Assembly: GCA_026399075.1 (NCBI GenBank)
Contig: JAPLRR010000076.1
Span: 1-64,000 of the forward strand
Source: Methylococcales bacterium
GTDB taxonomy: Bacteria > Pseudomonadota > Gammaproteobacteria > Methylococcales > Methylomonadaceae
DNA: 64,000 nucleotides
Direction of reading: 5' to 3'
Under the pieces are notes generated by a model. That model saw only the letters and a list, made by a program, of their open reading frames with translations, searched no databases and was not told where the DNA came from. Position numbers and translations under genes: made by a program. The stretch's first letter is position 1, and each line of letters starts with the position of its first letter. Positions 1 through 64,000 of the stretch are shown here, one piece after another.

Positions 1-270
1 CATCCTGACCGCCATGAAGGCATCGACACTGCTTTGGAATTCAATAAGGATATAAAAATACACCGATTCGCCATCGACTTTTACCCGCCAGACGACATCA
101 TCGGCACGGTGCCTGAAGTCATCGGTAACGTAGCTGCCGGGAATTTTCTCCAAGGTATCATAGGCTAGGCCATGGAGCCATGCATCGGGTATAAAGCCCA
201 TAATCAAGTCCCGCACCAGTTCTGGTGCGGAAAATAGCAGCTTGTAACTCGCGTCGTCTTCTTGGTTCAT
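1..270 (-). CDS. Rpn-family recombination-promoting nuclease / putative transposase, N-terminal part (cut by window edge)
   Basis: An open frame begins at the ATG ending at 270 and runs off the left edge after about 90 codons. It starts MNQEDDASYKLLFS and contains LVRDLIMGF, FRHRADDVVWRV and YFYILIEFQSS. This pattern (early 'xYKLLFS' motif, then a D..W.V....YFYILIEFQS strand-turn-strand) is that of the Rpn/PF04754 family of PD-(D/E)XK nucleases related to RpnA, which cleave DNA and promote RecA-independent recombination. The conserved D and the E of the IEFQS strand are candidate catalytic residues. Only the N-terminal third is visible, so integrity cannot be judged. It is divergent from the NACHT gene to its right. 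Confidence 0.8.
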   Translation of the reverse strand, partial: MNQEDDASYKLLFSAPELVRDLIMGFIPDAWLHGLAYDTLEKIPGSYVTDDFRHRADDVVWRVKVDGESVYFYILIEFQSSVDAFMAVRM

Positions 271-496
271 CTTTCAATTCTACCTGACTGGGGCGTTCCC
301 GACCAGTTATTGTAACGGCCTGGGTTAGCAACAAATAGGCTTTATGTGGGAAAGTTGCCATTGGGAAATTTGGCTCCCCGAATCCTAACCGGCCATTACC
401 CTTTTAAGCCGCACCCACCGACATCGGTATTCGTCGGCATTAGGCTTTAGATTCGGCCCAATAGTGTGTTTTAATATGGCCTTAGCTTCGTTTTCA
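271..496. other. Intergenic region between divergent rpn-like and NACHT genes
   Basis: I see no convincing coding frame here. Together with the short inverted-repeat element that follows, it separates two divergently transcribed accessory genes and should carry both promoters. A short inverted repeat with arms ACTGG and CCAGT lies near 289-309. No RNA gene was recognised. Confidence 0.4.
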
Positions 497-586
497 GTAA
501 CTTCTCATTAGTGGCGGGATAAAGACCTGCGAGGTTTATAAAACCTCGCAGGTCTGCCGCTATTGCCTACAACTAATGGGAAGTTA
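497..586. repeat. MITE-like element, family A, copy 1
   Basis: The element begins GTAACTTCTCATTAGT and ends with the near-perfect reverse complement ACTAATGGGAAGTTAG. Centrally it carries a long perfect palindrome (GACCTGCGAGG ... CCTCGCAGGTC) around a TTTATAAAA-like core. The same termini and core recur near 38290 and 46127. It has no coding capacity, so it looks like a non-autonomous miniature inverted-repeat element that needs a transposase elsewhere. Confidence 0.7.
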
Positions 587-716
587 GCGTTTTCACGTTT
601 GTATAGCATTTCGATTTCGGGATATGATCGTGAGGCCGAATCAAATACACGTAACGATCGTCTAGCCGAAGTTCCTATTGGCCAGGCACTATCCAAGTAC
701 AAATACCCAAGCCACA

Positions 717-3700
717 ATGACTGATCCCAAGTTAGCCACACCTAAAATTCATCAAATCTACCATGTGTTTCTCGCCTCACCCGGTGATATGAACGAAGAG
801 CGCGAGATGGTGCGGGAATTTTTCGATGCCTATAACCGGAATATTGCAAACCGACAGGATATTGAGTTTAAGGTCATTGATTGGGAGAACTATTCCACTA
901 GTGGCGTTGGCAGGCCACAAGCGTTGATCACCCAACAAACCTTGGAAGCATTCAGGCCTTCTTTGGTGTTGGTAGTTGGCTTGTTAGGCCAGCGCTTTGG
1001 AACGCCCACTGATATTTACGAATCGGGGACGGAAGAAGAGTTTGCAACGGCTATCGGGTTTCGTAACGAACAGGGTGATTGGCCGGAGATCAAATGGTTT
1101 TTTCGTGAAACGTGGGGGAAACAAGGCCCGCCAAATAATCCCAAACAAGTCAAAGAAGCAGGTGATCAATGGCAAAAAGTACTGGATTTCAAAGAAAAAA
1201 TACAAACCAGCAATCCGCCACTGTATACCATAGATTTTCCAAGTACCGATGATTTCCCCGCTGTTTTTCGCCAAGATCTCGAACTTTGGCTGCATGATCC
1301 TGTGCGCCCTTGGAATTTAAAGGATGCCAACCAAACGGGGATACCAGAAATTGCACTGCCAGCACAGGAATCGCCCTACCTTAAAATTTGGCTTAATCTG
1401 CTGGCCAATGAATGCGCCCATCTGCCGCTGGAAATCCTGGATGCCCGTCAAGGCATGGAACAAACTGACCCTATCGGTTTGCCGGATATTTTTGTTCCGC
1501 TTAAAGCCATGGCCCCCAGCGATGACTGGAAACAAACCCGAGAGCAGAATTTGGCGCTGGCCCGTGACATGGCAGCGGGCGGCAAGTCAAAACCCGTGCC
1601 AGTTTTGGATTTATTGCGCCAACACCGATTGGCTGTGCTGATCGGCGAGCCGGGTTCCGGTAAATCGGCTTTGGTGAACCAGCTTGCTTGGTCGCTGCTG
1701 GCATCCGGCCAACAGCAAGCCTTACCCACAACATTACAAGGCTTGTTGCCCTTGCGACTCATTCTGCGTAGTGTTGATATGCCTGCGGAGGCTAAACAAG
1801 GCCAGCAGTCTTGGCTTTGGGATAGCGTCGAAAAAGACATCAGGGAAACATTGGAAATCCGCCAACAAGCGGGTCAGCACGCTAAAGCGGTACTGGACTC
1901 ACTAAAACAGCAGTTGATGCATCCCCCCGGCGGCCTGATACTGCTGGATGGCCTCGATGAAGTCCCGGCAGTCGACCAACGCCGGTTGCGCTTATTGCAA
2001 GCCATACAAGACCTGGTCGCGTCATTGCCCGACCATACGCGTTTTATTGTCACCGCCCGACCCTATGCTTATACCGACCCGCGCTGGCGGCTGAAAGGCT
2101 TCTCCGCATTTTTCCTGACCCCGTTTGACCAAGAACAACGGGCCCAGTTTATCCGGGGCTGGTACGATGCCGCCCGTAGCCGTTTTATGTTGAAAGAAAC
2201 CGAGCTAAAACAACGCATACCGGATCTCATCGACCGCGTGGAAAATCAGCCCCACTTGCGGGAACTTGCCGAGCGGCCCTTGTTATTAACCCTGATTTCC
2301 AATCTACACGCCAGCGGCGGCCGCCTACCTGAAGATAGGGCGCAGTTATACGAGCGTAGTGTCGATTTATTGCTGCATCACTGGCGACGTGAGGTTTTTC
2401 GGGATAGTGACGGCCAATTGATGCGCCTGGATAGTGGTGAATTGCTCACGGGTTTGCAAACCTTGGCCTATAACGCCCATAAAGCCCAGCAACAGCAAGC
2501 CGATGCTGCCCATACCGCCGACATCAGCCAAGCAGCGATTCAGGCGGTATTTGAGCCGGTATTGGCAAAGTTGGGCCGTGATGATCTGCTGGCATTTTTA
2601 CAACAGCACACCGGCATCCTGATTGCGCGTGAACGAAATCGGTTTGCCTTTCCCCACCGCTCGTTTCAGGAATATCTGGCGATGGGCTGGTTAACGTCAC
2701 AAACTGAGGACAAACTCAGTCCCGAGGTGTGCACCGACCCCTTATGGTGGCGGGAAGTGTTCCTGCTGGCCGTCATCCAGCAACAAAATAACCCCCGGTT
2801 TGCCTTAAGTTATATTCGGGATGTGCTGGATAGCGGCAGGCATCAACCGGAAAGCATCCGGCAACGCCTGTCTATTCTGGGTGGTCTGGCCCTGATGGAA
2901 CTCCACCAGCAAGGCTCAAGTGACTTAATCGATAAAGTACGGCTAGGGCTCATTCAGTTACTGGAAGACAGTACGGCTTTAAACGTCAGTGAACGCGCTG
3001 AAGCCGGTCGCGTGTTAGGATACATCGGCGACCATCGCCCAGGCGTTGGCCTAACAGACCAAGGTTTGCCCGACATTGCTTGGGTAAAGATTCCGCCGGG
3101 TGAGGTCAATTTAAGACATGACATGGGCAGCCTTTTTCAAGTTGAGTCTTTTTACCTAGCCCGCTATCCGGTCACGAATGCGCAATTCCAAGCCTTTATT
3201 GACGACCCTGCCGGTTATGCCAATCCCCGCTGGTGGGCAGAGCTGGCCGCCAAACCCGAAACGCCAAAACTACCGTGCTGGACTGAGGCCAACCATCCCC
3301 GGGAAACCGTTTCTTGGTTTGAGGCGATGGCTTTTTGCGCCTGGTTGTCGGAGCGCTTGGGCTACGCCATCCACTTGCCGACCGAATGGCAATGGCAGCA
3401 GGCGGCATGCAGCGGGCAAGCGGGCTTTAACTATCCTTGGGGGCCGGATTATCTAACTGGCTATGCCAATATTAATGAAACCTGGGGCCATGTCGGTCCG
3501 CATTATTTACAACGGCCGACAGCAGTCGGCCTTTATCCTCAAGGCCATTCCTTACAAGGCGTTGCCGACTTGAGCGGAAATATCTTGGAATGGTGCTTAA
3601 ATGCTTATCAAGAACCCTCCAACACCCAAAAAGCCGGTTTGTTCGCCCGCGTGGTGCGCGGCAGCTCTTGGGACTACTATCATGGCAATGCGTGCGCGTC

Positions 3701-3776
3701 CTATCGCTACTTCAACTCGCCGGACGGCCGTTACGGCGCTTTCGGTTTTCGTGTGAGTTGTGCGTCCCCCATCTGA
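717..3776 (+). CDS. DUF4062-NACHT NTPase with C-terminal FGE-sulfatase (C-type lectin-like) domain
   Basis: A predicted STAND-type signalling protein of 1019 residues. The N-terminus (VFLASPGDMNEERE, then VGLLGQRFG) matches DUF4062, a TIR/SLOG-like effector-type fold. A NACHT module follows, with Walker A GEPGSGKSAL near residues 312-321 and Walker B LILLDGLDEVP near 407-417. Helical repeats come next, then from about residue 795 an FGE-sulfatase/C-type-lectin domain (ARYPVTNAQF, LPTEWQWQQA, GVADLSGNILEWC, FGFRVSC). The frame is also open from a TTG at 678, but the ATG at 717 removes 13 non-conserved residues. NACHT STAND proteins commonly act in antiphage defence with the C-terminus as sensor; that role is inferred here. 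The last 40 codons have the pattern of a DGR variable region. Confidence 0.85.
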   Translation: MTDPKLATPKIHQIYHVFLASPGDMNEEREMVREFFDAYNRNIANRQDIEFKVIDWENYSTSGVGRPQALITQQTLEAFRPSLVLVVGLLGQRFGTPTDIYESGTEEEFATAIGFRNEQGDWPEIKWFFRETWGKQGPPNNPKQVKEAGDQWQKVLDFKEKIQTSNPPLYTIDFPSTDDFPAVFRQDLELWLHDPVRPWNLKDANQTGIPEIALPAQESPYLKIWLNLLANECAHLPLEILDARQGMEQTDPIGLPDIFVPLKAMAPSDDWKQTREQNLALARDMAAGGKSKPVPVLDLLRQHRLAVLIGEPGSGKSALVNQLAWSLLASGQQQALPTTLQGLLPLRLILRSVDMPAEAKQGQQSWLWDSVEKDIRETLEIRQQAGQHAKAVLDSLKQQLMHPPGGLILLDGLDEVPAVDQRRLRLLQAIQDLVASLPDHTRFIVTARPYAYTDPRWRLKGFSAFFLTPFDQEQRAQFIRGWYDAARSRFMLKETELKQRIPDLIDRVENQPHLRELAERPLLLTLISNLHASGGRLPEDRAQLYERSVDLLLHHWRREVFRDSDGQLMRLDSGELLTGLQTLAYNAHKAQQQQADAAHTADISQAAIQAVFEPVLAKLGRDDLLAFLQQHTGILIARERNRFAFPHRSFQEYLAMGWLTSQTEDKLSPEVCTDPLWWREVFLLAVIQQQNNPRFALSYIRDVLDSGRHQPESIRQRLSILGGLALMELHQQGSSDLIDKVRLGLIQLLEDSTALNVSERAEAGRVLGYIGDHRPGVGLTDQGLPDIAWVKIPPGEVNLRHDMGSLFQVESFYLARYPVTNAQFQAFIDDPAGYANPRWWAELAAKPETPKLPCWTEANHPRETVSWFEAMAFCAWLSERLGYAIHLPTEWQWQQAACSGQAGFNYPWGPDYLTGYANINETWGHVGPHYLQRPTAVGLYPQGHSLQGVADLSGNILEWCLNAYQEPSNTQKAGLFARVVRGSSWDYYHGNACASYRYFNSPDGRYGAFGFRVSCASPI
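3651..3776 (+). other. Putative DGR variable region (VR) in the lectin-like C-terminus
   Basis: Codons 979-1019 read V-V-R-G-S-S-W, then D-Y-Y-H-G-N, A-C-A-S, Y-R-Y-F-N-S, P-D-G-R, Y-G-A-F, G-F-R-V. Tyr, Asp, His, Phe, Gly, Ala and Asn at the surface-loop positions are encoded by GAC, TAC, TAT, CAT, GGC, TTC, AAC and GCT, almost all ending in C or T. All of these can be derived from AAC/AAT by adenine mutagenesis alone. The flanks R-G-S-S-W and G-F-R-V are the usual fixed borders. No template repeat or reverse transcriptase is visible in the window, so the assignment rests on pattern alone. Confidence 0.5.
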
Positions 3777-3790
3777 CCACTGCCCTCTGA

Positions 3791-3819
3791 ACCGCTGCGC
3801 TAGCAGCGGTCTATTTTTT
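3791..3819 (+). terminator. 8-bp hairpin with T-run: terminator and/or DGR-type hairpin
   Basis: ACCGCTGC (3791-3798), loop GCTA and GCAGCGGT (3803-3810) form a perfect 8-bp stem with a 4-nt loop, 15 nt past the stop codon. A run of seven T follows after CTA. It can work as an intrinsic terminator. A stem of 7-8 bp with a tetraloop just behind VR is also the form of the cruciform needed for target recognition in known DGRs. Confidence 0.6.
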
Positions 3820-3875
3820 TGCGCCAGAATGCAAACATTGGCTACTAACATAAGGTAGGGCAAACGGAGACAGTT

Positions 3876-3896
3876 TCCCCCTTTGGAAAAGGGGGA
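3876..3896. repeat. Short inverted repeat (9-bp stem) before dusA
   Basis: TCCCCCTTT, loop GGA and AAAGGGGGA form a perfect 9-bp stem. There is no T-run after it. It may be a repeat-associated hairpin or a structure in the dusA leader; no function can be assigned. Confidence 0.45.
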
Positions 3897-3967
3897 GATA
3901 AAGTTTAGGTCGTCACGTCCCGCCTTAAGTGGGTTGCCAAAATATACAACAATAATCAATAGTAAAA

Positions 3968-4975
3968 ATGACAGAATCCAATAGATATACGCAAGAAGCC
4001 CCGAATGACAAGGCGCACAGGTTTTGCGTCGCCCCGATGCTGGATTGGACAGACAGGCATTGCCGCTTTTTTCATGGCCTGATTTCCCGGCATGCGTTGC
4101 TGTATAGCGAGATGGTGACGACCGGGGCTTTATTGCATGGCGATAGCCAGCGGTTTTTGCAACAAACACCGCAAGCTAACCCCATTGCCTTGCAATTAGG
4201 GGGTAGCAATCCCCATGATTTGGCGGTGTGTGCAAAAATGGCTGAAGACTATGGTTATAGTGAGGTCAACCTAAATGTGGGTTGTCCGAGTGACCGTGTC
4301 CAAAATGGCCGTTTTGGTGCCTGTTTAATGGCCGAGCCCACGTTGGTTGCCGATTGTGTATCGGCAATGTCCGCAGCGGTAGCTATCCCGGTCACCGTCA
4401 AATCTAGGATTGGTATTGATGACCAAGATTCTTATGCTGAACTGCTTGATTTTATAGCCACGGTAGCCGAAGGTGGCTGTAAAACGTTTATTGTCCATGC
4501 CAGAAAAGCGTGGTTAAGCGGCTTGTCGCCCAAGCAAAACCGGGATGTCCCGCCTTTGCGCTACGAGTTGGTTTATCAGTTGAAACAAGATTTTCCAAAC
4601 TTGGAGATTATCATCAATGGTGGCATCACCAGCTTAGATCAGGCAGCCGCCATGCTGGAGCATGTCGATGGGGTTATGGTCGGGCGGGAAGCTTATCACA
4701 ACCCCTATTTATTGGCGTCGGTTGACCAGCGGTTTTATGCGGCGCAATCGGGGCCGCTGACACGGTATGAGATAGTGGCCCAATTGCTACCTTATATACA
4801 AGGGCAACTTAAGGCTGGTGTCCGCTTAAACAGCGTGACTAGGCATATTTTAGGTTTGTTCCATGGCCAGCCGGGCGCTAGGGGATGGCGCAGATATCTT
4901 AGCGAGCATGTTGGCTTACTAGGGGCTGATGAAAAAGTGGTCGTTCATGCTTTGACTTATACCAATTCTGAATGA
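3968..4975 (+). CDS. dusA: tRNA-dihydrouridine(20/20a) synthase DusA
   Basis: An FMN-dependent enzyme that reduces uridine 20/20a in the D-loop of tRNAs using NADPH. The 335 residues match DusA length. Visible marks are the N-terminal APMLDWTDRHCR, IALQLGGS, the catalytic-cysteine motif NLNVGCPSDRV (Cys106), GACLM, VTVKSRIG, FIVHARKAW and the phosphate-binding IINGGITS and VDGVMVGREAY. FIVHARKAWLSGLSPKQNR is the DusA-type active-site loop that separates it from DusB and DusC. It stands alone between the NACHT gene and folE, and begins at an ATG in an A-rich stretch without a strong ribosome-binding site. Confidence 0.97.
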   Translation: MTESNRYTQEAPNDKAHRFCVAPMLDWTDRHCRFFHGLISRHALLYSEMVTTGALLHGDSQRFLQQTPQANPIALQLGGSNPHDLAVCAKMAEDYGYSEVNLNVGCPSDRVQNGRFGACLMAEPTLVADCVSAMSAAVAIPVTVKSRIGIDDQDSYAELLDFIATVAEGGCKTFIVHARKAWLSGLSPKQNRDVPPLRYELVYQLKQDFPNLEIIINGGITSLDQAAAMLEHVDGVMVGREAYHNPYLLASVDQRFYAAQSGPLTRYEIVAQLLPYIQGQLKAGVRLNSVTRHILGLFHGQPGARGWRRYLSEHVGLLGADEKVVVHALTYTNSE

Positions 4976-5001
4976 GGCTGCTATTTCATGAATATAAAGG
5001 A

Positions 5002-5088
5002 CGAAGTTGGTAAGGCGACACAAGATTCCCTCTCCCTTTGGGAGAGGGTTAGGGTGAGGGTATTTCAAATGTCGCTTTACCAGCTTCG
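5002..5088. repeat. MITE-like element, family B, copy 1
   Basis: CGAAGTTGGTAAGGCGACA (5002-5020) is matched by an inverted copy at 5070-5088 with two mismatches. Between them lies CCCTCTCCCTTTGGGAGAGG, itself a palindrome, followed by TTAGGGTGAGGG. The left arm and core are repeated near 38376, where the right arm is missing. It is non-coding and sits between dusA and folE. Confidence 0.7.
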
Positions 5089-5214
5089 GCTCCTATATCA
5101 CAGCCTGAAGCCTAGTCAGTCCCAAAGTGTAGGCATTAGGCTGTTCAGTTGTGGCAGCAAGGTCTAGGGTAGTGCTATACTCTCAACTATTTTTTTATGA
5201 TTGGGACGAAAACC

Positions 5215-5757
5215 ATGGAAGAACATTTTGCCGGGATTATTGCCGGGGTTGGTGAAAATTTAGAGCGTGAAGGTTTGATAGACACCCCTAAACGCGCTGC
5301 CAAAGCGTTTAAATTCCTTAATAACGGTTACGAAAAGACGCTGGATGAAGTGCTGAACGGCGCTATTTTTACTGCAGATACTGAAGACATGGTGATTGTT
5401 AAGGATATTGAGTTGTACTCCTTATGCGAACACCATTTGTTGCCGTTTATCGGCAAATGTCATGTTGGTTATTTGCCGCGTGGCAAGGTACTGGGCTTGT
5501 CAAAAGTGGCGCGCATTATCGATATGTATGCACGGCGTTTACAAATACAGGAAAAACTCACCAAACAAATAGCCGATGCGATTGAGCTTTCAATTGATGC
5601 CCGGGGCGTTGCCGTGGTCATTGAGGCCAAGCATTTGTGTATGATGATGCGCGGCGTTGAAAAACAAAACTCGGTGATGACCACCTCGGTGATGACGGGC
5701 ATTTTCCGTAAAGAAATTAGCACCCGCTCTGAATTCCTCAATTTGATTAATAGATAG
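5215..5757 (+). CDS. folE: GTP cyclohydrolase I
   Basis: Converts GTP to 7,8-dihydroneopterin triphosphate, the first step of folate (and pterin/queuosine precursor) synthesis. The zinc and catalytic segment [10 protein letters not shown] is intact, as are [17 protein letters not shown] and the C-terminal VMTGIFR. I chose the ATG at 5215 (MEEHFAGII, 180 residues) because GGGAC lies about 9 nt upstream; an in-frame ATG at 5197 would add six residues. hemH follows after 5 nt, so the two are probably co-transcribed. Confidence 0.95.
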
Positions 5758-5762
5758 GCGTT

Positions 5763-6731
5763 ATGACCACCAAAAAAACGGGCATTTTATTAGCTAACTT
5801 AGGCTCTCCTACCGCACCGACAACACGTGCAGTCAGGCGCTTTCTAAAGGATTTTTTATGGGATCCACGGGTGGTTAATTTACCGCGCCCGTTATGGTGG
5901 TTGATATTGCATGGTTTTGTCCTGCCATTTCGGCCCAAGCGGTCGGCAAAAGCCTATAGCAAGGTGTGGCATGAAAAAGGTTCGCCGCTAACCTATCTGA
6001 CCAAAGAACTGACCGAAAAAGTCGCGGACCGATTTTCTGACCAAGGGGTTTTAACTACCCATGTCATGCGTTATGGTGAACCTTCGATCGCCAGCCAATT
6101 AAGGGCACTTAAGCTGGCGGGTGTTACTGATGTCATTGTCTTGCCTTTATATCCGCAGTATTCATCCACGACCACCGCATCCATTTATGACGATCTGGTC
6201 AAAGAGCTTAACCAGTGGCGGCATCTGCCCAGTATGCACTTCATTAGCGACTATCATCAAAATAGCCATTACATAGCTGCTGTTGCACAATCCATAGAAC
6301 AGGCGTGGGCGGAGCATGGCAGGAATGAACTGCTGATCATGTCTTTTCACGGTTTGCCTGAACAACTGACCAAATGGGGTGATCCTTATTTTCATCAATG
6401 CCACAAAACAGCGGCACTGATCGCTGAAAAGCTGGGGCTTACCGAAAAGCAATGGATGATTGTTTTCCAATCCCGTTTTGGTAAGGCAGAATGGTTGAAG
6501 CCTTATTGTGTTGATACCTTGGAAAAACTGCCAGGCCAAGGCATTAAAACAGTGGATGTGGTGTGCCCCGGCTTTGCCGTCGATTGCCTGGAAACTTTGG
6601 AAGAAATTGCCATGGAAAATAAATCCATATTTATCGAAGCGGGTGGCTCGGATTATCGATATATCCCTTGCCTTAATGATGCGGATGCCCATGTCGATGC
6701 CCTGGTCAATTTACTTGAACAAAAAATATAA
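5763..6731 (+). CDS. hemH: Ferrochelatase
   Basis: Inserts ferrous iron into protoporphyrin IX, the last step of protohaem synthesis, at the inner face of the cytoplasmic membrane. The 322 residues include NLGSPTAP at the N-terminus, LPLYPQYSSTTTAS, the active-site histidine segment MSFHGLPEQ, and the acidic VCPGFAVDCLETLEEI helix that guides the metal. Length and motifs are normal for proteobacterial HemH. It lies 5 nt after folE. The haem genes hemB and hemW are also in this window but in separate units. Confidence 0.96.
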   Translation: MTTKKTGILLANLGSPTAPTTRAVRRFLKDFLWDPRVVNLPRPLWWLILHGFVLPFRPKRSAKAYSKVWHEKGSPLTYLTKELTEKVADRFSDQGVLTTHVMRYGEPSIASQLRALKLAGVTDVIVLPLYPQYSSTTTASIYDDLVKELNQWRHLPSMHFISDYHQNSHYIAAVAQSIEQAWAEHGRNELLIMSFHGLPEQLTKWGDPYFHQCHKTAALIAEKLGLTEKQWMIVFQSRFGKAEWLKPYCVDTLEKLPGQGIKTVDVVCPGFAVDCLETLEEIAMENKSIFIEAGGSDYRYIPCLNDADAHVDALVNLLEQKI

Positions 6732-6789
6732 GTGGCGATAGACTAAGCGCTTACTATGGGTCATCTCCGATAAACATTGGGATTAAGCA

Positions 6790-8388
6790 ATGATGAAAGA
6801 AACACTATTGCAAGCTTGGCAAAATGCTTGGCCAGTTGTTAAATGTAGCAAGCCTTTACCAACAGGTGAGGGGGTTTTGGATGAGGCGGCTTTTAACACC
6901 ATTGAAGTCGATAAGCTATTTGATACCGTAAACCATGCCGCCACAACCATCGGCCAAGCCGTGTTATTTCGGTCATTAGCCCAGCCTTTGGACAGTCTTG
7001 CCGAGATTCAGGAAAAGCAGGCCGCCAGCCTGGAATTACAAAATAATCCGGCCCTAAAAGAAGCGCTTAACCATATCGTTGAAACAGCTGCCAGTCAGGA
7101 ACAAAATTTCTACCTGCTCTTGTTTGGAGAGTTTTTGGGGACTTTTGGTACCGCCCGTGAAAACCATGAAATTGAAGGCTATGGTTATTTGCAATATAAA
7201 AGGGGCATACGCTGCTTGCTTGATTTAGTCGATCAAGTCCAATCTATTGAAGCGCCACAAAGCACTTATTTAAAATCATTGCTTGATAAAATTAAGGGGT
7301 TTGCCGATACACGGGCTTATTCCTTGATGGAAGGGCCGGCTTATATCTCAGAAAGTGGCATCCAATCCAAGCAGGAAAGAAAAAGCTCGTTTTCCCCAGC
7401 CATCATTTTTCGGCCCCGCTTGTTCAAACCCTTGCTGATTGCCTTGTGTTTTGCGTTTGTTTGGGCTTTGGCGCATTTTTTTCCGACGGATATGTTTAAT
7501 CTGTCCGTTGAAGCCATCCCAACGGCCACTATTTTCTTTGTGCCTTTATTGTTGGTGTATTATCCGGTAGTCGGCAGTTTTGACCGGGACAGCTGCATCA
7601 TTCCGCTAAGAAATACTTTTAAAAATGCCCCTGAGGTTGCCGAAACCTTAGAAGCCTTAGGCCAATTGGACGAATTGCTGGCATTTGCCAAATTTGCTGA
7701 TGCTATGGGTAGTGAGGTTGTGCTACCGACATTGATAGCGGGCGATCATCACCGTATTAATCTGACTGATGCCAAAAACCCGGTGCTGGGCAAACAAGAC
7801 CCCGCGTATGTCGGTAATGATTTTATATTGGACGACGATAAGCTAATCCTGATAACCGGCCCCAATAGTGGCGGCAAAACGGCATTTTGTAAAACCGTTA
7901 CCCAAACTCAAGTGCTGGCGCAAATCGGTTGTTTTGTGCCTGCACAAGCTGCAACGCTGACTGTGGCTGACCGGATATTCTATCAAGTCTCTGAAGTGAG
8001 CCAGCTCAATGATGGGGAAGGGCGTTTTGGGACGGAATTAAAACGCACTAAAGATATATTTTTGGCCACCACCCCTAAAAGCTTGGTCGTTTTGGATGAG
8101 TTGTCCGAAGGGACGACCTTTGAAGAAAAAATGGAATCATCAGCCAATGTACTCAATGGCTTTTACCGCAAAGGCAATAGCACCATTTTAATTACCCACA
8201 ACCACCAATTGGTTGATCAATTTGTCCGTGAACGGGTAGGATTGGCCAAGCAAGTTGAGTTTGCCGACGACGCGCCCACCTATAAATTGGTGGAAGGCAT
8301 TTCCCGCGTTAGCCATGCTGACCGGGTGGCGAAAAAAATCGGTTTTTCAAAAGAAGACATAGACAATTATTTGGCGGATGCACAATGA
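6790..8388 (+). CDS. MutS-family (domain V) ATPase with two transmembrane segments
   Basis: A 532-residue protein whose C-terminal half is a MutS-type ABC ATPase: Walker [14 protein letters not shown] (about residues 354-366), signature-like [12 protein letters not shown], Walker [13 protein letters not shown] (about 430-441) and [10 protein letters not shown]. The N-terminal half is helical and resembles the MutS core (lever) rather than the mismatch-binding domains I and II, which are missing. Two hydrophobic segments, about 211-232 ([17 protein letters not shown]) and 245-265, interrupt the helical part and should anchor it in the membrane. Canonical MutS is cytosolic, so a role in mismatch repair is doubtful. 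It overlaps purT by 4 nt. Confidence 0.85.
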
Positions 8389-9587
8389 ATATAGGAACTC
8401 CTTTAACGGCCAATGCCACCCGCGCCTTGTTGTTGGGTAGCGGCGAACTGGGCAAAGAGCTGACGATTGCCCTGCAACGGTATGGTGTCGAAGTTATTGC
8501 GGTTGACCGTTATCAGGACGCACCTGCACAGGCTGTGGCGCATCGCAGCTATGTCATCGATATGACGGATGGCGAGGCAATTAAGCAATTGGTTGCCTTG
8601 GAGCGTCCGCAATTTATTATTCCTGAAATTGAAGCCATTGCAACGTCAGCATTGGCGGAAATTGAGGCAGAAGGCCGCATCACCGTCGTGCCGAATGCCA
8701 GGGCCATACAGCTGACCATGAACCGGGAAGGTATCCGGACCTTGGTTGCCGAAGAGTTGGGGATACCGACATCCCGTTATGCTTTTGCACAAAGTTTTGA
8801 GCAATTGCAAGCCGCAGTCGAGGGCGGGATAAGTTATCCGTGCTTTATCAAACCCACTATGTCGTCATCAGGCAAAGGCCAATCCATGGTCAAAGGGCCG
8901 GAGCAGCTTCAAGAAGCTTGGGATTATGCCAAATCCAGTGGCCGGGTTGATACAGGAAAAGTGATTGTAGAAGCCAAAATTGACTTTGATTTTGAAATCA
9001 CCTTGCTGACCGTCCGTGCCTTGGATGGTCAGGGTGAAATCCAAACGTATTTTTGCCCACCGATAGGCCATAGGCAGGAGCAAGGCGATTACCGCGAAAG
9101 CTGGCAACCGCAAGCCATGTCCGGGGCTTCTTTAGCGTTATCCCAAGATATTGCCATGAAAGTGACGGAGGCAATTGGTGGCTTGGGGCTGTTTGGTGTG
9201 GAATTGTTTATTAAAGGCGATGCCGTGTGGTTTAGCGAAGTTAGCCCTAGGCCGCATGATACTGGTATGGTGACCTTAGTCACCCAACAGCAAAATGAAT
9301 TTGAGCTGCACGCCAGGGCCATTTTAGGCTTGCCAGTAAATCCTAGCTTGGCAAGAATAGGTGCTAGTGCCGTTATTTTAGGTGGTGTTGATGCCCAAGG
9401 CGTGGTCTATGAAGGTTTGGCCCAGGCTTTGTCTGTCCCTGACACGGAAGTCAGGTTGTTTGGAAAACCGGAAGCATTTGTAAACAGGCGTATGGGCGTT
9501 GCCTTGGCTTGTGCCGCCAGCGTTGAAGAGGCTAGGCAAAAAGCGGTGCTAGCCGCAAGTTTAGTGGTGATTAAACCCGTACTATAG
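8385..9587 (+). CDS. purT: Formate-dependent phosphoribosylglycinamide formyltransferase PurT
   Basis: Third step of de novo purine synthesis, using formate and ATP instead of 10-formyl-THF. The 400-residue protein is an ATP-grasp enzyme: N-terminal [19 protein letters not shown], substrate segment [11 protein letters not shown]-grasp [31 protein letters not shown], and metal-binding [20 protein letters not shown] followed by [10 protein letters not shown]. Its ATG overlaps the TGA of the MutS-like gene (ATGA), which suggests translational coupling. Confidence 0.97.
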
Positions 9588-9597
9588 GTAACTAAAG

Positions 9598-10203
9598 ATG
9601 AGAATTGCAGTTGTATTATTGACTTTATTCATCTCAACTGAGGTGATGGCAGATATTTATAAGTTTGTTGATTCAGATGGCCATGTTTACTATACCGACG
9701 AACCTCGGCATAGCTTATATAAGCGCATTATCAAAACCAAACCTGTGCAATATAAAGTGCCAAAAACAATCAGTTATTCAGGGAATTACCTAGGAAAAAC
9801 CCATACCTATTCGGGCGTCAATAAAAGGCGGTTCACTGATCTTATCGAACAGACCGCCAACCGCTACCAAGTTGATCCTAAATTGGTACACGCCGTTATC
9901 CAAACCGAATCCGCCTACAATTCCAGTGCCCAATCCCCCGCTGGCGCAGTCGGCCTCATGCAGTTGATGCCAGGCACTGCCAGACGCTTCGGTGTCACCG
10001 ACCGTAACGACCCCGACCAAAATGTTGACGGTGGCACACGTTACTTAAAACATTTGATCCAGCTGTTTAACTCCGATCTTGACCTTGCAGTTGCCGCCTA
10101 TAATGCCGGTGAAAATGCCGTCATACGTCATAACAACTCTATTCCGCCGTACGCCGAAACCCAAAATTATGTCCGGCAGGTCTTGGCGCTCTATAACCAC
10201 TAA
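9598..10203 (+). CDS. DUF4124 + SLT-domain lytic transglycosylase, exported
   Basis: A 201-residue periplasmic murein hydrolase. A signal peptide (MRIAVVLLTLFISTEVMA) precedes a DUF4124 segment (DIYKFVDSDGHVYYTDEP) and a goose-lysozyme-like SLT domain. The catalytic Glu is in VIQTESAYN, followed by SPAGAVGLMQLMPGTA and AVAAYNAGENAV. Such small transglycosylases cleave glycan strands to form 1,6-anhydro-muramyl ends and serve wall remodelling or insertion of envelope machines. It begins 10 nt after purT but has no functional link to it. Confidence 0.93.
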   Translation: MRIAVVLLTLFISTEVMADIYKFVDSDGHVYYTDEPRHSLYKRIIKTKPVQYKVPKTISYSGNYLGKTHTYSGVNKRRFTDLIEQTANRYQVDPKLVHAVIQTESAYNSSAQSPAGAVGLMQLMPGTARRFGVTDRNDPDQNVDGGTRYLKHLIQLFNSDLDLAVAAYNAGENAVIRHNNSIPPYAETQNYVRQVLALYNH

Positions 10204-10286
10204 CCGCTGTTGGCACATACCTTTGGGCTTTAATGGCTTAACGGTTGGCATTTTTAGGATTTAAGCAAACAAGGACGCCGCATTTC

Positions 10287-11858
10287 ATGAAGCTTAATGG
10301 ATCTGAAGATAGTCGGTTTCGATGCCAAGATGTCGAATCCGCCCTGAAAGAAAGCGAAGAACGCTTTCGGCAAATGGCGGAAATGACTGGCGAATGGTTG
10401 TGGGAGCAAGACCAACGGGGTTATTACATCTACAGCAGTAGCGCCGTGAAGCAAATCCTCGGGTATAAGCCCAGTGACGTTATCGGTAAGCATTACACTG
10501 TACTTTTAACGGCGCAAGACCAAGCCGAACAACATGCCTATTCAACTAGCCGACAGCCATTTTATGCCTTGGTCAACCATTATCGGCATAAAGATGGTCA
10601 TCTCGTTTTTACCGAATCGACTGGGCTGCCCATCATTGATGCCTCAGGGGAACTGCTTAAATGGCGTGGTGTTGATAGGGACATCACTGTCAGGAAGCAT
10701 TTTCAAGATGCCCTCATAGAAAGTGAAAAGCGCACCCGGCTCATCATTGAAAGCGCTTTAAGTGCGATTGTTATCATGGATGCTTATGGGCTAATCACGG
10801 ATTGGAATTATCAAGCCGAAAAGATGTTTGGCTGGTCCGCATCTGAAGCCATAGGCCAGCACCTTGCGGATTTAATAATCCCTCCACGGTTCCGCAATAG
10901 CCACCGCCAAGGTTTGCAGCATTTTTTGCACACGGGGTCGGGCAGTTTATTAAACCAGTTGCTTGAGCATATCGCCTTGCGTAGGGATGGTTCCGAATTT
11001 CCGGTTGAACTTAGCATCGCCCCCTTAAAACTGGGTAACAGCTACATATTCAGCGGCTTTATCAACGACATCACTGCCCGTAAATCCGCTGAGCAGAATT
11101 TGCGTGAGGCTCAGGTCACATTGGCCATTGCCCAAAGTGAAATCAATATTGCCCAGCGGATTCAAGCGTCTTTGTCGCCATCCGCACCAATCAAATCAGC
11201 CCAATTTGAAGTCACTGGCCATTGTTTGCCTGCCGCGCAAGTGGGTGGGGATTATTTTGACTATTTCTTTCGGGGTGAGCAGCAACTGGACATGATTGTT
11301 GCCGATGTGTCTGGCCATTCAATAGGCCCGGCCTTGTTCATGGTGGAAACCCGCAGTGCCATCCGCGCCCAAGCCAAGCGCTTGGGCACACCGATGGAAA
11401 CAGTGGGTTTGCTCAATAATTTTTTGTTTGAAGATTTGGATAACGCTGATTACTTCATCAGCCTGTTTTATTTGCAATATGACATCAACAGCCAGCAATT
11501 GCGCTTTGCCAATGCCGGACATCCGCCGCCGCTGTTGTTTAGCCCACAGCAAACAGTTTGTCGGCAATTGGATGCTGACGGCATGGTTTTGGGGGTGAGG
11601 AAGGATGTCAGCTTTGAAGAAAAAACCCTGATGTTGTCCTCCGGTGACGTAATCCTGCTTTATACCGACGGCTTGACTGAAGCAGAAAGCCCAGACGGTG
11701 AATTTTTTGGAATACAGCGCCTTAGCCAATTGTTCATGTCATTGGCGCACTATCCCCCCGAAGAAATCGTCGCCGGATTGTTAAAGCACCTGAAACAATT
11801 TTGCCAAACCGCTGCGTTTAAGGATGATATTACGGTAATGGTGTTTAAACTGGTTTAG
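10287..11858 (+). CDS. PAS-PAS-SpoIIE (PP2C-type) serine phosphatase
   Basis: A signalling phosphatase of 523 residues. Two PAS sensor domains (GEWLWEQDQRGYYIYSSSA with PAC segment WRGVDRDIT, then IVIMDAYGLITDWN with SGFINDITARK) precede a short coiled coil and a SpoIIE domain. Metal-binding marks of the latter are VGGDYFDYF, IVADVSGHSIGPA, FANAGHPPPLL, LLYTDGLTEAES and KDDITVMVF. Members dephosphorylate anti-sigma-factor antagonists (STAS proteins) or related regulators; no STAS or kinase gene is adjacent. I chose the ATG at 10287, preceded by AAGGA, over an upstream TTG at 10245. No transmembrane segment is seen. Confidence 0.9.
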   Translation: MKLNGSEDSRFRCQDVESALKESEERFRQMAEMTGEWLWEQDQRGYYIYSSSAVKQILGYKPSDVIGKHYTVLLTAQDQAEQHAYSTSRQPFYALVNHYRHKDGHLVFTESTGLPIIDASGELLKWRGVDRDITVRKHFQDALIESEKRTRLIIESALSAIVIMDAYGLITDWNYQAEKMFGWSASEAIGQHLADLIIPPRFRNSHRQGLQHFLHTGSGSLLNQLLEHIALRRDGSEFPVELSIAPLKLGNSYIFSGFINDITARKSAEQNLREAQVTLAIAQSEINIAQRIQASLSPSAPIKSAQFEVTGHCLPAAQVGGDYFDYFFRGEQQLDMIVADVSGHSIGPALFMVETRSAIRAQAKRLGTPMETVGLLNNFLFEDLDNADYFISLFYLQYDINSQQLRFANAGHPPPLLFSPQQTVCRQLDADGMVLGVRKDVSFEEKTLMLSSGDVILLYTDGLTEAESPDGEFFGIQRLSQLFMSLAHYPPEEIVAGLLKHLKQFCQTAAFKDDITVMVFKLV

Positions 11859-11881
11859 TGCAGGTTAATCCCCTGCCATTC

Positions 11882-12253
11882 TTATTTCTTTTCGAATAGG
11901 CAATCCACAAAGTGGGCAACTACCGATTGCATTTTGTCGGCATCGGCTATTTGCCCAGGAAATGCTTGGGCGGTGTCTTGGGTGCAAATTTCGTTGCGCT
12001 CGTCAATGGTATCTACGCACTCGCTTTCGCTTAATCCATACCGATTTTTTGCGCAGGATTTTTTAAGTTTTTCTGAAACGTCCAGTAGTATGCTGGCATC
12101 CAAATCGGCGACTTGTAAGGCTGAGTTGAGCACCGCTTTGCCAATCCGGTCAGATGCCGACAGGCCCGTTTGGTCGGTGCCGGCCCCAGAGTTAGATTGT
12201 TTGTACCAGATGGCAACGCCAAGGATAATCAGGGCAAAGATAACTTTTTTCAT
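11882..12253 (-). CDS. Small exported or membrane-anchored protein of unknown function
   Basis: A 123-residue protein with an N-terminal hydrophobic segment (MKKVIFALIILGVAIWY), followed by a soluble part with four cysteines (KKSCAKNRYG, SECVDTID, NEICTQD, FVDCLFEKK). The spacing suggests disulphides in the periplasm. The ATG at 12253 has GTGGAG just upstream; a GTG at 12265 in frame is part of that ribosome-binding site. I do not recognise the family. It converges on the PAS-SpoIIE gene. Confidence 0.65.
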   Translation of the reverse strand: MKKVIFALIILGVAIWYKQSNSGAGTDQTGLSASDRIGKAVLNSALQVADLDASILLDVSEKLKKSCAKNRYGLSESECVDTIDERNEICTQDTAQAFPGQIADADKMQSVVAHFVDCLFEKK

Positions 12254-12467
12254 AGTAGGCTCCACAAGGATTGGTTGGGGGCACGCACCCGACTATACTG
12301 AAATCGGCTGCTTAACCAGGCAAATTCCGGCGAGAATATAGCCTTAGCGACTATTCTTGTCTATAGCTGCACCCAAAAAGCTTAAATTATAAGGTTTGTT
12401 GTAGCGAGGGTGGGGCTGTGAAAAAACGGCTTAATAAAATCCGCAACAGTGTCAGCGTCGGGTATAG

Positions 12468-13439
12468 CTAGGTATTGGCAATGATAATGGCCCGCTTCGG
12501 AGCCGGTAGCCCTTCGCAAGTCAGGTTGGGGTTGTCTGCCTGTAAAAAATCGGCTAGGGAATGGAATTGCATCCAAGGGGTGCTGCGCTGCTCTTCAGTG
12601 CTGGTTTGGGTGACATCAAGCAAACGGATATTTTTAAAACCACAACGCTTAAGCCAGCTCATCAAGGTGGCGCAACTGGGCAAAAACCAAACATTGCGCA
12701 TTTTTGCATAGCGGCCTTCTGGCACTAATACGTCACCTAAGCCGCCTTCTATGACCAGCGTTTCTAAAACCAATTCCCCTTCGGGGCGCAGGCAGTCCCT
12801 TAATTCCAAAAGATGGTCTATGGGTGAACGTCGGTGATAGAGCACTCCCATGGAAAATACGGTGTCAAAGGCTTTTAGTCCTTGGGGCACAGCCTCAATG
12901 CCTAAGGGTAGCACATACACAGGTGCTGCCCCATAAAGCTTACTGACCAGTTGGAACTGCATCACATTAAGGAGCATAGGATCGATGCCTAGCACCAATT
13001 TTGCCCCTGCGCCCAGCATGCGCCAACAATGGTAGCCATTGCCACAGCCCACATCTAAGACCAGGCGATGGGTCAGCGGGGTGATATGGTTTTTTAGGCG
13101 TTCCCATTTCCAGTCCGAGCGCCATTCGGTGTCTATGGCAATGCCATATAAGTCGTAAGGGCCTTTACGCCAAGGGTGCAGGGTTTTGAGTTGCTGTTCA
13201 AGGAGATTGCGGTCGGCGATTGATAAGTCGTTTGTATGGCCTATTTGTATCGCATCGGATGTCAAGCAGCGGTGGCTAGTGGTCAATGTTGGCAAGGCAT
13301 CGATCGTAGCCTGCCACTGCGCTAATGTGCCATGACGGTTTACATCGAACGCCTCTGCCAGTTGTTGCGGCAAAATGTCCATCCACGCATCGGCTTTTGC
13401 ATCCAGTAAGGTATCGTATAAGGGTTGGTAATCCGTCAT
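12468..13439 (-). CDS. cmoB: tRNA U34 carboxymethyltransferase CmoB
   Basis: Transfers the carboxymethyl group of carboxy-SAM to 5-hydroxyuridine 34 of tRNAs, giving cmo5U and wider wobble reading. The 323-residue length is typical. Visible features are WRKGPYDLYGI and DTEWRSDWKWER ahead of the Rossmann methyltransferase fold, the SAM-binding VLDVGCGNGYHCWRM, the cofactor strand VLGIDPM, and FDTVFSMGVLYHRRSP. cmoA, which makes carboxy-SAM and is often adjacent, is not in this window. Confidence 0.96.
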   Translation of the reverse strand: MTDYQPLYDTLLDAKADAWMDILPQQLAEAFDVNRHGTLAQWQATIDALPTLTTSHRCLTSDAIQIGHTNDLSIADRNLLEQQLKTLHPWRKGPYDLYGIAIDTEWRSDWKWERLKNHITPLTHRLVLDVGCGNGYHCWRMLGAGAKLVLGIDPMLLNVMQFQLVSKLYGAAPVYVLPLGIEAVPQGLKAFDTVFSMGVLYHRRSPIDHLLELRDCLRPEGELVLETLVIEGGLGDVLVPEGRYAKMRNVWFLPSCATLMSWLKRCGFKNIRLLDVTQTSTEEQRSTPWMQFHSLADFLQADNPNLTCEGLPAPKRAIIIANT

Positions 13440-13477
13440 TTGCGGGGGATTTTCGCCAAGGGGGATCAGGCGGGCTT

Positions 13478-13505
13478 TAATAATGCTTAAGTAATAATGC
13501 TTAAG
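13478..13505. repeat. Two-copy 14-bp tandem repeat
   Basis: TAATAATGCTTAAG is present twice head to tail between cmoB and the mlaC-like gene. It is short and AT-rich and may be a recent slippage duplication. Confidence 0.5.
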
Positions 13506-13521
13506 TTCTGGGGTGCAAGCT

Positions 13522-13546
13522 AACCCTGCTACCTGATAGCAGGGTT
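13522..13546. repeat. 10-bp perfect hairpin downstream of mlaC-like gene
   Basis: AACCCTGCTA (13522-13531), loop CCTGA and the exact complement TAGCAGGGTT form a stable stem just past the 3' end of the leftward mlaC-like gene. It may help end that transcript, but no T-run follows on the minus strand, so it is not a classic intrinsic terminator. Confidence 0.55.
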
Positions 13547-13563
13547 ATTTGGATAAGCAATCA

Positions 13564-14199
13564 CTAAGAGTTTTTAGCTGCCAAGGCTTCGGAATTGCGT
13601 TTTGCCAAACCATCAATAACTGCATTTAATGAGCCTTTGGTTTGCATTTCATTAGTGAAAGTTGTGCGGTAGTTGGTCACTAAGCTCACGCCTTCTATCA
13701 TAATGTCATAGGCTTTCCATTTGCCGTCAGCCAGCAGCATCCGGTAGTTGACCGAGACGGGTTGTAGGCCGGGTTGCAGCACTTCGGTCTTGACGATCAC
13801 TTTGTTGGAGCCATCTTCCATTTCTATGGGTAAGTAACGGATAGACCAATCCTTAAATTCGACAAAAGCGCGTGAATAAGTCCTGACCAACAGGGTTTGG
13901 AATTCATGCTTAAAACGTTCACGTTCATCGGGGGTGGCCGATTTCCAAAGCTTGCCCAAGACTAATGACGAAATTTTGTCAAAATCGGTGCTGGGTAAAA
14001 TGGTTTCATTGACGAACTGGGTGACTTTGGAAAAATCCTTGATAAAGGTTTTGTCCTGCATTTTGTTCTGTAATTTTGATGAAGCAGTTTCTATGGCTTG
14101 TTGTGGCGGCAATAAATCAGCTGCCAGTGCACGGCTCATCAGCGTTGCAGCCATGAACACCCCAAAGAAAAACCATAATGTGTAGCGTTTGACGTTCAT
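13564..14199 (-). CDS. MlaC/Ttg2D-family phospholipid-binding protein
   Basis: A periplasmic lipid shuttle of the MlaC family, 211 residues. A signal peptide (MNVKRYTLWFFFGVFMAATL ... ALAAD) precedes the family pattern: LVLGKLWKSATPDERERF, FQTLLVRTYSRAF, VNYRMLLADGKWKAYDIMIEGVSLV and NYRTTF. MlaC carries phospholipid between outer-membrane MlaA and the inner-membrane MlaFEDB complex. No mla transporter gene is adjacent, so it may serve another MCE-type system. The start at 14199 has AGAGGG about 6 nt upstream; the longer frame to 14247 would bury the signal peptide. Confidence 0.88.
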   Translation of the reverse strand: MNVKRYTLWFFFGVFMAATLMSRALAADLLPPQQAIETASSKLQNKMQDKTFIKDFSKVTQFVNETILPSTDFDKISSLVLGKLWKSATPDERERFKHEFQTLLVRTYSRAFVEFKDWSIRYLPIEMEDGSNKVIVKTEVLQPGLQPVSVNYRMLLADGKWKAYDIMIEGVSLVTNYRTTFTNEMQTKGSLNAVIDGLAKRNSEALAAKNS

Positions 14200-14275
14200 A
14201 AAACCCTCTAATTTCAAGCCAGTGTAAGATGCCCTATTTTTCAACAATCAGCGGGTTCATTCCCTGATACAATAA

Positions 14276-16191
<1,916 letters not shown>

Positions 16192-16192
16192 G

Positions 16193-16247
16193 CCAGAACT
16201 TGTCGTGGGATTGCTGCCATGCTTTTGCATCACCCGACAAGTTCTGG
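16193..16247. repeat. 13-bp perfect inverted repeat between convergent aroE and gamma-CA genes
   Basis: CCAGAACTTGTCG (16193-16205) is exactly complementary to CGACAAGTTCTGG (16235-16247), with a 29-nt spacer that holds its own small hairpin (ATGC-TTTT-GCAT). The repeat starts two bases after aroE's stop and ends 7 nt before the facing gene's stop, so it probably serves as a bidirectional transcript end or is a REP-type insertion. Confidence 0.6.
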
Positions 16248-16254
16248 ATGCACT

Positions 16255-16800
16255 TTATTCGTCCTCGCTTAAATACGCATTTTTTAGCCCAATATAATGT
16301 TGGGCTGAATATTCTAAAAATGCCATTTCAGTGTCTTTTAAGGGCCGCGCTTGTCTGGCAGGCGAGCCCACATACAAATGACCGCTTACCAGCCGTTTTC
16401 CTGGTGGGACTAGCGCACCAGCCCCTAACATCACATAATCTTCGATAACGACCCCATCCAGAATAATTGCGCCTATGCCTAGCAGGCAATAATCGCCTAC
16501 AGTACACGCATGGATGACGGCATTATGGCCGATGGTGACACCTTTGCCGATTGTTAAGGGCTGGCTTTCTGGCGCAAACGGGCTGGCATGGGAAACGTGC
16601 AGCACGGCACCATCTTGTACATTAGTGCCAGCACCTATAGTTATGCTTTCCACATCACCACGGACTACGGAGGTCGGCCAAATGGAGACATCATCACCTA
16701 GCGTCACATCCCCAATGACAACCGCACTTTCATCTATGTAGACAGAGTTGCCCACGTTGGGCAGTTTTCCTTTAAATTTTCGTATTGACACCTTAGCCAT
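16255..16800 (-). CDS. Gamma-class carbonic anhydrase family protein (YrdA-like)
   Basis: A left-handed beta-helix trimer protein of 181 residues built of hexapeptide repeats (VVIGDV, VSIWPTS, ITIGAG, VTIGHNAVIH, CLLGIGA). The metal-ligand histidines typical of the family are present in GAVLHVSH and GHNAVIHACTVGD, and the RGDVESI motif is intact. Proteins of this type (YrdA, CaiE/PaaY-like) bind zinc or iron; carbonic anhydrase activity is variable and not proven for YrdA. The ATG at 16800 is chosen; a TTG 15 nt upstream is an alternative. Confidence 0.92.
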   Translation of the reverse strand: MAKVSIRKFKGKLPNVGNSVYIDESAVVIGDVTLGDDVSIWPTSVVRGDVESITIGAGTNVQDGAVLHVSHASPFAPESQPLTIGKGVTIGHNAVIHACTVGDYCLLGIGAIILDGVVIEDYVMLGAGALVPPGKRLVSGHLYVGSPARQARPLKDTEMAFLEYSAQHYIGLKNAYLSEDE

Positions 16801-17092
16801 CCTGATTTTTAACAATTAAGCAAAGCTAAGATATTGACATAAAATCACTGGCTAGGGCTAGTGAAAACGGTTTAGTGTTGCCTGTTTTGTTAAACATCCG
16901 TACTTTTGGGTTTATGTAGGGCTGGGCTTGAGTGGTCGCCTGTCATCAATGGCAATAAGCGGGTACTTCTGCCCGTGAGTTTATAGTACAATTTGACGTT
17001 TAGCCTTAGACTTAAGTTGTGCGATCTATCCATGCTACGCGCTGAATAGTTGCGATAACAAATACTATTATTTTTAACTGGAGAATATAACG

Positions 17093-18016
17093 ATGACGAT
17101 GGACGATAGAGATGGCGTTATTTGGCTGGATGGCTCATGGGTAGAATGGCGTGAAGCAAAAGTCCACGTTTTGACGCATACCTTGCACTACGGTTTGGGG
17201 GTGTTTGAGGGAATAAGGGCTTATCACGCGGAAAAGGGTACAGCAATTTTCAGGATGCAGGAGCACACCGATCGGTTATTTCGTTCCGCGCATATCATGA
17301 ATATGCCGATGCCTTTCACCAAGGATGAGCTCAATTTGGCCCACCGTGATGCAGTGGCAAAAAATAACTTGGATAGTGCTTATATCCGTAGCATGTGTTT
17401 TTTTGGCTCAGAAGGCATGGGGCTACGTGCTGATAACCTAAAAGTCCACGTTATGGTGGCGGCTTGGCCGTGGGGCGCTTATCTCGGCGCTGAAAGTATA
17501 GAAAAAGGTATCCGTATCCGCACGTCATCTTATACCCGCAACCATCACAACAGCACTATGTGCAAAGCCAAAGCCAACGGCAATTACATCAATTCGATAC
17601 TGGCGCTACAAGAAGCGCTGGCTAATGGTTACGATGAGGCATTAATGCTGGATCATGAGGGCTTTGCTGCTGAAGGCAGCGCTGAGAACCTGTTTGTGGT
17701 ACGTAATGGTAAGATTTATACCCCAGAAACCACGTCCGCCCTAGAGGGCATTACCCGTGACACGGTGATGACCATCGCCCGTGAACAAGGTTATGAAGTG
17801 ATCGAGAAACGCATTACCCGCGATGAAATTTACGTTGCCGATGAAGCATTCTTTACGGGTTCTGCAGCTGAAGTGACACCAATCCGGGAGCTGGATAACC
17901 GTAAAATAGGTTGTGGCAGCCGAGGCGTGATCACTGCGCAGTTGCAATCCTTATATTTTGACTATGTGCATGGGCGTAGGGACGACCACGCCGATTGGTT
18001 GACTTACGTCTATTAA
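17093..18016 (+). CDS. ilvE: Branched-chain amino acid aminotransferase
   Basis: A PLP enzyme of fold type IV that interconverts branched-chain 2-oxo acids and amino acids with glutamate. Features in the 307 residues are VHVLTHTLHYGLGVFEGIRAY, RSMCFFGSEGMGL, CKAKANGNYINS with the PLP lysine nearby, EGFAAEGSAENLFVV, and GITRDTVMTIA. Starting at 17093 gives MTMDDRDGVIWLDG, and ACTGGAGAA lies about 8 nt upstream as a good ribosome-binding site. It is followed by waaF after 4 nt, an order seen in Pseudomonas-like genomes. Confidence 0.96.
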   Translation: MTMDDRDGVIWLDGSWVEWREAKVHVLTHTLHYGLGVFEGIRAYHAEKGTAIFRMQEHTDRLFRSAHIMNMPMPFTKDELNLAHRDAVAKNNLDSAYIRSMCFFGSEGMGLRADNLKVHVMVAAWPWGAYLGAESIEKGIRIRTSSYTRNHHNSTMCKAKANGNYINSILALQEALANGYDEALMLDHEGFAAEGSAENLFVVRNGKIYTPETTSALEGITRDTVMTIAREQGYEVIEKRITRDEIYVADEAFFTGSAAEVTPIRELDNRKIGCGSRGVITAQLQSLYFDYVHGRRDDHADWLTYVY

Positions 18017-18020
18017 GATT

Positions 18021-19034
18021 TTGAACAGTCCCCCTAAAATTCTGGTCGTAGGCCCTTCATGGGTTGGCGATATGGTGATGGCACAAAGCCTGTTTATCAC
18101 CTTAAATGCGAGCCATCCAGATTGCCAAATTGACGTGTTGGCACCCGCATGGTCTTTTGCTTTGTTGGCAAGGATGCCGGAAGTGGCAAATGCCATCGCC
18201 ATGCCTTTGGCGCATGGCCAATTTGGCTTGTGGGACAGGATAAGGCTGGGGAAAACCTTGCGTATTAATGGCTATGACCAAGCAATCGTCTTACCAAATT
18301 CTTGGAAATCGGCATTGATCCCGTATTTTGCCAATATTCCAATCCGCACCGGTTATATCGGGGAGTGCCGCTGGGGTTTGTTGAACGATGCCAGAAAATT
18401 GGATAAAAAGTTGCTGACGATGACCGTCCAACGTTTTGTTGCATTGGGTTTGCCGAACTCTGGGCAGCGTCCGCCTGAATGCCCGGTTCCCAGTTTGTCA
18501 ATTACCGTGGATCAACAACAAGCCGTCATTGAAAAATTTGGCTTAATGTCCACAGAAAAAATTCTGGCCTTATGTCCAGGTGCTGAATATGGCCCAGCAA
18601 AACGTTGGCCAGCCCGTTATTATGCGGAACTTGCCAAACACAAGCTCGCTGAAGGTTGGCAAGTTTGCTTGTTTGGGTCTGAAAAAGATCAGGAAGTTGC
18701 CGCAGAAATTAACCGGGAAGTCCCTGGGTGTGTTGATTTTACGGGGCGGACTTCAATGGCCGAAGCGGTGGATTTGTTGTCATTGGCCAATACGGTGGTG
18801 ACCAATGATTCCGGCTTGATGCACGTTGCTGCTGCCTTGGATAAAAATATTATCGCCTTATACGGCTCTTCTGACCCCAATTTTACGCCGCCCCTTAATG
18901 GTAAATCCCAAGTGCTGTCATTACAGCTTGATTGCTCACCCTGTTTTAAACGGGAATGCCCTTTTGGCCATACCCAGTGCTTGGAAGGCCTCATGCCCGC
19001 GCAAGTTATACAGGCCATGCAGGATCGTTATTAA
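18021..19034 (+). CDS. waaF: Lipopolysaccharide heptosyltransferase II
   Basis: A glycosyltransferase of family 9 that adds the second L-glycero-D-manno-heptose to the inner core of lipopolysaccharide at the cytoplasmic face of the inner membrane. Diagnostic segments are VVGPSWVGDMVMAQSL, LPNSWKSALIP, CPGAEYGPAKRWP, VDFTGRTSMAEAVDLL, VTNDSGLMHVAAAL and LYGSSDPNFTPP. The start is the TTG at 18021 (NSPPKILVV); no ATG or GTG is available before the conserved GPSWVGD motif. It directly follows ilvE and precedes waaC. Confidence 0.94.
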   Translation: MNSPPKILVVGPSWVGDMVMAQSLFITLNASHPDCQIDVLAPAWSFALLARMPEVANAIAMPLAHGQFGLWDRIRLGKTLRINGYDQAIVLPNSWKSALIPYFANIPIRTGYIGECRWGLLNDARKLDKKLLTMTVQRFVALGLPNSGQRPPECPVPSLSITVDQQQAVIEKFGLMSTEKILALCPGAEYGPAKRWPARYYAELAKHKLAEGWQVCLFGSEKDQEVAAEINREVPGCVDFTGRTSMAEAVDLLSLANTVVTNDSGLMHVAAALDKNIIALYGSSDPNFTPPLNGKSQVLSLQLDCSPCFKRECPFGHTQCLEGLMPAQVIQAMQDRY

Positions 19035-19061
19035 TGCCGCCCCCCGTTGTTGAACCCCCGT

Positions 19062-20078
19062 ATGAAGCTTGCCATTGTTAAACTTTCGGCATTGGGCGAT
19101 ATCGTCCATGCCATGCTGGCGCTACAATTTATCAAAGCGCATTTGCCTGACAGCCAAATAGATTGGATAGTTGAAGAACGCTTTGCCGGACTGTTGGAAA
19201 ATAACCCCGATATAGACCATATTCTAACCGTCAACCTAAAGTCCTTGAAAACCCATAAATTAGGTGTTTTTCAGCAAATAAAGCGTGTCAGAAATTACGC
19301 ACAGAACAACTATGATTTGGTCATCGATGCGCAAGGCCTGATTAAGTCAGCGCTGGTCACCAAGCTGCTGGGCGGGCGCAGTGCCGGATTTGATGCCCAA
19401 TCAATCCGCGAAAAGGCAGCATCGTGGTTTTACAAGGACACGGTTGCTTGTGCTTATGATGCAAACGCCATTGTTAGAAATGCGGTTGTGCTGTCCAAAC
19501 CGTTGGGCCTAACTATCAGCGATGAGCAAATCCTTAACAAAAAGCCGTATTTATATTTTAAAAATGAAGAGCCTCATATTTACGGTTTGTTGCAAAAGAC
19601 GGGTAAAAATATCGTTTTGGTTATTGGCTCAAGCTGGGAGAGCAAAAATTACCCCGCAGAAAAATTTGTAAATATAGCCAATGCCTTGCAAGAAAACTGT
19701 CTGGTGGTATGGGGTAGCGACCAAGAAAAAACCAAAGCGGAGTGGATGGCAAACCAATCCAAATGGATAAAGCTTGTACCAAGATTGGATTTGAATAGTT
19801 TGAAAGCATTGATTGCCAATGCCGATTTGTTGATAGGTAACGATACCGGGCCTACCCACATGGCATGGGCTTTGTGCCGACCTTCAATCACCTTGTTCGG
19901 GCCTACGCCTATCAGAATGGCTTATCAAACCACGATTAACAAAGTGCTTAAATCCAGTTCTGAGGTCAATCCGTTTAAGCTTAATAAGCAAGATTATTCC
20001 ATCAGTGAAATAGATGAGGCTGAAGTAATTGGCCTGGCAAGGGGGTTGTTGCAAAGTCGGGTGGATAAACCGCACTAA
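19062..20078 (+). CDS. waaC: Lipopolysaccharide heptosyltransferase I
   Basis: Adds the first heptose to Kdo2-lipid A. The 338-residue GT9 protein shows MKLAIVKLSALGDIVHAM, WIVEERFAGLL, YDLVIDAQGLIKSAL, GFDAQSIREKAAS, IGSSWESKNYPAEKF and LLIGNDTGPTHMAWAL. The ATG at 19062 begins exactly at the conserved N-terminus; the frame is open to a TTG at 19047. It belongs with waaF. The pair shows that the host makes heptose-containing LPS and is therefore Gram-negative. Confidence 0.94.
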   Translation: MKLAIVKLSALGDIVHAMLALQFIKAHLPDSQIDWIVEERFAGLLENNPDIDHILTVNLKSLKTHKLGVFQQIKRVRNYAQNNYDLVIDAQGLIKSALVTKLLGGRSAGFDAQSIREKAASWFYKDTVACAYDANAIVRNAVVLSKPLGLTISDEQILNKKPYLYFKNEEPHIYGLLQKTGKNIVLVIGSSWESKNYPAEKFVNIANALQENCLVVWGSDQEKTKAEWMANQSKWIKLVPRLDLNSLKALIANADLLIGNDTGPTHMAWALCRPSITLFGPTPIRMAYQTTINKVLKSSSEVNPFKLNKQDYSISEIDEAEVIGLARGLLQSRVDKPH

Positions 20079-20261
20079 TGCCAAGATAAGGTTTATCCAC
20101 GAAAATTAAAAACTTGGGTAATATCAGTCGTTTTGGGTAGAAACCTTGGTGACGACCAAAAACTGGGGCTGCAAGGCCTTTACATCCAAAGTGTCAGCTG
20201 TTTAAAAACGATCACAAATAAAGCATAACTTTAGATTTAATAGTGTGGGCTTTGTCGGTAA

Positions 20262-22205
20262 TTAGTTATTTTCAGGTGTATAGCTGTCCAGCTGCATGGC
20301 CTTAATCATAATGGCAAGTTCATCCCGTTGCTTTCTTAACGGGGCAACTTCAGCTTCAAGTGCCGCAATATTTTCAGCGTTGGTGCCTTTTGTACCGTCA
20401 ATCTTTTTTAACATCATTAAACGGCTTTCAATTTGTTTTTTGTGGTCTTTAATTTGGCACATTAACGGGATTAGGGCGCTATGGCACCATGCTATTGCTG
20501 CTTCATGCGCACGCCTTAACACGTTCCTGGCATTGTTGACCAAGGTTGCATAAAGCTTGTCAATAACAATGCTTTGCTCAGTCATGGTTATTCTGGTGCT
20601 GGAACGGAAAGCTTCACCTAGTTCGAATATCCTTTCAAGTTCCATTTGATATTCTTGGATGGAAAACAGCTGGGGCTCCACTTCTTTAAAGCCATAAGCT
20701 GTTTTGAAGCGCTTGTGCATGGCTTTTATCATGTTACGTGTTTCGTTGCTTATTTCTATGGCATTGCCGAGTAAATCTCGCAAATTATCAAACAGTTTGC
20801 GGATATTTTGTTTCATGCCGTAAGTTGTCAGGCTTTTGGCGATCTCGTGTCTGGCTTCGTTGATAATGGCATCCACTTTTTCAGAAGCGAAGGCGTCAAT
20901 TAAGCGGTTGGCCTGAACAATAAAAACCCTGCGGCTGGCCTGAAATTTTTCAATATTGGCCTGATAAAGTTCTTTCTTGTCGCGGGTTTCTTCCATCAAT
21001 TTTCCCATCAGATCTTGATTTTGAAAATCGATTTTTTTGAACTCTTCAAGTTGCCCGGTTGCATGTTGTAATGAAGTGCCGGTAATAGTGGAGGACTCAT
21101 TAACCAAATAGCCAATGTCACGTATAACAGTGCCCATTAGGATGTTGCGTTTTTGTTTTATGATGTCGTTGGCGAGGTAATCTTCCAAGGGTGCCAAGCG
21201 GCTTTTTTTCAGCAGGTCGGCATCGGCTTTAACCTTTGCCAGCAAGGCTTGTTTGGCTGAAACAGGAAATATGGTGTTTTCGTTTATTTTTAAAATACTC
21301 GCTGAAGCTGCAACCTGCGATTTTATGGATTCTTCATAGTTGCTCACGCCAGCTAGGTCATCCCACATGGAGTCTATTTTATTCATAACGACGGCCAGCC
21401 CCTGGGTTTTTTTACCATGGGCACGGCAAATATGGGACAGCCACATTTCCAAATCGCTCTTAGTGACCCCGGTGTCAGCTGCAAGCACAAAAACGATGGC
21501 TTGGGCGCTGGGCAACATATTTAAGGTAAGTTCAGGCTCAGTTCCTAGCGCGTTTAAGCCGGGGGTGTCAAGGATGGTCAAGCCTGCTTTTAGCAATGGA
21601 TGTGGAAAGCTAATTAGGGCATGGCGCCAACAGGGTATTTCAACTTTTTCTGGATTAATGATGCCTTGTTCAGCCGCTTCACGTTCATTCCATAAACCAA
21701 GCTTATCGGCCATCTCACGGTCAACTTGTTTGGTGGAGATCAGTTCTTTAAACGCTTCCTGCATTTGGGTTGGCGAATTGGCATCCAGGTCGAATTGTAA
21801 CCAACGGTCTGGCTTTTGTTTTAACTCAGCCAAGGAAATGTTTTCAAGCCGTGATTCGATAGATAGCAAGCGGATATAGCTGCCGCCGTCCGGATCATAA
21901 AAAAGCTCGGTGGGCGACATAGTTGTGCGGCCCGGTGAAGAAGGAAGCAGTCTGACACCAGTTTCGGCAAAAAATAGGGCATTGATCAGTTCAGTTTTGC
22001 CGCGCGAAAATTCAGCGACAAAAGCCAAGGTAATTCGGTCAGAGCCTAATATCGTGAGGATGTTCAAAATGGTGTTGGTACTATGGGGATCGTTCATACC
22101 ATAGCGGTTTCGCCATTGGTGATACATCTCAATAGACTGTGTCAATTTTGCACGCCATTGCGAATATTCGTGCATTTTCTCTTTAAATTCTGGATTCCTC
22201 ATCAC
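20262..22205 (-). CDS. Dynamin-family GTPase
   Basis: A 647-residue large GTPase of the bacterial dynamin-like group. G1 is AEFSRGKTEL (Lys70), a candidate G2 threonine lies in PGRTTMSP, G3 is DTPGLNAL (213-220) and G4 is NKIDSM (275-280). The rest is predominantly helical with long coiled-coil stretches, including a C-terminal one (KKQIESRLMMLKKI to QRDELAIM). No clear transmembrane paddle is seen. Such proteins remodel membranes or respond to membrane damage, and some protect against phage lysis; the role here is unknown. It is a single gene, transcribed away from the pyrE-hemW pair. ATGs at 22205 and 22202 are equivalent. Confidence 0.88.
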   Translation of the reverse strand: MMRNPEFKEKMHEYSQWRAKLTQSIEMYHQWRNRYGMNDPHSTNTILNILTILGSDRITLAFVAEFSRGKTELINALFFAETGVRLLPSSPGRTTMSPTELFYDPDGGSYIRLLSIESRLENISLAELKQKPDRWLQFDLDANSPTQMQEAFKELISTKQVDREMADKLGLWNEREAAEQGIINPEKVEIPCWRHALISFPHPLLKAGLTILDTPGLNALGTEPELTLNMLPSAQAIVFVLAADTGVTKSDLEMWLSHICRAHGKKTQGLAVVMNKIDSMWDDLAGVSNYEESIKSQVAASASILKINENTIFPVSAKQALLAKVKADADLLKKSRLAPLEDYLANDIIKQKRNILMGTVIRDIGYLVNESSTITGTSLQHATGQLEEFKKIDFQNQDLMGKLMEETRDKKELYQANIEKFQASRRVFIVQANRLIDAFASEKVDAIINEARHEIAKSLTTYGMKQNIRKLFDNLRDLLGNAIEISNETRNMIKAMHKRFKTAYGFKEVEPQLFSIQEYQMELERIFELGEAFRSSTRITMTEQSIVIDKLYATLVNNARNVLRRAHEAAIAWCHSALIPLMCQIKDHKKQIESRLMMLKKIDGTKGTNAENIAALEAEVAPLRKQRDELAIMIKAMQLDSYTPENN

Positions 22206-22283
22206 AAGCCTTTTTGCCTACACAACTTTATTAAGTGGGTCGGAAATTATATTTAGTCTACTATTTTTCATTATAGACCCCAT

Positions 22284-22310
22284 AAAAAAACTGTTAGGTT
22301 TAAACAGTTT
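22284..22310 (-). terminator. Intrinsic terminator after hemW-pyrE
   Basis: AAACTGTT (22288-22295) and AACAGTTT (22303-22310) form an 8-bp stem. Read on the minus strand, the stem is followed by a run of seven T (22290-22284). It lies 25 nt beyond the pyrE stop. Confidence 0.75.
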
Positions 22311-22334
22311 TATTTTTCCGAGCTAAACTTTATA

Positions 22335-22979
22335 TCAATGACACTTTATACCATAAAGATGCTGATAATTTTTGATGATATCAAGCTGATCGCTACCCGC
22401 AGCTGCTAAATAGCCAACTATATCCTCCAGCGTGACGATTGCAATAACAGGCATATCAAAACACGCTTGGGCTTCCAATACTGCCGAGCTATTATTGAGC
22501 CCTTTTTCCTGTCTGTCCAGTGCAATTAAAACACCGGCAGGTGTTGCTCCCGCATTCCTTATAATTTCCACCGATTCCCTGACGGAAGTGCCCGCCGTGA
22601 TGACGTCATCCAAGATTATCACTTTACCATGTAGCGGGGCGCCTACCAAGGCCCCACCTTCGCCATGGTCTTTAGTTTCTTTACGGTTAAAGGCAAAGGG
22701 TATGTCACTTGCTGTCTCTGCGGCATAAGCGATGGCAGTGGCACTGACCAAGGGAATTCCTTTGTAGGCGGGGCCATAAAGGATATCCGGCTTAATGCCT
22801 GATTTTAGCAATGCTTGCGCGTAAAAATGCCCTAGCTTTCCTAGTTGGGCACCCGTGTTGAACAGGCCGGTGTTAAAAAAATAAGGGCTAGTGCGGCCTG
22901 ATTTTAACAGGAATTCGCCAAACTTTAATACACCACATTCCAACGCGTAGGCAATAAAGTCATTTTTGTAATCAAGCAT
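22335..22979 (-). CDS. pyrE: Orotate phosphoribosyltransferase
   Basis: Joins orotate and PRPP to give OMP in pyrimidine synthesis. The 214 residues include VLKFGEFLLKSGRTSPYFFN, LYGPAYKGIPL, FNRKETKDHGEGG, and the PRPP-binding VIILDDVITAGTSVRES. The start at 22979 (MLDYKNDFIAYAL) aligns with the usual PyrE N-terminus. An in-frame ATG ending at 23027 overlaps the hemW stop as TGATG and could be the coupled start, giving 16 more residues. An intrinsic terminator follows the gene. Confidence 0.95.
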   Translation of the reverse strand: MLDYKNDFIAYALECGVLKFGEFLLKSGRTSPYFFNTGLFNTGAQLGKLGHFYAQALLKSGIKPDILYGPAYKGIPLVSATAIAYAAETASDIPFAFNRKETKDHGEGGALVGAPLHGKVIILDDVITAGTSVRESVEIIRNAGATPAGVLIALDRQEKGLNNSSAVLEAQACFDMPVIAIVTLEDIVGYLAAAGSDQLDIIKNYQHLYGIKCH

Positions 22980-23026
22980 AGTAGTCAAGGGTGGTGGTAA
23001 AGGTAAAGTGATCCTTGCTGCCAACA

Positions 23027-24190
23027 TCAAGGCATGAATTGTTCTAAAATATTATCCAAAAAATTCCATCCTTTTGGAGAGCAATAATAATGATTTTTTT
23101 GATAAAAAATCAACTTTTCTTTAAGGCAATTTGATAATGCTGGCTCCAGGGTGGAGAGGGGCAATCCGGTTGTTGACTGGTAATTGGCAAGGGTAAAGCC
23201 TTTCTTTAGCCGTAAGTGGTTCATAATGAATTCTAATGGCAGGTCTGCCATTGGAATGCTTATCTCCCCACCGTTTGGGCGTGGTGCTTTTAAATACTGT
23301 TCAGGCCCTTTCGGTTTAGCGGTGCGGATAATTTTGCCGGGTAAATCTAGCGTTATTTTGCCGTGGGCGCCCGCACCTATCCCTAAATAGTCACCGAATT
23401 GCCAATAGTTTACATTATGTTTACATTGTAAGTCTGCTTGGCTATAGGCAGAAACCTCATATTGCTGGTATCCCTGTGCGGCTAAAAGCGTTTGGCACTG
23501 TACTTGGGTAGAAAAAATGAGTTCATCATCAGGCAGTTTGGGGGGGAATTTATAAAAATAGGTGTTAGGTTCTAAGGTCAATTGGTAATAAGAAATATGC
23601 GAGGGGCGTAAGCTGATGGCGGTCGCTACGTCTGCGTTGCTGATGGTAGGGCTGGAGCCTGGCAAGCCATACATCAAGTCCAGGTTGAAATTCTTAAAGC
23701 CAACCTGGTGGGCCATTTCGGCGGCGGTAATCGCTTCGTGCCCAGCATGTACCCTGCCTAGTGTTTTGAGAAGCTTGTCGTTAAAGCTTTGGACCCCGAT
23801 AGATAAGCGGTTAATCCCTAAGGCCCTAAATTCGGCAAATTTATGGCTTTCAAACGTTCCTGGATTAGCTTCGAGGGTGATCTCGATGCCATCCTTTAAG
23901 GTAAGCTGTTGGCCTATACCTTGTAATAATCGGTTGAAAGATTCAGGGGAGAAAAGGCTGGGGGTGCCCCCGCCAATAAAAATACTGCTAATGGGTCGGG
24001 TGATGCCAAAGCGTTGCACGTCATGGTTTAAATCATCCAACAGCGCGTCAATGTAAGAGGCTTCCGGTGTAGTGGCTTTGATTGCATGTGAGTTAAAATC
24101 ACAATAAGGGCATTTTTTAATGCACCAAGGAATATGGATGTAGAGGCTCAGTGGCGGCAATGGCGTTATGGTTTTGAGATTAGAAAGCAA
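23027..24190 (-). CDS. hemW: Radical SAM haem chaperone HemW
   Basis: The 387-residue protein has the HemN-like radical-SAM cluster motif CIKKCPYC (C-x3-C-x2-C) within LYIHIPWCIKKCPYCDF, then SIFIGGGTPSLFSP, EITLEANPGTFE, RLSIGVQSFND and NLDLMYGLPG. Family knowledge: HemW binds haem and delivers it to respiratory enzymes. It lacks the N-terminal extension with the extra cysteine that true coproporphyrinogen oxidase HemN has, so oxygen-independent CPO activity is unlikely. It is co-directional and overlapping or adjacent with pyrE. Confidence 0.94.
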   Translation of the reverse strand: MLSNLKTITPLPPLSLYIHIPWCIKKCPYCDFNSHAIKATTPEASYIDALLDDLNHDVQRFGITRPISSIFIGGGTPSLFSPESFNRLLQGIGQQLTLKDGIEITLEANPGTFESHKFAEFRALGINRLSIGVQSFNDKLLKTLGRVHAGHEAITAAEMAHQVGFKNFNLDLMYGLPGSSPTISNADVATAISLRPSHISYYQLTLEPNTYFYKFPPKLPDDELIFSTQVQCQTLLAAQGYQQYEVSAYSQADLQCKHNVNYWQFGDYLGIGAGAHGKITLDLPGKIIRTAKPKGPEQYLKAPRPNGGEISIPMADLPLEFIMNHLRLKKGFTLANYQSTTGLPLSTLEPALSNCLKEKLIFYQKNHYYCSPKGWNFLDNILEQFMP

Positions 24191-24508
24191 TTAGTTTAAC
24201 ATTATTTTCAGTCAACCCAGTGTTTCCCTCATCGGGTAGGCTTTAATGGGTCGGTCTTTACTGCCGAAGCCGCAGACCATAAGGCGGGTTCGGCCATAGT
24301 GATGCCGTAAAGAGGGCTTTGGATCCTCATTTTATCTGTTTTATTAAGTCAAGTAGGCACCGGAAAGTCGGTTTCATAGGCTATTTGGATGCCCGTAACG
24401 CAGTGTTGTAGGGGCAAGTTTTTTACTTATTGCTTAATATTACTTAGCGGCCTAGAAATTTTCCCCCTTAGAAACTATAATGCAACATTTTATATAGAGG
24501 ATTAGAAC
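24191..24508. other. Divergent intergenic region hemW / rpe
   Basis: This 318-nt gap separates divergent hemW and rpe and must carry both promoters. Apart from the rpe promoter candidate I see no coding frame or RNA gene. Part of it (about 24255-24310) is GC-rich with several short inverted repeats. Confidence 0.4.
24453..24481 (+). promoter_or_regulatory. Candidate sigma-70 promoter of rpe
   Basis: A perfect -10 box TATAAT (24476-24481) lies 17 nt after TAGAAA (24453-24458, four of six matches to the -35 consensus). Transcription would begin near 24488, 20 nt before the rpe ATG. The ribosome-binding site AGAGGA follows at about 24496. Confidence 0.5.
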
Positions 24509-25180
24509 ATGAATGAAAATTGGATTGCCCCCTCCATCCTTTCTGCCAATTTTGCGAAATTAGGCGAGGAAGTTGATAAGGTTTTGGCTGATGGTGCCGA
24601 TATTGTGCATTTTGATGTTATGGATAATCATTTTGTGCCTAATCTGACTATTGGCCCTTTGGTCTGTGAAGCCTTAAGAAAACATGGTGTGACCGCGCCG
24701 ATTGATGTCCATCTGATGGTGGAGCCAGTTGATCGCCTAATTCCAGATTTTGCTAAAGCCGGTGCAAGCATCATCACTTTCCACCCTGAAGCTTCTGTAC
24801 ATATTGACCGTACCCTGCAATTGATTAAAGATTGTGGTTGCCAGGCAGGGTTGGTGTTTAACCCAGGTACGCCATTACATTACCTGGATTATGTCATGGA
24901 CAAATTGGACATGATTTTATTGATGTCTGTAAACCCAGGCTTTGGCGGACAATCGTTTATCCCTTCAGCGCTAGACAAATTAAGGTTGGTTAGGAAGAGA
25001 ATTGACGACAGCGGTTTAAATATTCGCCTGGAGATTGATGGCGGCGTTAAAACTGACAATATCCGGGCCATTAAAGAAGCGGGTGCGGATACGTTTGTTG
25101 CAGGTTCTGCAATTTTTAACCAGCCTGATTATAAAAAAGTGATTGATGACATGCGTGCTGAATTGGCGCTGGCAGTTTAG
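24509..25180 (+). CDS. rpe: Ribulose-phosphate 3-epimerase
   Basis: Interconverts ribulose 5-phosphate and xylulose 5-phosphate in the pentose phosphate pathway (and in the ribulose monophosphate cycle of methylotrophs). The 223-residue TIM barrel shows [73 protein letters not shown] and [11 protein letters not shown], all catalytic and phosphate-binding motifs intact. In many gammaproteobacteria rpe is followed by gph and then trpE; gph is absent here. Confidence 0.97.
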
Positions 25181-25459
25181 ATAAGTAGCATGGTCATACT
25201 GCATGGATGCAATGGATGATGCAATGCCTTCCTTTTTGGGCATCAGTGGTTTGGGTTAATGATAACGCCGTTATCCCAAGCTGCGTTGTCCATAATGCCA
25301 AAATGATAGGCAACAATATAGTTTGGTTTCGTAGCAAGCTATAAGTTGGGCGGATTGGGTTGATTTATACAAAGCGCTTCGTTGTTATAAGGTTCGGTTG
25401 TGGCTTTTATCCTTGAAAATAACAACATGACTTAATTCAGAAAAAATGGAGCGAAATTA

Positions 25460-26200
25460 ATGGAAAGAAGCCCTCAAGTTAAAGTATTAGAGGACCAAAT
25501 CAGAAAATGTTATGTTTTGACGCACAAAACCCATGAAAAATGTGCGGCGCTTCTAAGCAACGGGAATAACAATCTTAATGTATGGCAAATATTTTTATCG
25601 GTTATAACTACCGCTGGCATTTCTTTGTATGTTCTGCTTGGCAGCAAACACTTGGCCATTTTCGCCGTTGTATTGTCAGTGATAACTATGCTGTTGACTA
25701 TCTACGCGAAAATGATCAACTTAAGTGGCATATCTAAACAACATGCTGAAGCGACCTCTTCCATTTGGAATGCGCGTGAAAAATACTTGTCGCTGCTTAC
25801 AGACATCAGGGCGGGGGTTATAGGCGTTAATGAAATACGTATTGCCCGTGAAAAACTCCAGTTCGAGCTTCATAAAACGTATAAAGGCTCGCCAAAAACC
25901 TTAATTAAAGCCTATGATGATGCCTCAAGGGCAATTAAAGAGATGGAAAAATTGCCTACTTGTAACGAAGAAATAGACAAGTTTTTTCCTGATTTCTTGA
26001 AAAATAACCCGCCATCGGCCCTGAGTGACCAAGAAATTAACGAATTCTTGCCTGATTCTTTTGGCTTGGCACCTGAGGGATTCGTTGAGAAGCGCCGTCC
26101 AAGCAGTTCGGATACCAACACGTATGATGGCCGCAAAACCCACATCAGGCGCAGTATTGATAAAAATATCAATCCCTTGAAAAATAACAAGGATTTATAA
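25460..26200 (+). CDS. SLATT-type two-transmembrane protein
   Basis: A 246-residue protein with an N-terminal helix (EDQIRKCYVLTHKTHEKCA), two hydrophobic helices (about residues 46-62, IFLSVITTAGISLYVLL, and 64-85, LAIFAVVLSVITMLLTIYA), then a long amphipathic helix pair and a C-terminal tail. This arrangement is that of the SLATT family (SMODS- and SLOG-associating two-TM effectors), which are thought to form pores when a partner enzyme senses infection. No nucleotidyltransferase, SLOG or RT partner is adjacent. The tail holds a duplicated motif, EIDKFFPDFL and EINEFLPDSF. It lies between rpe and trpE where gph is usual. Confidence 0.7.
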   Translation: MERSPQVKVLEDQIRKCYVLTHKTHEKCAALLSNGNNNLNVWQIFLSVITTAGISLYVLLGSKHLAIFAVVLSVITMLLTIYAKMINLSGISKQHAEATSSIWNAREKYLSLLTDIRAGVIGVNEIRIAREKLQFELHKTYKGSPKTLIKAYDDASRAIKEMEKLPTCNEEIDKFFPDFLKNNPPSALSDQEINEFLPDSFGLAPEGFVEKRRPSSSDTNTYDGRKTHIRRSIDKNINPLKNNKDL

Positions 26201-26608
26201 CCCGCACTTGTGCCCATAATTGGCGGTTGGACAAGCACGGAAAATGGCTTGGATCCTTATAACAGTTTTTGCTGATATAGAGACCCGCGTCAAATTAAGC
26301 GACATAATCAAACTAGTCGATTAAGATCAGCGCTTAGTTTATCTATTTGTTATGCCACTTAAGCAACCCACGGTTCTGTAGAGTGGTTTTAAACCGCAAA
26401 AATTTATCACTTTAGTTTATTCTGGACTAAATTAATGATGGGCTTAACCCAATGAGTTATACAAAATGAGTTGTTTTTATTTACCCTCAATAAAGCTAAA
26501 GCTATTGCATTGGCGTCGCAAAAATTAATCGGACATTGAACGGTAGCTTAAGGATTTACAAAACTGCTACGCACGCCACTGCTGTACACACATTGAATAA
26601 AAACCACC
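26201..26608. other. Long trpE upstream region
   Basis: This AT-rich 408-nt gap precedes trpE. A short frame at 26466 has only one Trp codon, so there is no classical trp attenuator leader. No RNA gene or strong terminator was found. It may hold remnants from insertion of the SLATT gene. Confidence 0.35.
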
Positions 26609-28096
26609 ATGACCTTAGAACAGTTTGACCAATATGCCCAACAGGGCTACAACCGGATTCCCGTTTGCCGAGAAGTTTTGGCGGATTTGGATACGCCTTT
26701 AAGCGCCTACCTTAAACTGGCCGATGGCGCGTATTCCTATTTGTTTGAATCGGTGCACGGTGGTGAGCAATGGGGGCGCTATTCCATTATCGGGTTGCCC
26801 TGCAAAACCATCGTTAAAATCAAGGGCAATCAGATTCGCCTTGAACAGGATGGCGTATTGCTGGAAACCATAAGCCATGAGAACCCGCTGGTTTGGATAG
26901 AGCAATTCAAGCAACGCTATAAAGTGCCGGACATTGCCGAACTGCCGCGTTTTAATGGTGGATTGGTTGGTTATTTTGGCTATGAAACCATACGCTATAT
27001 TGAACCGCGATTGTGCGCCACAGAAAAAGCCGATCCCTTAGGCTGCCCTGATATCTTGCTGATGGTTTCAGAAGAAATCTTGGTGTTTGACAATCTGTCC
27101 GGCAAAGTCTTGTTGCTGACCCACGCCAACCCAGAAGAAGCTGATGCTTATGGCCGTGCTGTGGCGCGGGTTGCGGAGTTAGCGGTTAAGCTACGGGAAA
27201 TGCAGGCCAAGCCAGAAAAACATGCCAACCCCCATCAAGTGGAAGAGGCGGATTTTGTTTCGGGTTTCACCCAGCAAGGGTTCGAAAACGCTGTGCTAAA
27301 GGCCAAAGAGTACATCACCGACGGCGACATTATGCAGGTTGTGTTGTCACAGCGCATGTCCATCCCCTACACGGCATCACCGCTGAATTTATACCGCGCC
27401 TTACGGTGTTTGAACCCTTCGCCTTATATGTTTTACCTCAACCTGGAAGATTTTCACATTGTTGGCTCGTCACCGGAAATTTTGGTCAGACTGGAAGACA
27501 ACATCGTCACGGTGCGGCCCATCGCAGGCACACGGCGGCGTGGGGTGACACCGGAACAGGACATTGCTTTGGAACACGACTTATTGGCCGACCCGAAAGA
27601 ATTGGCTGAGCATTTGATGTTGATAGACTTGGGCCGCAATGATGCGGGCCGCGTCGCACAAATCGGCAGTGTACAACTGACCGATAAAATGATCGTAGAG
27701 CGTTACTCCCATGTCATGCACATTGTTTCCAATGTCACTGGCACTTTACAGGCAGGCAAAAACGCGTTTGACGTTTTGGCCGCCACGTTTCCGGCGGGAA
27801 CCGTCAGCGGTGCGCCAAAAATCCGCGCAATGGAAATAATTGATGAGCTTGAGCCGGTCAAACGGGGCATTTATTCCGGTGCGGTGGGCTATGTTGCCTG
27901 GTCAGGCAATTTGGACACTGCCATTGCCATTAGGACAGCGGTTATCAAAGACAACATGCTACACATACAAGCGGGTGCCGGCATCGTTTACGATTCCGTG
28001 CCAACCAACGAATGGGAAGAAACCCTCAACAAGGGGCGCGCCATTTTCCGGGCCGTCAGTATGGCCGAAGCAGGCTTGGAAGGAGAGCAGGCATGA
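26609..28096 (+). CDS. trpE: Anthranilate synthase component I
   Basis: Converts chorismate to anthranilate with the ammonia supplied by TrpG. The 495 residues include the tryptophan feedback region around [32 protein letters not shown], the chorismate-binding domain [49 protein letters not shown], and [18 protein letters not shown] with [11 protein letters not shown]. Feedback inhibition by tryptophan is expected from the family. Its stop overlaps trpG's start (ATGA). Confidence 0.97.
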
Positions 28097-28683
28097 GCGC
28101 AGTTAAAGTGGTCATGGTCGATAATTATGACTCGTTTACCTATAACCTTGTGCAATATCTGGGCGAGTTAGGGGCAGATGTCACCGTGGTGCGTAACGAC
28201 CAAATCACCGTTGAAGGCATCGCCGAACTAGCGCCGGACAAAATCGTCATATCCCCCGGCCCGTGCACCCCAAAAGAAGCGGGCGTGTCGGTGGCAACGA
28301 TCTTAAAGTTTGCCGGGCATACGCCAATATTGGGGGTTTGCCTGGGCCATCAAAGCATCGGCTATGCCTTTGGCGGCAACATCATCCACGCCAAAAGTAT
28401 CATGCACGGCAAAACCTCAGCGATTTATCACCATAATCTGGGGGTTTTTAAAGGCTTGGACAACCCGTTCACCGCTACCCGTTACCATTCCTTGGTCATC
28501 GAACAAGCCAGTTTGCCAGAATGCCTAGAAGTCACCGCTTGGACCCAAGATGCCGCAGGCAATATTGACGAAATTATGGGCGTGCGCCATAAAACCTTGG
28601 ACATAGAAGGCGTACAATTCCACCCCGAATCAATACTGACCGAGTTTGGCCACGAGTTGCTGAAGAATTTTTTGGATAGATGA
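28093..28683 (+). CDS. trpG: Anthranilate synthase component II (glutamine amidotransferase)
   Basis: The class-I glutaminase subunit of anthranilate synthase, 196 residues. The catalytic triad Cys lies in [17 protein letters not shown] and the His-Glu pair in [32 protein letters not shown] is the N-terminal strand. It may also serve para-aminobenzoate synthase. The true start is the ATG at 28093, within the 3' end of trpE, although the frame is open upstream. trpD and trpC, which often follow, are not here; a restriction operon lies next. Confidence 0.96.
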
Positions 28684-28720
28684 GGGCGGTTGGTTTTTGC
28701 CACGTGAAATGATTTTTCAG

Positions 28721-28748
28721 TGTAGGTGCGGATAAATCCGCACCTACA
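28721..28748. repeat. 12-bp perfect palindromic hairpin
   Basis: TGTAGGTGCGGA, loop TAAA and TCCGCACCTACA form a perfect 12-bp stem 37 nt past trpG. It has the look of a REP/MITE core rather than a terminator because no T-run follows. Confidence 0.6.
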
Positions 28749-28925
28749 ATCGCCCAGCATATTTCATGCACGCTCCTAAGGTTTATGCGTTGTTCATATA
28801 ACCCTTTTCTCCCCGCTAGCGGCTTTGTCCGCCCCCGTCAATGGTATTTTGCAGCCAACTGCAAGCCACCCCTTCCTTCGACCCTTATGAATTCTTTGGC
28901 AATGCCCGATTTTAGCATTGATACG

Positions 28926-28952
28926 TTGCGGGGCGGCTTTGCCCGTTATAAT
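28926..28952 (+). promoter_or_regulatory. Candidate promoter of the hsd operon
   Basis: A perfect TATAAT (28947-28952) lies 39 nt before the hsdM start. The best -35 is TTGCGG at 28926-28931 with a short 15-nt spacer, so strength or dependence on an activator is uncertain. AGGAA precedes the ATG. Confidence 0.35.
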
Positions 28953-28990
28953 GGATGGCTATCTAAACGTATTTAAGCAGGAATCCAACA

Positions 28991-30535
28991 ATGACCAGTA
29001 CCCAGCAACGCGCCGAACTACAACGCCAAATTTGGCAAATTGCGAATGAGGTGCGTGGCTCAGTCGATGGCTGGGATTTCAAGCAATATGTATTGGGCAC
29101 TTTGTTCTATCGGTTCATTAGCGAAAACTTTGCCAGTTACATTGAAGGCGGTGATGAAAGCGTTCATTATGCCATGCTCCCCGATGCGGTCATCAGCGCC
29201 GAAATCAAAGACGATGCCATTAAAACCAAAGGTTATTTCATCTACCCCAGCCAGCTGTTTGCCAACCTTGCAAGCAACGCCAACACCAACCCTAACCTGA
29301 ACACCGATTTAGCCAAAATCTTTTCGGCTATTGAAAGCTCGGCCAATGGCTACCCATCCGAAATGGATATTAAAGGCTTATTTGCCGATTTTGACACCAC
29401 CAGTAACCGCCTAGGTAACACCGTTGTTGATAAAAACACCCGCTTAAGCGCCGTACTGAAAGGCGTGGCGGGTCTTCGTTTTGGCCAGTTCCAAGACAAC
29501 CAAATCGACCTGTTTGGCGATGCCTACGAGTTTTTAATCTCAAATTATGCCGCCAATGCCGGTAAATCCGGTGGCGAATTTTTCACCCCGCAACACGTGT
29601 CCAAGCTGATTGCCCAACTGGCCATGCACCAGCAAAAAACCGTCAATAAAATTTACGACCCGGCAGCGGGTTCAGGTTCGCTATTATTACAAGCCAAAAA
29701 ACACTTTGATGCCCATATCATAGAAGACGGCTTTTTTGGTCAAGAAATTAACCACACCACCTACAACTTGGCGCGTATGAATATGTTTTTGCACAACATC
29801 AACTACGACAAATTCCATATCGCGCTGGGCAACACCCTGTTAGACCCGCATTTTGGTGATGAAAAACCTTTTGATGCCATTGTGTCCAACCCGCCTTATT
29901 CGGTGAACTGGATAGGTGGCGACGACCCCACCCTGATTAACGATGAACGCTTTGCCCCCGCAGGCGTGTTAGCGCCCAAATCCAAAGCCGACTTTGCGTT
30001 TGTGCTGCATGCCTTGAGTTATTTATCCAGCAAAGGCCGCGCGGCGATAGTCTGCTTCCCCGGTATTTTTTACCGTGGCGGTGCCGAGCAGAAAATCCGC
30101 CAGTATCTGGTGGATAACAACTATATCGAAACCGTGATTTCGCTCGCCCCCAACTTGTTTTTTGGCACCTCCATTGCCGTCAATATCCTGGTGCTGTCCA
30201 AACACAAAACCGACACCACAACCCAGTTTATCGATGCCAGCGGCTTGTTTACCAAAGCCACCAATAACAACACGCTGAGTGATGCACATATCGCGCAAAT
30301 TATGGCGGCGTTTGATAATAAAGCGGATGTTGACCATTTTGCCAAATCCATAGAACATGCAGCGATTGCCGCCAATGACTACAACCTCTCGGTAAGCTCT
30401 TATGTGGAAGCCAAAGACACCCGTGTAGTGATTGATATTAGCCAACTGAATGCCGAACTGAAAACCACGGTAGCCAGAATAGACCAGCTACGCAGTGAAA
30501 TTGATGCCATTGTGGCGGAGATTGAGGGAGCATAA
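28991..30535 (+). CDS. hsdM: Type I restriction-modification methyltransferase subunit HsdM
   Basis: Adenine-N6 DNA methyltransferase subunit, 514 residues, close to the length in type IC systems such as EcoR124I. An N-terminal helical HsdM_N domain ([20 protein letters not shown]) precedes the catalytic domain with [17 protein letters not shown]-binding [13 protein letters not shown] (motif I) and the catalytic NPPYSVNW (motif IV, near residue 300). With HsdS it forms an M2S methylase, and with HsdR the restriction complex. It is the first gene of an eight-gene, closely packed operon. Confidence 0.97.
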
Positions 30536-30537
30536 AA

Positions 30538-30642
30538 ATGTCAAACTCTAAAACGATCATCGTGCCCAACGAAGAAATTCGGGTGCACACCCCAAATTTT
30601 AATGGGGGCGAATTCGCCACAATCAAAGGAGTGGGCAAATGA
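30538..30642 (+). CDS. 34-residue ORF between hsdM and fic
   Basis: A short frame (MSNSKTIIVPNEEIRV ... FATIKGVGK) begins 3 nt after hsdM's stop. Its TGA overlaps fic's ATG (ATGA), and its last codons contain the AAGGAG ribosome-binding site of fic. This geometry suggests that translation of the ORF is coupled to fic. It may be a small antitoxin-like partner, a translational regulator, or the decayed N-terminus of a lost gene; no family is recognised. Confidence 0.5.
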   Translation: MSNSKTIIVPNEEIRVHTPNFNGGEFATIKGVGK

Positions 30643-31244
30643 TCTTAACCAACAAGCTAAATATCACCGATCAAATCGAACTCGCCCGCGTCGAAGAAAA
30701 AATCAGCAAGCAAAAAGCCAAGCAGCTGTTTGACTCTGGCGATATTACCAAGGTGGAAATCGGCACATTTGCTGGTCTTAGCTATATCCATGCCTATTTG
30801 TTTGAAGCCATTTATGACTTTGCCGGCAAAATCCGCGATGTGAATATCGCCAAAGGTAGTACCGTTTTCGCCCGATTGATGTATTTAGAGCCCTCGTTAA
30901 AACATATCGATGCCATGCCGCAAAACACCTCTGACGAAATCATCGAAAAATATGTCGAGATGAACATCGCCCACCCATTCCGCGAGGGCAACGGACGTGC
31001 CACCCGCATCTGGCTTGATCTCCTACTCAAAACCCAAATCAAGCAAGTGGTGGATTGGAATCAGGTTGATAAGGCTGATTATCTCTCCGCCATGCAGCGT
31101 AGCGTGATGAAAGACATTGAAATCAAAGTATTGCTCAAACACGCCTTAACCGACCAAATTGATGATCGCGCGCTGTTTATGAAAGGAATTGACGTAAGTT
31201 ATTACTATGAAGGCTATAGTGAATTTAAAACCGAGGAACTCTAG
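30639..31244 (+). CDS. Fic-domain protein (predicted AMP-transferase toxin)
   Basis: A 201-residue protein with the complete Fic active-site motif HPFREGNGRATR (catalytic His112), a preceding flap/target-dock segment (DFAGKIRDVNIAKG) and the usual helical core. Fic enzymes transfer AMP from ATP to Ser/Thr/Tyr hydroxyls of targets such as gyrase, topoisomerase IV or EF-Tu-like proteins. I see no clear inhibitory (S/T)xxxE(G/N) helix in the protein, so inhibition may come from a separate partner, possibly the 34-residue ORF ahead or the DUF1016 protein behind. It lies inside the hsd operon. Confidence 0.92.
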   Translation: MILTNKLNITDQIELARVEEKISKQKAKQLFDSGDITKVEIGTFAGLSYIHAYLFEAIYDFAGKIRDVNIAKGSTVFARLMYLEPSLKHIDAMPQNTSDEIIEKYVEMNIAHPFREGNGRATRIWLDLLLKTQIKQVVDWNQVDKADYLSAMQRSVMKDIEIKVLLKHALTDQIDDRALFMKGIDVSYYYEGYSEFKTEEL

Positions 31245-31246
31245 CC

Positions 31247-31732
31247 ATGCGTATGATGAGTTTTACTAGCCTTATTGAAACCATTCAGCAAACCCATCTG
31301 AGCTTTCGGGACCAATCGGTAAAAGCGGTCAATATCGGTTTAACCCTGCGAAACTGGCTGATTGGTTTTTATATCGTAGAATTTGAGCAAAATGGGGACG
31401 ATAGGGCTAAATATGGCACATCGTTAATTGCCAACCTTGCCAAAAGTATAAAAATAAAGGGACTTACCGCCCCTGAATTATCACGTTGCCGACAATTCTA
31501 TAAAGTTTATCCCGAAATGATTGGGTCTCTAAGCCAAACATTCGCCAGCGATTCCGAAAGTAATAAAATCCTTCCGATAACGACTGAACAGAATTTTGGG
31601 TTGACAACCCAAAAATTACTTGGCATTGAAAATAATCTCATTAATTCAATTGAAAAAGTCCGTCTCTTTGTCAGTAAATACAAGTTAAATCTGCCCTTTG
31701 AACAGGAATTAAAAAGAGGCAGCCATGAATAA
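31247..31732 (+). CDS. DUF1016 N-terminal-domain protein, lacking the nuclease domain
   Basis: A 161-residue protein that matches the N-terminal helical part of DUF1016 (YhcG) proteins: LIETIQQTHLSFRDQSVKAVN, TLRNWLIGFYIVEFEQNG, GTSLIANLAKSI, ELSRCRQFYKVYPE. The C-terminal PD-(D/E)XK nuclease half is missing. A full-length DUF1016 protein is encoded 2.4 kb downstream in the same operon, and the two are clearly divergent in sequence. It may be a remnant, or a partner/antitoxin subunit. It overlaps hsdS by 8 nt. Confidence 0.75.
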   Translation: MRMMSFTSLIETIQQTHLSFRDQSVKAVNIGLTLRNWLIGFYIVEFEQNGDDRAKYGTSLIANLAKSIKIKGLTAPELSRCRQFYKVYPEMIGSLSQTFASDSESNKILPITTEQNFGLTTQKLLGIENNLINSIEKVRLFVSKYKLNLPFEQELKRGSHE

Positions 31733-32978
31733 TGCGGGCTTTATGGAGAAACTGCTTGATGGGGTTGAGGTGGAGTGGAAGGCGGTTTCAGAAGTTTTTT
31801 ATTTGAAAAATGGCTATACACCTTCAACATTAAAAAAAGAATTTTGGGAAGAAGGCACTATTCCATGGTTCAGAATGGATGACATTCGTCAGAACGGCCA
31901 AATTCTTAATGACTCGTTGCAAAAAATTTCAGAGGGAGCAGTAAAAGGTGGAAAGCTGTTTTCTGCCAATTCGATCATCATTGCAACATCTGCAACGATT
32001 GGTGAACATGCTTTAATTACCGTTCCATACTTGGCTAACCAAAGGTTTACAAATTTAAGTTTAAAAGATAACCATGTTAAAACTCTTGATATTAAATTTC
32101 TTTTTTACTATTGCTTTGTGTTGGCAGATTGGTGTAAGAAAAACACAACTATGTCAAGTTTTGCCTCTGTAGATATGGGTGGTTTTAAGAAACTTCAAAT
32201 ACCCATTCCATGCCCTGAAAACACAGAAAAATCGCTTGAGATACAAGGTAAAATTGTCCAAATTTTGGACAATTTTACCGAGCTTACCGCCGAGCTTACC
32301 GCCGAGCTTACCGCAAGGAAAAAACAATACAATTACTATCGCGACCAGTTGTTGAGTTTTGAAGAAGGGGAAGTTGAATGGAAACCCTTGGGGGAGATTG
32401 GTGAGTTTATTCGCGGAAAACGTTTTACCAAAGCCGACTATGTGGATGAAGGCATTAGCGTTATTCACTATGGCGAAATTTACACACGATATGGTGTTTC
32501 AACCACGCATGCGCTATCACAAGTTCGCGCTGAAATGGCAACGACATTACGCTACGCAGAACCGGGGGACGTTGTAATCACCGATGTTGGAGAAACTGTC
32601 GATGATGTTGGCAAGGCCGTCGCATGGCTTGGTAATGGAAAAGTAGCTATTCACGATCACTGTTACGCCTTCCGCCATTCAATGAATCCGAAATTCGTTT
32701 CCTATTGCATGCAAACACCTAGATTCATTGCCGAGAAAGCAAAATATGTCGCCCGAACTAAAGTCAACACACTGTTGATAAAAGGGTTTTCAAAAATCTG
32801 TATTCCGGTTCCACCCCTCGCCGAACAAGCCCGCATCGTCGCCATCCTGGATAAATTCGACACCCTTACCAACTCCATCACCGAAGGCTTGCCGCGTGAA
32901 ATTGCCTTGCGCCAACAGCAATACGCCTATTACCGCGATTTGCTGTTGCGCTTTCCTAAAACAAAAGTAGAGGCTTAG
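31725..32978 (+). CDS. hsdS: Type I specificity subunit HsdS
   Basis: The DNA-recognition subunit, 417 residues, with two target-recognition domains: TRD1 ([17 protein letters not shown] to LQIPIPCP) and TRD2 ([18 protein letters not shown] to [15 protein letters not shown]). The conserved spacer helices follow each ([16 protein letters not shown]... and [13 protein letters not shown]). The central spacer has a TAEL repeat of three units, as in the EcoR124 family. The first TRD is clearly more AT-rich than flanking genes, as expected for exchanged recognition modules. The recognition sequence cannot be read from the protein. Confidence 0.95.
32280..32315 (+). repeat. Three 12-bp direct repeats in the hsdS spacer (TAEL type)
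   Basis: GAGCTTACCGCC twice and GAGCTTACCGCA once, head to tail and in frame, encode Glu-Leu-Thr-Ala three times between the two recognition domains. In EcoR124I and EcoR124/3 a change from two to three such units lengthens the spacer in the recognised site by one base pair. The repeat is thus a likely slippage switch of specificity. Confidence 0.9.
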
Positions 32979-32979
32979 T

Positions 32980-34116
32980 ATGGGCAAGTCGTTAATGGAA
33001 ATTGCACTGCAACTTAAAGGTGCCCAAAAAAAAGTTCAATTGATTTATGCGTTCAATGGCATGGGAAAAACACGACTTTCTCGCGAATTTAAACAGTTAA
33101 TCGTGCCGAACACCGATAGCGATGAGGATGCGGAGCAAACCGATTTAACGCGCAGAAAAATCCTTTACTACAATGCGTTTACGGAAGATTTGTTTTATTG
33201 GAAAAACGATTTAGAGTTTGGTGCCGATCCGAAATTAATCATACAGCCTAACGAATTTACTAAATGGGTTCTTGAGGAGCAAGGTCAAGACCAAAATATT
33301 GTTGCCAATTTTCAGCACTACACTAATGAAAAATTAACGCCGCATTTTACCGAAGATTTCTCTGAAGTTACTTTTTCACTTGAACGTGGCGATGATGTAC
33401 GTTCAGGTAATTTAAAAATATCAAAGGGTGAAGAAAGTAACTTTATTTGGAGTGTGTTTTATTCCTTGCTTGAGCAAGTGATTAGCGTGTTGAATGTCGC
33501 CGACCCAATCGAGCGTGAAACGGATCAGTTTAATCAGTTGGAATATGTATTTATTGATGACCCAGTTAGTTCGTTGGATGAAAGCCATTTGATTGAGTTA
33601 GCGGTAAATTTGGCGCAATTGATTAAATCCAGCGAATCTAAAGAGCTAAAGTTTATCGTTACGACACATAATTCTCTGTTTTACAATGTGTTATACAATG
33701 AGGTTAAAGCAAAATCCGGCAATATACTAAAACGGTATGAAGATGGAACATTTGACCTTGAAGAAAAGAAAGGCGATTCAAACCATAGTTTTTCATACCA
33801 TTTGTTTTTAAAACGCACGCTTGAACAAGCGATTGCACAAAACGATATTCAAAAATATCACTTCACGCTTCTGCGTAATTTGTATGAAAAAACCGCTAGT
33901 TTCCTTGGTCATCCTCAATGGTCGGATTTGCTGCCAGATGATAGACAACTATATCTTCAGCGCATTATCAATTTCACGAGTCATTCCACGTTATCTAATG
34001 AAGCGGTTGCAGAACCAACTGAACCCGAAAAGCAAACCGTTAAGTTTTTACTTGATAATTTGATTAATAAGTACCATTTTTGGCAGCAGGTAGAGCAAAA
34101 TGACACTCGAAACTAA
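32980..34116 (+). CDS. prrC: PrrC-like anticodon nuclease (ABC-type ATPase with C-terminal RNase)
   Basis: A 378-residue protein with an ABC-type NTPase core: P-loop [11 protein letters not shown], signature-like ISKGEESNF, Walker [16 protein letters not shown] and H-loop TTHNSLF. The C-terminal domain holds Arg299, Glu303 and His335 (LRNLYEKTA ... FTSHS). Their spacing (+4, +36) is identical to the catalytic triad Arg320/Glu324/His356 of Escherichia coli PrrC, which cuts tRNA-Lys at the wobble position when phage inhibits the linked type IC enzyme. The location, directly after hsdS, also matches prr-type loci. The protein is slightly shorter than PrrC (396). Its 3' end overlaps the next gene by 17 nt. 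Confidence 0.82.
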
Positions 34117-35119
34117 ACCCGCTCTACATAGCCAACAAGACTTTGTCGATGTATTACGACATATTCAACAGTCGCGTCAGAAGATTTTTGCGCAAATTAA
34201 CACGGCTCTCATCGACTTGTATTGGCAACTTGGTCAAATCATTAGCCATAAAGTGAGTACAGAGGCATGGGGCAAAGGCGTTGTAACCGATTTAGCCGCA
34301 TTTATCGTGCTGCAAGACCCTGAACTAAAAGGCTTTAGCGATAAAAACCTGTGGCGCATGAAGCAGTTTTTTGAAACCTATCAGGACGATGGAAAACTCT
34401 CACCACTGGTGAGAGAATTACCGTGGACACACAACACGATTATTTTCTCACGCTGCAAATCCGCCGAGGAGCGTGAATATTATTTAAATAGGTGTATCAA
34501 AGAGCGATATTCAAAGCGAGAATTGGAGCGCCAGATTAACGCTTCTCACTTTGAACGCGCCATGCTGGGCAATCAAAAACTCTCGGCAGTGTTGAGAGAA
34601 TTGCATCCCAAGATTAACAATACCTTGAAAGATAACTATGTATTGGAGTTTTTGGGTTTGCCTCTGCAACACGATGAACGTCATTTACAAAAAGCCTTAA
34701 TTCAGAATATGAAACAATTTATTCTCGAATTAGGGCGAGACTTTATTTTTGTGGGTGAAGAGTATCGTTTGCAAGTAGGCAATCAAGATTTTTATATTGA
34801 CTTACTGTTTTTTCATCGCGGTTTGTCGGCATTGGTGGTCTTTGAGTTAAAAATTGGCAAATTCAGTCCTGAGCATTTAGGGCAGCTTAATTTTTACCTT
34901 GAAGCCTTAGACCGCGATGTGAAAAAGCCGCATGAAAACCCTAGCATTGGCGTATTACTTTGCCGCGACAAAGATGAAGAGGTGGTGGAGTATGCACTAT
35001 CGCGAAATTTATCACCCACGATGGTGGCACAATATGAATTACAGTTGCCGGATAAAAAACTGATTCAGGCTAAACTGCATGAATTATCTGAAAATGGCTA
35101 TTTGGAACCCAACCAATGA
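34100..35119 (+). CDS. DUF1016 (YhcG-family) PD-(D/E)XK nuclease
   Basis: A 339-residue protein with the helical DUF1016_N domain ([43 protein letters not shown]) and a C-terminal nuclease domain: [43 protein letters not shown], with Asp and the Glu-x-Lys of the fold. YhcG-type proteins are linked to restriction loci and toxin-like functions in the literature; the biochemical target is not settled. It overlaps both the PrrC-like gene (17 nt) and hsdR (ATGA). Confidence 0.9.
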
Positions 35120-38100
35120 GCGACTATAAAACCATCGCCGAATCAAACCACTTTATCATTTTGGATAGCTATACCAAGTGTCCGCAGGTCAATGAAGCTT
35201 ATCAAAGTGAATACGATTTGGAGCGTGAGTTTATCACCGACTTGGAAAACCAAGGCTACGATTATCTGCGTGATGTAAACAGCCATGAAAAAATGCTGGC
35301 GAATGTGCGGGTGCAGTTGCAAACCTTGAATAACATGCAGTTTTTGGAAGGTGAATGGCAGCGTTTTGTTGAAGTTTATTTAGATAAGCCCAGCGATGGC
35401 ATGATCGATAAAACCCGCAAAATCCATGACGACTATATCCACGATTTTGTATTTGATGATGGCCATATCCAAAATATTGTCTTATTGGATAAGAAAAATA
35501 TTGCCCGCAACAAAGTGCAGGTGATCCGGCAGTTTGAACAAAAAGGTACGCAGGCTAATCGTTACGATGTCACCGTGTTGGTGAATGGTTTACCCTTGGT
35601 GCAAATCGAGCTGAAAAAGCGCGGTGTGGCGATTCGTGAAGCGTTTAATCAGGTGCACCGCTATAGCAAAGAAAGCTTTAACACCGACAATTCGCTGTTT
35701 AAATATTTGCAGCTGTTTGTGATTTCTAACGGGACGGATTGCCGTTATTTTGCCAATACCACCAAGCGCGATAAAAACAGTTTTGATTTCACCATGAATT
35801 GGGCGAAGTCAGATAACACCTTGATAAAGGACTTAAAGGATTTTACCGCCACGTTTTTTCAGAAAAACACCTTATTGAATGTGCTGATACATTATTCGGT
35901 GTTTGATGTGAGCGATACCTTGCTGGTGATGCGGCCCTACCAAATTGCCGCAACCGAGCGCATTTTATGGAAAATCAACAGTGCTTACCAAACAAAAAAC
36001 TGGAGTTCGCTGGAGGGCGGCGGCTTTATTTGGCATACCACCGGTTCGGGCAAAACCTTAACCAGCTTTAAAGCGGCGCGTTTGGCAACCGGGCTGGATT
36101 TTATTGATAAGGTGTTTTTTGTGGTTGACCGTAAAGATTTGGATTATCAGACCATGAAAGAATATCAGCGCTTTTCGCCTGATAGTGTCAATGGTTCGGA
36201 CAGCACTGCTGGGCTAAAGCGTAACCTGGATAAAGATGACAATAAGATCATTGTCACCACGATTCAAAAACTGAATAACTTGATGAAAAGTGAAGCCGAT
36301 TTGCCGATCTACAAAAGCCAAGTGGTGTTTATTTTTGATGAGGCGCACCGCAGCCAATTTGGTGAGGCACAACTAAACGTAAAGAAAAAATTTAAAAAAT
36401 TCTACCAGTTTGGTTTTACCGGTACGCCTATTTTTCCACAAAACGCGGTGGGCGCAGACACCACGGCCAGCGTGTTTGGGCGGGAATTGCATGCGTATGT
36501 GATTACTGATGCCATTCGCGATGAAAAAGTGTTGAAGTTTAAAGTGGACTACAACGATGTACGCCCACAGTTTAAGGCCATTGAAACCGAACAGGACGAG
36601 AGGAAACTCACAGCGGCGGAAAACAAACAAGCCTTATTGCACCCCGACCGTATCCGGGGGATTTCGCAGTACATCCTGAATAATTTCAGGCAAAAAACCC
36701 ATCGCTTACCAGCTGGTGGCAAAGGCTTTAACGCCCTATTTGCGGTGAGCAGTGTGGATGCAGCCAAGTTGTACTATGAAGCGTTTAAGGACTTACAGGC
36801 GGGCAGTAACAAGCCGCTTAAGATTGCCACCATTTTCTCTTTTGCGGCTAATGAAGAACAAGATGCCATTGGGGAGATTGTTGATGAAAGCTTTGAACCC
36901 TCGGCCATGGATCGCAGCGCCAAAGAGTTTTTAAGTGCGGTGTGTGATGACTATAACGCGCTGTTTAAAACCAATTACGGGGTTGATAGCCAGGCGTTTC
37001 AAAACTATTACCGCGACCTTGCCATGCGGGTAAAAAATCAAGAAGTGGATTTGCTGATTGTGGTGGGTATGTTTTTAACGGGCTTTGATGCGCCTACCTT
37101 GAACACTTTATTCGTGGATAAAAACCTGCGTTACCACGGCTTATTGCAAGCCTATTCACGCACTAACCGCATTTATGATGCCACCAAGACTTTTGGCAAT
37201 ATCGTCACTTTCCGCGATCTGGAACAAGCCACTATTGATGCCATTACCTTATTTGGTGACAACAACACCAAAAACGTGGTGCTGGAGAAAAGCTACAAAG
37301 AATACATGCAAGGCTTTACTGATGCGGCAACCGGTGAAGCACGGCGGGGTTATTTGGAGGTGGTGGCGGAGTTACAACAGCGCTTCCCTAAGCCTGACGA
37401 AATCGTTAAAGAAAAAGATAAAAAAGACTTCGCTAAATTATTTGGTGAATATTTACGTGCCGAGAATGTCCTGCAAAACTACGACGAATTTGCGGGTTTG
37501 AAAGCCTTACAACATTTGGATAAGGATGACCCAGCTGCCGTAGAGGCGTTTAAAGCCAAGCACTATTTAACCGATGACGATTTGGCCGCTATGCAAGCGA
37601 TTAAGGTACCGACCGAGCGCAGCATTCAAGATTACCGTTCAACGTATAACGATATCCGCGATTGGCTGCGCCGTGAAAAATCCGCCATCGATAAAGGCAG
37701 CGCCACCATTGATTGGGATGATGTGGTTTTTGAGGTGGATCTGCTTAAATCACAGGAGATTAATCTGGATTACATTCTAGAATTGATTTTTGAACACAAT
37801 AAAAAGCTTAAAGATAAAGCGGCATTGGTTGAAGAGGTGCGCCGATTAATTCGTGCCAGCCTTGGCAACCGTGCCAAAGAAGGATTGGTGGTTGATTTTA
37901 TTAACCAGACCAACTTGGACAACATTCTCGACAAGGCCAATATTATTGAGGCGTTCTTTACCTTTGCCCAAGCGGAACAACAACGTGAAGCAGAAGAATT
38001 AATTGCTGCTGAAAACCTGGATGCAGCAGCGGCCAAGCGTTATCTCATGGCATCGTTAAAGCGGGAATATGCCAGTGAAAACGGCACTGAGCTCAATGCA

Positions 38101-38214
38101 ATCCTGCCCAAAATGAGCCCGCTAAATCCGCAGTATTTGACTAAAAAACACAGTGTCTTCCAAAAAATTGCCGCTTTTGTTGAGAAGTTTAAAGGTGTGG
38201 GTGGGAAGGTTTGA
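35116..38214 (+). CDS. hsdR: Type I restriction endonuclease subunit HsdR
   Basis: The motor and nuclease subunit, 1032 residues. The PD-(D/E)XK nuclease has Asp151, Glu165 and Lys167 ([17 protein letters not shown]). The SF2 translocase has Walker [13 protein letters not shown] (Lys313), DEAH in [19 protein letters not shown] and the [11 protein letters not shown] motif VI. These residue numbers equal those of EcoR124I HsdR, so this is a type IC-like enzyme. The C-terminal helical part that docks on the methylase is complete. It ends the operon; no terminator is visible after it. Confidence 0.97.
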
Positions 38215-38289
38215 GCTTGGCATTTTGCACCTGTTAAAAACCTGAGCATCGGGTTAAAGGGGTATAGGCCTAGCTTAACCAATAAAGCG

Positions 38290-38452
38290 GTAACTTCTTA
38301 TTAATGACAGGATAAAGACCTGCGAGGTTTATAAAACTTCGCAGGCCTTCTGCTTTTACCTACAACTATAGAGTGCGAAGTTGGTAAGGCGACACCAGAT
38401 CCCCTCTCCCTTTGGGAGAGGGTTAGGGTGAGGGTATTTAATGAGAAGTTAC
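38290..38452. repeat. MITE-like element, family A, copy 2 (interrupted)
   Basis: Left end GTAACTTCTTATTAAT, central GACCTGCGAGG ... CTTCGCAGGCC near-palindrome and TACCTACAACTA match copy 1. The right end TAATGAGAAGTTAC closes it at 38452. Between them a family B element (from 38376) is inserted, making the copy longer than copy 1. It lies between convergent hsdR and the P-type ATPase fusion gene. Confidence 0.65.
38376..38440. repeat. MITE-like element, family B, copy 2 (nested)
   Basis: CGAAGTTGGTAAGGCGACA and the CCCTCTCCCTTTGGGAGAGG core are identical or nearly so to the element at 5002, followed by TTAGGGTGAGGGTATTT. The right terminal inverted repeat is missing, and the sequence runs straight into the right end of the family A element. 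Confidence 0.65.
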
Positions 38453-38460
38453 ATAAAGTG

Positions 38461-41400
38461 TTAAGTAATGGCAGGCCCCGATCTTCCAAAAACCAATTTG
38501 CGCAATTCTTCCAGCACTAACACGGAAACGGCAACACCAGATGCAAGCAACCAATCTTGTGGGCTTAAGTTTGTGGTGTGGAACAGTGTTTGGGCGGGCG
38601 GCCAATGGATAACCAGAATTTGCAGCGCCAGTACCGCAAACAACGCCAGCCATAGAAACTTGTTGGTGAAAAAATTGGCGTTAAAGGCGGTGCCTTGTTC
38701 AGAGCGGGCATTGAAGACATTGGCCACTTGGAACAACACAAAGGTGTTGAAGGCCAGGGTGGTGGCAAAATTGGGTGTGCCGTGTTGCAATCCATAGTAT
38801 AAGATCCCCAAGGTGCCGATGGCCATGCTCAAGCCGTTGCCAAACAAGTTGCCAAACCGCCGCAACGATAAGATGCGGCTGTCCGGGTTGCGAGGTGCCA
38901 GTTTCATGCTGCCGTTATGGCAGGGGTCAACACCCAAGGACATGGCGGGTGGGCCGTCCATGATGATATTGATCCACAATAATTGCACCGCCGTAAATGG
39001 CACGGGCATTCCCAGTAAGGGGGCGGCGGCAACCGTCAAAATTGCCCCGATGTTGGTGGACAATTGGAAGCGGATAAATTTGACCATGTTTTCATAAATG
39101 CCACGACCTTCCTTAATGGCTTTTACGATGGTGGCAAAATTGTCGTCGGTCAAAACCATGCTGGCCGCTTCTTTGGCCACATCTGTGCCAGTGATGCCCA
39201 TGGCGATGCCGATGTCGGCGCTTTTTAGCGCTGGCGCATCGTTCACCCCGTCGCCGGTCATTGCCACGATATGACCTACAGCCTTTAAGGCTTTTACGAT
39301 TTGCACTTTCTGTTCAGGGGCGATGCGGGCAAACACACCGATGCTGTTGATACGGGCCGCAAGCTGGGCATCATCTAAGGTGGCCAACTCGGTGCCCTCC
39401 AGCACGTCACCCGACAAACCCAATTCTGTGGCAATAGCGACTGCTGTGATTTTTTGGTCGCCTGTGATCATTTTGACGGCAATGCCCGCTTGTTGGCAAA
39501 GTTTGATGGCCTCGCGGGCTTCCATTCTTGGCGGATCCATTAAACCTACTAAGGCTACAAAATCCAATCCGTTAAGATGTTGCATCAAATCACCTTGTGC
39601 CCAGCCCAGCCCTAGGGGCTGTTTAAGGGTAGTGGCCGCAACGGCCAAGACCCTAAGCCCAGTGTTGGCCATTTGCTCGTTCTGCATTAAAATGGTGGCT
39701 TGATCGGTATCTGGCTGGCACAGGCTAAGCAAGACTTCGGGTGCACCTTTCACATACACCCGGACTTCATCACCAAGGCTATGGAAGGTCGCCATAAACT
39801 TGTGTTCGGCAGCAAAAGGTATTTCGGCAATACGCGGTAGCCTTACAGCTTCTTGTTCTTGATGGACGCCCCCTTTACGCGCTAACACCAGCAAGGCGTT
39901 TTCCATCGGGTCGCCTTGCACGATATTGGCCTGCAAGTGGCTGTTATTGCATAAAACCAGTGGTAATAAGACATCAGACATATCAACGGGCTGCTTGGGG
40001 GAAGCAACTGGCAGAATTTCCCCGGACAAGCCATAGCCTTCACCGCTGATTTGATAGTTCATGCCTTTATAGAACATTGCCCGCGCTGTCATTTGATTAA
40101 CCGTTAATGTGCCGGTTTTATCGGTGCAGACAACGGTTGTACAACCCAAGGTTTCAACTGCCGCCAGCCGTTTGACGATGGCTTGCTGTTTGGCCATGCG
40201 GTGCATACCCAAGGCCAAGGTAACGGTGACGACCGCAGGCAAGCCTTCCGGGATGGCGGCAACGGCGAGTGCAATTGCCGTGAAAGTGGTTTCTATCAGT
40301 GGTTCACCCCGTAAGATAGCCGCCGCAAACAACACCAGCACAACCGCCAAGGCAATTAATGCCATCCGTTTGCCCAAACTATCCAGCTGTATTTGTAAGG
40401 GCGTATCGCCTTCGTCTTCTTGGGCTAACAGCGTTGCCAAACGACCGATTTCGGTGGACATGCCAGTGGCCGTTACCAGCATTTCTGCACGCCCACGGGT
40501 GACGGCATTGTTCATATACAGCATATTGCTGCGCTCGGCGAGGGGGGCGGCTTTATTGGTTAACGCTTCGGCCTGTTTGGCAACGGGCAGGGATTCACCC
40601 GTGAGCGACGACTCATCAACTTCTAAGGCATGGGCGATAATAATCCTGCCATCCGCAGGTATCTTGTTGCCGGCCTCCAAAATGACAATATCACCAGGCA
40701 CGAGTTGTTCGGCAGGCACTTCTGTCGTTGTATTGCCGCGCTTTACGGTGGCCTTGGCCGTGAGCATTTTTTTCAGCGCCGACAATGATTTTTCAGCTTG
40801 AAATTCTTGGTAAAAACCCAATAAGGCGTTGATGACAACCACCACCAAAATTACAATCCCGTCTTTTATGTCGCCGATAAATGCCGCCAATATCGCGGCG
40901 ATTATCAGCACCGCTATCAGCACCCCCTTAAACTGTGCCAGCAGCAAATGCCAGGCAGGGCGGGGCGGTTTTTCGGTGAGTTTATTTGCCCCATAGTGTT
41001 GCAGGCGCTCGTCAGCTTCTGTAAGGCTAAGGCCATAGGCAGGTTTTGTCGCCAATTCTTGCAAGGCTTGGTTAGCGGATAGGTTATGCCATAGTTGTTG
41101 GATGTTTTCGCCTTCAGGCTCCTCTTGGACAGCGGCAGGCTGTTGTTTAACCCACACTTGCCAGACCGACAACAACACCGACAATATCACCGGCCCCAAA
41201 AACAAGCCCACCGCACCAAATGCAGACAAGCCACCCAGTACCCCAAACATCACCACCAAAAACGGCACTCGGCTGGCGCCACTGATAATGATGGGGCGGA
41301 TAACATTATCGACGGTGCTGACTGCTAAAACTCCCCAGAGCAATAAGCCAACACCTGGCCAAAGTTGCCCTGTTAAGGTGAGGGTGATACCGATAGGCAG

Positions 41401-42186
41401 CCATACTAGCGTGGCCCCCATGGGGATTAATGCCAACAAGGCGGTGATAAGGCCAAATAGCACGGGTGCCTTTACCCCTGCCACCGCATAGCCGATACCC
41501 GCCAACAAACCTTGGCCTAATGCTGCCAGCACCAAACCATAAACAACCGCGCGGGTGGTGTCGCCTGCGGCTTGCAGGTAAACATTCTGATATTTGCCCA
41601 GGAAGTGGAATAGCCCTAGCCGTGCTTGTGCGATGGCGGCTTCACCGTCCCGGAAACAAAAGAATACCGTGACTAAAATCACCCCCAGCTTCATCACATT
41701 ATGGCCTACACCACCCAAGAACGTGGCTGTTTGCCCTAACCATTGTTTTGCCCAATCTACAAATTGGCTGCTTACCCCGGCATGGTCATTGTTTATGCGT
41801 GCTAGCCAATCTTGCAGGTAGTGCCCCACCCCAGGGATGCCCTTGATGGCATCCGGTAGCTGAAAAGTGGGTTGGGCGGCGTTGCCGACCAATGTCTGAT
41901 AAGCGATGCCAACTTCTTCCTGCAACATGGCGACTAGCCAAACCACCATTAAGAAAATAACGGTGGCAATAATGCTGGTCATTAGCAGGGCGCTGGCGGT
42001 CGGCCTATTATTAAGCCGCAGTTTTAAGCGGCGATAGAGTGGCCAGATGACATAGGCAATAATAAACGCCCATATCAAGGTGAGCAAAAACTCCTTCAGC
42101 ACCATAAAACTTAGCAGCAACAAGCCCGCTAGAAAAATGCCGGGGATAAGTAGGGGTAGCCGGGTTTTGGCAGGGACATCATTCAT
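38461..42186 (-). CDS. Fusion of AI-2E-family permease and P2-type (calcium-like) cation ATPase
   Basis: One uninterrupted frame of 1241 residues. Residues 1 to about 350 form an eight-helix AI-2E/PerM (UPF0118) exporter: PLYRRLKLRL, VFFCFRDGEAA, GLITALLALIPMGATLVW, DNVIRPIIISG, FLGPVILSVLLSVW. From about 365 a complete P2-type ATPase follows: the cation-ATPase N segment (LSLTEADERLQHYGANKL), DESSLTGESLPVAKQ, AAIPEGLPAVVTV, the phosphorylation site CTDKTGTLTVNQMT, MITGDQ, MTGDGVNDAPALK, and M6 NIIMDGPPAMSLG. Residues of M4 and M6 fit Ca2+ or a similar cation. Both halves keep their key motifs. Each is normally a separate protein, so this is a rare fusion, unless a sequence error joined two genes. 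Confidence 0.88.
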   Translation of the reverse strand: MNDVPAKTRLPLLIPGIFLAGLLLLSFMVLKEFLLTLIWAFIIAYVIWPLYRRLKLRLNNRPTASALLMTSIIATVIFLMVVWLVAMLQEEVGIAYQTLVGNAAQPTFQLPDAIKGIPGVGHYLQDWLARINNDHAGVSSQFVDWAKQWLGQTATFLGGVGHNVMKLGVILVTVFFCFRDGEAAIAQARLGLFHFLGKYQNVYLQAAGDTTRAVVYGLVLAALGQGLLAGIGYAVAGVKAPVLFGLITALLALIPMGATLVWLPIGITLTLTGQLWPGVGLLLWGVLAVSTVDNVIRPIIISGASRVPFLVVMFGVLGGLSAFGAVGLFLGPVILSVLLSVWQVWVKQQPAAVQEEPEGENIQQLWHNLSANQALQELATKPAYGLSLTEADERLQHYGANKLTEKPPRPAWHLLLAQFKGVLIAVLIIAAILAAFIGDIKDGIVILVVVVINALLGFYQEFQAEKSLSALKKMLTAKATVKRGNTTTEVPAEQLVPGDIVILEAGNKIPADGRIIIAHALEVDESSLTGESLPVAKQAEALTNKAAPLAERSNMLYMNNAVTRGRAEMLVTATGMSTEIGRLATLLAQEDEGDTPLQIQLDSLGKRMALIALAVVLVLFAAAILRGEPLIETTFTAIALAVAAIPEGLPAVVTVTLALGMHRMAKQQAIVKRLAAVETLGCTTVVCTDKTGTLTVNQMTARAMFYKGMNYQISGEGYGLSGEILPVASPKQPVDMSDVLLPLVLCNNSHLQANIVQGDPMENALLVLARKGGVHQEQEAVRLPRIAEIPFAAEHKFMATFHSLGDEVRVYVKGAPEVLLSLCQPDTDQATILMQNEQMANTGLRVLAVAATTLKQPLGLGWAQGDLMQHLNGLDFVALVGLMDPPRMEAREAIKLCQQAGIAVKMITGDQKITAVAIATELGLSGDVLEGTELATLDDAQLAARINSIGVFARIAPEQKVQIVKALKAVGHIVAMTGDGVNDAPALKSADIGIAMGITGTDVAKEAASMVLTDDNFATIVKAIKEGRGIYENMVKFIRFQLSTNIGAILTVAAAPLLGMPVPFTAVQLLWINIIMDGPPAMSLGVDPCHNGSMKLAPRNPDSRILSLRRFGNLFGNGLSMAIGTLGILYYGLQHGTPNFATTLAFNTFVLFQVANVFNARSEQGTAFNANFFTNKFLWLALFAVLALQILVIHWPPAQTLFHTTNLSPQDWLLASGVAVSVLVLEELRKLVFGRSGPAIT

Positions 42187-42373
42187 AATAACTTGGGCAT
42201 AAATTCAGAACAAACGGGGAGGTGGGTGGGGCATACGTGTCGGATACCAACCTAAACACCCATGCAGGCACAAAATTAGCAAGACCTAAAAAATCACTAA
42301 ACACAGACAGTGTAACCTTTATAGCACAATGCAGCTTAAACAAATTGGAGGCTATCCTAAACTAGGCCTTAGT

Positions 42374-43213
42374 TCAAGACCGCCATTGCCAAAAGGCCTT
42401 GTCCATTGCATCGATCGGGTATTTTTTACCGTCATAGGACAATTTGAAACGGAAGGGTTTACGTTTGGTTTTTACGCCATCATCACGCGAGCTGACAGCC
42501 GTGATAGACAAGTCATTAAAACCATTGGCCTTGGTTTTTTCGACGTTTATTGAGAAGTCTAAATTCTCGATAATGGTTTGTTCAGGGGCATCGGGTCCTG
42601 TGCAACGGGACTGGCCTTGTTGGATGAACATCCAGTAGGATAGGGTTAAGCCTTCAAGTATCGGCCTGATGGCCTCTTTTTCTTGAACATATAAGGCACG
42701 TATCGCACCAAAACCGCCATCTCCGCAATGGGGGATGTAGCCGCTAGTGATGTCCACGCTGAAAGCCCTTACGCCTTCCTGCAAATTATAAGCGGCGGTG
42801 TCTATCCACAAACTGCCAGATTCAACCCGCATCGCCGCATCTTCGCCAATTTCGCTTTTGTAGCTGGCAATAACTTTGCCCTGCGCTTCATCAAGCAAGG
42901 CGATTACCAAAGCTTTGGCATCTGCCTTTTTGGCATCATAAGCCATTGCTGCAATAGTGGTTTTTTTGTTGGCAGGATTAAGCTTGCACGCCGCAGCGGC
43001 AATGATGGCATCTGGGTTTGGATACTCCCCGTTAGGTGGGAGCTTGAAAGTGTCTATGCCTAAAAATTTGCCCACTACCGCTACAGCCTTGGTACTACAG
43101 AATTGTTCTTTTTGGGCCCCCACAGACTGCTCATGTTCGGAACTTGCACGGCAATAACCCACGGACATCAATAGCAGCAGGAAGTAGGGGATAATTTTTG
43201 CAAATAGTTTCAT
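42374..43213 (-). CDS. Predicted periplasmic protein of unknown function
   Basis: A 279-residue protein with a signal peptide (MKLFAKIIPYFLLLLMSVGYCRAS) followed by a soluble domain with several cysteines (EQFCSTKAV, AAACKLNP, PHCGDGGFG, SRCTGPDAP). The domain is probably disulphide-bonded. I recognise no family. It is followed 39 nt upstream by the co-directional ankyrin gene, so the two are likely one transcript. Confidence 0.7.
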   Translation of the reverse strand: MKLFAKIIPYFLLLLMSVGYCRASSEHEQSVGAQKEQFCSTKAVAVVGKFLGIDTFKLPPNGEYPNPDAIIAAAACKLNPANKKTTIAAMAYDAKKADAKALVIALLDEAQGKVIASYKSEIGEDAAMRVESGSLWIDTAAYNLQEGVRAFSVDITSGYIPHCGDGGFGAIRALYVQEKEAIRPILEGLTLSYWMFIQQGQSRCTGPDAPEQTIIENLDFSINVEKTKANGFNDLSITAVSSRDDGVKTKRKPFRFKLSYDGKKYPIDAMDKAFWQWRS

Positions 43214-43252
43214 AGCCAGTTTAATCCTAAAGTTGACGATAAGGCCGGTTGC

Positions 43253-44623
43253 CTAGCGGATTTTCATCAGTTGTTGAATATCATCAGGTGAAGCACAATT
43301 CCCCTGTTGGATGCTAACCCGTGAGCCGTCAGGTGAAGTGCATTTTATGATTTGGGTATTGGTAGGGGATCTTTTTAGCACAGGTGTTTTCGGTTCCACA
43401 GGCGTTTGGGTGTCGTCTGCAGATGCACATTCCCCTCGTTGTAGGGTACTGGATTTGCCATCTGTGGACGTGCACCTGACCAGCTCCACTGGTTTGGGTG
43501 GCTCGGCTGGCGCTGGGAGGGTGGTCGCTTGGGGCGTGGGGGCTGCAATGCTTATTTTAGGTAATGTAGGTGCTTCAGGCAGCAACTCCCGTTGGTCGGT
43601 TGGCGAAGGGCAGGGCCCATGCCGGATACTGCCAGTGCTTACGCCATTAACTGTAGACGTGCACCGGTAATGTTCCAGTATCGCACCCTTGGCCTTGAAT
43701 AAAGCAGCTATGTCGTTATTGCTGTGAAAAACCGCATTGTCCAACGGGCTACCCCCGCTATCGGTTTCGGCATTGACATCAGCGCCCTTGTTAAGCAACT
43801 GTTCTGCGAGGGCCATAGTGCCATAGGAAGCGGCCACATGCAGCGCGGTCTCACCCGATTTGGCGCGGAATGTGACATCAGCCCCTTTGGCGATCAATAA
43901 TTCGGTCAGGGCAGGGTGCTTATTGTATAAGGCCAGCATTAATGCGGTCATGCCTTCTTGGTCTTGGACGTTGATGTCGGCCCCTTTTGCCAGCAGCAAT
44001 TCCGCTATGTCCGCGACACCTTTTTCCGCTGCCAAATGCAGGGGGGTACGGCCGTCCTTATTCTTGGCATTGCTATCGGCACCGTGTGCCAGCAGGTCAT
44101 CTGCCAAACCCTTGCCATCTATTTTAACCGCCAGGTGTAAGGCCGTTGCCCCGTCATTATTTTTGGTATCGACCTTAGCGCCTTTTGCCAGCAACCAGTG
44201 CGCAATGTGATCCCCTCCGCCACCGCCATAAATAGCCCAAAGCAAAGGCGTCCAGCCGGTGTCATTCGCTGCGTTGACATCAGCACTTTTAGAAAGCAGT
44301 AAATCCGCCAGATCTTCCCGGCCTTCTGGGACAGCGAATAACGCTGTGCTGCCATCCTTGTTTTTGGCATTGGCAGCTGCCCCGGCGGCAAACAATTGTT
44401 GGATGATAGTGATATTGCCGTTGATCATCGCCCGGTACAAGGGGGTCCAGCCCAAATAATTGGGGGTGTTGATGTTGACACCTTTCGCATGTAGGGCATC
44501 GATTTGGGCCATATCACCCTTGCTTATCGCATCGGATAATAAATCCACATCATCAGTTTGGGCCAGTGTGGCGTAAGATAAGAAGATAATAGCGAAAATA
44601 GGGATAGCTTTTATGATTTTCAT
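43253..44623 (-). CDS. Exported ankyrin-repeat protein with C-terminal cysteine-pair repeats
   Basis: A 456-residue secreted or periplasmic protein. A signal peptide (MKIIKAIPIFAIIFLSYATLA) is followed by about nine ankyrin repeats (for instance GRTPLHLAAEKGVADIAELL and GETALHVAASYGTMALAEQL) and a Pro-rich tail. The tail has three copies of a short motif with two cysteines: CTSTVNGVSTGSIRHGPC, CTSTDGKSSTLQRGEC, CTSPDGSRVSIQQGNC. Ankyrin arrays bind proteins; the partner is unknown. The start at 44623 was chosen because it places the signal peptide at the N-terminus; the frame stays open to 44809. Confidence 0.85.
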   Translation of the reverse strand: MKIIKAIPIFAIIFLSYATLAQTDDVDLLSDAISKGDMAQIDALHAKGVNINTPNYLGWTPLYRAMINGNITIIQQLFAAGAAANAKNKDGSTALFAVPEGREDLADLLLSKSADVNAANDTGWTPLLWAIYGGGGGDHIAHWLLAKGAKVDTKNNDGATALHLAVKIDGKGLADDLLAHGADSNAKNKDGRTPLHLAAEKGVADIAELLLAKGADINVQDQEGMTALMLALYNKHPALTELLIAKGADVTFRAKSGETALHVAASYGTMALAEQLLNKGADVNAETDSGGSPLDNAVFHSNNDIAALFKAKGAILEHYRCTSTVNGVSTGSIRHGPCPSPTDQRELLPEAPTLPKISIAAPTPQATTLPAPAEPPKPVELVRCTSTDGKSSTLQRGECASADDTQTPVEPKTPVLKRSPTNTQIIKCTSPDGSRVSIQQGNCASPDDIQQLMKIR

Positions 44624-45138
44624 AAGGGCGTGGCCAGTACCAAGAAGATTTTTAAGGTGGGCAGCAGCGCTATCGTTGCCTGTTATTTCGGGCGTAAGTG
44701 TTGGGGTATTCAAATGCAAAGCAGTAGGCAGGCGCGTAAATTCCGTAATAATGTCGGTTTTCAAGGCTAACAGATGGGGTAAAAATAAAGCTAAAATTAG
44801 TGCCTGCAATTCCCGGGGCCCTCAACGCTTGCTAGCCGCAATCAGATTTTTCCAACCTACTATAATTTACCACGACTCTATTGTGGGTTATGAAAAAAAT
44901 GCAATACAAGGTGTAAAGCTAGCCTTCTTTGGCGGATAAAGGGATGGGTAACTGGGCTTATAATATCAAGGCTTGTGTGCCAATAGTCACTGAAGTGCAG
45001 ACCTATTTGCTTTCAATCCCGCTTAACATGACTAGCCCAAGGCTTGGTGGACGATACGGCCTAAGCATTACGGTTATTTTGAACACTGCCAATAAGTAGT
45101 TAAGATAGCCAGCCCGACCTTCTGTTATACGTGCAACC
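44624..45138. other. Divergent gap between ankyrin gene and COG0523 GTPase
   Basis: 515 nt without a supported gene. It should hold both promoters. The frame of the ankyrin gene is open for the first 62 codons, but that stretch does not look like protein of the family. A TATAAT at 44861-44866 lies on the plus strand without a matching -35. No clear Zur-type operator was found ahead of the GTPase. Confidence 0.35.
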
Positions 45139-46107
45139 ATGAGACCTACGGCAACGTCCCTAAACCGCATCCCCGTGTTCCTGCTTACTGGCTTTTTAGG
45201 CAGCGGCAAAACCACTTTGCTTAACCGCCTATTGGCACATTCGCCCAAATCGGCAGTAATCATCAACGAGTTTGGTGCTATGCCCATAGACCAACAATTA
45301 TTACGGGAACATAAAGCGCCTTTATCGGTGTTAGTGGGCGGCTGTTTATGCTGTCAGGTCAAAGGTTCCTTGTCGCCGATGTTGAAAAACCTGCGTATGG
45401 GTTGGGAGTCCGGGACTATTGCGTTTGATCGGGTGATCATTGAAACCAGCGGCGTGGCAAACCCTGAACCGGTGATGGATAGCTTGTTACGCGAACGCTG
45501 GCTAGCTGCGCGGTTTAGTTTGCAAGCGGTGATTTGCACTGTTTCGGCGGTCATGGATGCCGCCAATTTTGAGACCTTCCCAGAAGTTAAAGCGCAAATC
45601 GCTTGGGCAGACACCGTGGTTTTGACCCAAACCGATTTAGCCACTAGCGGGCAGATTGAAGAGGCCAGCAATTTTTTGGCGCATTTTGCCCCTGCCGCAA
45701 AGCGCTTAACCGCCGTTAATGGTGATGTCGATATGGATGCTATTCTGGGTTTAGCCCTTACCCTGCGGCCCATGATCCAAAGCCACGCTTTTGGGCTAGC
45801 CGAACATAGCTTTAGTAGTGTTGGGGTGCAATTAGCCACACCGATTATTTGGGAGGTTTTGCAATCAGCATTGCTATCCACCATGGCGGAGTACCAGTCG
45901 TCTTTGTTACGCATAAAAGGTTTGGTGTATGTGTCAGGACAAGATACACCTGTTTTGGTACAAGCTACGGCAGATAGGCTCTATCCGCCAACGCTCTTGC
46001 CATTAAGGCCCACTGATGATGGTGTGGGGCGTTTGGTGTTCATTAGCCGGGGCGAGTTAGTCCATTTAACGGATAATTTTCTGGCCAAGTTACGCTGTGG
46101 CACTTAA
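45139..46107 (+). CDS. COG0523/CobW-family metal-chaperone GTPase (YjiA-like)
   Basis: A G3E GTPase of 322 residues. Walker A is LTGFLGSGKTTLLNRLL, the metal-binding CxCC is GGCLCCQVKGS, the Glu of INEFGAMPIDQ and the switch ETSGVANPEPV follow. The C-terminal CobW_C domain is shortened. Members insert or store zinc or other metals (ZigA, YeiR, YjiA, ZNG1 group) or cobalt (CobW). No cobalamin or hydratase gene is adjacent, so the metal is open. Confidence 0.9.
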   Translation: MRPTATSLNRIPVFLLTGFLGSGKTTLLNRLLAHSPKSAVIINEFGAMPIDQQLLREHKAPLSVLVGGCLCCQVKGSLSPMLKNLRMGWESGTIAFDRVIIETSGVANPEPVMDSLLRERWLAARFSLQAVICTVSAVMDAANFETFPEVKAQIAWADTVVLTQTDLATSGQIEEASNFLAHFAPAAKRLTAVNGDVDMDAILGLALTLRPMIQSHAFGLAEHSFSSVGVQLATPIIWEVLQSALLSTMAEYQSSLLRIKGLVYVSGQDTPVLVQATADRLYPPTLLPLRPTDDGVGRLVFISRGELVHLTDNFLAKLRCGT

Positions 46108-46126
46108 GGCTTCGCACTTGCTTTTG

Positions 46127-46190
46127 GTAACTTCTCATTAATTATAGGCAATTGCGGCAGACCAGCGAGGTTTTAAAAACCTCGCTGGTC
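46127..46190. repeat. MITE-like element, family A, copy 3 (partial)
   Basis: The left end GTAACTTCTCATTAAT matches the other copies and the centre is a perfect palindrome GACCAGCGAGG ... CCTCGCTGGTC (46160-46190) around TTTTAAAAA. No right end with AAGTTAC is found. It lies ahead of rhlE and may form a transcript-end hairpin for the GTPase gene. Confidence 0.55.
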
Positions 46191-46381
46191 TTTAATGACA
46201 AGATACTGCATTTGTTCGCCCCCTGCATAAATATCTTAGCGGTATCCCTAGTCGGATGGCAGCGCCCCCATCGACTATATAAAAATATCGGCGATTTTTA
46301 CCGTATACTGTTACTTTGTAACACGCCCAACAGCGCATCACCTTTTGAAAGTGCTGGGCAGACTATTTAAAGAGGTTATTA

Positions 46382-47668
46382 ATGACTTTTGAACAGCTCG
46401 GTTTAACCGACGAACTCCTACAAGCCGTAGCGGAGCAAGGTTATACCGCACCCACGCCTGTGCAACAACAGGCCATCCCCTTGGTTTTGGCTGGGCGCGA
46501 TATTTTGGCTGGCGCACAAACTGGCACAGGTAAAACCGCTAGCTTTACCTTGCCCTTATTACAACGCTTGGCAGAAAACCATGATCCCCACCAAAAACCC
46601 CGGCGGGTACGCGCCTTAATACTGGCCCCTACCCGTGAATTGGCGGCTCAGGTGTATGAAAGCGTCGTCGCCTATGGCAAGTTTTTGCCCCTACATGTGG
46701 AAGCGGTGGTCGGTGGCGCAAGCATTGGCATACAAACCCGCCAATTACGGCGTGGCTGTGACATTGTGGTGGCAACCCCCGGACGCTTGATAGACCACAT
46801 CAAGCAACGCAACATTAATTTGTCAAATATAGAAATACTGGTGCTGGATGAGGCGGATCGTATGCTGGACATGGGGTTTTTACCCGATGTTAGGCAAATA
46901 ATGTCCTTATTGCCCAAACAGCGGCAATGCCTGTTGTTTTCTGCAACCGTACCAAATGCCATTAAAGCGTTGGCGGCTTCTGTGCTGACTAATCCGGCAG
47001 AAGTGGAAGTGGCCAAACAAAATGCCACGGCGGACAATATTACGGAATGCGTTTATGGCATTAACCGTGAATACAAACGCGAATTGCTGTCTTATTTGAT
47101 CGGCAGCAACAATTGGAAGCAAGTGCTGGTTTTTGTGCGCACCAAGCATGGAGCTGACCGCCTTGAAAAACAACTCATAGAAGACGGCATCCGCACCGTG
47201 GCCTTACATGGTGATAAAACCCAAGGGGCGCGTAATAAGGCGCTGGAATATTTTAAAACGGGTAAGGTTCAGGCGCTGGTCGCAACCGATATTGCCGCAC
47301 GGGGTTTGGATATTGATGAATTGCCACATGTGGTGAATTTTGATGTGCCGCAAGTGCCCGAGGACTATATTCACCGCATAGGCCGTACAGGCCGTGCAGG
47401 AGCGAGTGGTGTGGCGGTGTCGCTGGTCTGCCCCGAAGAGGCATGGATGCTGATAGAAATTGAAAAGCTTTTGAAGCGGCAAATTCCGCGTATCGCTGAT
47501 ACTGGTTACGAGCCGGTTTCCTTAAAGGTGATGGATGCGCCCAAAAAGAATGCGCCCCATAAGGTGACGGGTAAAAAAGATTTTCGGCATACCAAAAAAC
47601 CGGCCAATCGGGCGGCTAAACCAACGGCAGGCAAACCGGCGGCTGGAAAGGCGCGAAAAAGGCCATAG
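46382..47668 (+). CDS. rhlE: DEAD-box ATP-dependent RNA helicase RhlE
   Basis: A 428-residue RNA helicase with all motifs: Q motif ([14 protein letters not shown]), motif [14 protein letters not shown], Ia [44 protein letters not shown] and [12 protein letters not shown]. The basic, Lys/Ala/Pro-rich C-terminal tail after residue 375 ([12 protein letters not shown]) is typical for RhlE. The family acts in ribosome maturation, mRNA decay and cold adaptation. It converges with the acyltransferase gene, leaving 10 nt between stops. Confidence 0.95.
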
Positions 47669-47678
47669 CTAAAGCAGC

Positions 47679-48323
47679 TTATTCTTGGTTCTGCCGCGTT
47701 AAGCAATAGGGGAATAGTTCTTCAAAGCGCTGGCCAAGCAGGTCAATAAAATCGCTGGAATTGTCGGTGGCTGGCAGCGGGTCGCCGACAATCACATCAC
47801 AATTAAACGGCACAAACAAAGCTTCGCCACGCGGTAAGGCGCGGCCTAAACCGTACATCACCACTGGCGTGACCTTAACCTCAGGTCGCCCTTGCAGCAG
47901 GTAAAACAAGCCTTTTTTGATTTTACTGACTTTCTCGGGTGAGCCACGGCTGCCTTCAGGAAATAAAATCAAAATGTCACCCTGATCCAAAGCCTGATGG
48001 CAAGCGCCAAACAACTGGCCTTTGTCAGCATGGCCACTGCGGTCAAACGGTACTATATTCAGGCAGTGCAAAGACACCCATGCCAGCCAGCGTTTGCTTA
48101 AAAAATAATCTGCCGCTGCGACGGGCCGTACTTTATGGAGTTGGCTTAACGGAAATAAACCCATCAACACCAAGGCATCCAAATGGCTGTTGTGGTTTGC
48201 GGCGATGATGGCAGGGCCGGTGCGGGGAAGTTTTTCGCGGCCCCTCAGGTTGATGCCCAACACGACTAGCGCCAAGGGCTTTATAATCAGAGCGAAAAAT
48301 ACAATTTTAATGAGCCTGTCCAT
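47679..48323 (-). CDS. 1-acyl-glycerol-3-phosphate acyltransferase-like protein (PlsC family)
   Basis: A 214-residue membrane-bound acyltransferase with the catalytic NHNSHLD (NHx4D), substrate segment VPFDRSG, and FPEGSRGSPEKVSKIKKG. The family moves acyl groups to lysophosphatidate or related glycerol phosphates. The start at 48323 (MDRLIKIVFF) lies one nt after the CdsA-like stop. It closes a three-gene lipid operon. Confidence 0.9.
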   Translation of the reverse strand: MDRLIKIVFFALIIKPLALVVLGINLRGREKLPRTGPAIIAANHNSHLDALVLMGLFPLSQLHKVRPVAAADYFLSKRWLAWVSLHCLNIVPFDRSGHADKGQLFGACHQALDQGDILILFPEGSRGSPEKVSKIKKGLFYLLQGRPEVKVTPVVMYGLGRALPRGEALFVPFNCDVIVGDPLPATDNSSDFIDLLGQRFEELFPYCLTRQNQE

Positions 48324-48324
48324 A

Positions 48325-49263
48325 TCAATAAGCAAGGTAATATAAATAATGGAAAAACAGCGGCGCAGTATAAATGACACTATCTAAGCGGTCTAAAATG
48401 CCGCCATGCCCAGGTATCAAACTGCCGCTGTCCTTTATTTTTAAATCCCGCTTTACCGATGACAGCACGACATCACCGACAAAACCCGCCAAGCCAATAA
48501 TTACCCCCGCCCCCAAGCCTTGTACAAACGACAGCGGGGTTAGCAAGGGCGCAACAAAACCCGCACAAACTGTTATTGTCAGCAAGCCACCGATGAAGCC
48601 TTCCCAGGTTTTATTGGGGCTAACTTTGGGGATGATTTTGTGTTTGCCCAGTAATTTGCCCCAGATATATTGGCAGACATCATTAAACTGGGTCATAAAC
48701 AGTAAAAACAAAACCAGGCCGATTGCACCAGCCTCGGCATTTTTAACGGGCAGGATCAATAAATAGGCAATGTGGCTGATGGCAAACACCATTAACATCA
48801 CCGCCCAATGCAGGATGCCTGCTGAGCGGATAAACCCCGTGGTATCACCAATCAAGACCATGCGCATGGGCAGGAACAAAAACACATAAACGGGGATAAA
48901 GATAATGAACAGCCCGTACCAACCCATCGCCACCCAATAATATTGCACAGGAATGGCAAGATAAGCCCAAAAAATCACCCGCCTATCGGTTAGCCGGGTT
49001 GGGACTATCGATAAAAACTCTTTTAAGGCCAAAAAGCTCAAGAATCCAAAAAACACGATAGCGGTCGTGCGGCTGGCCGCCAACACAAAAAACAACAGGG
49101 CGATAATCCACCACCATGATTGGATGCGTAGCCGGAGTTCAGTATAGTCTTTGTCCGGGTGTTTCGCTGCCAAAACCAAGCGGATGCTGGTTGCCGACAG
49201 CAACAAGCCCACGACTGCCAGCATCGCGTAAAAGGAATTGGAGGGGATGTTAAACAAGGTCAT
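48325..49263 (-). CDS. Phosphatidate cytidylyltransferase-family protein (CdsA/YnbB-like)
   Basis: A 312-residue polytopic membrane protein. The C-terminal CdsA signature is intact: SPNKTWEGFIGG, LAGFVGDVVLSSVKRDLKIKDSG and LIPGHGGILDRLDS. It makes CDP-diacylglycerol from phosphatidate and CTP. The pairing with a CDP-alcohol transferase and an acyltransferase resembles the ynb genes of E. coli, so it is probably an accessory rather than the main CdsA. Confidence 0.92.
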   Translation of the reverse strand: MTLFNIPSNSFYAMLAVVGLLLSATSIRLVLAAKHPDKDYTELRLRIQSWWWIIALLFFVLAASRTTAIVFFGFLSFLALKEFLSIVPTRLTDRRVIFWAYLAIPVQYYWVAMGWYGLFIIFIPVYVFLFLPMRMVLIGDTTGFIRSAGILHWAVMLMVFAISHIAYLLILPVKNAEAGAIGLVLFLLFMTQFNDVCQYIWGKLLGKHKIIPKVSPNKTWEGFIGGLLTITVCAGFVAPLLTPLSFVQGLGAGVIIGLAGFVGDVVLSSVKRDLKIKDSGSLIPGHGGILDRLDSVIYTAPLFFHYLYYLAY

Positions 49264-49915
49264 GGGTTTGGCTTTCTAAAAACCGATAAGCCGCCATAGT
49301 GCGGCGGTACAAAGTCAGGCAGCAACCGATATTCATGATAATCAAGGCTAGCAATAGCCCATAACCTTGGCCACCTAGGCTGTTTTCCACCGCTGTGACC
49401 AAGCAGCCCGCAGTCAGTAACGCCATGCGGTGTTGTTTGGCCATAGGCCCTTGAAAATTGACTGGTGCGCCCAAACTGGCCGCCAGTGTGCGTACATAAG
49501 CGGTCATTACGGCCAACAATGCCGCACACCAGCCCAATCCTGGGCCCCAACTGACCATGGTGATGGCATAGCCAGCCCCAACGATTAGCAGCACATCTGA
49601 AAAGCGGTCTGGCACATCATTGAACAATTCGCCGGAATAGGTTTTTTTGCCGCCCTCAATGGCCACCAAACCATCAAACAGGTTACATAACAAACGCGAT
49701 TGGATAAACACCGCCGCCAAGATTGGCAACAGCCATTTCCCTGTGACACCCGCACTGGGTATCAACAGAAAACACAGGCCGCCCAAGCCTGCAAAAAAAA
49801 TGCTGGCAATGGAAATTTGGTTAGGGGTAATGTTTTGCTTGCTTAAACTTAAGGCCAAGGATTGTACGATAGCAAACTCCCGAAACCTTAAATATCTTCT
49901 ACCGTTTAAATTCAT
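49250..49915 (-). CDS. CDP-alcohol phosphatidyltransferase-family protein (YnbA-like)
   Basis: A 221-residue membrane enzyme. The family motif reads DGLVAIEGGKKTYSGELFND, then VPDRFSD. Relative to the classic D-G-x2-A-R-x8-G-x3-D-x3-D pattern, Arg is replaced by Ile and the third Asp position is Asn with Asp next to it. This is also seen in the YnbA-like branch as I remember it. It transfers phosphatidyl from CDP-diacylglycerol to an unknown alcohol. It overlaps the CdsA-like gene by 14 nt. Confidence 0.87.
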   Translation of the reverse strand: MNLNGRRYLRFREFAIVQSLALSLSKQNITPNQISIASIFFAGLGGLCFLLIPSAGVTGKWLLPILAAVFIQSRLLCNLFDGLVAIEGGKKTYSGELFNDVPDRFSDVLLIVGAGYAITMVSWGPGLGWCAALLAVMTAYVRTLAASLGAPVNFQGPMAKQHRMALLTAGCLVTAVENSLGGQGYGLLLALIIMNIGCCLTLYRRTMAAYRFLESQTHDLV

Positions 49916-49919
49916 AGGG

Positions 49920-51227
49920 CTACCTCGTCGATTTGATTTTTTGTAATTGATAAGCCGTGTACCAACTAAAAATAAAAGCCACGGTCAGGGCGGGCGTAAT
50001 GGTTGCAATAATATTCGGTGTGCCAACTAGCTTATGGATGGCCACTAAACAGCTGCCGGTAATTGCTACAGTGCACAAGGCTGCCAAAGGTAGCTTTAAA
50101 AAGCTATCCGGCAAACGCTTAAAAAACCAGCTGACCAAGTGCACCATCAGCAAGGTGATGGCAAAACTGGCCGTCCCTTGGCTTAAGCCAGAACTTAAAC
50201 CTTGATTGGCATCCGTGTTGGCATTGACATAATACGCCCACGCGCCCCAAAGCAAAAACGCCAATACCGCTGATAAGCCATTAAACAATAAACTGGTGCG
50301 GGGCTGGGTGTCGCTAGCGCTGTAATCCCCAGTTTTAAACCAACGATAAGCCAAATAGCCAACGACCGCCAATAACAGCCAAGCCGTTACTAAGGGGCCG
50401 ATAACGCCGTCGTAGCTGCTCACCAAATACAAGTATTCAGAACCGTAATCGGTGTTGAACACTTGTTTGCTCATTTTAATTTGCCACACCCAGCCGGTAT
50501 GGCAACCAATACACAAGCCCAAACTAGATGGCACTTGCGTCCTTAATACGCCCAAAAAAATACCGACCATCAACAAGGCACAAAATGCCGACCAGATGGC
50601 CGGATTGAATAAATTGCCCAAGGCTTCTTGTAACAAGATAAAGCCAGTGTACAGCTGGATGTCTTGGCTAGGAATCGTGGTTTTGGCACTTAAAAAATGC
50701 AAGGCGGCGTAATAGGTTGCGCTTAGCAAAATCGCCGCCGCCAGCGGGAGTTTCTTACGCAGGCCCACCAGTAAGATGCCCCGGAATAGCGGCTCTTCAA
50801 TTAAGGAAATCAGCAAAGCTACGCCTAAGGTAATCGCCATGTTTTTGGCAATAACCCCAACTGTCCAGACACGGGAGTCATCGATGACATTAATTTTAAG
50901 CACATATTGCAGGATAAAAATTGGCAATAAGGTCAGCAAGCCTAGCCCCAATCCCAGTAGCAATTGCTTGAAAAACACTCCCCGTGATGCAAAACCCAGC
51001 TCAGCTTTATTAATTTTCAACAGCGCCATGGCCGGAAAAATGCTCAACACCAAAAACAATTGCGTCGATTTGCTGATGATTTTTCTAAACGGCGCAAACT
51101 CACCAAACCCTTGGACGATAAAATAAGCCGCGATGCAAGACAAGGCAATGGCCGCCAACAAGACCAGCAACGGCACTAAGCCATAAACAGGCCAGAAAAG
51201 GGTCGAATTTTTATTGATGGGACGCAA
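49920..51227 (-). CDS. CPBP-family intramembrane metalloprotease
   Basis: A 435-residue polytopic protein. The CPBP/Abi motifs are SLIEEPLFRGILL (EExxxR), AALHFLSAK (motif 2 His) and CIGCHTGWVW (motif 3 His). A further C-terminal block of about five helices is present. CPBP proteases act in prenyl-protein processing, anti-sigma cleavage or bacteriocin immunity. The start is taken as the TTG at 51227, with GGGGGGA upstream, overlapping rsmE by 17 nt; the open frame reaches further into rsmE without conserved sequence. Confidence 0.82.
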   Translation of the reverse strand: MRPINKNSTLFWPVYGLVPLLVLLAAIALSCIAAYFIVQGFGEFAPFRKIISKSTQLFLVLSIFPAMALLKINKAELGFASRGVFFKQLLLGLGLGLLTLLPIFILQYVLKINVIDDSRVWTVGVIAKNMAITLGVALLISLIEEPLFRGILLVGLRKKLPLAAAILLSATYYAALHFLSAKTTIPSQDIQLYTGFILLQEALGNLFNPAIWSAFCALLMVGIFLGVLRTQVPSSLGLCIGCHTGWVWQIKMSKQVFNTDYGSEYLYLVSSYDGVIGPLVTAWLLLAVVGYLAYRWFKTGDYSASDTQPRTSLLFNGLSAVLAFLLWGAWAYYVNANTDANQGLSSGLSQGTASFAITLLMVHLVSWFFKRLPDSFLKLPLAALCTVAITGSCLVAIHKLVGTPNIIATITPALTVAFIFSWYTAYQLQKIKSTR

Positions 51228-51948
51228 AATCCCCCCACAACATTTGCACCGCTGACAATGCCGCCAAAGACGCGGTTTCTGTGCGTAATATGCGGCTACC
51301 CAAACGCACGGCAACAAATCCGGCGGCAAGGGCCAATTCGCGCTCCTGCCCAGAAAAGCCACCTTCCGGCCCAGTCAATAAAGTGACGTGCTTGTTGTTG
51401 GGTGTTAAATCGGCCAAACTACTAGTCGCATAAGGGTCTAAAAATACTTTTAAGCCGTGCTGTGCGGTCAGCCAAGGCGCTATTTCGGCTATTTCGGCAA
51501 AACCAGGCAATTGTGTGCGCCCGCTTTGTTCAGCCGCATGTTGGACAATTTTTTGCCAATGCTGCCAGCGTTGCGGCTTGGTTTCGCCTTTAAACTGCAC
51601 CACGCAGCGTTCGGTGATTAAGGGCGTGATATGGTTTACGCCTAGCTCCACGGATTTTTGTACGGTCAAATCCATACGGTCGCCACGCGAAATGCCCAAA
51701 CCCAAAGTGACTGATAAGGGCGATTCGACACTGCGGTCTTGCCATTCTTGCACAGCTATCCAAACAGCCTTACGGCTGACTTCGCCAACCGTCGCCAAAT
51801 ACTCGCCGCCTGAGCCGTTGAATAAAATGATCGGCGCATCTTTTTTTAAGCGCAACACCGTCCGCACATAATGCGCATTATCCTCATCTAAGGCAATGGC
51901 TGCACCGCTAGCTAAAGGGATAGCCGTATATAATCTGGAGACTCGCAT
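51211..51948 (-). CDS. rsmE: 16S rRNA (uracil-1498-N3)-methyltransferase
   Basis: A SPOUT-class methyltransferase, 245 residues, that modifies U1498 of the decoding centre. N-terminal PUA-like part has HYVRTVLRLKKD; the knotted SAM-binding domain shows SVELGVNHITPLITERC, KIVQHAAEQSGR, LLTGPEGGFSGQE and RLGSRILRTETASLAAL. It starts 1 nt after bioA's stop. Confidence 0.96.
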   Translation of the reverse strand: MRVSRLYTAIPLASGAAIALDEDNAHYVRTVLRLKKDAPIILFNGSGGEYLATVGEVSRKAVWIAVQEWQDRSVESPLSVTLGLGISRGDRMDLTVQKSVELGVNHITPLITERCVVQFKGETKPQRWQHWQKIVQHAAEQSGRTQLPGFAEIAEIAPWLTAQHGLKVFLDPYATSSLADLTPNNKHVTLLTGPEGGFSGQERELALAAGFVAVRLGSRILRTETASLAALSAVQMLWGDFASHQ

Positions 51949-51949
51949 A

Positions 51950-53302
51950 TTAACCGTTCACCGCCCACTCAATGCCATCCCATGCCACGGTGGCGATGAC
52001 TGAAAGTTCTTCCGCCGTGATCACATAAGGCGGCATAAAATAAATCACGTTGCCTAAAGGGCGTAATAATACACCTTTCGCCAGTGCATATTGGTAGACT
52101 TTAAGGCCACGGCGTTCTTGCCAGGGAAACGGTTCGCGGCTGCGTTTGTTTTTGACCAGTTCTATCGCCACAATCAAACCCGTTTGCCGTACCTCGGCAA
52201 CATGGGGGTGCTCGATAAACCGCGCTGCCGCTATCGCCATCAGCCTAGCCAACTGCTGGTTGTTTTCCAGTATGGGTTGTTGCTGGAATATATCCAGCGT
52301 GGCTAAGCCCGCCCGACATGCCAAAGCATTACCTGTATAACTATGCGAATGTAAAAACGCGGTCAGTTTATGGTAGTCATCATAAAATGCCTGATAAACC
52401 TTATCGGTGGTCAACACCGCCGATAAGGGCAGATAACCGCCAGTCAGCCCTTTCGACAAACACATAAAATCTGGGCTTACCGCCGCTTGTTCGCAGGCAA
52501 ATAAAGTCCCGGTACGGCCAAAGCCCACGGCGATTTCATCGGCGATCAAATGCACCTGATATTTGTCACAAGCAGCGCGTAGCAAGCTTAAATACACTGG
52601 GTCGTACATGCGCATATAGCCTGCACATTGCACCAAGGGTTCGATTATCACAGCGCATACGCTGTTCGCATGGGCTTCTAAAGTTTGTTCCATCAGCGCA
52701 AAGCGGCGCGTGGAATAGTCTGCCCAAGATTCGCCGGGTTCCCGAAAATAACAATCTGGCCCTGGTACGGTCAACACTTCCATTAATAAAGGGGAGTAAG
52801 TGTCTTTATATAAGGCCACATCACCAACCGCCAAAGCCCCTAAGGTTTCACCGTGATAGCTGTTCTCCAGGGTGATGAACCGGGTTTTTTGTGGCTGTCC
52901 GGTATTTTTCCAATAATGGAAACTCATCTTTAAGGCCACTTCCACCGCAGCCGAACCATTATCGGCAAAAAAGCAACGGCTAAGTCCAGCAGGCGTTAGG
53001 GACAACAAACGCTCCGCCAGATTAACCGCCGGTTCATGGGTAAAACCGGCAAAAATAACCTGTTCCAAGGTGTCCAGTTGGTCTTTGAGCGCGGCATTAA
53101 TGGCCGGATGGGCATGGCCAAACAAATTCACCCACCACGAACTGATCGCATCCAAATAGCGGCGGCCTTCAAAATCTTCCAGCCAAACGCCTTGGGCTTT
53201 TTTAATGGGGATAATCGGGAAGGTCTCGTGGTCTTTCATTTGTGTGCAAGGATGCCACAAGACAGCACGGTCGCGGGATGTGAGGGAATGGTTGGTCATC
53301 AT
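51950..53302 (-). CDS. bioA: Adenosylmethionine-8-amino-7-oxononanoate aminotransferase
   Basis: A PLP-dependent aminotransferase in biotin synthesis that makes 7,8-diaminopelargonate using SAM as amino donor. The 450 residues show VLWHPCTQMKDHE, the SAM-binding SSWWVNLFGHAHP, FADNGSAAVEVALKM, YHGETLGAL, the cofactor Asp in LIADEIAVGFGRTG and the Lys in CLSKGLTGGYLP. No other bio gene is in the window. Confidence 0.96.
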   Translation of the reverse strand: MMTNHSLTSRDRAVLWHPCTQMKDHETFPIIPIKKAQGVWLEDFEGRRYLDAISSWWVNLFGHAHPAINAALKDQLDTLEQVIFAGFTHEPAVNLAERLLSLTPAGLSRCFFADNGSAAVEVALKMSFHYWKNTGQPQKTRFITLENSYHGETLGALAVGDVALYKDTYSPLLMEVLTVPGPDCYFREPGESWADYSTRRFALMEQTLEAHANSVCAVIIEPLVQCAGYMRMYDPVYLSLLRAACDKYQVHLIADEIAVGFGRTGTLFACEQAAVSPDFMCLSKGLTGGYLPLSAVLTTDKVYQAFYDDYHKLTAFLHSHSYTGNALACRAGLATLDIFQQQPILENNQQLARLMAIAAARFIEHPHVAEVRQTGLIVAIELVKNKRSREPFPWQERRGLKVYQYALAKGVLLRPLGNVIYFMPPYVITAEELSVIATVAWDGIEWAVNG

Positions 53303-53317
53303 ATCGCTGCCACTAAG

Positions 53318-53351
53318 CCTAGGCCGGAATGAAAAACCATTCTGGCCTAGG
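53318..53351. repeat. 14-bp inverted repeat between purB and bioA
   Basis: CCTAGGCCGGAATG (53318-53331), loop AAAAAC and CATTCTGGCCTAGG (53338-53351) pair over 14 positions with one G-T. No T-run follows on the minus strand. It is probably a REP-like element; it could also limit read-through from purB into bioA. Confidence 0.55.
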
Positions 53352-53438
53352 GGGTGTGATTGTCGGGATGGCGCTAAGGCCTCATCCCGACTGGGTTGGG
53401 TTTACTTTAGGATAGCCTGGGCAATCCACTGGCATACG

Positions 53439-54839
<1,401 letters not shown>

Positions 54840-55535
54840 TTATAGTTGTCCGTTGGGGCGAGGCAAGGCTTGCGTTTGTCCGTCAAAACAGTCTGTGCTA
54901 GTGCCTTGAAACGCGTCGATTAGGCGTTGGCGCATATCTGTATCGTTTTGAAAAACTGTCATCCAGATTGACCAAAAGCCTGTGTGGATGGCGAGAACTA
55001 AGATTATTTGGGACATTTGTTCGGATGGTTGTTGTCCAAGATTAACTTTTGCCTGTAATGCTGCGTCCCAAGCGGCCTTGCGTGCTTTCCAGCGTTTGTC
55101 TTTAACAGTTTCAGGGCTACTCGGCTCACGATTTAAACCAGTTAACTCAAGTGTATTTTGAGCAATTTGTTGCTGTGCTGCGTTCAAAAAACCAGCTATT
55201 TGAGGTGAGCGGTCTTTTTCATAAATAAACGCCCTGAAAGTATTGTCTAAGTGTACCCAAAGATAGTCATGTAAATTAATAGCTTTAGTACCTTTGATAC
55301 TATTACAGGAAGGGCAGCTTAAAAGAAAATTGCTCCACTCGTTTTCCAAAGTTGGTTCTAAACTTTTAGGTTGAATATGTTCAACAGCTAGAGCCTGAGG
55401 TAAGCGAATTTCACAGTAAGAGCAATAACATCCCAAACGATTAATCAGTTCGTTGCGGGCATCACCGTATTGTTTAAAATTAACAGGTTTGCCCATGCCA
55501 TCAATTGGTCTGTCACCGCGATTAACAGGTCTCAT
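54840..55535 (-). CDS. ptuB: Septu defence protein PtuB-like HNH endonuclease
   Basis: A 231-residue HNH nuclease with the zinc-finger type motif CSYCEIR, AVEHIQPKS, NFLLSCPSCNSIKG (C-x2-C ... E-H ... N ... C-x2-C). The C-terminal half is helical. In the Septu system PtuB is the effector nuclease held by the ATPase PtuA. The gene starts within the 3' end of ptuA (ATGA), so the proteins are made together. Confidence 0.85.
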   Translation of the reverse strand: MRPVNRGDRPIDGMGKPVNFKQYGDARNELINRLGCYCSYCEIRLPQALAVEHIQPKSLEPTLENEWSNFLLSCPSCNSIKGTKAINLHDYLWVHLDNTFRAFIYEKDRSPQIAGFLNAAQQQIAQNTLELTGLNREPSSPETVKDKRWKARKAAWDAALQAKVNLGQQPSEQMSQIILVLAIHTGFWSIWMTVFQNDTDMRQRLIDAFQGTSTDCFDGQTQALPRPNGQL

Positions 55536-56878
55536 ACAGGCTTATTCCCCTCTACCGCAAGCCGTTCCATTTTCAAAAATGCCTGAAAAGCGGGGTCATC
55601 GCTGTAAGGCATTAGTAGCTCATCTAACCGTTGCCGTAAACGCTGTTTTTCGTCTTCGCTGGCAGGAGGGATTTGTTTTAATACCGTGTAATATTCCTCG
55701 GCGGCTTTTTCCATATCCAAAAACCGTTGGCTTTGTTGTGGAATTTCCACGCCTTGCTGGTTCTCGGCAATATCTTCAATACTTTTGCTATCGACGGTAA
55801 CTGGCGCATTTGTTTCCAAATCCCATAACAAACAATCATCACGATGATATAAGGATTGGATAATAAATGGAGAATGGCTAGTTGCCACAAATTGTATTTT
55901 AGGGAAGGTGTCTAATAAGCGCCCGACCACTTGTTTTTGCCAGTTAGGATGCAGATGTAAATCCAACTCGTCGATTAAGACTATACCTTCAGTTTGCTTG
56001 ATGGCGTTATCTTCCAGTTGCGGGTTTAACGTCGCCATCCGGTAAGCAATATCGGCAACCATGCCTATCATATTGCGGTAGCCGTCGCTGAGGAGTGAAA
56101 ATGGAACGGTTTTCAGTTGACCTTGTACGAATATTTCTATTCTAAGTTCATCCCAGTCCAAATCCCACCATGCCCGTTTTGCATCGGGAATCATACTGAT
56201 AATAGCTCCACGAACCGCCTCCAATACATGACGTCGCTCTTGTTTTTGTAAAGCCGCCAGCTCTTGCGTTTTAAACCACTGAAAAAAACTTTTTTGGTCA
56301 GATGCTGAATTCAAACTATTTTTATAACTATCGAAACGAGAGCTAGGGCCTATAGTTTTTTTATCTTTAGGCTTTAATTGTTGCCACAATCGCCCTGTTC
56401 CATAATAGGCTGCTATTGGGAATAAATTTTTAGGATTATTTTTTTCTTCCATAAATTCGGTCAAAAAATCTACATGCATATCTACCCCTTTAATCAGGTC
56501 GTCAGTAACCCCATCAAGATCACCTTTGCTTAGGCAGAAAAATTTTTTAATGCCTCTGCCGTTTATCCAGTGAATAGGCTTATTGCCGATAACGGCATAA
56601 AAGGAAATAAAAGTATTAGTAGCTGTTTCTTTTAAAGCTGTTTGCCCCATTGTTAGTTCTACATGGTGCATATCATTGAGGGATATCCTGTATTTGTCGG
56701 TGGCTTTAATGCCAGTCATTTCCAATAACAAATCACCTATTGAAATTGCTAAGGCATCTAAAATGGCTGTTTTTCCACTGCCATTATCACCAATTAACAA
56801 AGTAAATCGATCAGCAGGTTTTAGCGTATAGCTCTTAAAACAACGAAAATCGAGTAGTTTAAGTTGATTAATTTTCAT
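55532..56878 (-). CDS. ptuA: Septu defence protein PtuA-like ABC-type ATPase
   Basis: A 448-residue SMC/OLD-like ATPase. Walker A is LIGDNGSGKTAIL (about 28-40), the signature loop is SLLSDGYRNMIG, Walker B is GIVLIDELDLHLHPNW and the H-loop is ATSHSPFII. With the HNH partner that follows, it fits Septu, in which PtuA senses infection (probably through nucleotide levels) and releases PtuB activity. No reverse transcriptase is present, so this is not a retron-Septu. A family C repeat lies directly upstream. Confidence 0.85.
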   Translation of the reverse strand: MKINQLKLLDFRCFKSYTLKPADRFTLLIGDNGSGKTAILDALAISIGDLLLEMTGIKATDKYRISLNDMHHVELTMGQTALKETATNTFISFYAVIGNKPIHWINGRGIKKFFCLSKGDLDGVTDDLIKGVDMHVDFLTEFMEEKNNPKNLFPIAAYYGTGRLWQQLKPKDKKTIGPSSRFDSYKNSLNSASDQKSFFQWFKTQELAALQKQERRHVLEAVRGAIISMIPDAKRAWWDLDWDELRIEIFVQGQLKTVPFSLLSDGYRNMIGMVADIAYRMATLNPQLEDNAIKQTEGIVLIDELDLHLHPNWQKQVVGRLLDTFPKIQFVATSHSPFIIQSLYHRDDCLLWDLETNAPVTVDSKSIEDIAENQQGVEIPQQSQRFLDMEKAAEEYYTVLKQIPPASEDEKQRLRQRLDELLMPYSDDPAFQAFLKMERLAVEGNKPV

Positions 56879-57013
56879 GATATTTCATTCCTTATTGTTC
56901 CGATGCTAAGCGTCATTGCCCACATTTAACTTGGTTTTAGGCATTGTTCCTAATTTTATTGCCGTCACGGCAACGTCTAAAGCCGTTGCACTCCAGTTGC
57001 AATGCCTTTTATA

Positions 57014-57138
57014 GTTCCCACGCTCCGCGTGGGAATTCATCCCGCAACGCTCCGGCGTTGCGGGGCGGTTAGGCTGTACAGACAGACAAGAAGACGCTGG
57101 AGCGTCTACGGCTGCATTCCCACGCGGAGCGTGGGAAC
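57014..57138. repeat. MITE-like element, family C
   Basis: A perfect 23-bp terminal inverted repeat (57014-57036 against 57116-57138) with core CCCACGCTCCGCGTGGG, itself palindromic, bounds 125 nt. Inside are two more hairpins, CCCGCAACG...CGTTGCGGG and GACGCTGGAGCGTC. A fragment of the end (GCGGAGCGTGG) follows at 57151. It separates the Septu pair from the ATPase operon. Confidence 0.75.
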
Positions 57139-57194
57139 GATACAAACCCTGCGGAGCGTGGAAAAGGAATAATTTGTGTGCACATGTATTAATT

Positions 57195-58646
57195 TTATTT
57201 GGCGGGCTTTATACCGCCTTTGCGACCTAAACCAAAGCCGATGCGATAGACTTCGGGTATATTAATCCTGCCATCGAGCATTTGTTGGAATATGCCCATG
57301 GCGATTAAATCGCGTTTAATATCGTCAAAACCATAATCCCTTGCTTTATAACTTGGGGGAGGTATTTTTCCAGATTCTTGAATAATGCTGTCTACTTCAG
57401 AGAGAATACTAGAACTCCATAAATGATCAAGCTCATGTGTTTCGCAAGGAAAGCTAATGTCTTTACCTTTTAATAATGTGTAAATCCAATGGGCAGTTTC
57501 ATTTAATAGGCTCACTTGCATCTGGGATGCTTTTTGCACACCTTTTTTCAAGGCTATATAATTTAAGGGGAATTGGGTTTCTTCGGTGAGTGCATCAGTG
57601 TTTGCCGCTTCGTGTAATGCGGCTAAAAAACTGCACGGGCTGACTTTACCAAAACCGTCTTCCAAATGATTAGGCAGCCACACATACGGATAGCCTGATT
57701 TTGCACTGTCGCCCATCCATTCACCCGTTAGGGCATGAAAAATTTTGCGTTGCAAAACCGCATCCCTACGCATGTCTTCTGGAATTTGCCATATATCCGT
57801 ATCTGGATATTTTTCCCATGCTTGCTTAAAGTGTTGTTCACAACCATTGCGAAATTCGGCCCCTCCTTCGGTCGCATTACCCAAGTATTGCCATAATAAA
57901 TTAAATAACTCTACCGTATTCCATTCTATGGGTAATTTGTTGTTGATTATTTTGGTGCCACCTGTAAAAGAATAGACAGACGCGTCTTCTAACATCTCAG
58001 GATGGACAAAAATCTTTAATCGGATGGCACGGAATGAACGAAACTTTAAGGCGACCTGTAATAAGCCTTTTAATAATTTTTTTAAGGTTTCCCAGTCATC
58101 GCTTGCATAGTCTAAGGCATCGAATAAAACGATATGTTTTTTTTGTTGTGAATGTAAGTCTTCGTCGAGTCGCCTTAATTTTTTTTCATTTCCATCAATG
58201 TCGGTTTCATAATCGTTAATTTTAGTTTCCCAACTATCTCCTTCCCATCCATTGTCTCGAAGAATAACTAAGGCAATAACCGTATTCCAGATAGTTTCTG
58301 GCGTTATATCTTTACCTAACAATTGGGCTAAAATTGCTTTACTGGGATAGTTTTCATCTGATGCTTGACCAAAACCGATGAAACACTCCGTATTTTCTAA
58401 TTCAGCGCGGGGGGCAATAAGCGCAATATGTTTTAAGTTTGCAGATTTGCTTAACTGTAAAAACCATTCAGTTTTACCTGTTCCATGAATGCCTTCAACC
58501 AGCTGGTTATCAGGGTACAAAGCTTTGGCATGGGTTAATGGCACATAAAAATAACGGCTGTCTATAGGGTCGATGTCCGATTCACGGGGTTGTGTTGGCA
58601 GTTGCAAAAAAGCTTGCCTTAAAGGTTCTATAGGAAAAATACTCAT
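57195..58646 (-). CDS. P-loop ATPase of unknown family in the defence island
   Basis: A 483-residue protein with Walker A EGIHGTGKTEWF (about residues 51-62) and Walker B HIVLFDALDYASDD (about 169-182). Between them is a charged helical stretch (NDYETDIDGNEKKLRRLDED). The following strand-rich part (RAIRLKIFVHPEM, KLPIEWNTVELFNLLWQYL) resembles the sensor/arginine-finger region of STAND or KAP-like ATPases, and the C-terminus could be a winged helix. No nuclease motif is seen. It is the third gene after a SLATT protein and a 41-residue ORF, overlapping the latter by 4 nt, so it is the likely sensor or switch of that unit. Confidence 0.7.
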   Translation of the reverse strand: MSIFPIEPLRQAFLQLPTQPRESDIDPIDSRYFYVPLTHAKALYPDNQLVEGIHGTGKTEWFLQLSKSANLKHIALIAPRAELENTECFIGFGQASDENYPSKAILAQLLGKDITPETIWNTVIALVILRDNGWEGDSWETKINDYETDIDGNEKKLRRLDEDLHSQQKKHIVLFDALDYASDDWETLKKLLKGLLQVALKFRSFRAIRLKIFVHPEMLEDASVYSFTGGTKIINNKLPIEWNTVELFNLLWQYLGNATEGGAEFRNGCEQHFKQAWEKYPDTDIWQIPEDMRRDAVLQRKIFHALTGEWMGDSAKSGYPYVWLPNHLEDGFGKVSPCSFLAALHEAANTDALTEETQFPLNYIALKKGVQKASQMQVSLLNETAHWIYTLLKGKDISFPCETHELDHLWSSSILSEVDSIIQESGKIPPPSYKARDYGFDDIKRDLIAMGIFQQMLDGRINIPEVYRIGFGLGRKGGIKPAK

Positions 58647-58768
58647 ACTATATCTTCATTAAATACCAATTGGCTGGCGGCACTCATAAAGTTACCGTAA
58701 CAGGCATCTATCTTTTTTTGGGTCGTAAAATATGCTTCATCTATGGAGTCGAACTTTTGGAAATTCAT
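58643..58768 (-). CDS. 41-residue ORF between the SLATT and ATPase genes
   Basis: A short frame starts 6 nt after the SLATT stop (MNFQKFDSIDEAYFTTQKKI) and ends ...LVFNEDIV, its TGA overlapping the ATPase ATG (ATGA). Spacing on both sides is that of a true operon gene. The product is acidic and probably helical; the family is unknown. It could be an accessory or inhibitor peptide, or a coupling ORF. Confidence 0.6.
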   Translation of the reverse strand: MNFQKFDSIDEAYFTTQKKIDACYGNFMSAASQLVFNEDIV

Positions 58769-58774
58769 ATTTCA

Positions 58775-59296
58775 TTATTTAATTAGGTGATCGTTTATAT
58801 CTAAAATATGTGCAAACCAACTTTGATACCACGCAATTTTTACATAATACTTTTGGTCATACCCCATAGCCCGTGCTAATTCATTGTGGCAAATACAATT
58901 CAAAACGTGTAAGACGGGTGGCTCTTCTACTTCTATGTCTAGGCGTTCTTCAGTCCATTCGGCTAGTTTTATAGGGGTGTTGTTTATAGTACCCGATACT
59001 ATTTTCTTCTCTAATCCAATGAATCGCTTGGATAAATCGTTATGAATACGAGCCTGACGGGCTGAGCCAACCACCAAATTGATAGCTGATAGAATGGTTA
59101 CCACGGAGGCGGCAATAACAGCTATATCTTGGGCTTGAGCTTTCAATGTGCCATATACTGTTGCTGAACCCATTATTAAGGATACCGCATTGACAAAAGA
59201 GTTAAAGCGGTCATAAAAGTTACGACGTCGATTGTGGTAACGAATTGAACGACGTACACCAAATAACAAATCGTGAGTTTCGTCTTCTGTACTCAT
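58775..59296 (-). CDS. SLATT-type two-transmembrane effector
   Basis: A 173-residue protein with an N-terminal Arg-rich helix (VRRSIRYHNRRRNFYDRF), two hydrophobic helices (about 33-50, FVNAVSLIMGSATVYGTL, and 55-77, IAVIAASVVTILSAINLVVG), then a cytoplasmic helical part. The form is that of SLATT-type predicted pore-forming effectors. It differs clearly from the SLATT protein at 25.5 kb. It is the first gene of an operon with a small ORF and a P-loop ATPase; abortive membrane permeabilisation is the inferred role. Confidence 0.7.
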   Translation of the reverse strand: MSTEDETHDLLFGVRRSIRYHNRRRNFYDRFNSFVNAVSLIMGSATVYGTLKAQAQDIAVIAASVVTILSAINLVVGSARQARIHNDLSKRFIGLEKKIVSGTINNTPIKLAEWTEERLDIEVEEPPVLHVLNCICHNELARAMGYDQKYYVKIAWYQSWFAHILDINDHLIK

Positions 59297-59344
59297 TTTT
59301 TATCTTTCGCCTCTGGTTACCTTTCTGAGCAAATTGCGCGGGGA

Positions 59345-59541
59345 GTCGCTATTTTTGAGTAAAGATTTCCTTTGCTCCCAGCGTGGAAATACTCAAAAAT
59401 ACCGCGACAAGTTTAAATTGCTGCACAAGCCCCAGCCGCCCTGTTCTCCGTAGTGTGATAGGTTATATCACACCACTATGCCCAATGACTCTACGCGATT
59501 TCATAAAGCCTGAATTTTCACTACGCTACGCTTCGTGAAAA
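59345..59541. other. Structured non-coding region upstream of the SLATT operon
   Basis: Three hairpins lie in a row: a long one of 64 nt (GTCGCTATTTTTGAGTA at 59345 against TACTCAAAAATACCGCGAC ending at 59408, with an inner TTTCC/GGAAA stem); GTGTGATA/TATCACAC (59453-59473); and TTTTCAC/GTGAAAA (59515-59541). No coding frame is seen. It could be the leader of the SLATT operon, a terminator array, or a small RNA gene. Confidence 0.45.
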
Positions 59542-59565
59542 CACATGCCTTATCGCTTCTGGGGA

Positions 59566-59889
59566 CTACTCGACTCCTGTCTCGCAGCCTTCGCTAGCTG
59601 CACTAACGCCAACTCCACCGGTTGTTGCCATAGTAGCAGATGAAAATGCGCAATCAAGCAACAAACAATCTAAGGCTAGCAAACCCGTGGCACCAAGAGG
59701 CGTGATATGGCTTGGTCGGCATTCTTGTAAGAGCGGCCGTGGAGGTGGTTTTATAGTATCTATAACCGCAATTGCACCAATGTGCTCATTTTGTAAAGTC
59801 TTATCAACGCGCACTATAGATTCGGCTAGGCATGGAGAGGAAATAAAGCCGATTATAATAGCCACTGACACAATAAAATTTATTTTCAT
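59566..59889 (-). CDS. Small predicted secreted protein
   Basis: A 107-residue frame with a good signal peptide (MKINFIVSVAIIIGFISSPCLA, then ES). The mature part is short and has five cysteines (LQECRPSH, ALDCLLLDCAF, SEGCETG plus one near the cleavage site), and a Gly/Ala/Thr-rich tail. No family is recognised and no strong ribosome-binding site is visible, so expression is uncertain. Confidence 0.45.
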   Translation of the reverse strand: MKINFIVSVAIIIGFISSPCLAESIVRVDKTLQNEHIGAIAVIDTIKPPPRPLLQECRPSHITPLGATGLLALDCLLLDCAFSSATMATTGGVGVSAASEGCETGVE

Positions 59890-59966
59890 AAACGTTTAAG
59901 GCTGTTAAATTGCATAGATTTGTATAGTTCAAAACTATCGTGAAAACGATGAGTTTTTATCTGTAA

Positions 59967-60188
59967 TCAATACCTTTCTCGGCTTGCCCTAACATAATCA
60001 ACAATTTCTTCACCCGTTAAATTTAGATCAATACCGGGTATATCAAGTGGGGATTTTTCTGAATTAACAGGTGTCAACATAAAAGGTTGACCATCCGGGC
60101 CGCTAATTTGGACACGCCCTTCTTTTTTTGCTTGATTTAAAACAGCCGAAAAATTTTGTTTAGCTTCTGAAAAAGTATAGCTGTGCAT
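59967..60188 (-). CDS. Phd/YefM-family antitoxin
   Basis: A 73-residue protein: the N-terminus MHSYTFSEAKQNFSAVLNQA and VQISGPDGQPFMLTPV match the DNA-binding Phd/YefM fold. The C-terminal tail (IPGIDLNLTGEEIVDYVRAS) would wrap the toxin. It neutralises the PIN toxin and represses the operon. It follows the toxin gene by 2 nt, the reverse of the common antitoxin-first order. Confidence 0.88.
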   Translation of the reverse strand: MHSYTFSEAKQNFSAVLNQAKKEGRVQISGPDGQPFMLTPVNSEKSPLDIPGIDLNLTGEEIVDYVRASRERY

Positions 60189-60190
60189 GG

Positions 60191-60583
60191 TTAAAGCTCC
60201 ACGAGTTTGATTCCGATAGTTTTTGCGGCACTGATCAAACCCCTATCCAAGGTAAGCAGAGGCGTTTTTGTTTGACGTGCACATTGAATAAGATAGGCAT
60301 CATAAGCATAAATTTTAAGTTGCCCAACAATTTCTAACGTTTGCTTAAAGTCAACTTCAATAAATTTAATGGGTATTTCTTGATACGCTTTAAGACAGGT
60401 TAAGGCTTGGGCAATAGTAATGCGGTCACGTTTAATCATTGCTGAGAACGCATTGCCAATTTCCCAATGAACGGATAGGGGCGAATACAAGTTAGCCCCC
60501 AACGTTGAGTCAATAATCTTATGCTTTTGTATTTCATTGGTGATAACGGCTATTAACGCTGAGGTGTCTATCGTTATATCCAT
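60191..60583 (-). CDS. PIN-domain toxin (VapC-like)
   Basis: A 130-residue PIN ribonuclease with the acidic metal site: Asp in TIDTSALIAV, Glu in VHWEIGNAF, Asp in YAYDAYLIQCA and Asp in LTLDRGLI. VapC-type toxins cut tRNA or rRNA and stop translation. It lies 6 nt after the mnmA stop and may be read from the mnmA transcript; the antitoxin gene follows. Confidence 0.9.
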   Translation of the reverse strand: MDITIDTSALIAVITNEIQKHKIIDSTLGANLYSPLSVHWEIGNAFSAMIKRDRITIAQALTCLKAYQEIPIKFIEVDFKQTLEIVGQLKIYAYDAYLIQCARQTKTPLLTLDRGLISAAKTIGIKLVEL

Positions 60584-60589
60584 AAATGA

Positions 60590-61684
60590 TTAACCCTCAT
60601 TCGCCTTAGACTCAATAATCCCGCCACCCAAACATACATCGCCATCATAAAACACCACCGATTGCCCAGGCGTAATCGCCCGTTGCGGCTGGTCAAAGCG
60701 GACTTTAACGCGGTCTTCAGCTATCGGTTCTACATAACAGGCTTGGTCGGCTTGGCGGTAGCGGGTTTTGGCGGTGCAGGAGATAGCTAGTGTCAGCGGT
60801 CGGTTGTTGCACCAGTCCAATTGGCTGGCTTCTAGGGTGTTGTGCAGCATTAACGGGTGGTCATGGCCCTGGCCGACGATCAGCACATTGTTTTCCAAGT
60901 CTTTGTCCAACACATACCACGGTTCGTCGGGGGCGTTTTTAACGCCGCCTATGCCTAAGCCTTGGCGTTGTCCGAAGGTGTAATACATCAAGCCTGCATG
61001 TTTGCCGATGAGTTGGCCTTCGGGGGTGCGCATTTCGCCGGGTTGGGTGGGCAAATAGCGTTGCAGGAATTCGGTGAATTTGCGCTCGCCGATAAAACAA
61101 ATCCCGGTGCTGTCTTTTTTGCGGCTGTTGGCAAAGCCTGCTTGGTCGGCTAGGCGGCGAATTTCGGGTTTGTGTAAATGGCCTATCGGGAACAAAGTTT
61201 TCGACAAGGCTTTTTGGCCTAGGGTGTACAAAAAATAGCTCTGTTCTTTGTTGGGGTCTAACCCTTTTAACAGGCAAAATTCGCCGTTTTGTTCGGCGAC
61301 GCGGGCGTAATGGCCAGTGGCGATGTATTCTGCGCCCAGGTCGTCAATCGCGTAGTTTAAAAAGGCTTTAAATTTGACGTGTTTGTTGCATAAAATGTCA
61401 GGGTTAGGGGTGCGTCCGGCTTCAAATTCTGACAAAAACACTTCAAAGACTTCATCCCAATATTCGCTGGCAAAGTTGACGGTTTTCAGTTCTATGCCCA
61501 AGGTGTCACAAACTTGTTGGGCATCGGCGAGGTCTTCCATGGCGGTGCAGTATTCGGTGCCATCGTCTTCTTCCCAGTTTTTCATGAACAAACCGGTGAC
61601 GTGGTGGCCTTGTTCCAATAAGAGTAGGGCGGTTACTGATGAATCAACACCGCCGGACATGCCGACGATTATGTTTTTACGCAT
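60590..61684 (-). CDS. mnmA: tRNA-specific 2-thiouridylase MnmA
   Basis: Adds sulphur to position 2 of U34 in tRNA-Lys, -Glu and -Gln. The 364-residue protein shows the PP-loop [12 protein letters not shown], catalytic cysteines in [12 protein letters not shown] and [27 protein letters not shown] and [13 protein letters not shown]. The ATG at 61684 is used; a TTG 6 nt upstream is also in frame. It overlaps nudJ by 8 nt. The PrrC-like nuclease in this window may attack the same wobble base of tRNA-Lys, an inference from E. coli PrrC. Confidence 0.97.
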
Positions 61685-62138
61685 GGTCAAGATCGAGGAA
61701 TGATTTTAATATGGATAAGGGGTAGCGCTGGCCACTGAGATATTCATCCACGCTCAGCAACACCAACGGGCTGCGTAAACGATGTTGCTGCGCGACGATT
61801 TCATCACGGCTCAGCCAGTGGGTGGCGACTATGCCGTCATCCAGTTGCTGGTTTGGGTCATGGCTATGGCATTGGCCGGAAAAACAAACCCGCAGAAAAG
61901 TCGGGAACTCAGGGTTTTTGCGCCAAAGCTGCACGGAAATCAGATGCTCAGGCTCAAAGTGCCAAGCAGTTTCCTCATGGACTTCGCGTTTGACGGCGGC
62001 GATCAGGTCTTCGTCTTTTTCAAAGTGTCCGGCGGGCTGGTTAAATTCCAGTCCGCGTGGCGTGTGCTCTTCTACCAGTAAAAAGCGGTTATCGCGTTCG
62101 ATAACGGCGGCAACAGTGACATGTGGTTTCCAAACCAT
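61677..62138 (-). CDS. nudJ: NUDIX hydrolase, NudJ-like phosphatase
   Basis: A 153-residue NUDIX protein. The box reads [20 protein letters not shown] followed by TAW (Gly replaced by Ala in the last part, as is common in this group). [19 protein letters not shown] precedes it. E. coli NudJ hydrolyses nucleoside triphosphates and thiamine pyrophosphate intermediates. The start at 62138 (MVWKPHVTV) fits family alignment. The order nudJ-mnmA is conserved. Confidence 0.9.
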
Positions 62139-62353
62139 TGATGATTTCCGGCTGTAAAAAGTTAATATGTTACTAGATATGAGGAACTTATGTTGGTAAA
62201 AAAGGTTAAAGACTGAAAGATTCAACGGCTATTTACGCTTTTGCCTTGCGCCCCGTTCCTTTTATGGTTTAATTTGTTAGGTACAAGAGCTTGAAATACT
62301 CTACTATTAGCACCATCTTAGACACTTAATATATTTTTGTTTATTTGCGTATT

Positions 62354-62677
62354 ATGTCCGATTTTGATCCTTTCAAAGATAATGATGACGGTTTGGCCGT
62401 CCAAGAAGCTAAGCCTAAGTTAAAAAGACCACCGTTATACAAAGTTATTTTGTTAAATGATGATTTTACGCCCATGGATTTTGTCATTGAAATCCTGATG
62501 GATTTTTTTGCCATGTCCGAACAAATGGCAACACAAGTTATGCTGCAAATACATACGCGGGGGGTTGGGGTATGCGGGACTTATTCTAAAGATGTTGCCG
62601 AAACCAAAGTCTATATAGTCAACGAATATTCTCGGGCGCACCAACATCCGTTGCTGTGTTCGATGGAAGAAGTGTAA
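62354..62677 (+). CDS. clpS: ATP-dependent Clp protease adapter ClpS
   Basis: The adaptor that delivers N-degron proteins (Leu, Phe, Tyr, Trp) to ClpAP. The 107 residues include the Clp-binding start PPLYKVILLNDDFTPMDFV, the HTRGVGVCG segment and DVAETKV. The ATG at 62354 is used (MSDFDPFKDN); a TTG 9 nt upstream is in frame. It precedes clpA by 13 nt. Confidence 0.96.
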   Translation: MSDFDPFKDNDDGLAVQEAKPKLKRPPLYKVILLNDDFTPMDFVIEILMDFFAMSEQMATQVMLQIHTRGVGVCGTYSKDVAETKVYIVNEYSRAHQHPLLCSMEEV

Positions 62678-62690
62678 ATTTGGAGCGATT

Positions 62691-64000
62691 ATGTTAAGTA
62701 AAGAACTTGAAGTCACGTTAAATACCGCCTTTAAAAATGCGCATGATAAACGTCACGAATTTATCACGGTTGAGCATTTATTGCTGGCCCTGCTTGACAA
62801 TAGCGCCGCAGAAGCCATCATCAAAGCTTGTGCTTGTGATATTAAAACCTTACGGGCGCAGTTGATCCAGTTTATTGATGAGACCATGTCACTGATTCCG
62901 CCAGGCATCCAACGCGAGACCCAGCCTACATTAGGGTTTCAGCGGGTCTTGCAACGGGCTGTTTTCCATGTCCAGGCTTCCGACAAAAAAGAAGTGACTG
63001 GCGCCAATTTATTTGTGGCCTTGTTTAGTGAGCAAGACTCCCATGCGGTCTATTTGTTGAACAAACAGGACATTTCACGGCTAGATGTGGTGAATTATCT
63101 GGCCCACGGCATTTCAAAAGTTGACCAGGACAATGAGGCTAGCGACCAGGGCACAGAAGCAGGCAACTCAGAAAACGAAGCCGCTAGCCCCTTGGAAAAA
63201 TACACCACCAACCTTAACTATGAAGCCGCCCAAGGCCGCATCGATCCCTTGATTGGTCGGGAACTGGAGTTAGAGCGCACGATACAAACCTTATGCCGCC
63301 GCCGTAAAAACAACCCTTTATTGGTTGGTGAAGCGGGCGTTGGCAAAACGGCCATTGCTGAAGGTTTGGCAAAACGGATTGTGGAAAAGGATGTGCCTGA
63401 AATCCTGTTGAACAGCACCATTTATTCACTGGATTTAGGTGCCTTGGTGGCCGGTACAAAATATCGCGGGGATTTTGAGAAACGCCTTAAATCTTTAATG
63501 AACCAACTCAAAAAAGAACCGGATTCGATTTTATTCATAGACGAAATCCATACCATCATTGGTGCGGGTTCGGCTTCCGGCGGGGTGATGGATGCGTCCA
63601 ACCTCATTAAGCCTGCGCTGGCTTCCGGCCAATTACGCTGCATTGGTTCTACGACTTATCAAGAATACCGTGGGGTGTTTGAAAAAGACCATGCCTTGGC
63701 ACGCCGGTTCCAAAAAGTCGATGTTGTGGAGCCTTCGGTTGCCGACACGATTTTGATTTTAAAAGGCCTTAAGTCACGTTTTGAATCCCACCATAGCGTG
63801 ACCTATTCAGACGATGCCTTGCGGGTGGCTGCGGAGTTGTCTGACCGTTTTATCACCGACAGGCATCTGCCAGACAAAGCCATAGACGTGATTGATGAAG
63901 CTGGCGCAAAACAGCGCATGACCATAGAAGCCGAGCGCAAGCAGGTGATTGATGTCCCTGAAATAGAAGACATCGTTTCAAAAATTGCCAGGGTTCCGGC
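62691..64000 (+). CDS. clpA: ATP-dependent Clp protease ATP-binding subunit ClpA (5' part)
   Basis: The AAA+ unfoldase that feeds ClpP, open to the right edge for 436 codons. The N-domain ([30 protein letters not shown]) and the first AAA+ module are visible: [20 protein letters not shown], Walker [17 protein letters not shown], Walker [23 protein letters not shown] and [13 protein letters not shown] ribosome-binding site TGGAG lies 5 nt upstream. The second AAA+ domain lies beyond the window. Confidence 0.97.

What the first reader, a model, noticed from the sequence alone, without database searches (positions are those of the whole stretch)
3651..3776. Likely DGR variable region at the 3' end of a NACHT protein, with no reverse transcriptase in the window
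The last 40 codons have fixed borders (R-G-S-S-W and G-F-R-V), and the codons between them are mostly NNC/NNT (GAC, TAC, TAT, CAT, GGC, TTC, AAC, GCT) at exactly the lectin-loop positions. All of these can come from AAC/AAT by adenine-specific mutagenesis. FGE/C-lectin domains are the standard target fold of DGRs. No RT or adenine-rich template lies in the 64 kb, so the gene could be a remote target mutated in trans, or a frozen former target.
Basis: partly seen in the sequence, partly recalled or inferred. Interest (0 to 1): 0.8.

Follow-up and report, generated by a model that had tools for sequence, protein, structure and literature searches.

The report
Orphaned hypermutation target in immune-like gene
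The end of this bacterial sensor-like gene looks like a patch that a mutation-making retroelement once rewrote, but no matching copying machine or template was found in the assembled genome, so the patch is most likely a leftover, of a kind already described in other bacteria.

Summary
The gene at 717-3776 encodes DUF4062-NACHT-FGE-sulfatase; its last 39 codons (3657-3773) look like a real DGR variable repeat. The closest full-length homologue (L029, 57%) has a DGR reverse transcriptase and template beside it; its two VRs differ from that template at 16 and 19 of 31 A sites but 0 and 1 of 86 others. The window repeat aligns codon by codon with that template: 19 of 31 A sites and 17 of 86 others differ; third base kept in 9 of 10 AAY codons. 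The 3' border is kept. The core is less alike than the upstream domain in 12 of 12 homologues; five ordinary FGE orthologues show no such excess. The codon bias alone is uninformative. The genome, 93% complete, has one DGR-type RT (C52), whose template differs from the window at 36 of 86 non-A sites. BLAST finds no other template, though it finds C52's for a C20 target. Best reading: a former target, now frozen; a cassette in the unassembled part is not excluded. NACHT-FGE targets and degenerate DGR loci are already published (Dore 2024).

The parts
717..3776 (+). gene of 1019 codons: DUF4062 - NACHT - FGE-sulfatase (C-type-lectin-like) protein, intact frame
   Evidence: NACHT 8.8e-13, FGE 2.7e-34, DUF4062 3.7e-4, below its curated cut-off; residues 12-193 match PADLOC candidate PDC-S60 at 8.2e-22
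1629..2168 (+). NACHT (STAND NTPase) domain
   Evidence: residues 304-483 of the protein read from 720
3138..3755 (+). FGE-sulfatase domain, a usual DGR target fold
   Evidence: residues 807-1012; Foldseek best matches are EgtB/OvsA and FGE structures, TM-score about 0.6
3657..3773 (+). DGR-type variable repeat (39 codons)
   Evidence: aligned without gaps to the L029 template: 19 of 31 A sites and 17 of 86 other sites differ
3672..3743 (+). variable core (24 codons)
   Evidence: 7 of 24 residues identical to L029 against 141 of 214 upstream; 6 of 24 to G166 against 145 of 214
3744..3773 (+). 3' border of the repeat, IMH-like, ending TCCCCCATC as in the VRs of L029 and L037 (their templates read TCCCACATC)
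3791..3810 (+). 8-bp hairpin with 4-base loop (GCTA), 17 bases after the repeat; a DGR target hairpin, a terminator, or both; not decided
   Evidence: (z -3.4); compared with Guo 2011
497..583 (.). MITE-like palindromic repeat upstream of the gene; related copies at 38290-38368 and 46128-46194 and inside the broken RT of contig C48

Best explanation
The gene is a STAND-type sensor protein whose C-terminal FGE domain was once diversified by a DGR of the kind found beside the homologue in L029: an error-prone RT copied an adenine-rich template and the cDNA replaced the repeat at 3657-3773, with the GC-rich 3' border (and perhaps the downstream hairpin) as landing site. The cognate RT and template have since been lost from this genome, so the present loop sequence is a fixed choice left from that time and now changes only by ordinary mutation. 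Shown: homology to an intact DGR target, divergence biased to template A sites, conserved 3' border, no matching template or RT found in the assembly. Inferred: loss rather than non-assembly, the sensor role, and any part in phage defence.
For: L029 has RT, template and two target genes; its VRs differ from the template at 16 and 19 of 31 A sites but at 0 and 1 of 86 other sites. Window against that template: at codon positions 1 and 2 of the core 16 of 26 A sites differ and 5 of 22 others (p = 0.009); the same count upstream gives 31 of 101 and 55 of 257, so the excess is at A sites (core against upstream p = 0.006 for A, 0.79 for others). Third bases are kept at 28 of 39 codons against 62 of 179 upstream. 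The core is less alike than the upstream domain in 12 of 12 homologues (one-sided p < 0.05 in 11), while 5 of 5 orthologues of one ordinary FGE protein keep 18-20 of 24. 3' border kept at 27 of 30 bases. No matching RT or template found, with a positive control. The homologue in G166 (99% complete) stands in a genome where none of the four RT matches has the DGR motif.
Against: The genome is 93% complete in 111 contigs, and the window begins at a contig end 0.7 kb upstream of the gene. 17 of 86 non-A sites differ from the L029 template, so the link is distant. The A-site test rests on few sites; with all three codon positions counted the A-site excess is not significant (19 of 31 against 53 of 128, p = 0.07), and upstream A sites also differ somewhat more than others (p = 0.07). 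The third-base excess has p < 0.05 against 9 of 12 homologues but not against G166, the most similar one (24 of 39 against 120 of 214, p = 0.33), L040 or L041. The hairpin proves little: its loop departs from the published GRNA consensus, it looks like a terminator, and other hairpins are predicted after the templates too. No RT remnant was found next to the gene.
Confidence: 0.75

Rival explanations
1. The cognate DGR still exists, in the unassembled part of the genome or in other cells of the population, and diversifies this gene in trans or in cis.
For: Completeness 93%. Dore 2024 reports structural variants with intact RT and TR beside degraded ones in one population, and trans action as best explanation for some loci. 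In the own genome a C20 target matches the C52 template at all but 3 of 86 non-A sites, so trans action may occur there.
Against: The nearest RT to that of L029 in the own genome is C52's, 40% identical; no template was found. The related gene in a 99% complete genome also has no DGR-type RT among its four RT matches. Another long frame begins 191 bases after the gene, where the RT sits in L029.
Confidence: 0.17
2. The region was never a DGR target in this lineage: FGE C-termini vary by ordinary selection on a binding surface, and the codon pattern follows from the amino acids.
For: Codon bias equals expectation from composition. No RT and no template found. All-position A-site excess is not significant.
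Against: Five of five orthologues of an ordinary FGE protein of similar divergence show no faster change in the same 24 positions. Excess change at template A sites of codon positions 1 and 2, kept third bases, kept 3' border.
Confidence: 0.07
3. The gene is a target of the DGR on contig C52 of the same genome.
For: Same genome, same target fold; C52 has RT, HRDC-domain protein, template and two local targets.
Against: Window differs from the C52 template at 36 of 86 non-A sites; C52's own two targets differ at 1 and 0, the C20 target at 3. The 3' borders differ.
Confidence: 0.01

Closest known systems
NACHT-CLec DGR targets of RT clade 5D, e.g. Thiohalocapsa PB-PSB1 DGR 3 (Dore et al. 2024, PMC10907252; abstract and sections 5, 6, 7, 8, 11 part 1 and 18 read)
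   Same: NACHT NTPase fused to a C-terminal C-lectin domain with a variable repeat; loci without RT or template occur; MITE-like repeats in the loci
   Different: Here the target stands alone with no cassette and no RT remnant found beside it; N-terminal DUF4062-like domain (the word DUF4062 does not occur in the held main text of that paper); no population data. Membership of RT clade 5D was not tested: no tree was made
DGR of the Lamellibrachia endosymbiont, locus L029
   Same: Full-length homologue, 57% identical, same domains, repeat aligns without gaps, same 3' border
   Different: Intact cassette: RT, template and a second NACHT-FGE target
BPP-1 DGR target site (Guo et al. 2011, PMC3240598; passages seen)
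   Same: GC-rich hairpin of 7-10 bp with 4-base loop, 4-34 bp after the variable repeat
   Different: Loop GCTA is not GRNA; followed by a T run, so a terminator role is equally possible

Membership tests
DGR (complete, active element) | DGR-type reverse transcriptase at the locus | tested here: not met
   no hit of six DGR RTs in the window at E <= 0.1
DGR (complete, active element) | template repeat matching the VR at non-A sites in the genome | tested here: not met
   BLAST in a 93% complete assembly; positive control.
DGR target gene (former or present) | C-terminal C-lectin/FGE domain with the repeat at the 3' end | tested here: met
DGR target gene (former or present) | divergence concentrated at template A sites | tested here: met
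   only against the template of a homologue, L029, and significant at codon positions 1 and 2 but not over all positions:
DGR target gene (former or present) | IMH-like 3' border | tested here: met
   27 of 30 bases as in L029 VRa (counted on the codons printed)
DGR target gene (former or present) | hairpin downstream of the VR | tested here: inconclusive
   8-bp stem present, loop off consensus, terminator-like, other hairpins after templates too
DGR target gene (former or present) | clustered variation among close strains | not testable with these tools
   no homologue at E <= 1e-60 in the 34 other genomes of the genus searched
STAND/NACHT antiphage protein | NACHT NTPase with N-terminal effector and C-terminal sensor, protection against phage | tested here: inconclusive
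   architecture met, candidate-defence profile PDC-S60 matched over residues 12-193; protection not tested

The most novel reading that the evidence does not exclude
Orphaned DGR targets are kept as fixed, germline-like sensors: this genome and its relatives show a graded series (intact-looking cassette on C52, likely trans target on C20, NACHT-FGE gene with a broken RT on C48, orphan in the window, orphan in G166), in which diversified loops are sampled once, the mutator is then lost, and the chosen sensor is retained by selection.
Probability: 0.25. Interest if true: 0.55.

Novelty: new member of a known kind. Interest (0 to 1): 0.36.

Why it matters
It adds a free-standing, apparently frozen case to the known set of DGR-diversified NACHT sensors. 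Such cases show what happens to a hypermutated immune-like sensor after the mutator is gone, and they give fixed loop sequences whose ligands could be sought.

Tried and rejected
Rejected: the C52 DGR as mutator of this gene. Rejected as evidence: the NNC/NNT codon bias. Set aside as weak: the downstream hairpin; my notebook entry says that the templates lack it, but the folds show other hairpins after the templates of L029, L037 and L045. A first script for template-VR pairs looked only at VRs on the + strand and gave three hits; one was a palindromic dispersed repeat, the other two were not followed. A script with wrong frame offsets was replaced. In one search the C20b row was mis-sliced and is dropped. 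In one search the G166 row (L079) is shifted by a one-codon insertion, so its count is not used. In one search two of five control orthologues were missed by the motif and were added, where two others gave no usable alignment; the values used are L091, L092, L094 and L093, L095. Template-VR pairing was run on 14 of the 47 related loci, long loci only in part; it found clean pairs in 6 (L029, L037, L045, L054, L057, L063, the last in another gene than the matched one), none in 7, and one doubtful hit in L040. DGR-type RT hits at E <= 1e-5 were found in 10 of 47 loci, several of them only partial (for example L035, L055, L068). Plasmid records gave 2 matches at E <= 1e-40, each over 59% of the protein or less, phage records none at E <= 1e-20. 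Three paper searches for DGRs with Methylo and formylglycine, with Methylococc, or with Crenothrix gave no paper.

Full report
What is there. The window is the first 64 kb of contig C87 of a 4.08 Mb assembly in 111 contigs, 93% complete. The gene at 717-3776 encodes 1019 residues with a weak DUF4062 match, a NACHT domain and an FGE-sulfatase domain; its N-terminal part matches the PADLOC candidate PDC-S60. The finding concerns the last 39 codons. The codon argument does not stand by itself: 20 of 24 core codons end in C or T, but 20.5 are expected from the amino acids present.

Comparison with an intact DGR. One scan of the genome-contig collection returned 47 related loci. The closest full-length one, L029 from a Lamellibrachia endosymbiont, has the same domains, an RT with the DGR-like motif GLPIGNLTSQ next to it (motif recalled as DGR-type), a template, and a second NACHT-FGE target. 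Its two VRs differ from the template at 16 and 19 of 31 A sites and at 0 and 1 of 86 other sites. The window repeat aligns with this template without a gap: 19 of 31 A sites and 17 of 86 other sites differ. All ten AAY codons of the template face an NNY codon in the window, nine with the same third base. At codon positions 1 and 2 of the core, A sites are changed more often than the same kind of site upstream in the domain (16 of 26 against 31 of 101, p = 0.006), whereas non-A sites are not (5 of 22 against 55 of 257, p = 0.79). Over all codon positions of the repeat the A-site excess is weaker (19 of 31 against 53 of 128, p = 0.07), while non-A sites are better kept than upstream (17 of 86 against 150 of 409 changed, p = 0.002). 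Third bases are kept far better in the repeat than upstream (28 of 39 against 62 of 179). DGR-type RTs were hit in 10 of the 47 loci.

Hypervariation. The 24-codon core is less alike than the upstream part of the FGE domain in 12 of 12 homologues compared, with one-sided p below 0.05 in 11; the exception is L038. Two homologues from Methylococcaceae bins, L038 and L046, are identical at 174 of 209 positions upstream and 6 of 24 in the core (p = 1e-8). As a control, five orthologues of one ordinary FGE protein of the same genome (C47) keep 18 to 20 of the same 24 positions while the upstream part is 68-73% identical. So the variation is not a general property of FGE C-termini. The excess of kept third bases has p below 0.05 against 9 of the 12 homologues; against G166, the most similar one, L040 and L041 it does not.

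Target-site anatomy. The 3' border of the window repeat matches that of L029 VRa at 27 of 30 bases as printed and carries the same C that distinguishes VR from template in L029 and L037 (TCCCCCATC against TCCCACATC). Seventeen bases further lies an 8-bp hairpin with a 4-base loop (z -3.4 against shuffles). GC-rich hairpins also follow VRs of L029, L037 and L045 and the G166 repeat, but different hairpins are predicted after the templates of L029, L037 and L045 as well. Guo 2011 describes a hairpin as part of the target site, with loop GRNA (passages); the window loop GCTA does not fit, and the T run after it makes it terminator-like. I therefore give the hairpin little weight.

Where is the mutator? 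Five RVT_1 matches were found in the own genome. Only that on C52 has the DGR-like motif (GLPIGSLTSQ, YMDD); the others look like group II intron and Cas1-linked RTs (my reading of the translations). C52 also has an HRDC-domain protein, an AAA_5 ATPase that I take as MoxR-like, a trypsin-domain protein, a template and two local targets. Its template fits its own targets (1 and 0 of 86 non-A differences) and nearly fits a target on C20 (3 of 86), but not the window (36 of 86). BLAST of the window repeat finds no other template in the own genome or in G166; its best other matches are 44 bases of the G166 homologue itself and short pieces of other genes. The L029 RT finds C52 at 40% as its best match, and the L029 template finds nothing better than E = 0.008. 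The same kind of BLAST with the C20 repeat finds the C52 template at 84%, so the search can find templates. G166, 99% complete, carries a homologue (67% and 64% identical in its two parts) without residues 615-713, and has four RT matches, none with the DGR motif.

Decay elsewhere. On C48 of the own genome another NACHT-FGE gene is followed by a C-terminal remnant of a DGR-like RT, split by a MITE-like repeat whose relatives lie upstream of the window gene and elsewhere. In L031 the repeat differs from the L029 template at 22 of 31 A sites and 1 of 86 others, no RT was hit in its 18 kb, and the frame carries a stop in the FGE domain. Three RT matches lie elsewhere in that genome; the short loci around them hold no matching template. 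These cases suggest that targets can outlive their cassettes.

Verdict. The repeat is very probably of DGR origin and most probably frozen. The kind is known: Dore 2024 describes NACHT-CLec targets and degenerate loci in Thiohalocapsa, with MITE-like repeats replacing key components such as the RT gene. What is new here is this member and its company of decaying loci.

Noticed in passing
L022 (own genome C52) 8016-16040: A complete-looking second-type DGR: RT, HRDC-domain protein, template, two FGE targets, AAA_5 ATPase and trypsin-domain protein.
   Followed up: partly
L024 (own genome C20) 8937-11807: FGE target whose repeat differs from the C52 template at 16 of 31 A sites and 3 of 86 others: a likely remote target in trans.
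   Followed up: partly
L023 (own genome C19) 549-4291: Two adjacent FGE targets with VR-like ends (25 differences between them) that do not fit the C52 template (16 and 21 of 86 non-A differences); no RT hit on the 8-kb contig.
   Followed up: partly
L026 (own genome C48) 3465-6963: NACHT-FGE gene followed by a DGR-like RT remnant split by a MITE-like repeat.
   Followed up: partly
L025 2697-4079 and L027 4348-5547: Two TIR-FGE genes with similar fixed borders and different loops; possible further former targets.
   Followed up: no
L031, match 8001-10025: Nearly pristine VR relative to the L029 template, in a frame with a stop in the FGE domain and no RT hit in the locus.
   Followed up: partly
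L038 and L046: Close homologues with mostly different cores (6 of 24 identical); DGR-type RTs exist in their genomes, but the templates seen in those short RT loci do not fit.
   Followed up: partly
window 3876-3896: Perfect 9-bp inverted repeat with a 3-base loop between the gene and the next frame.
   Followed up: no
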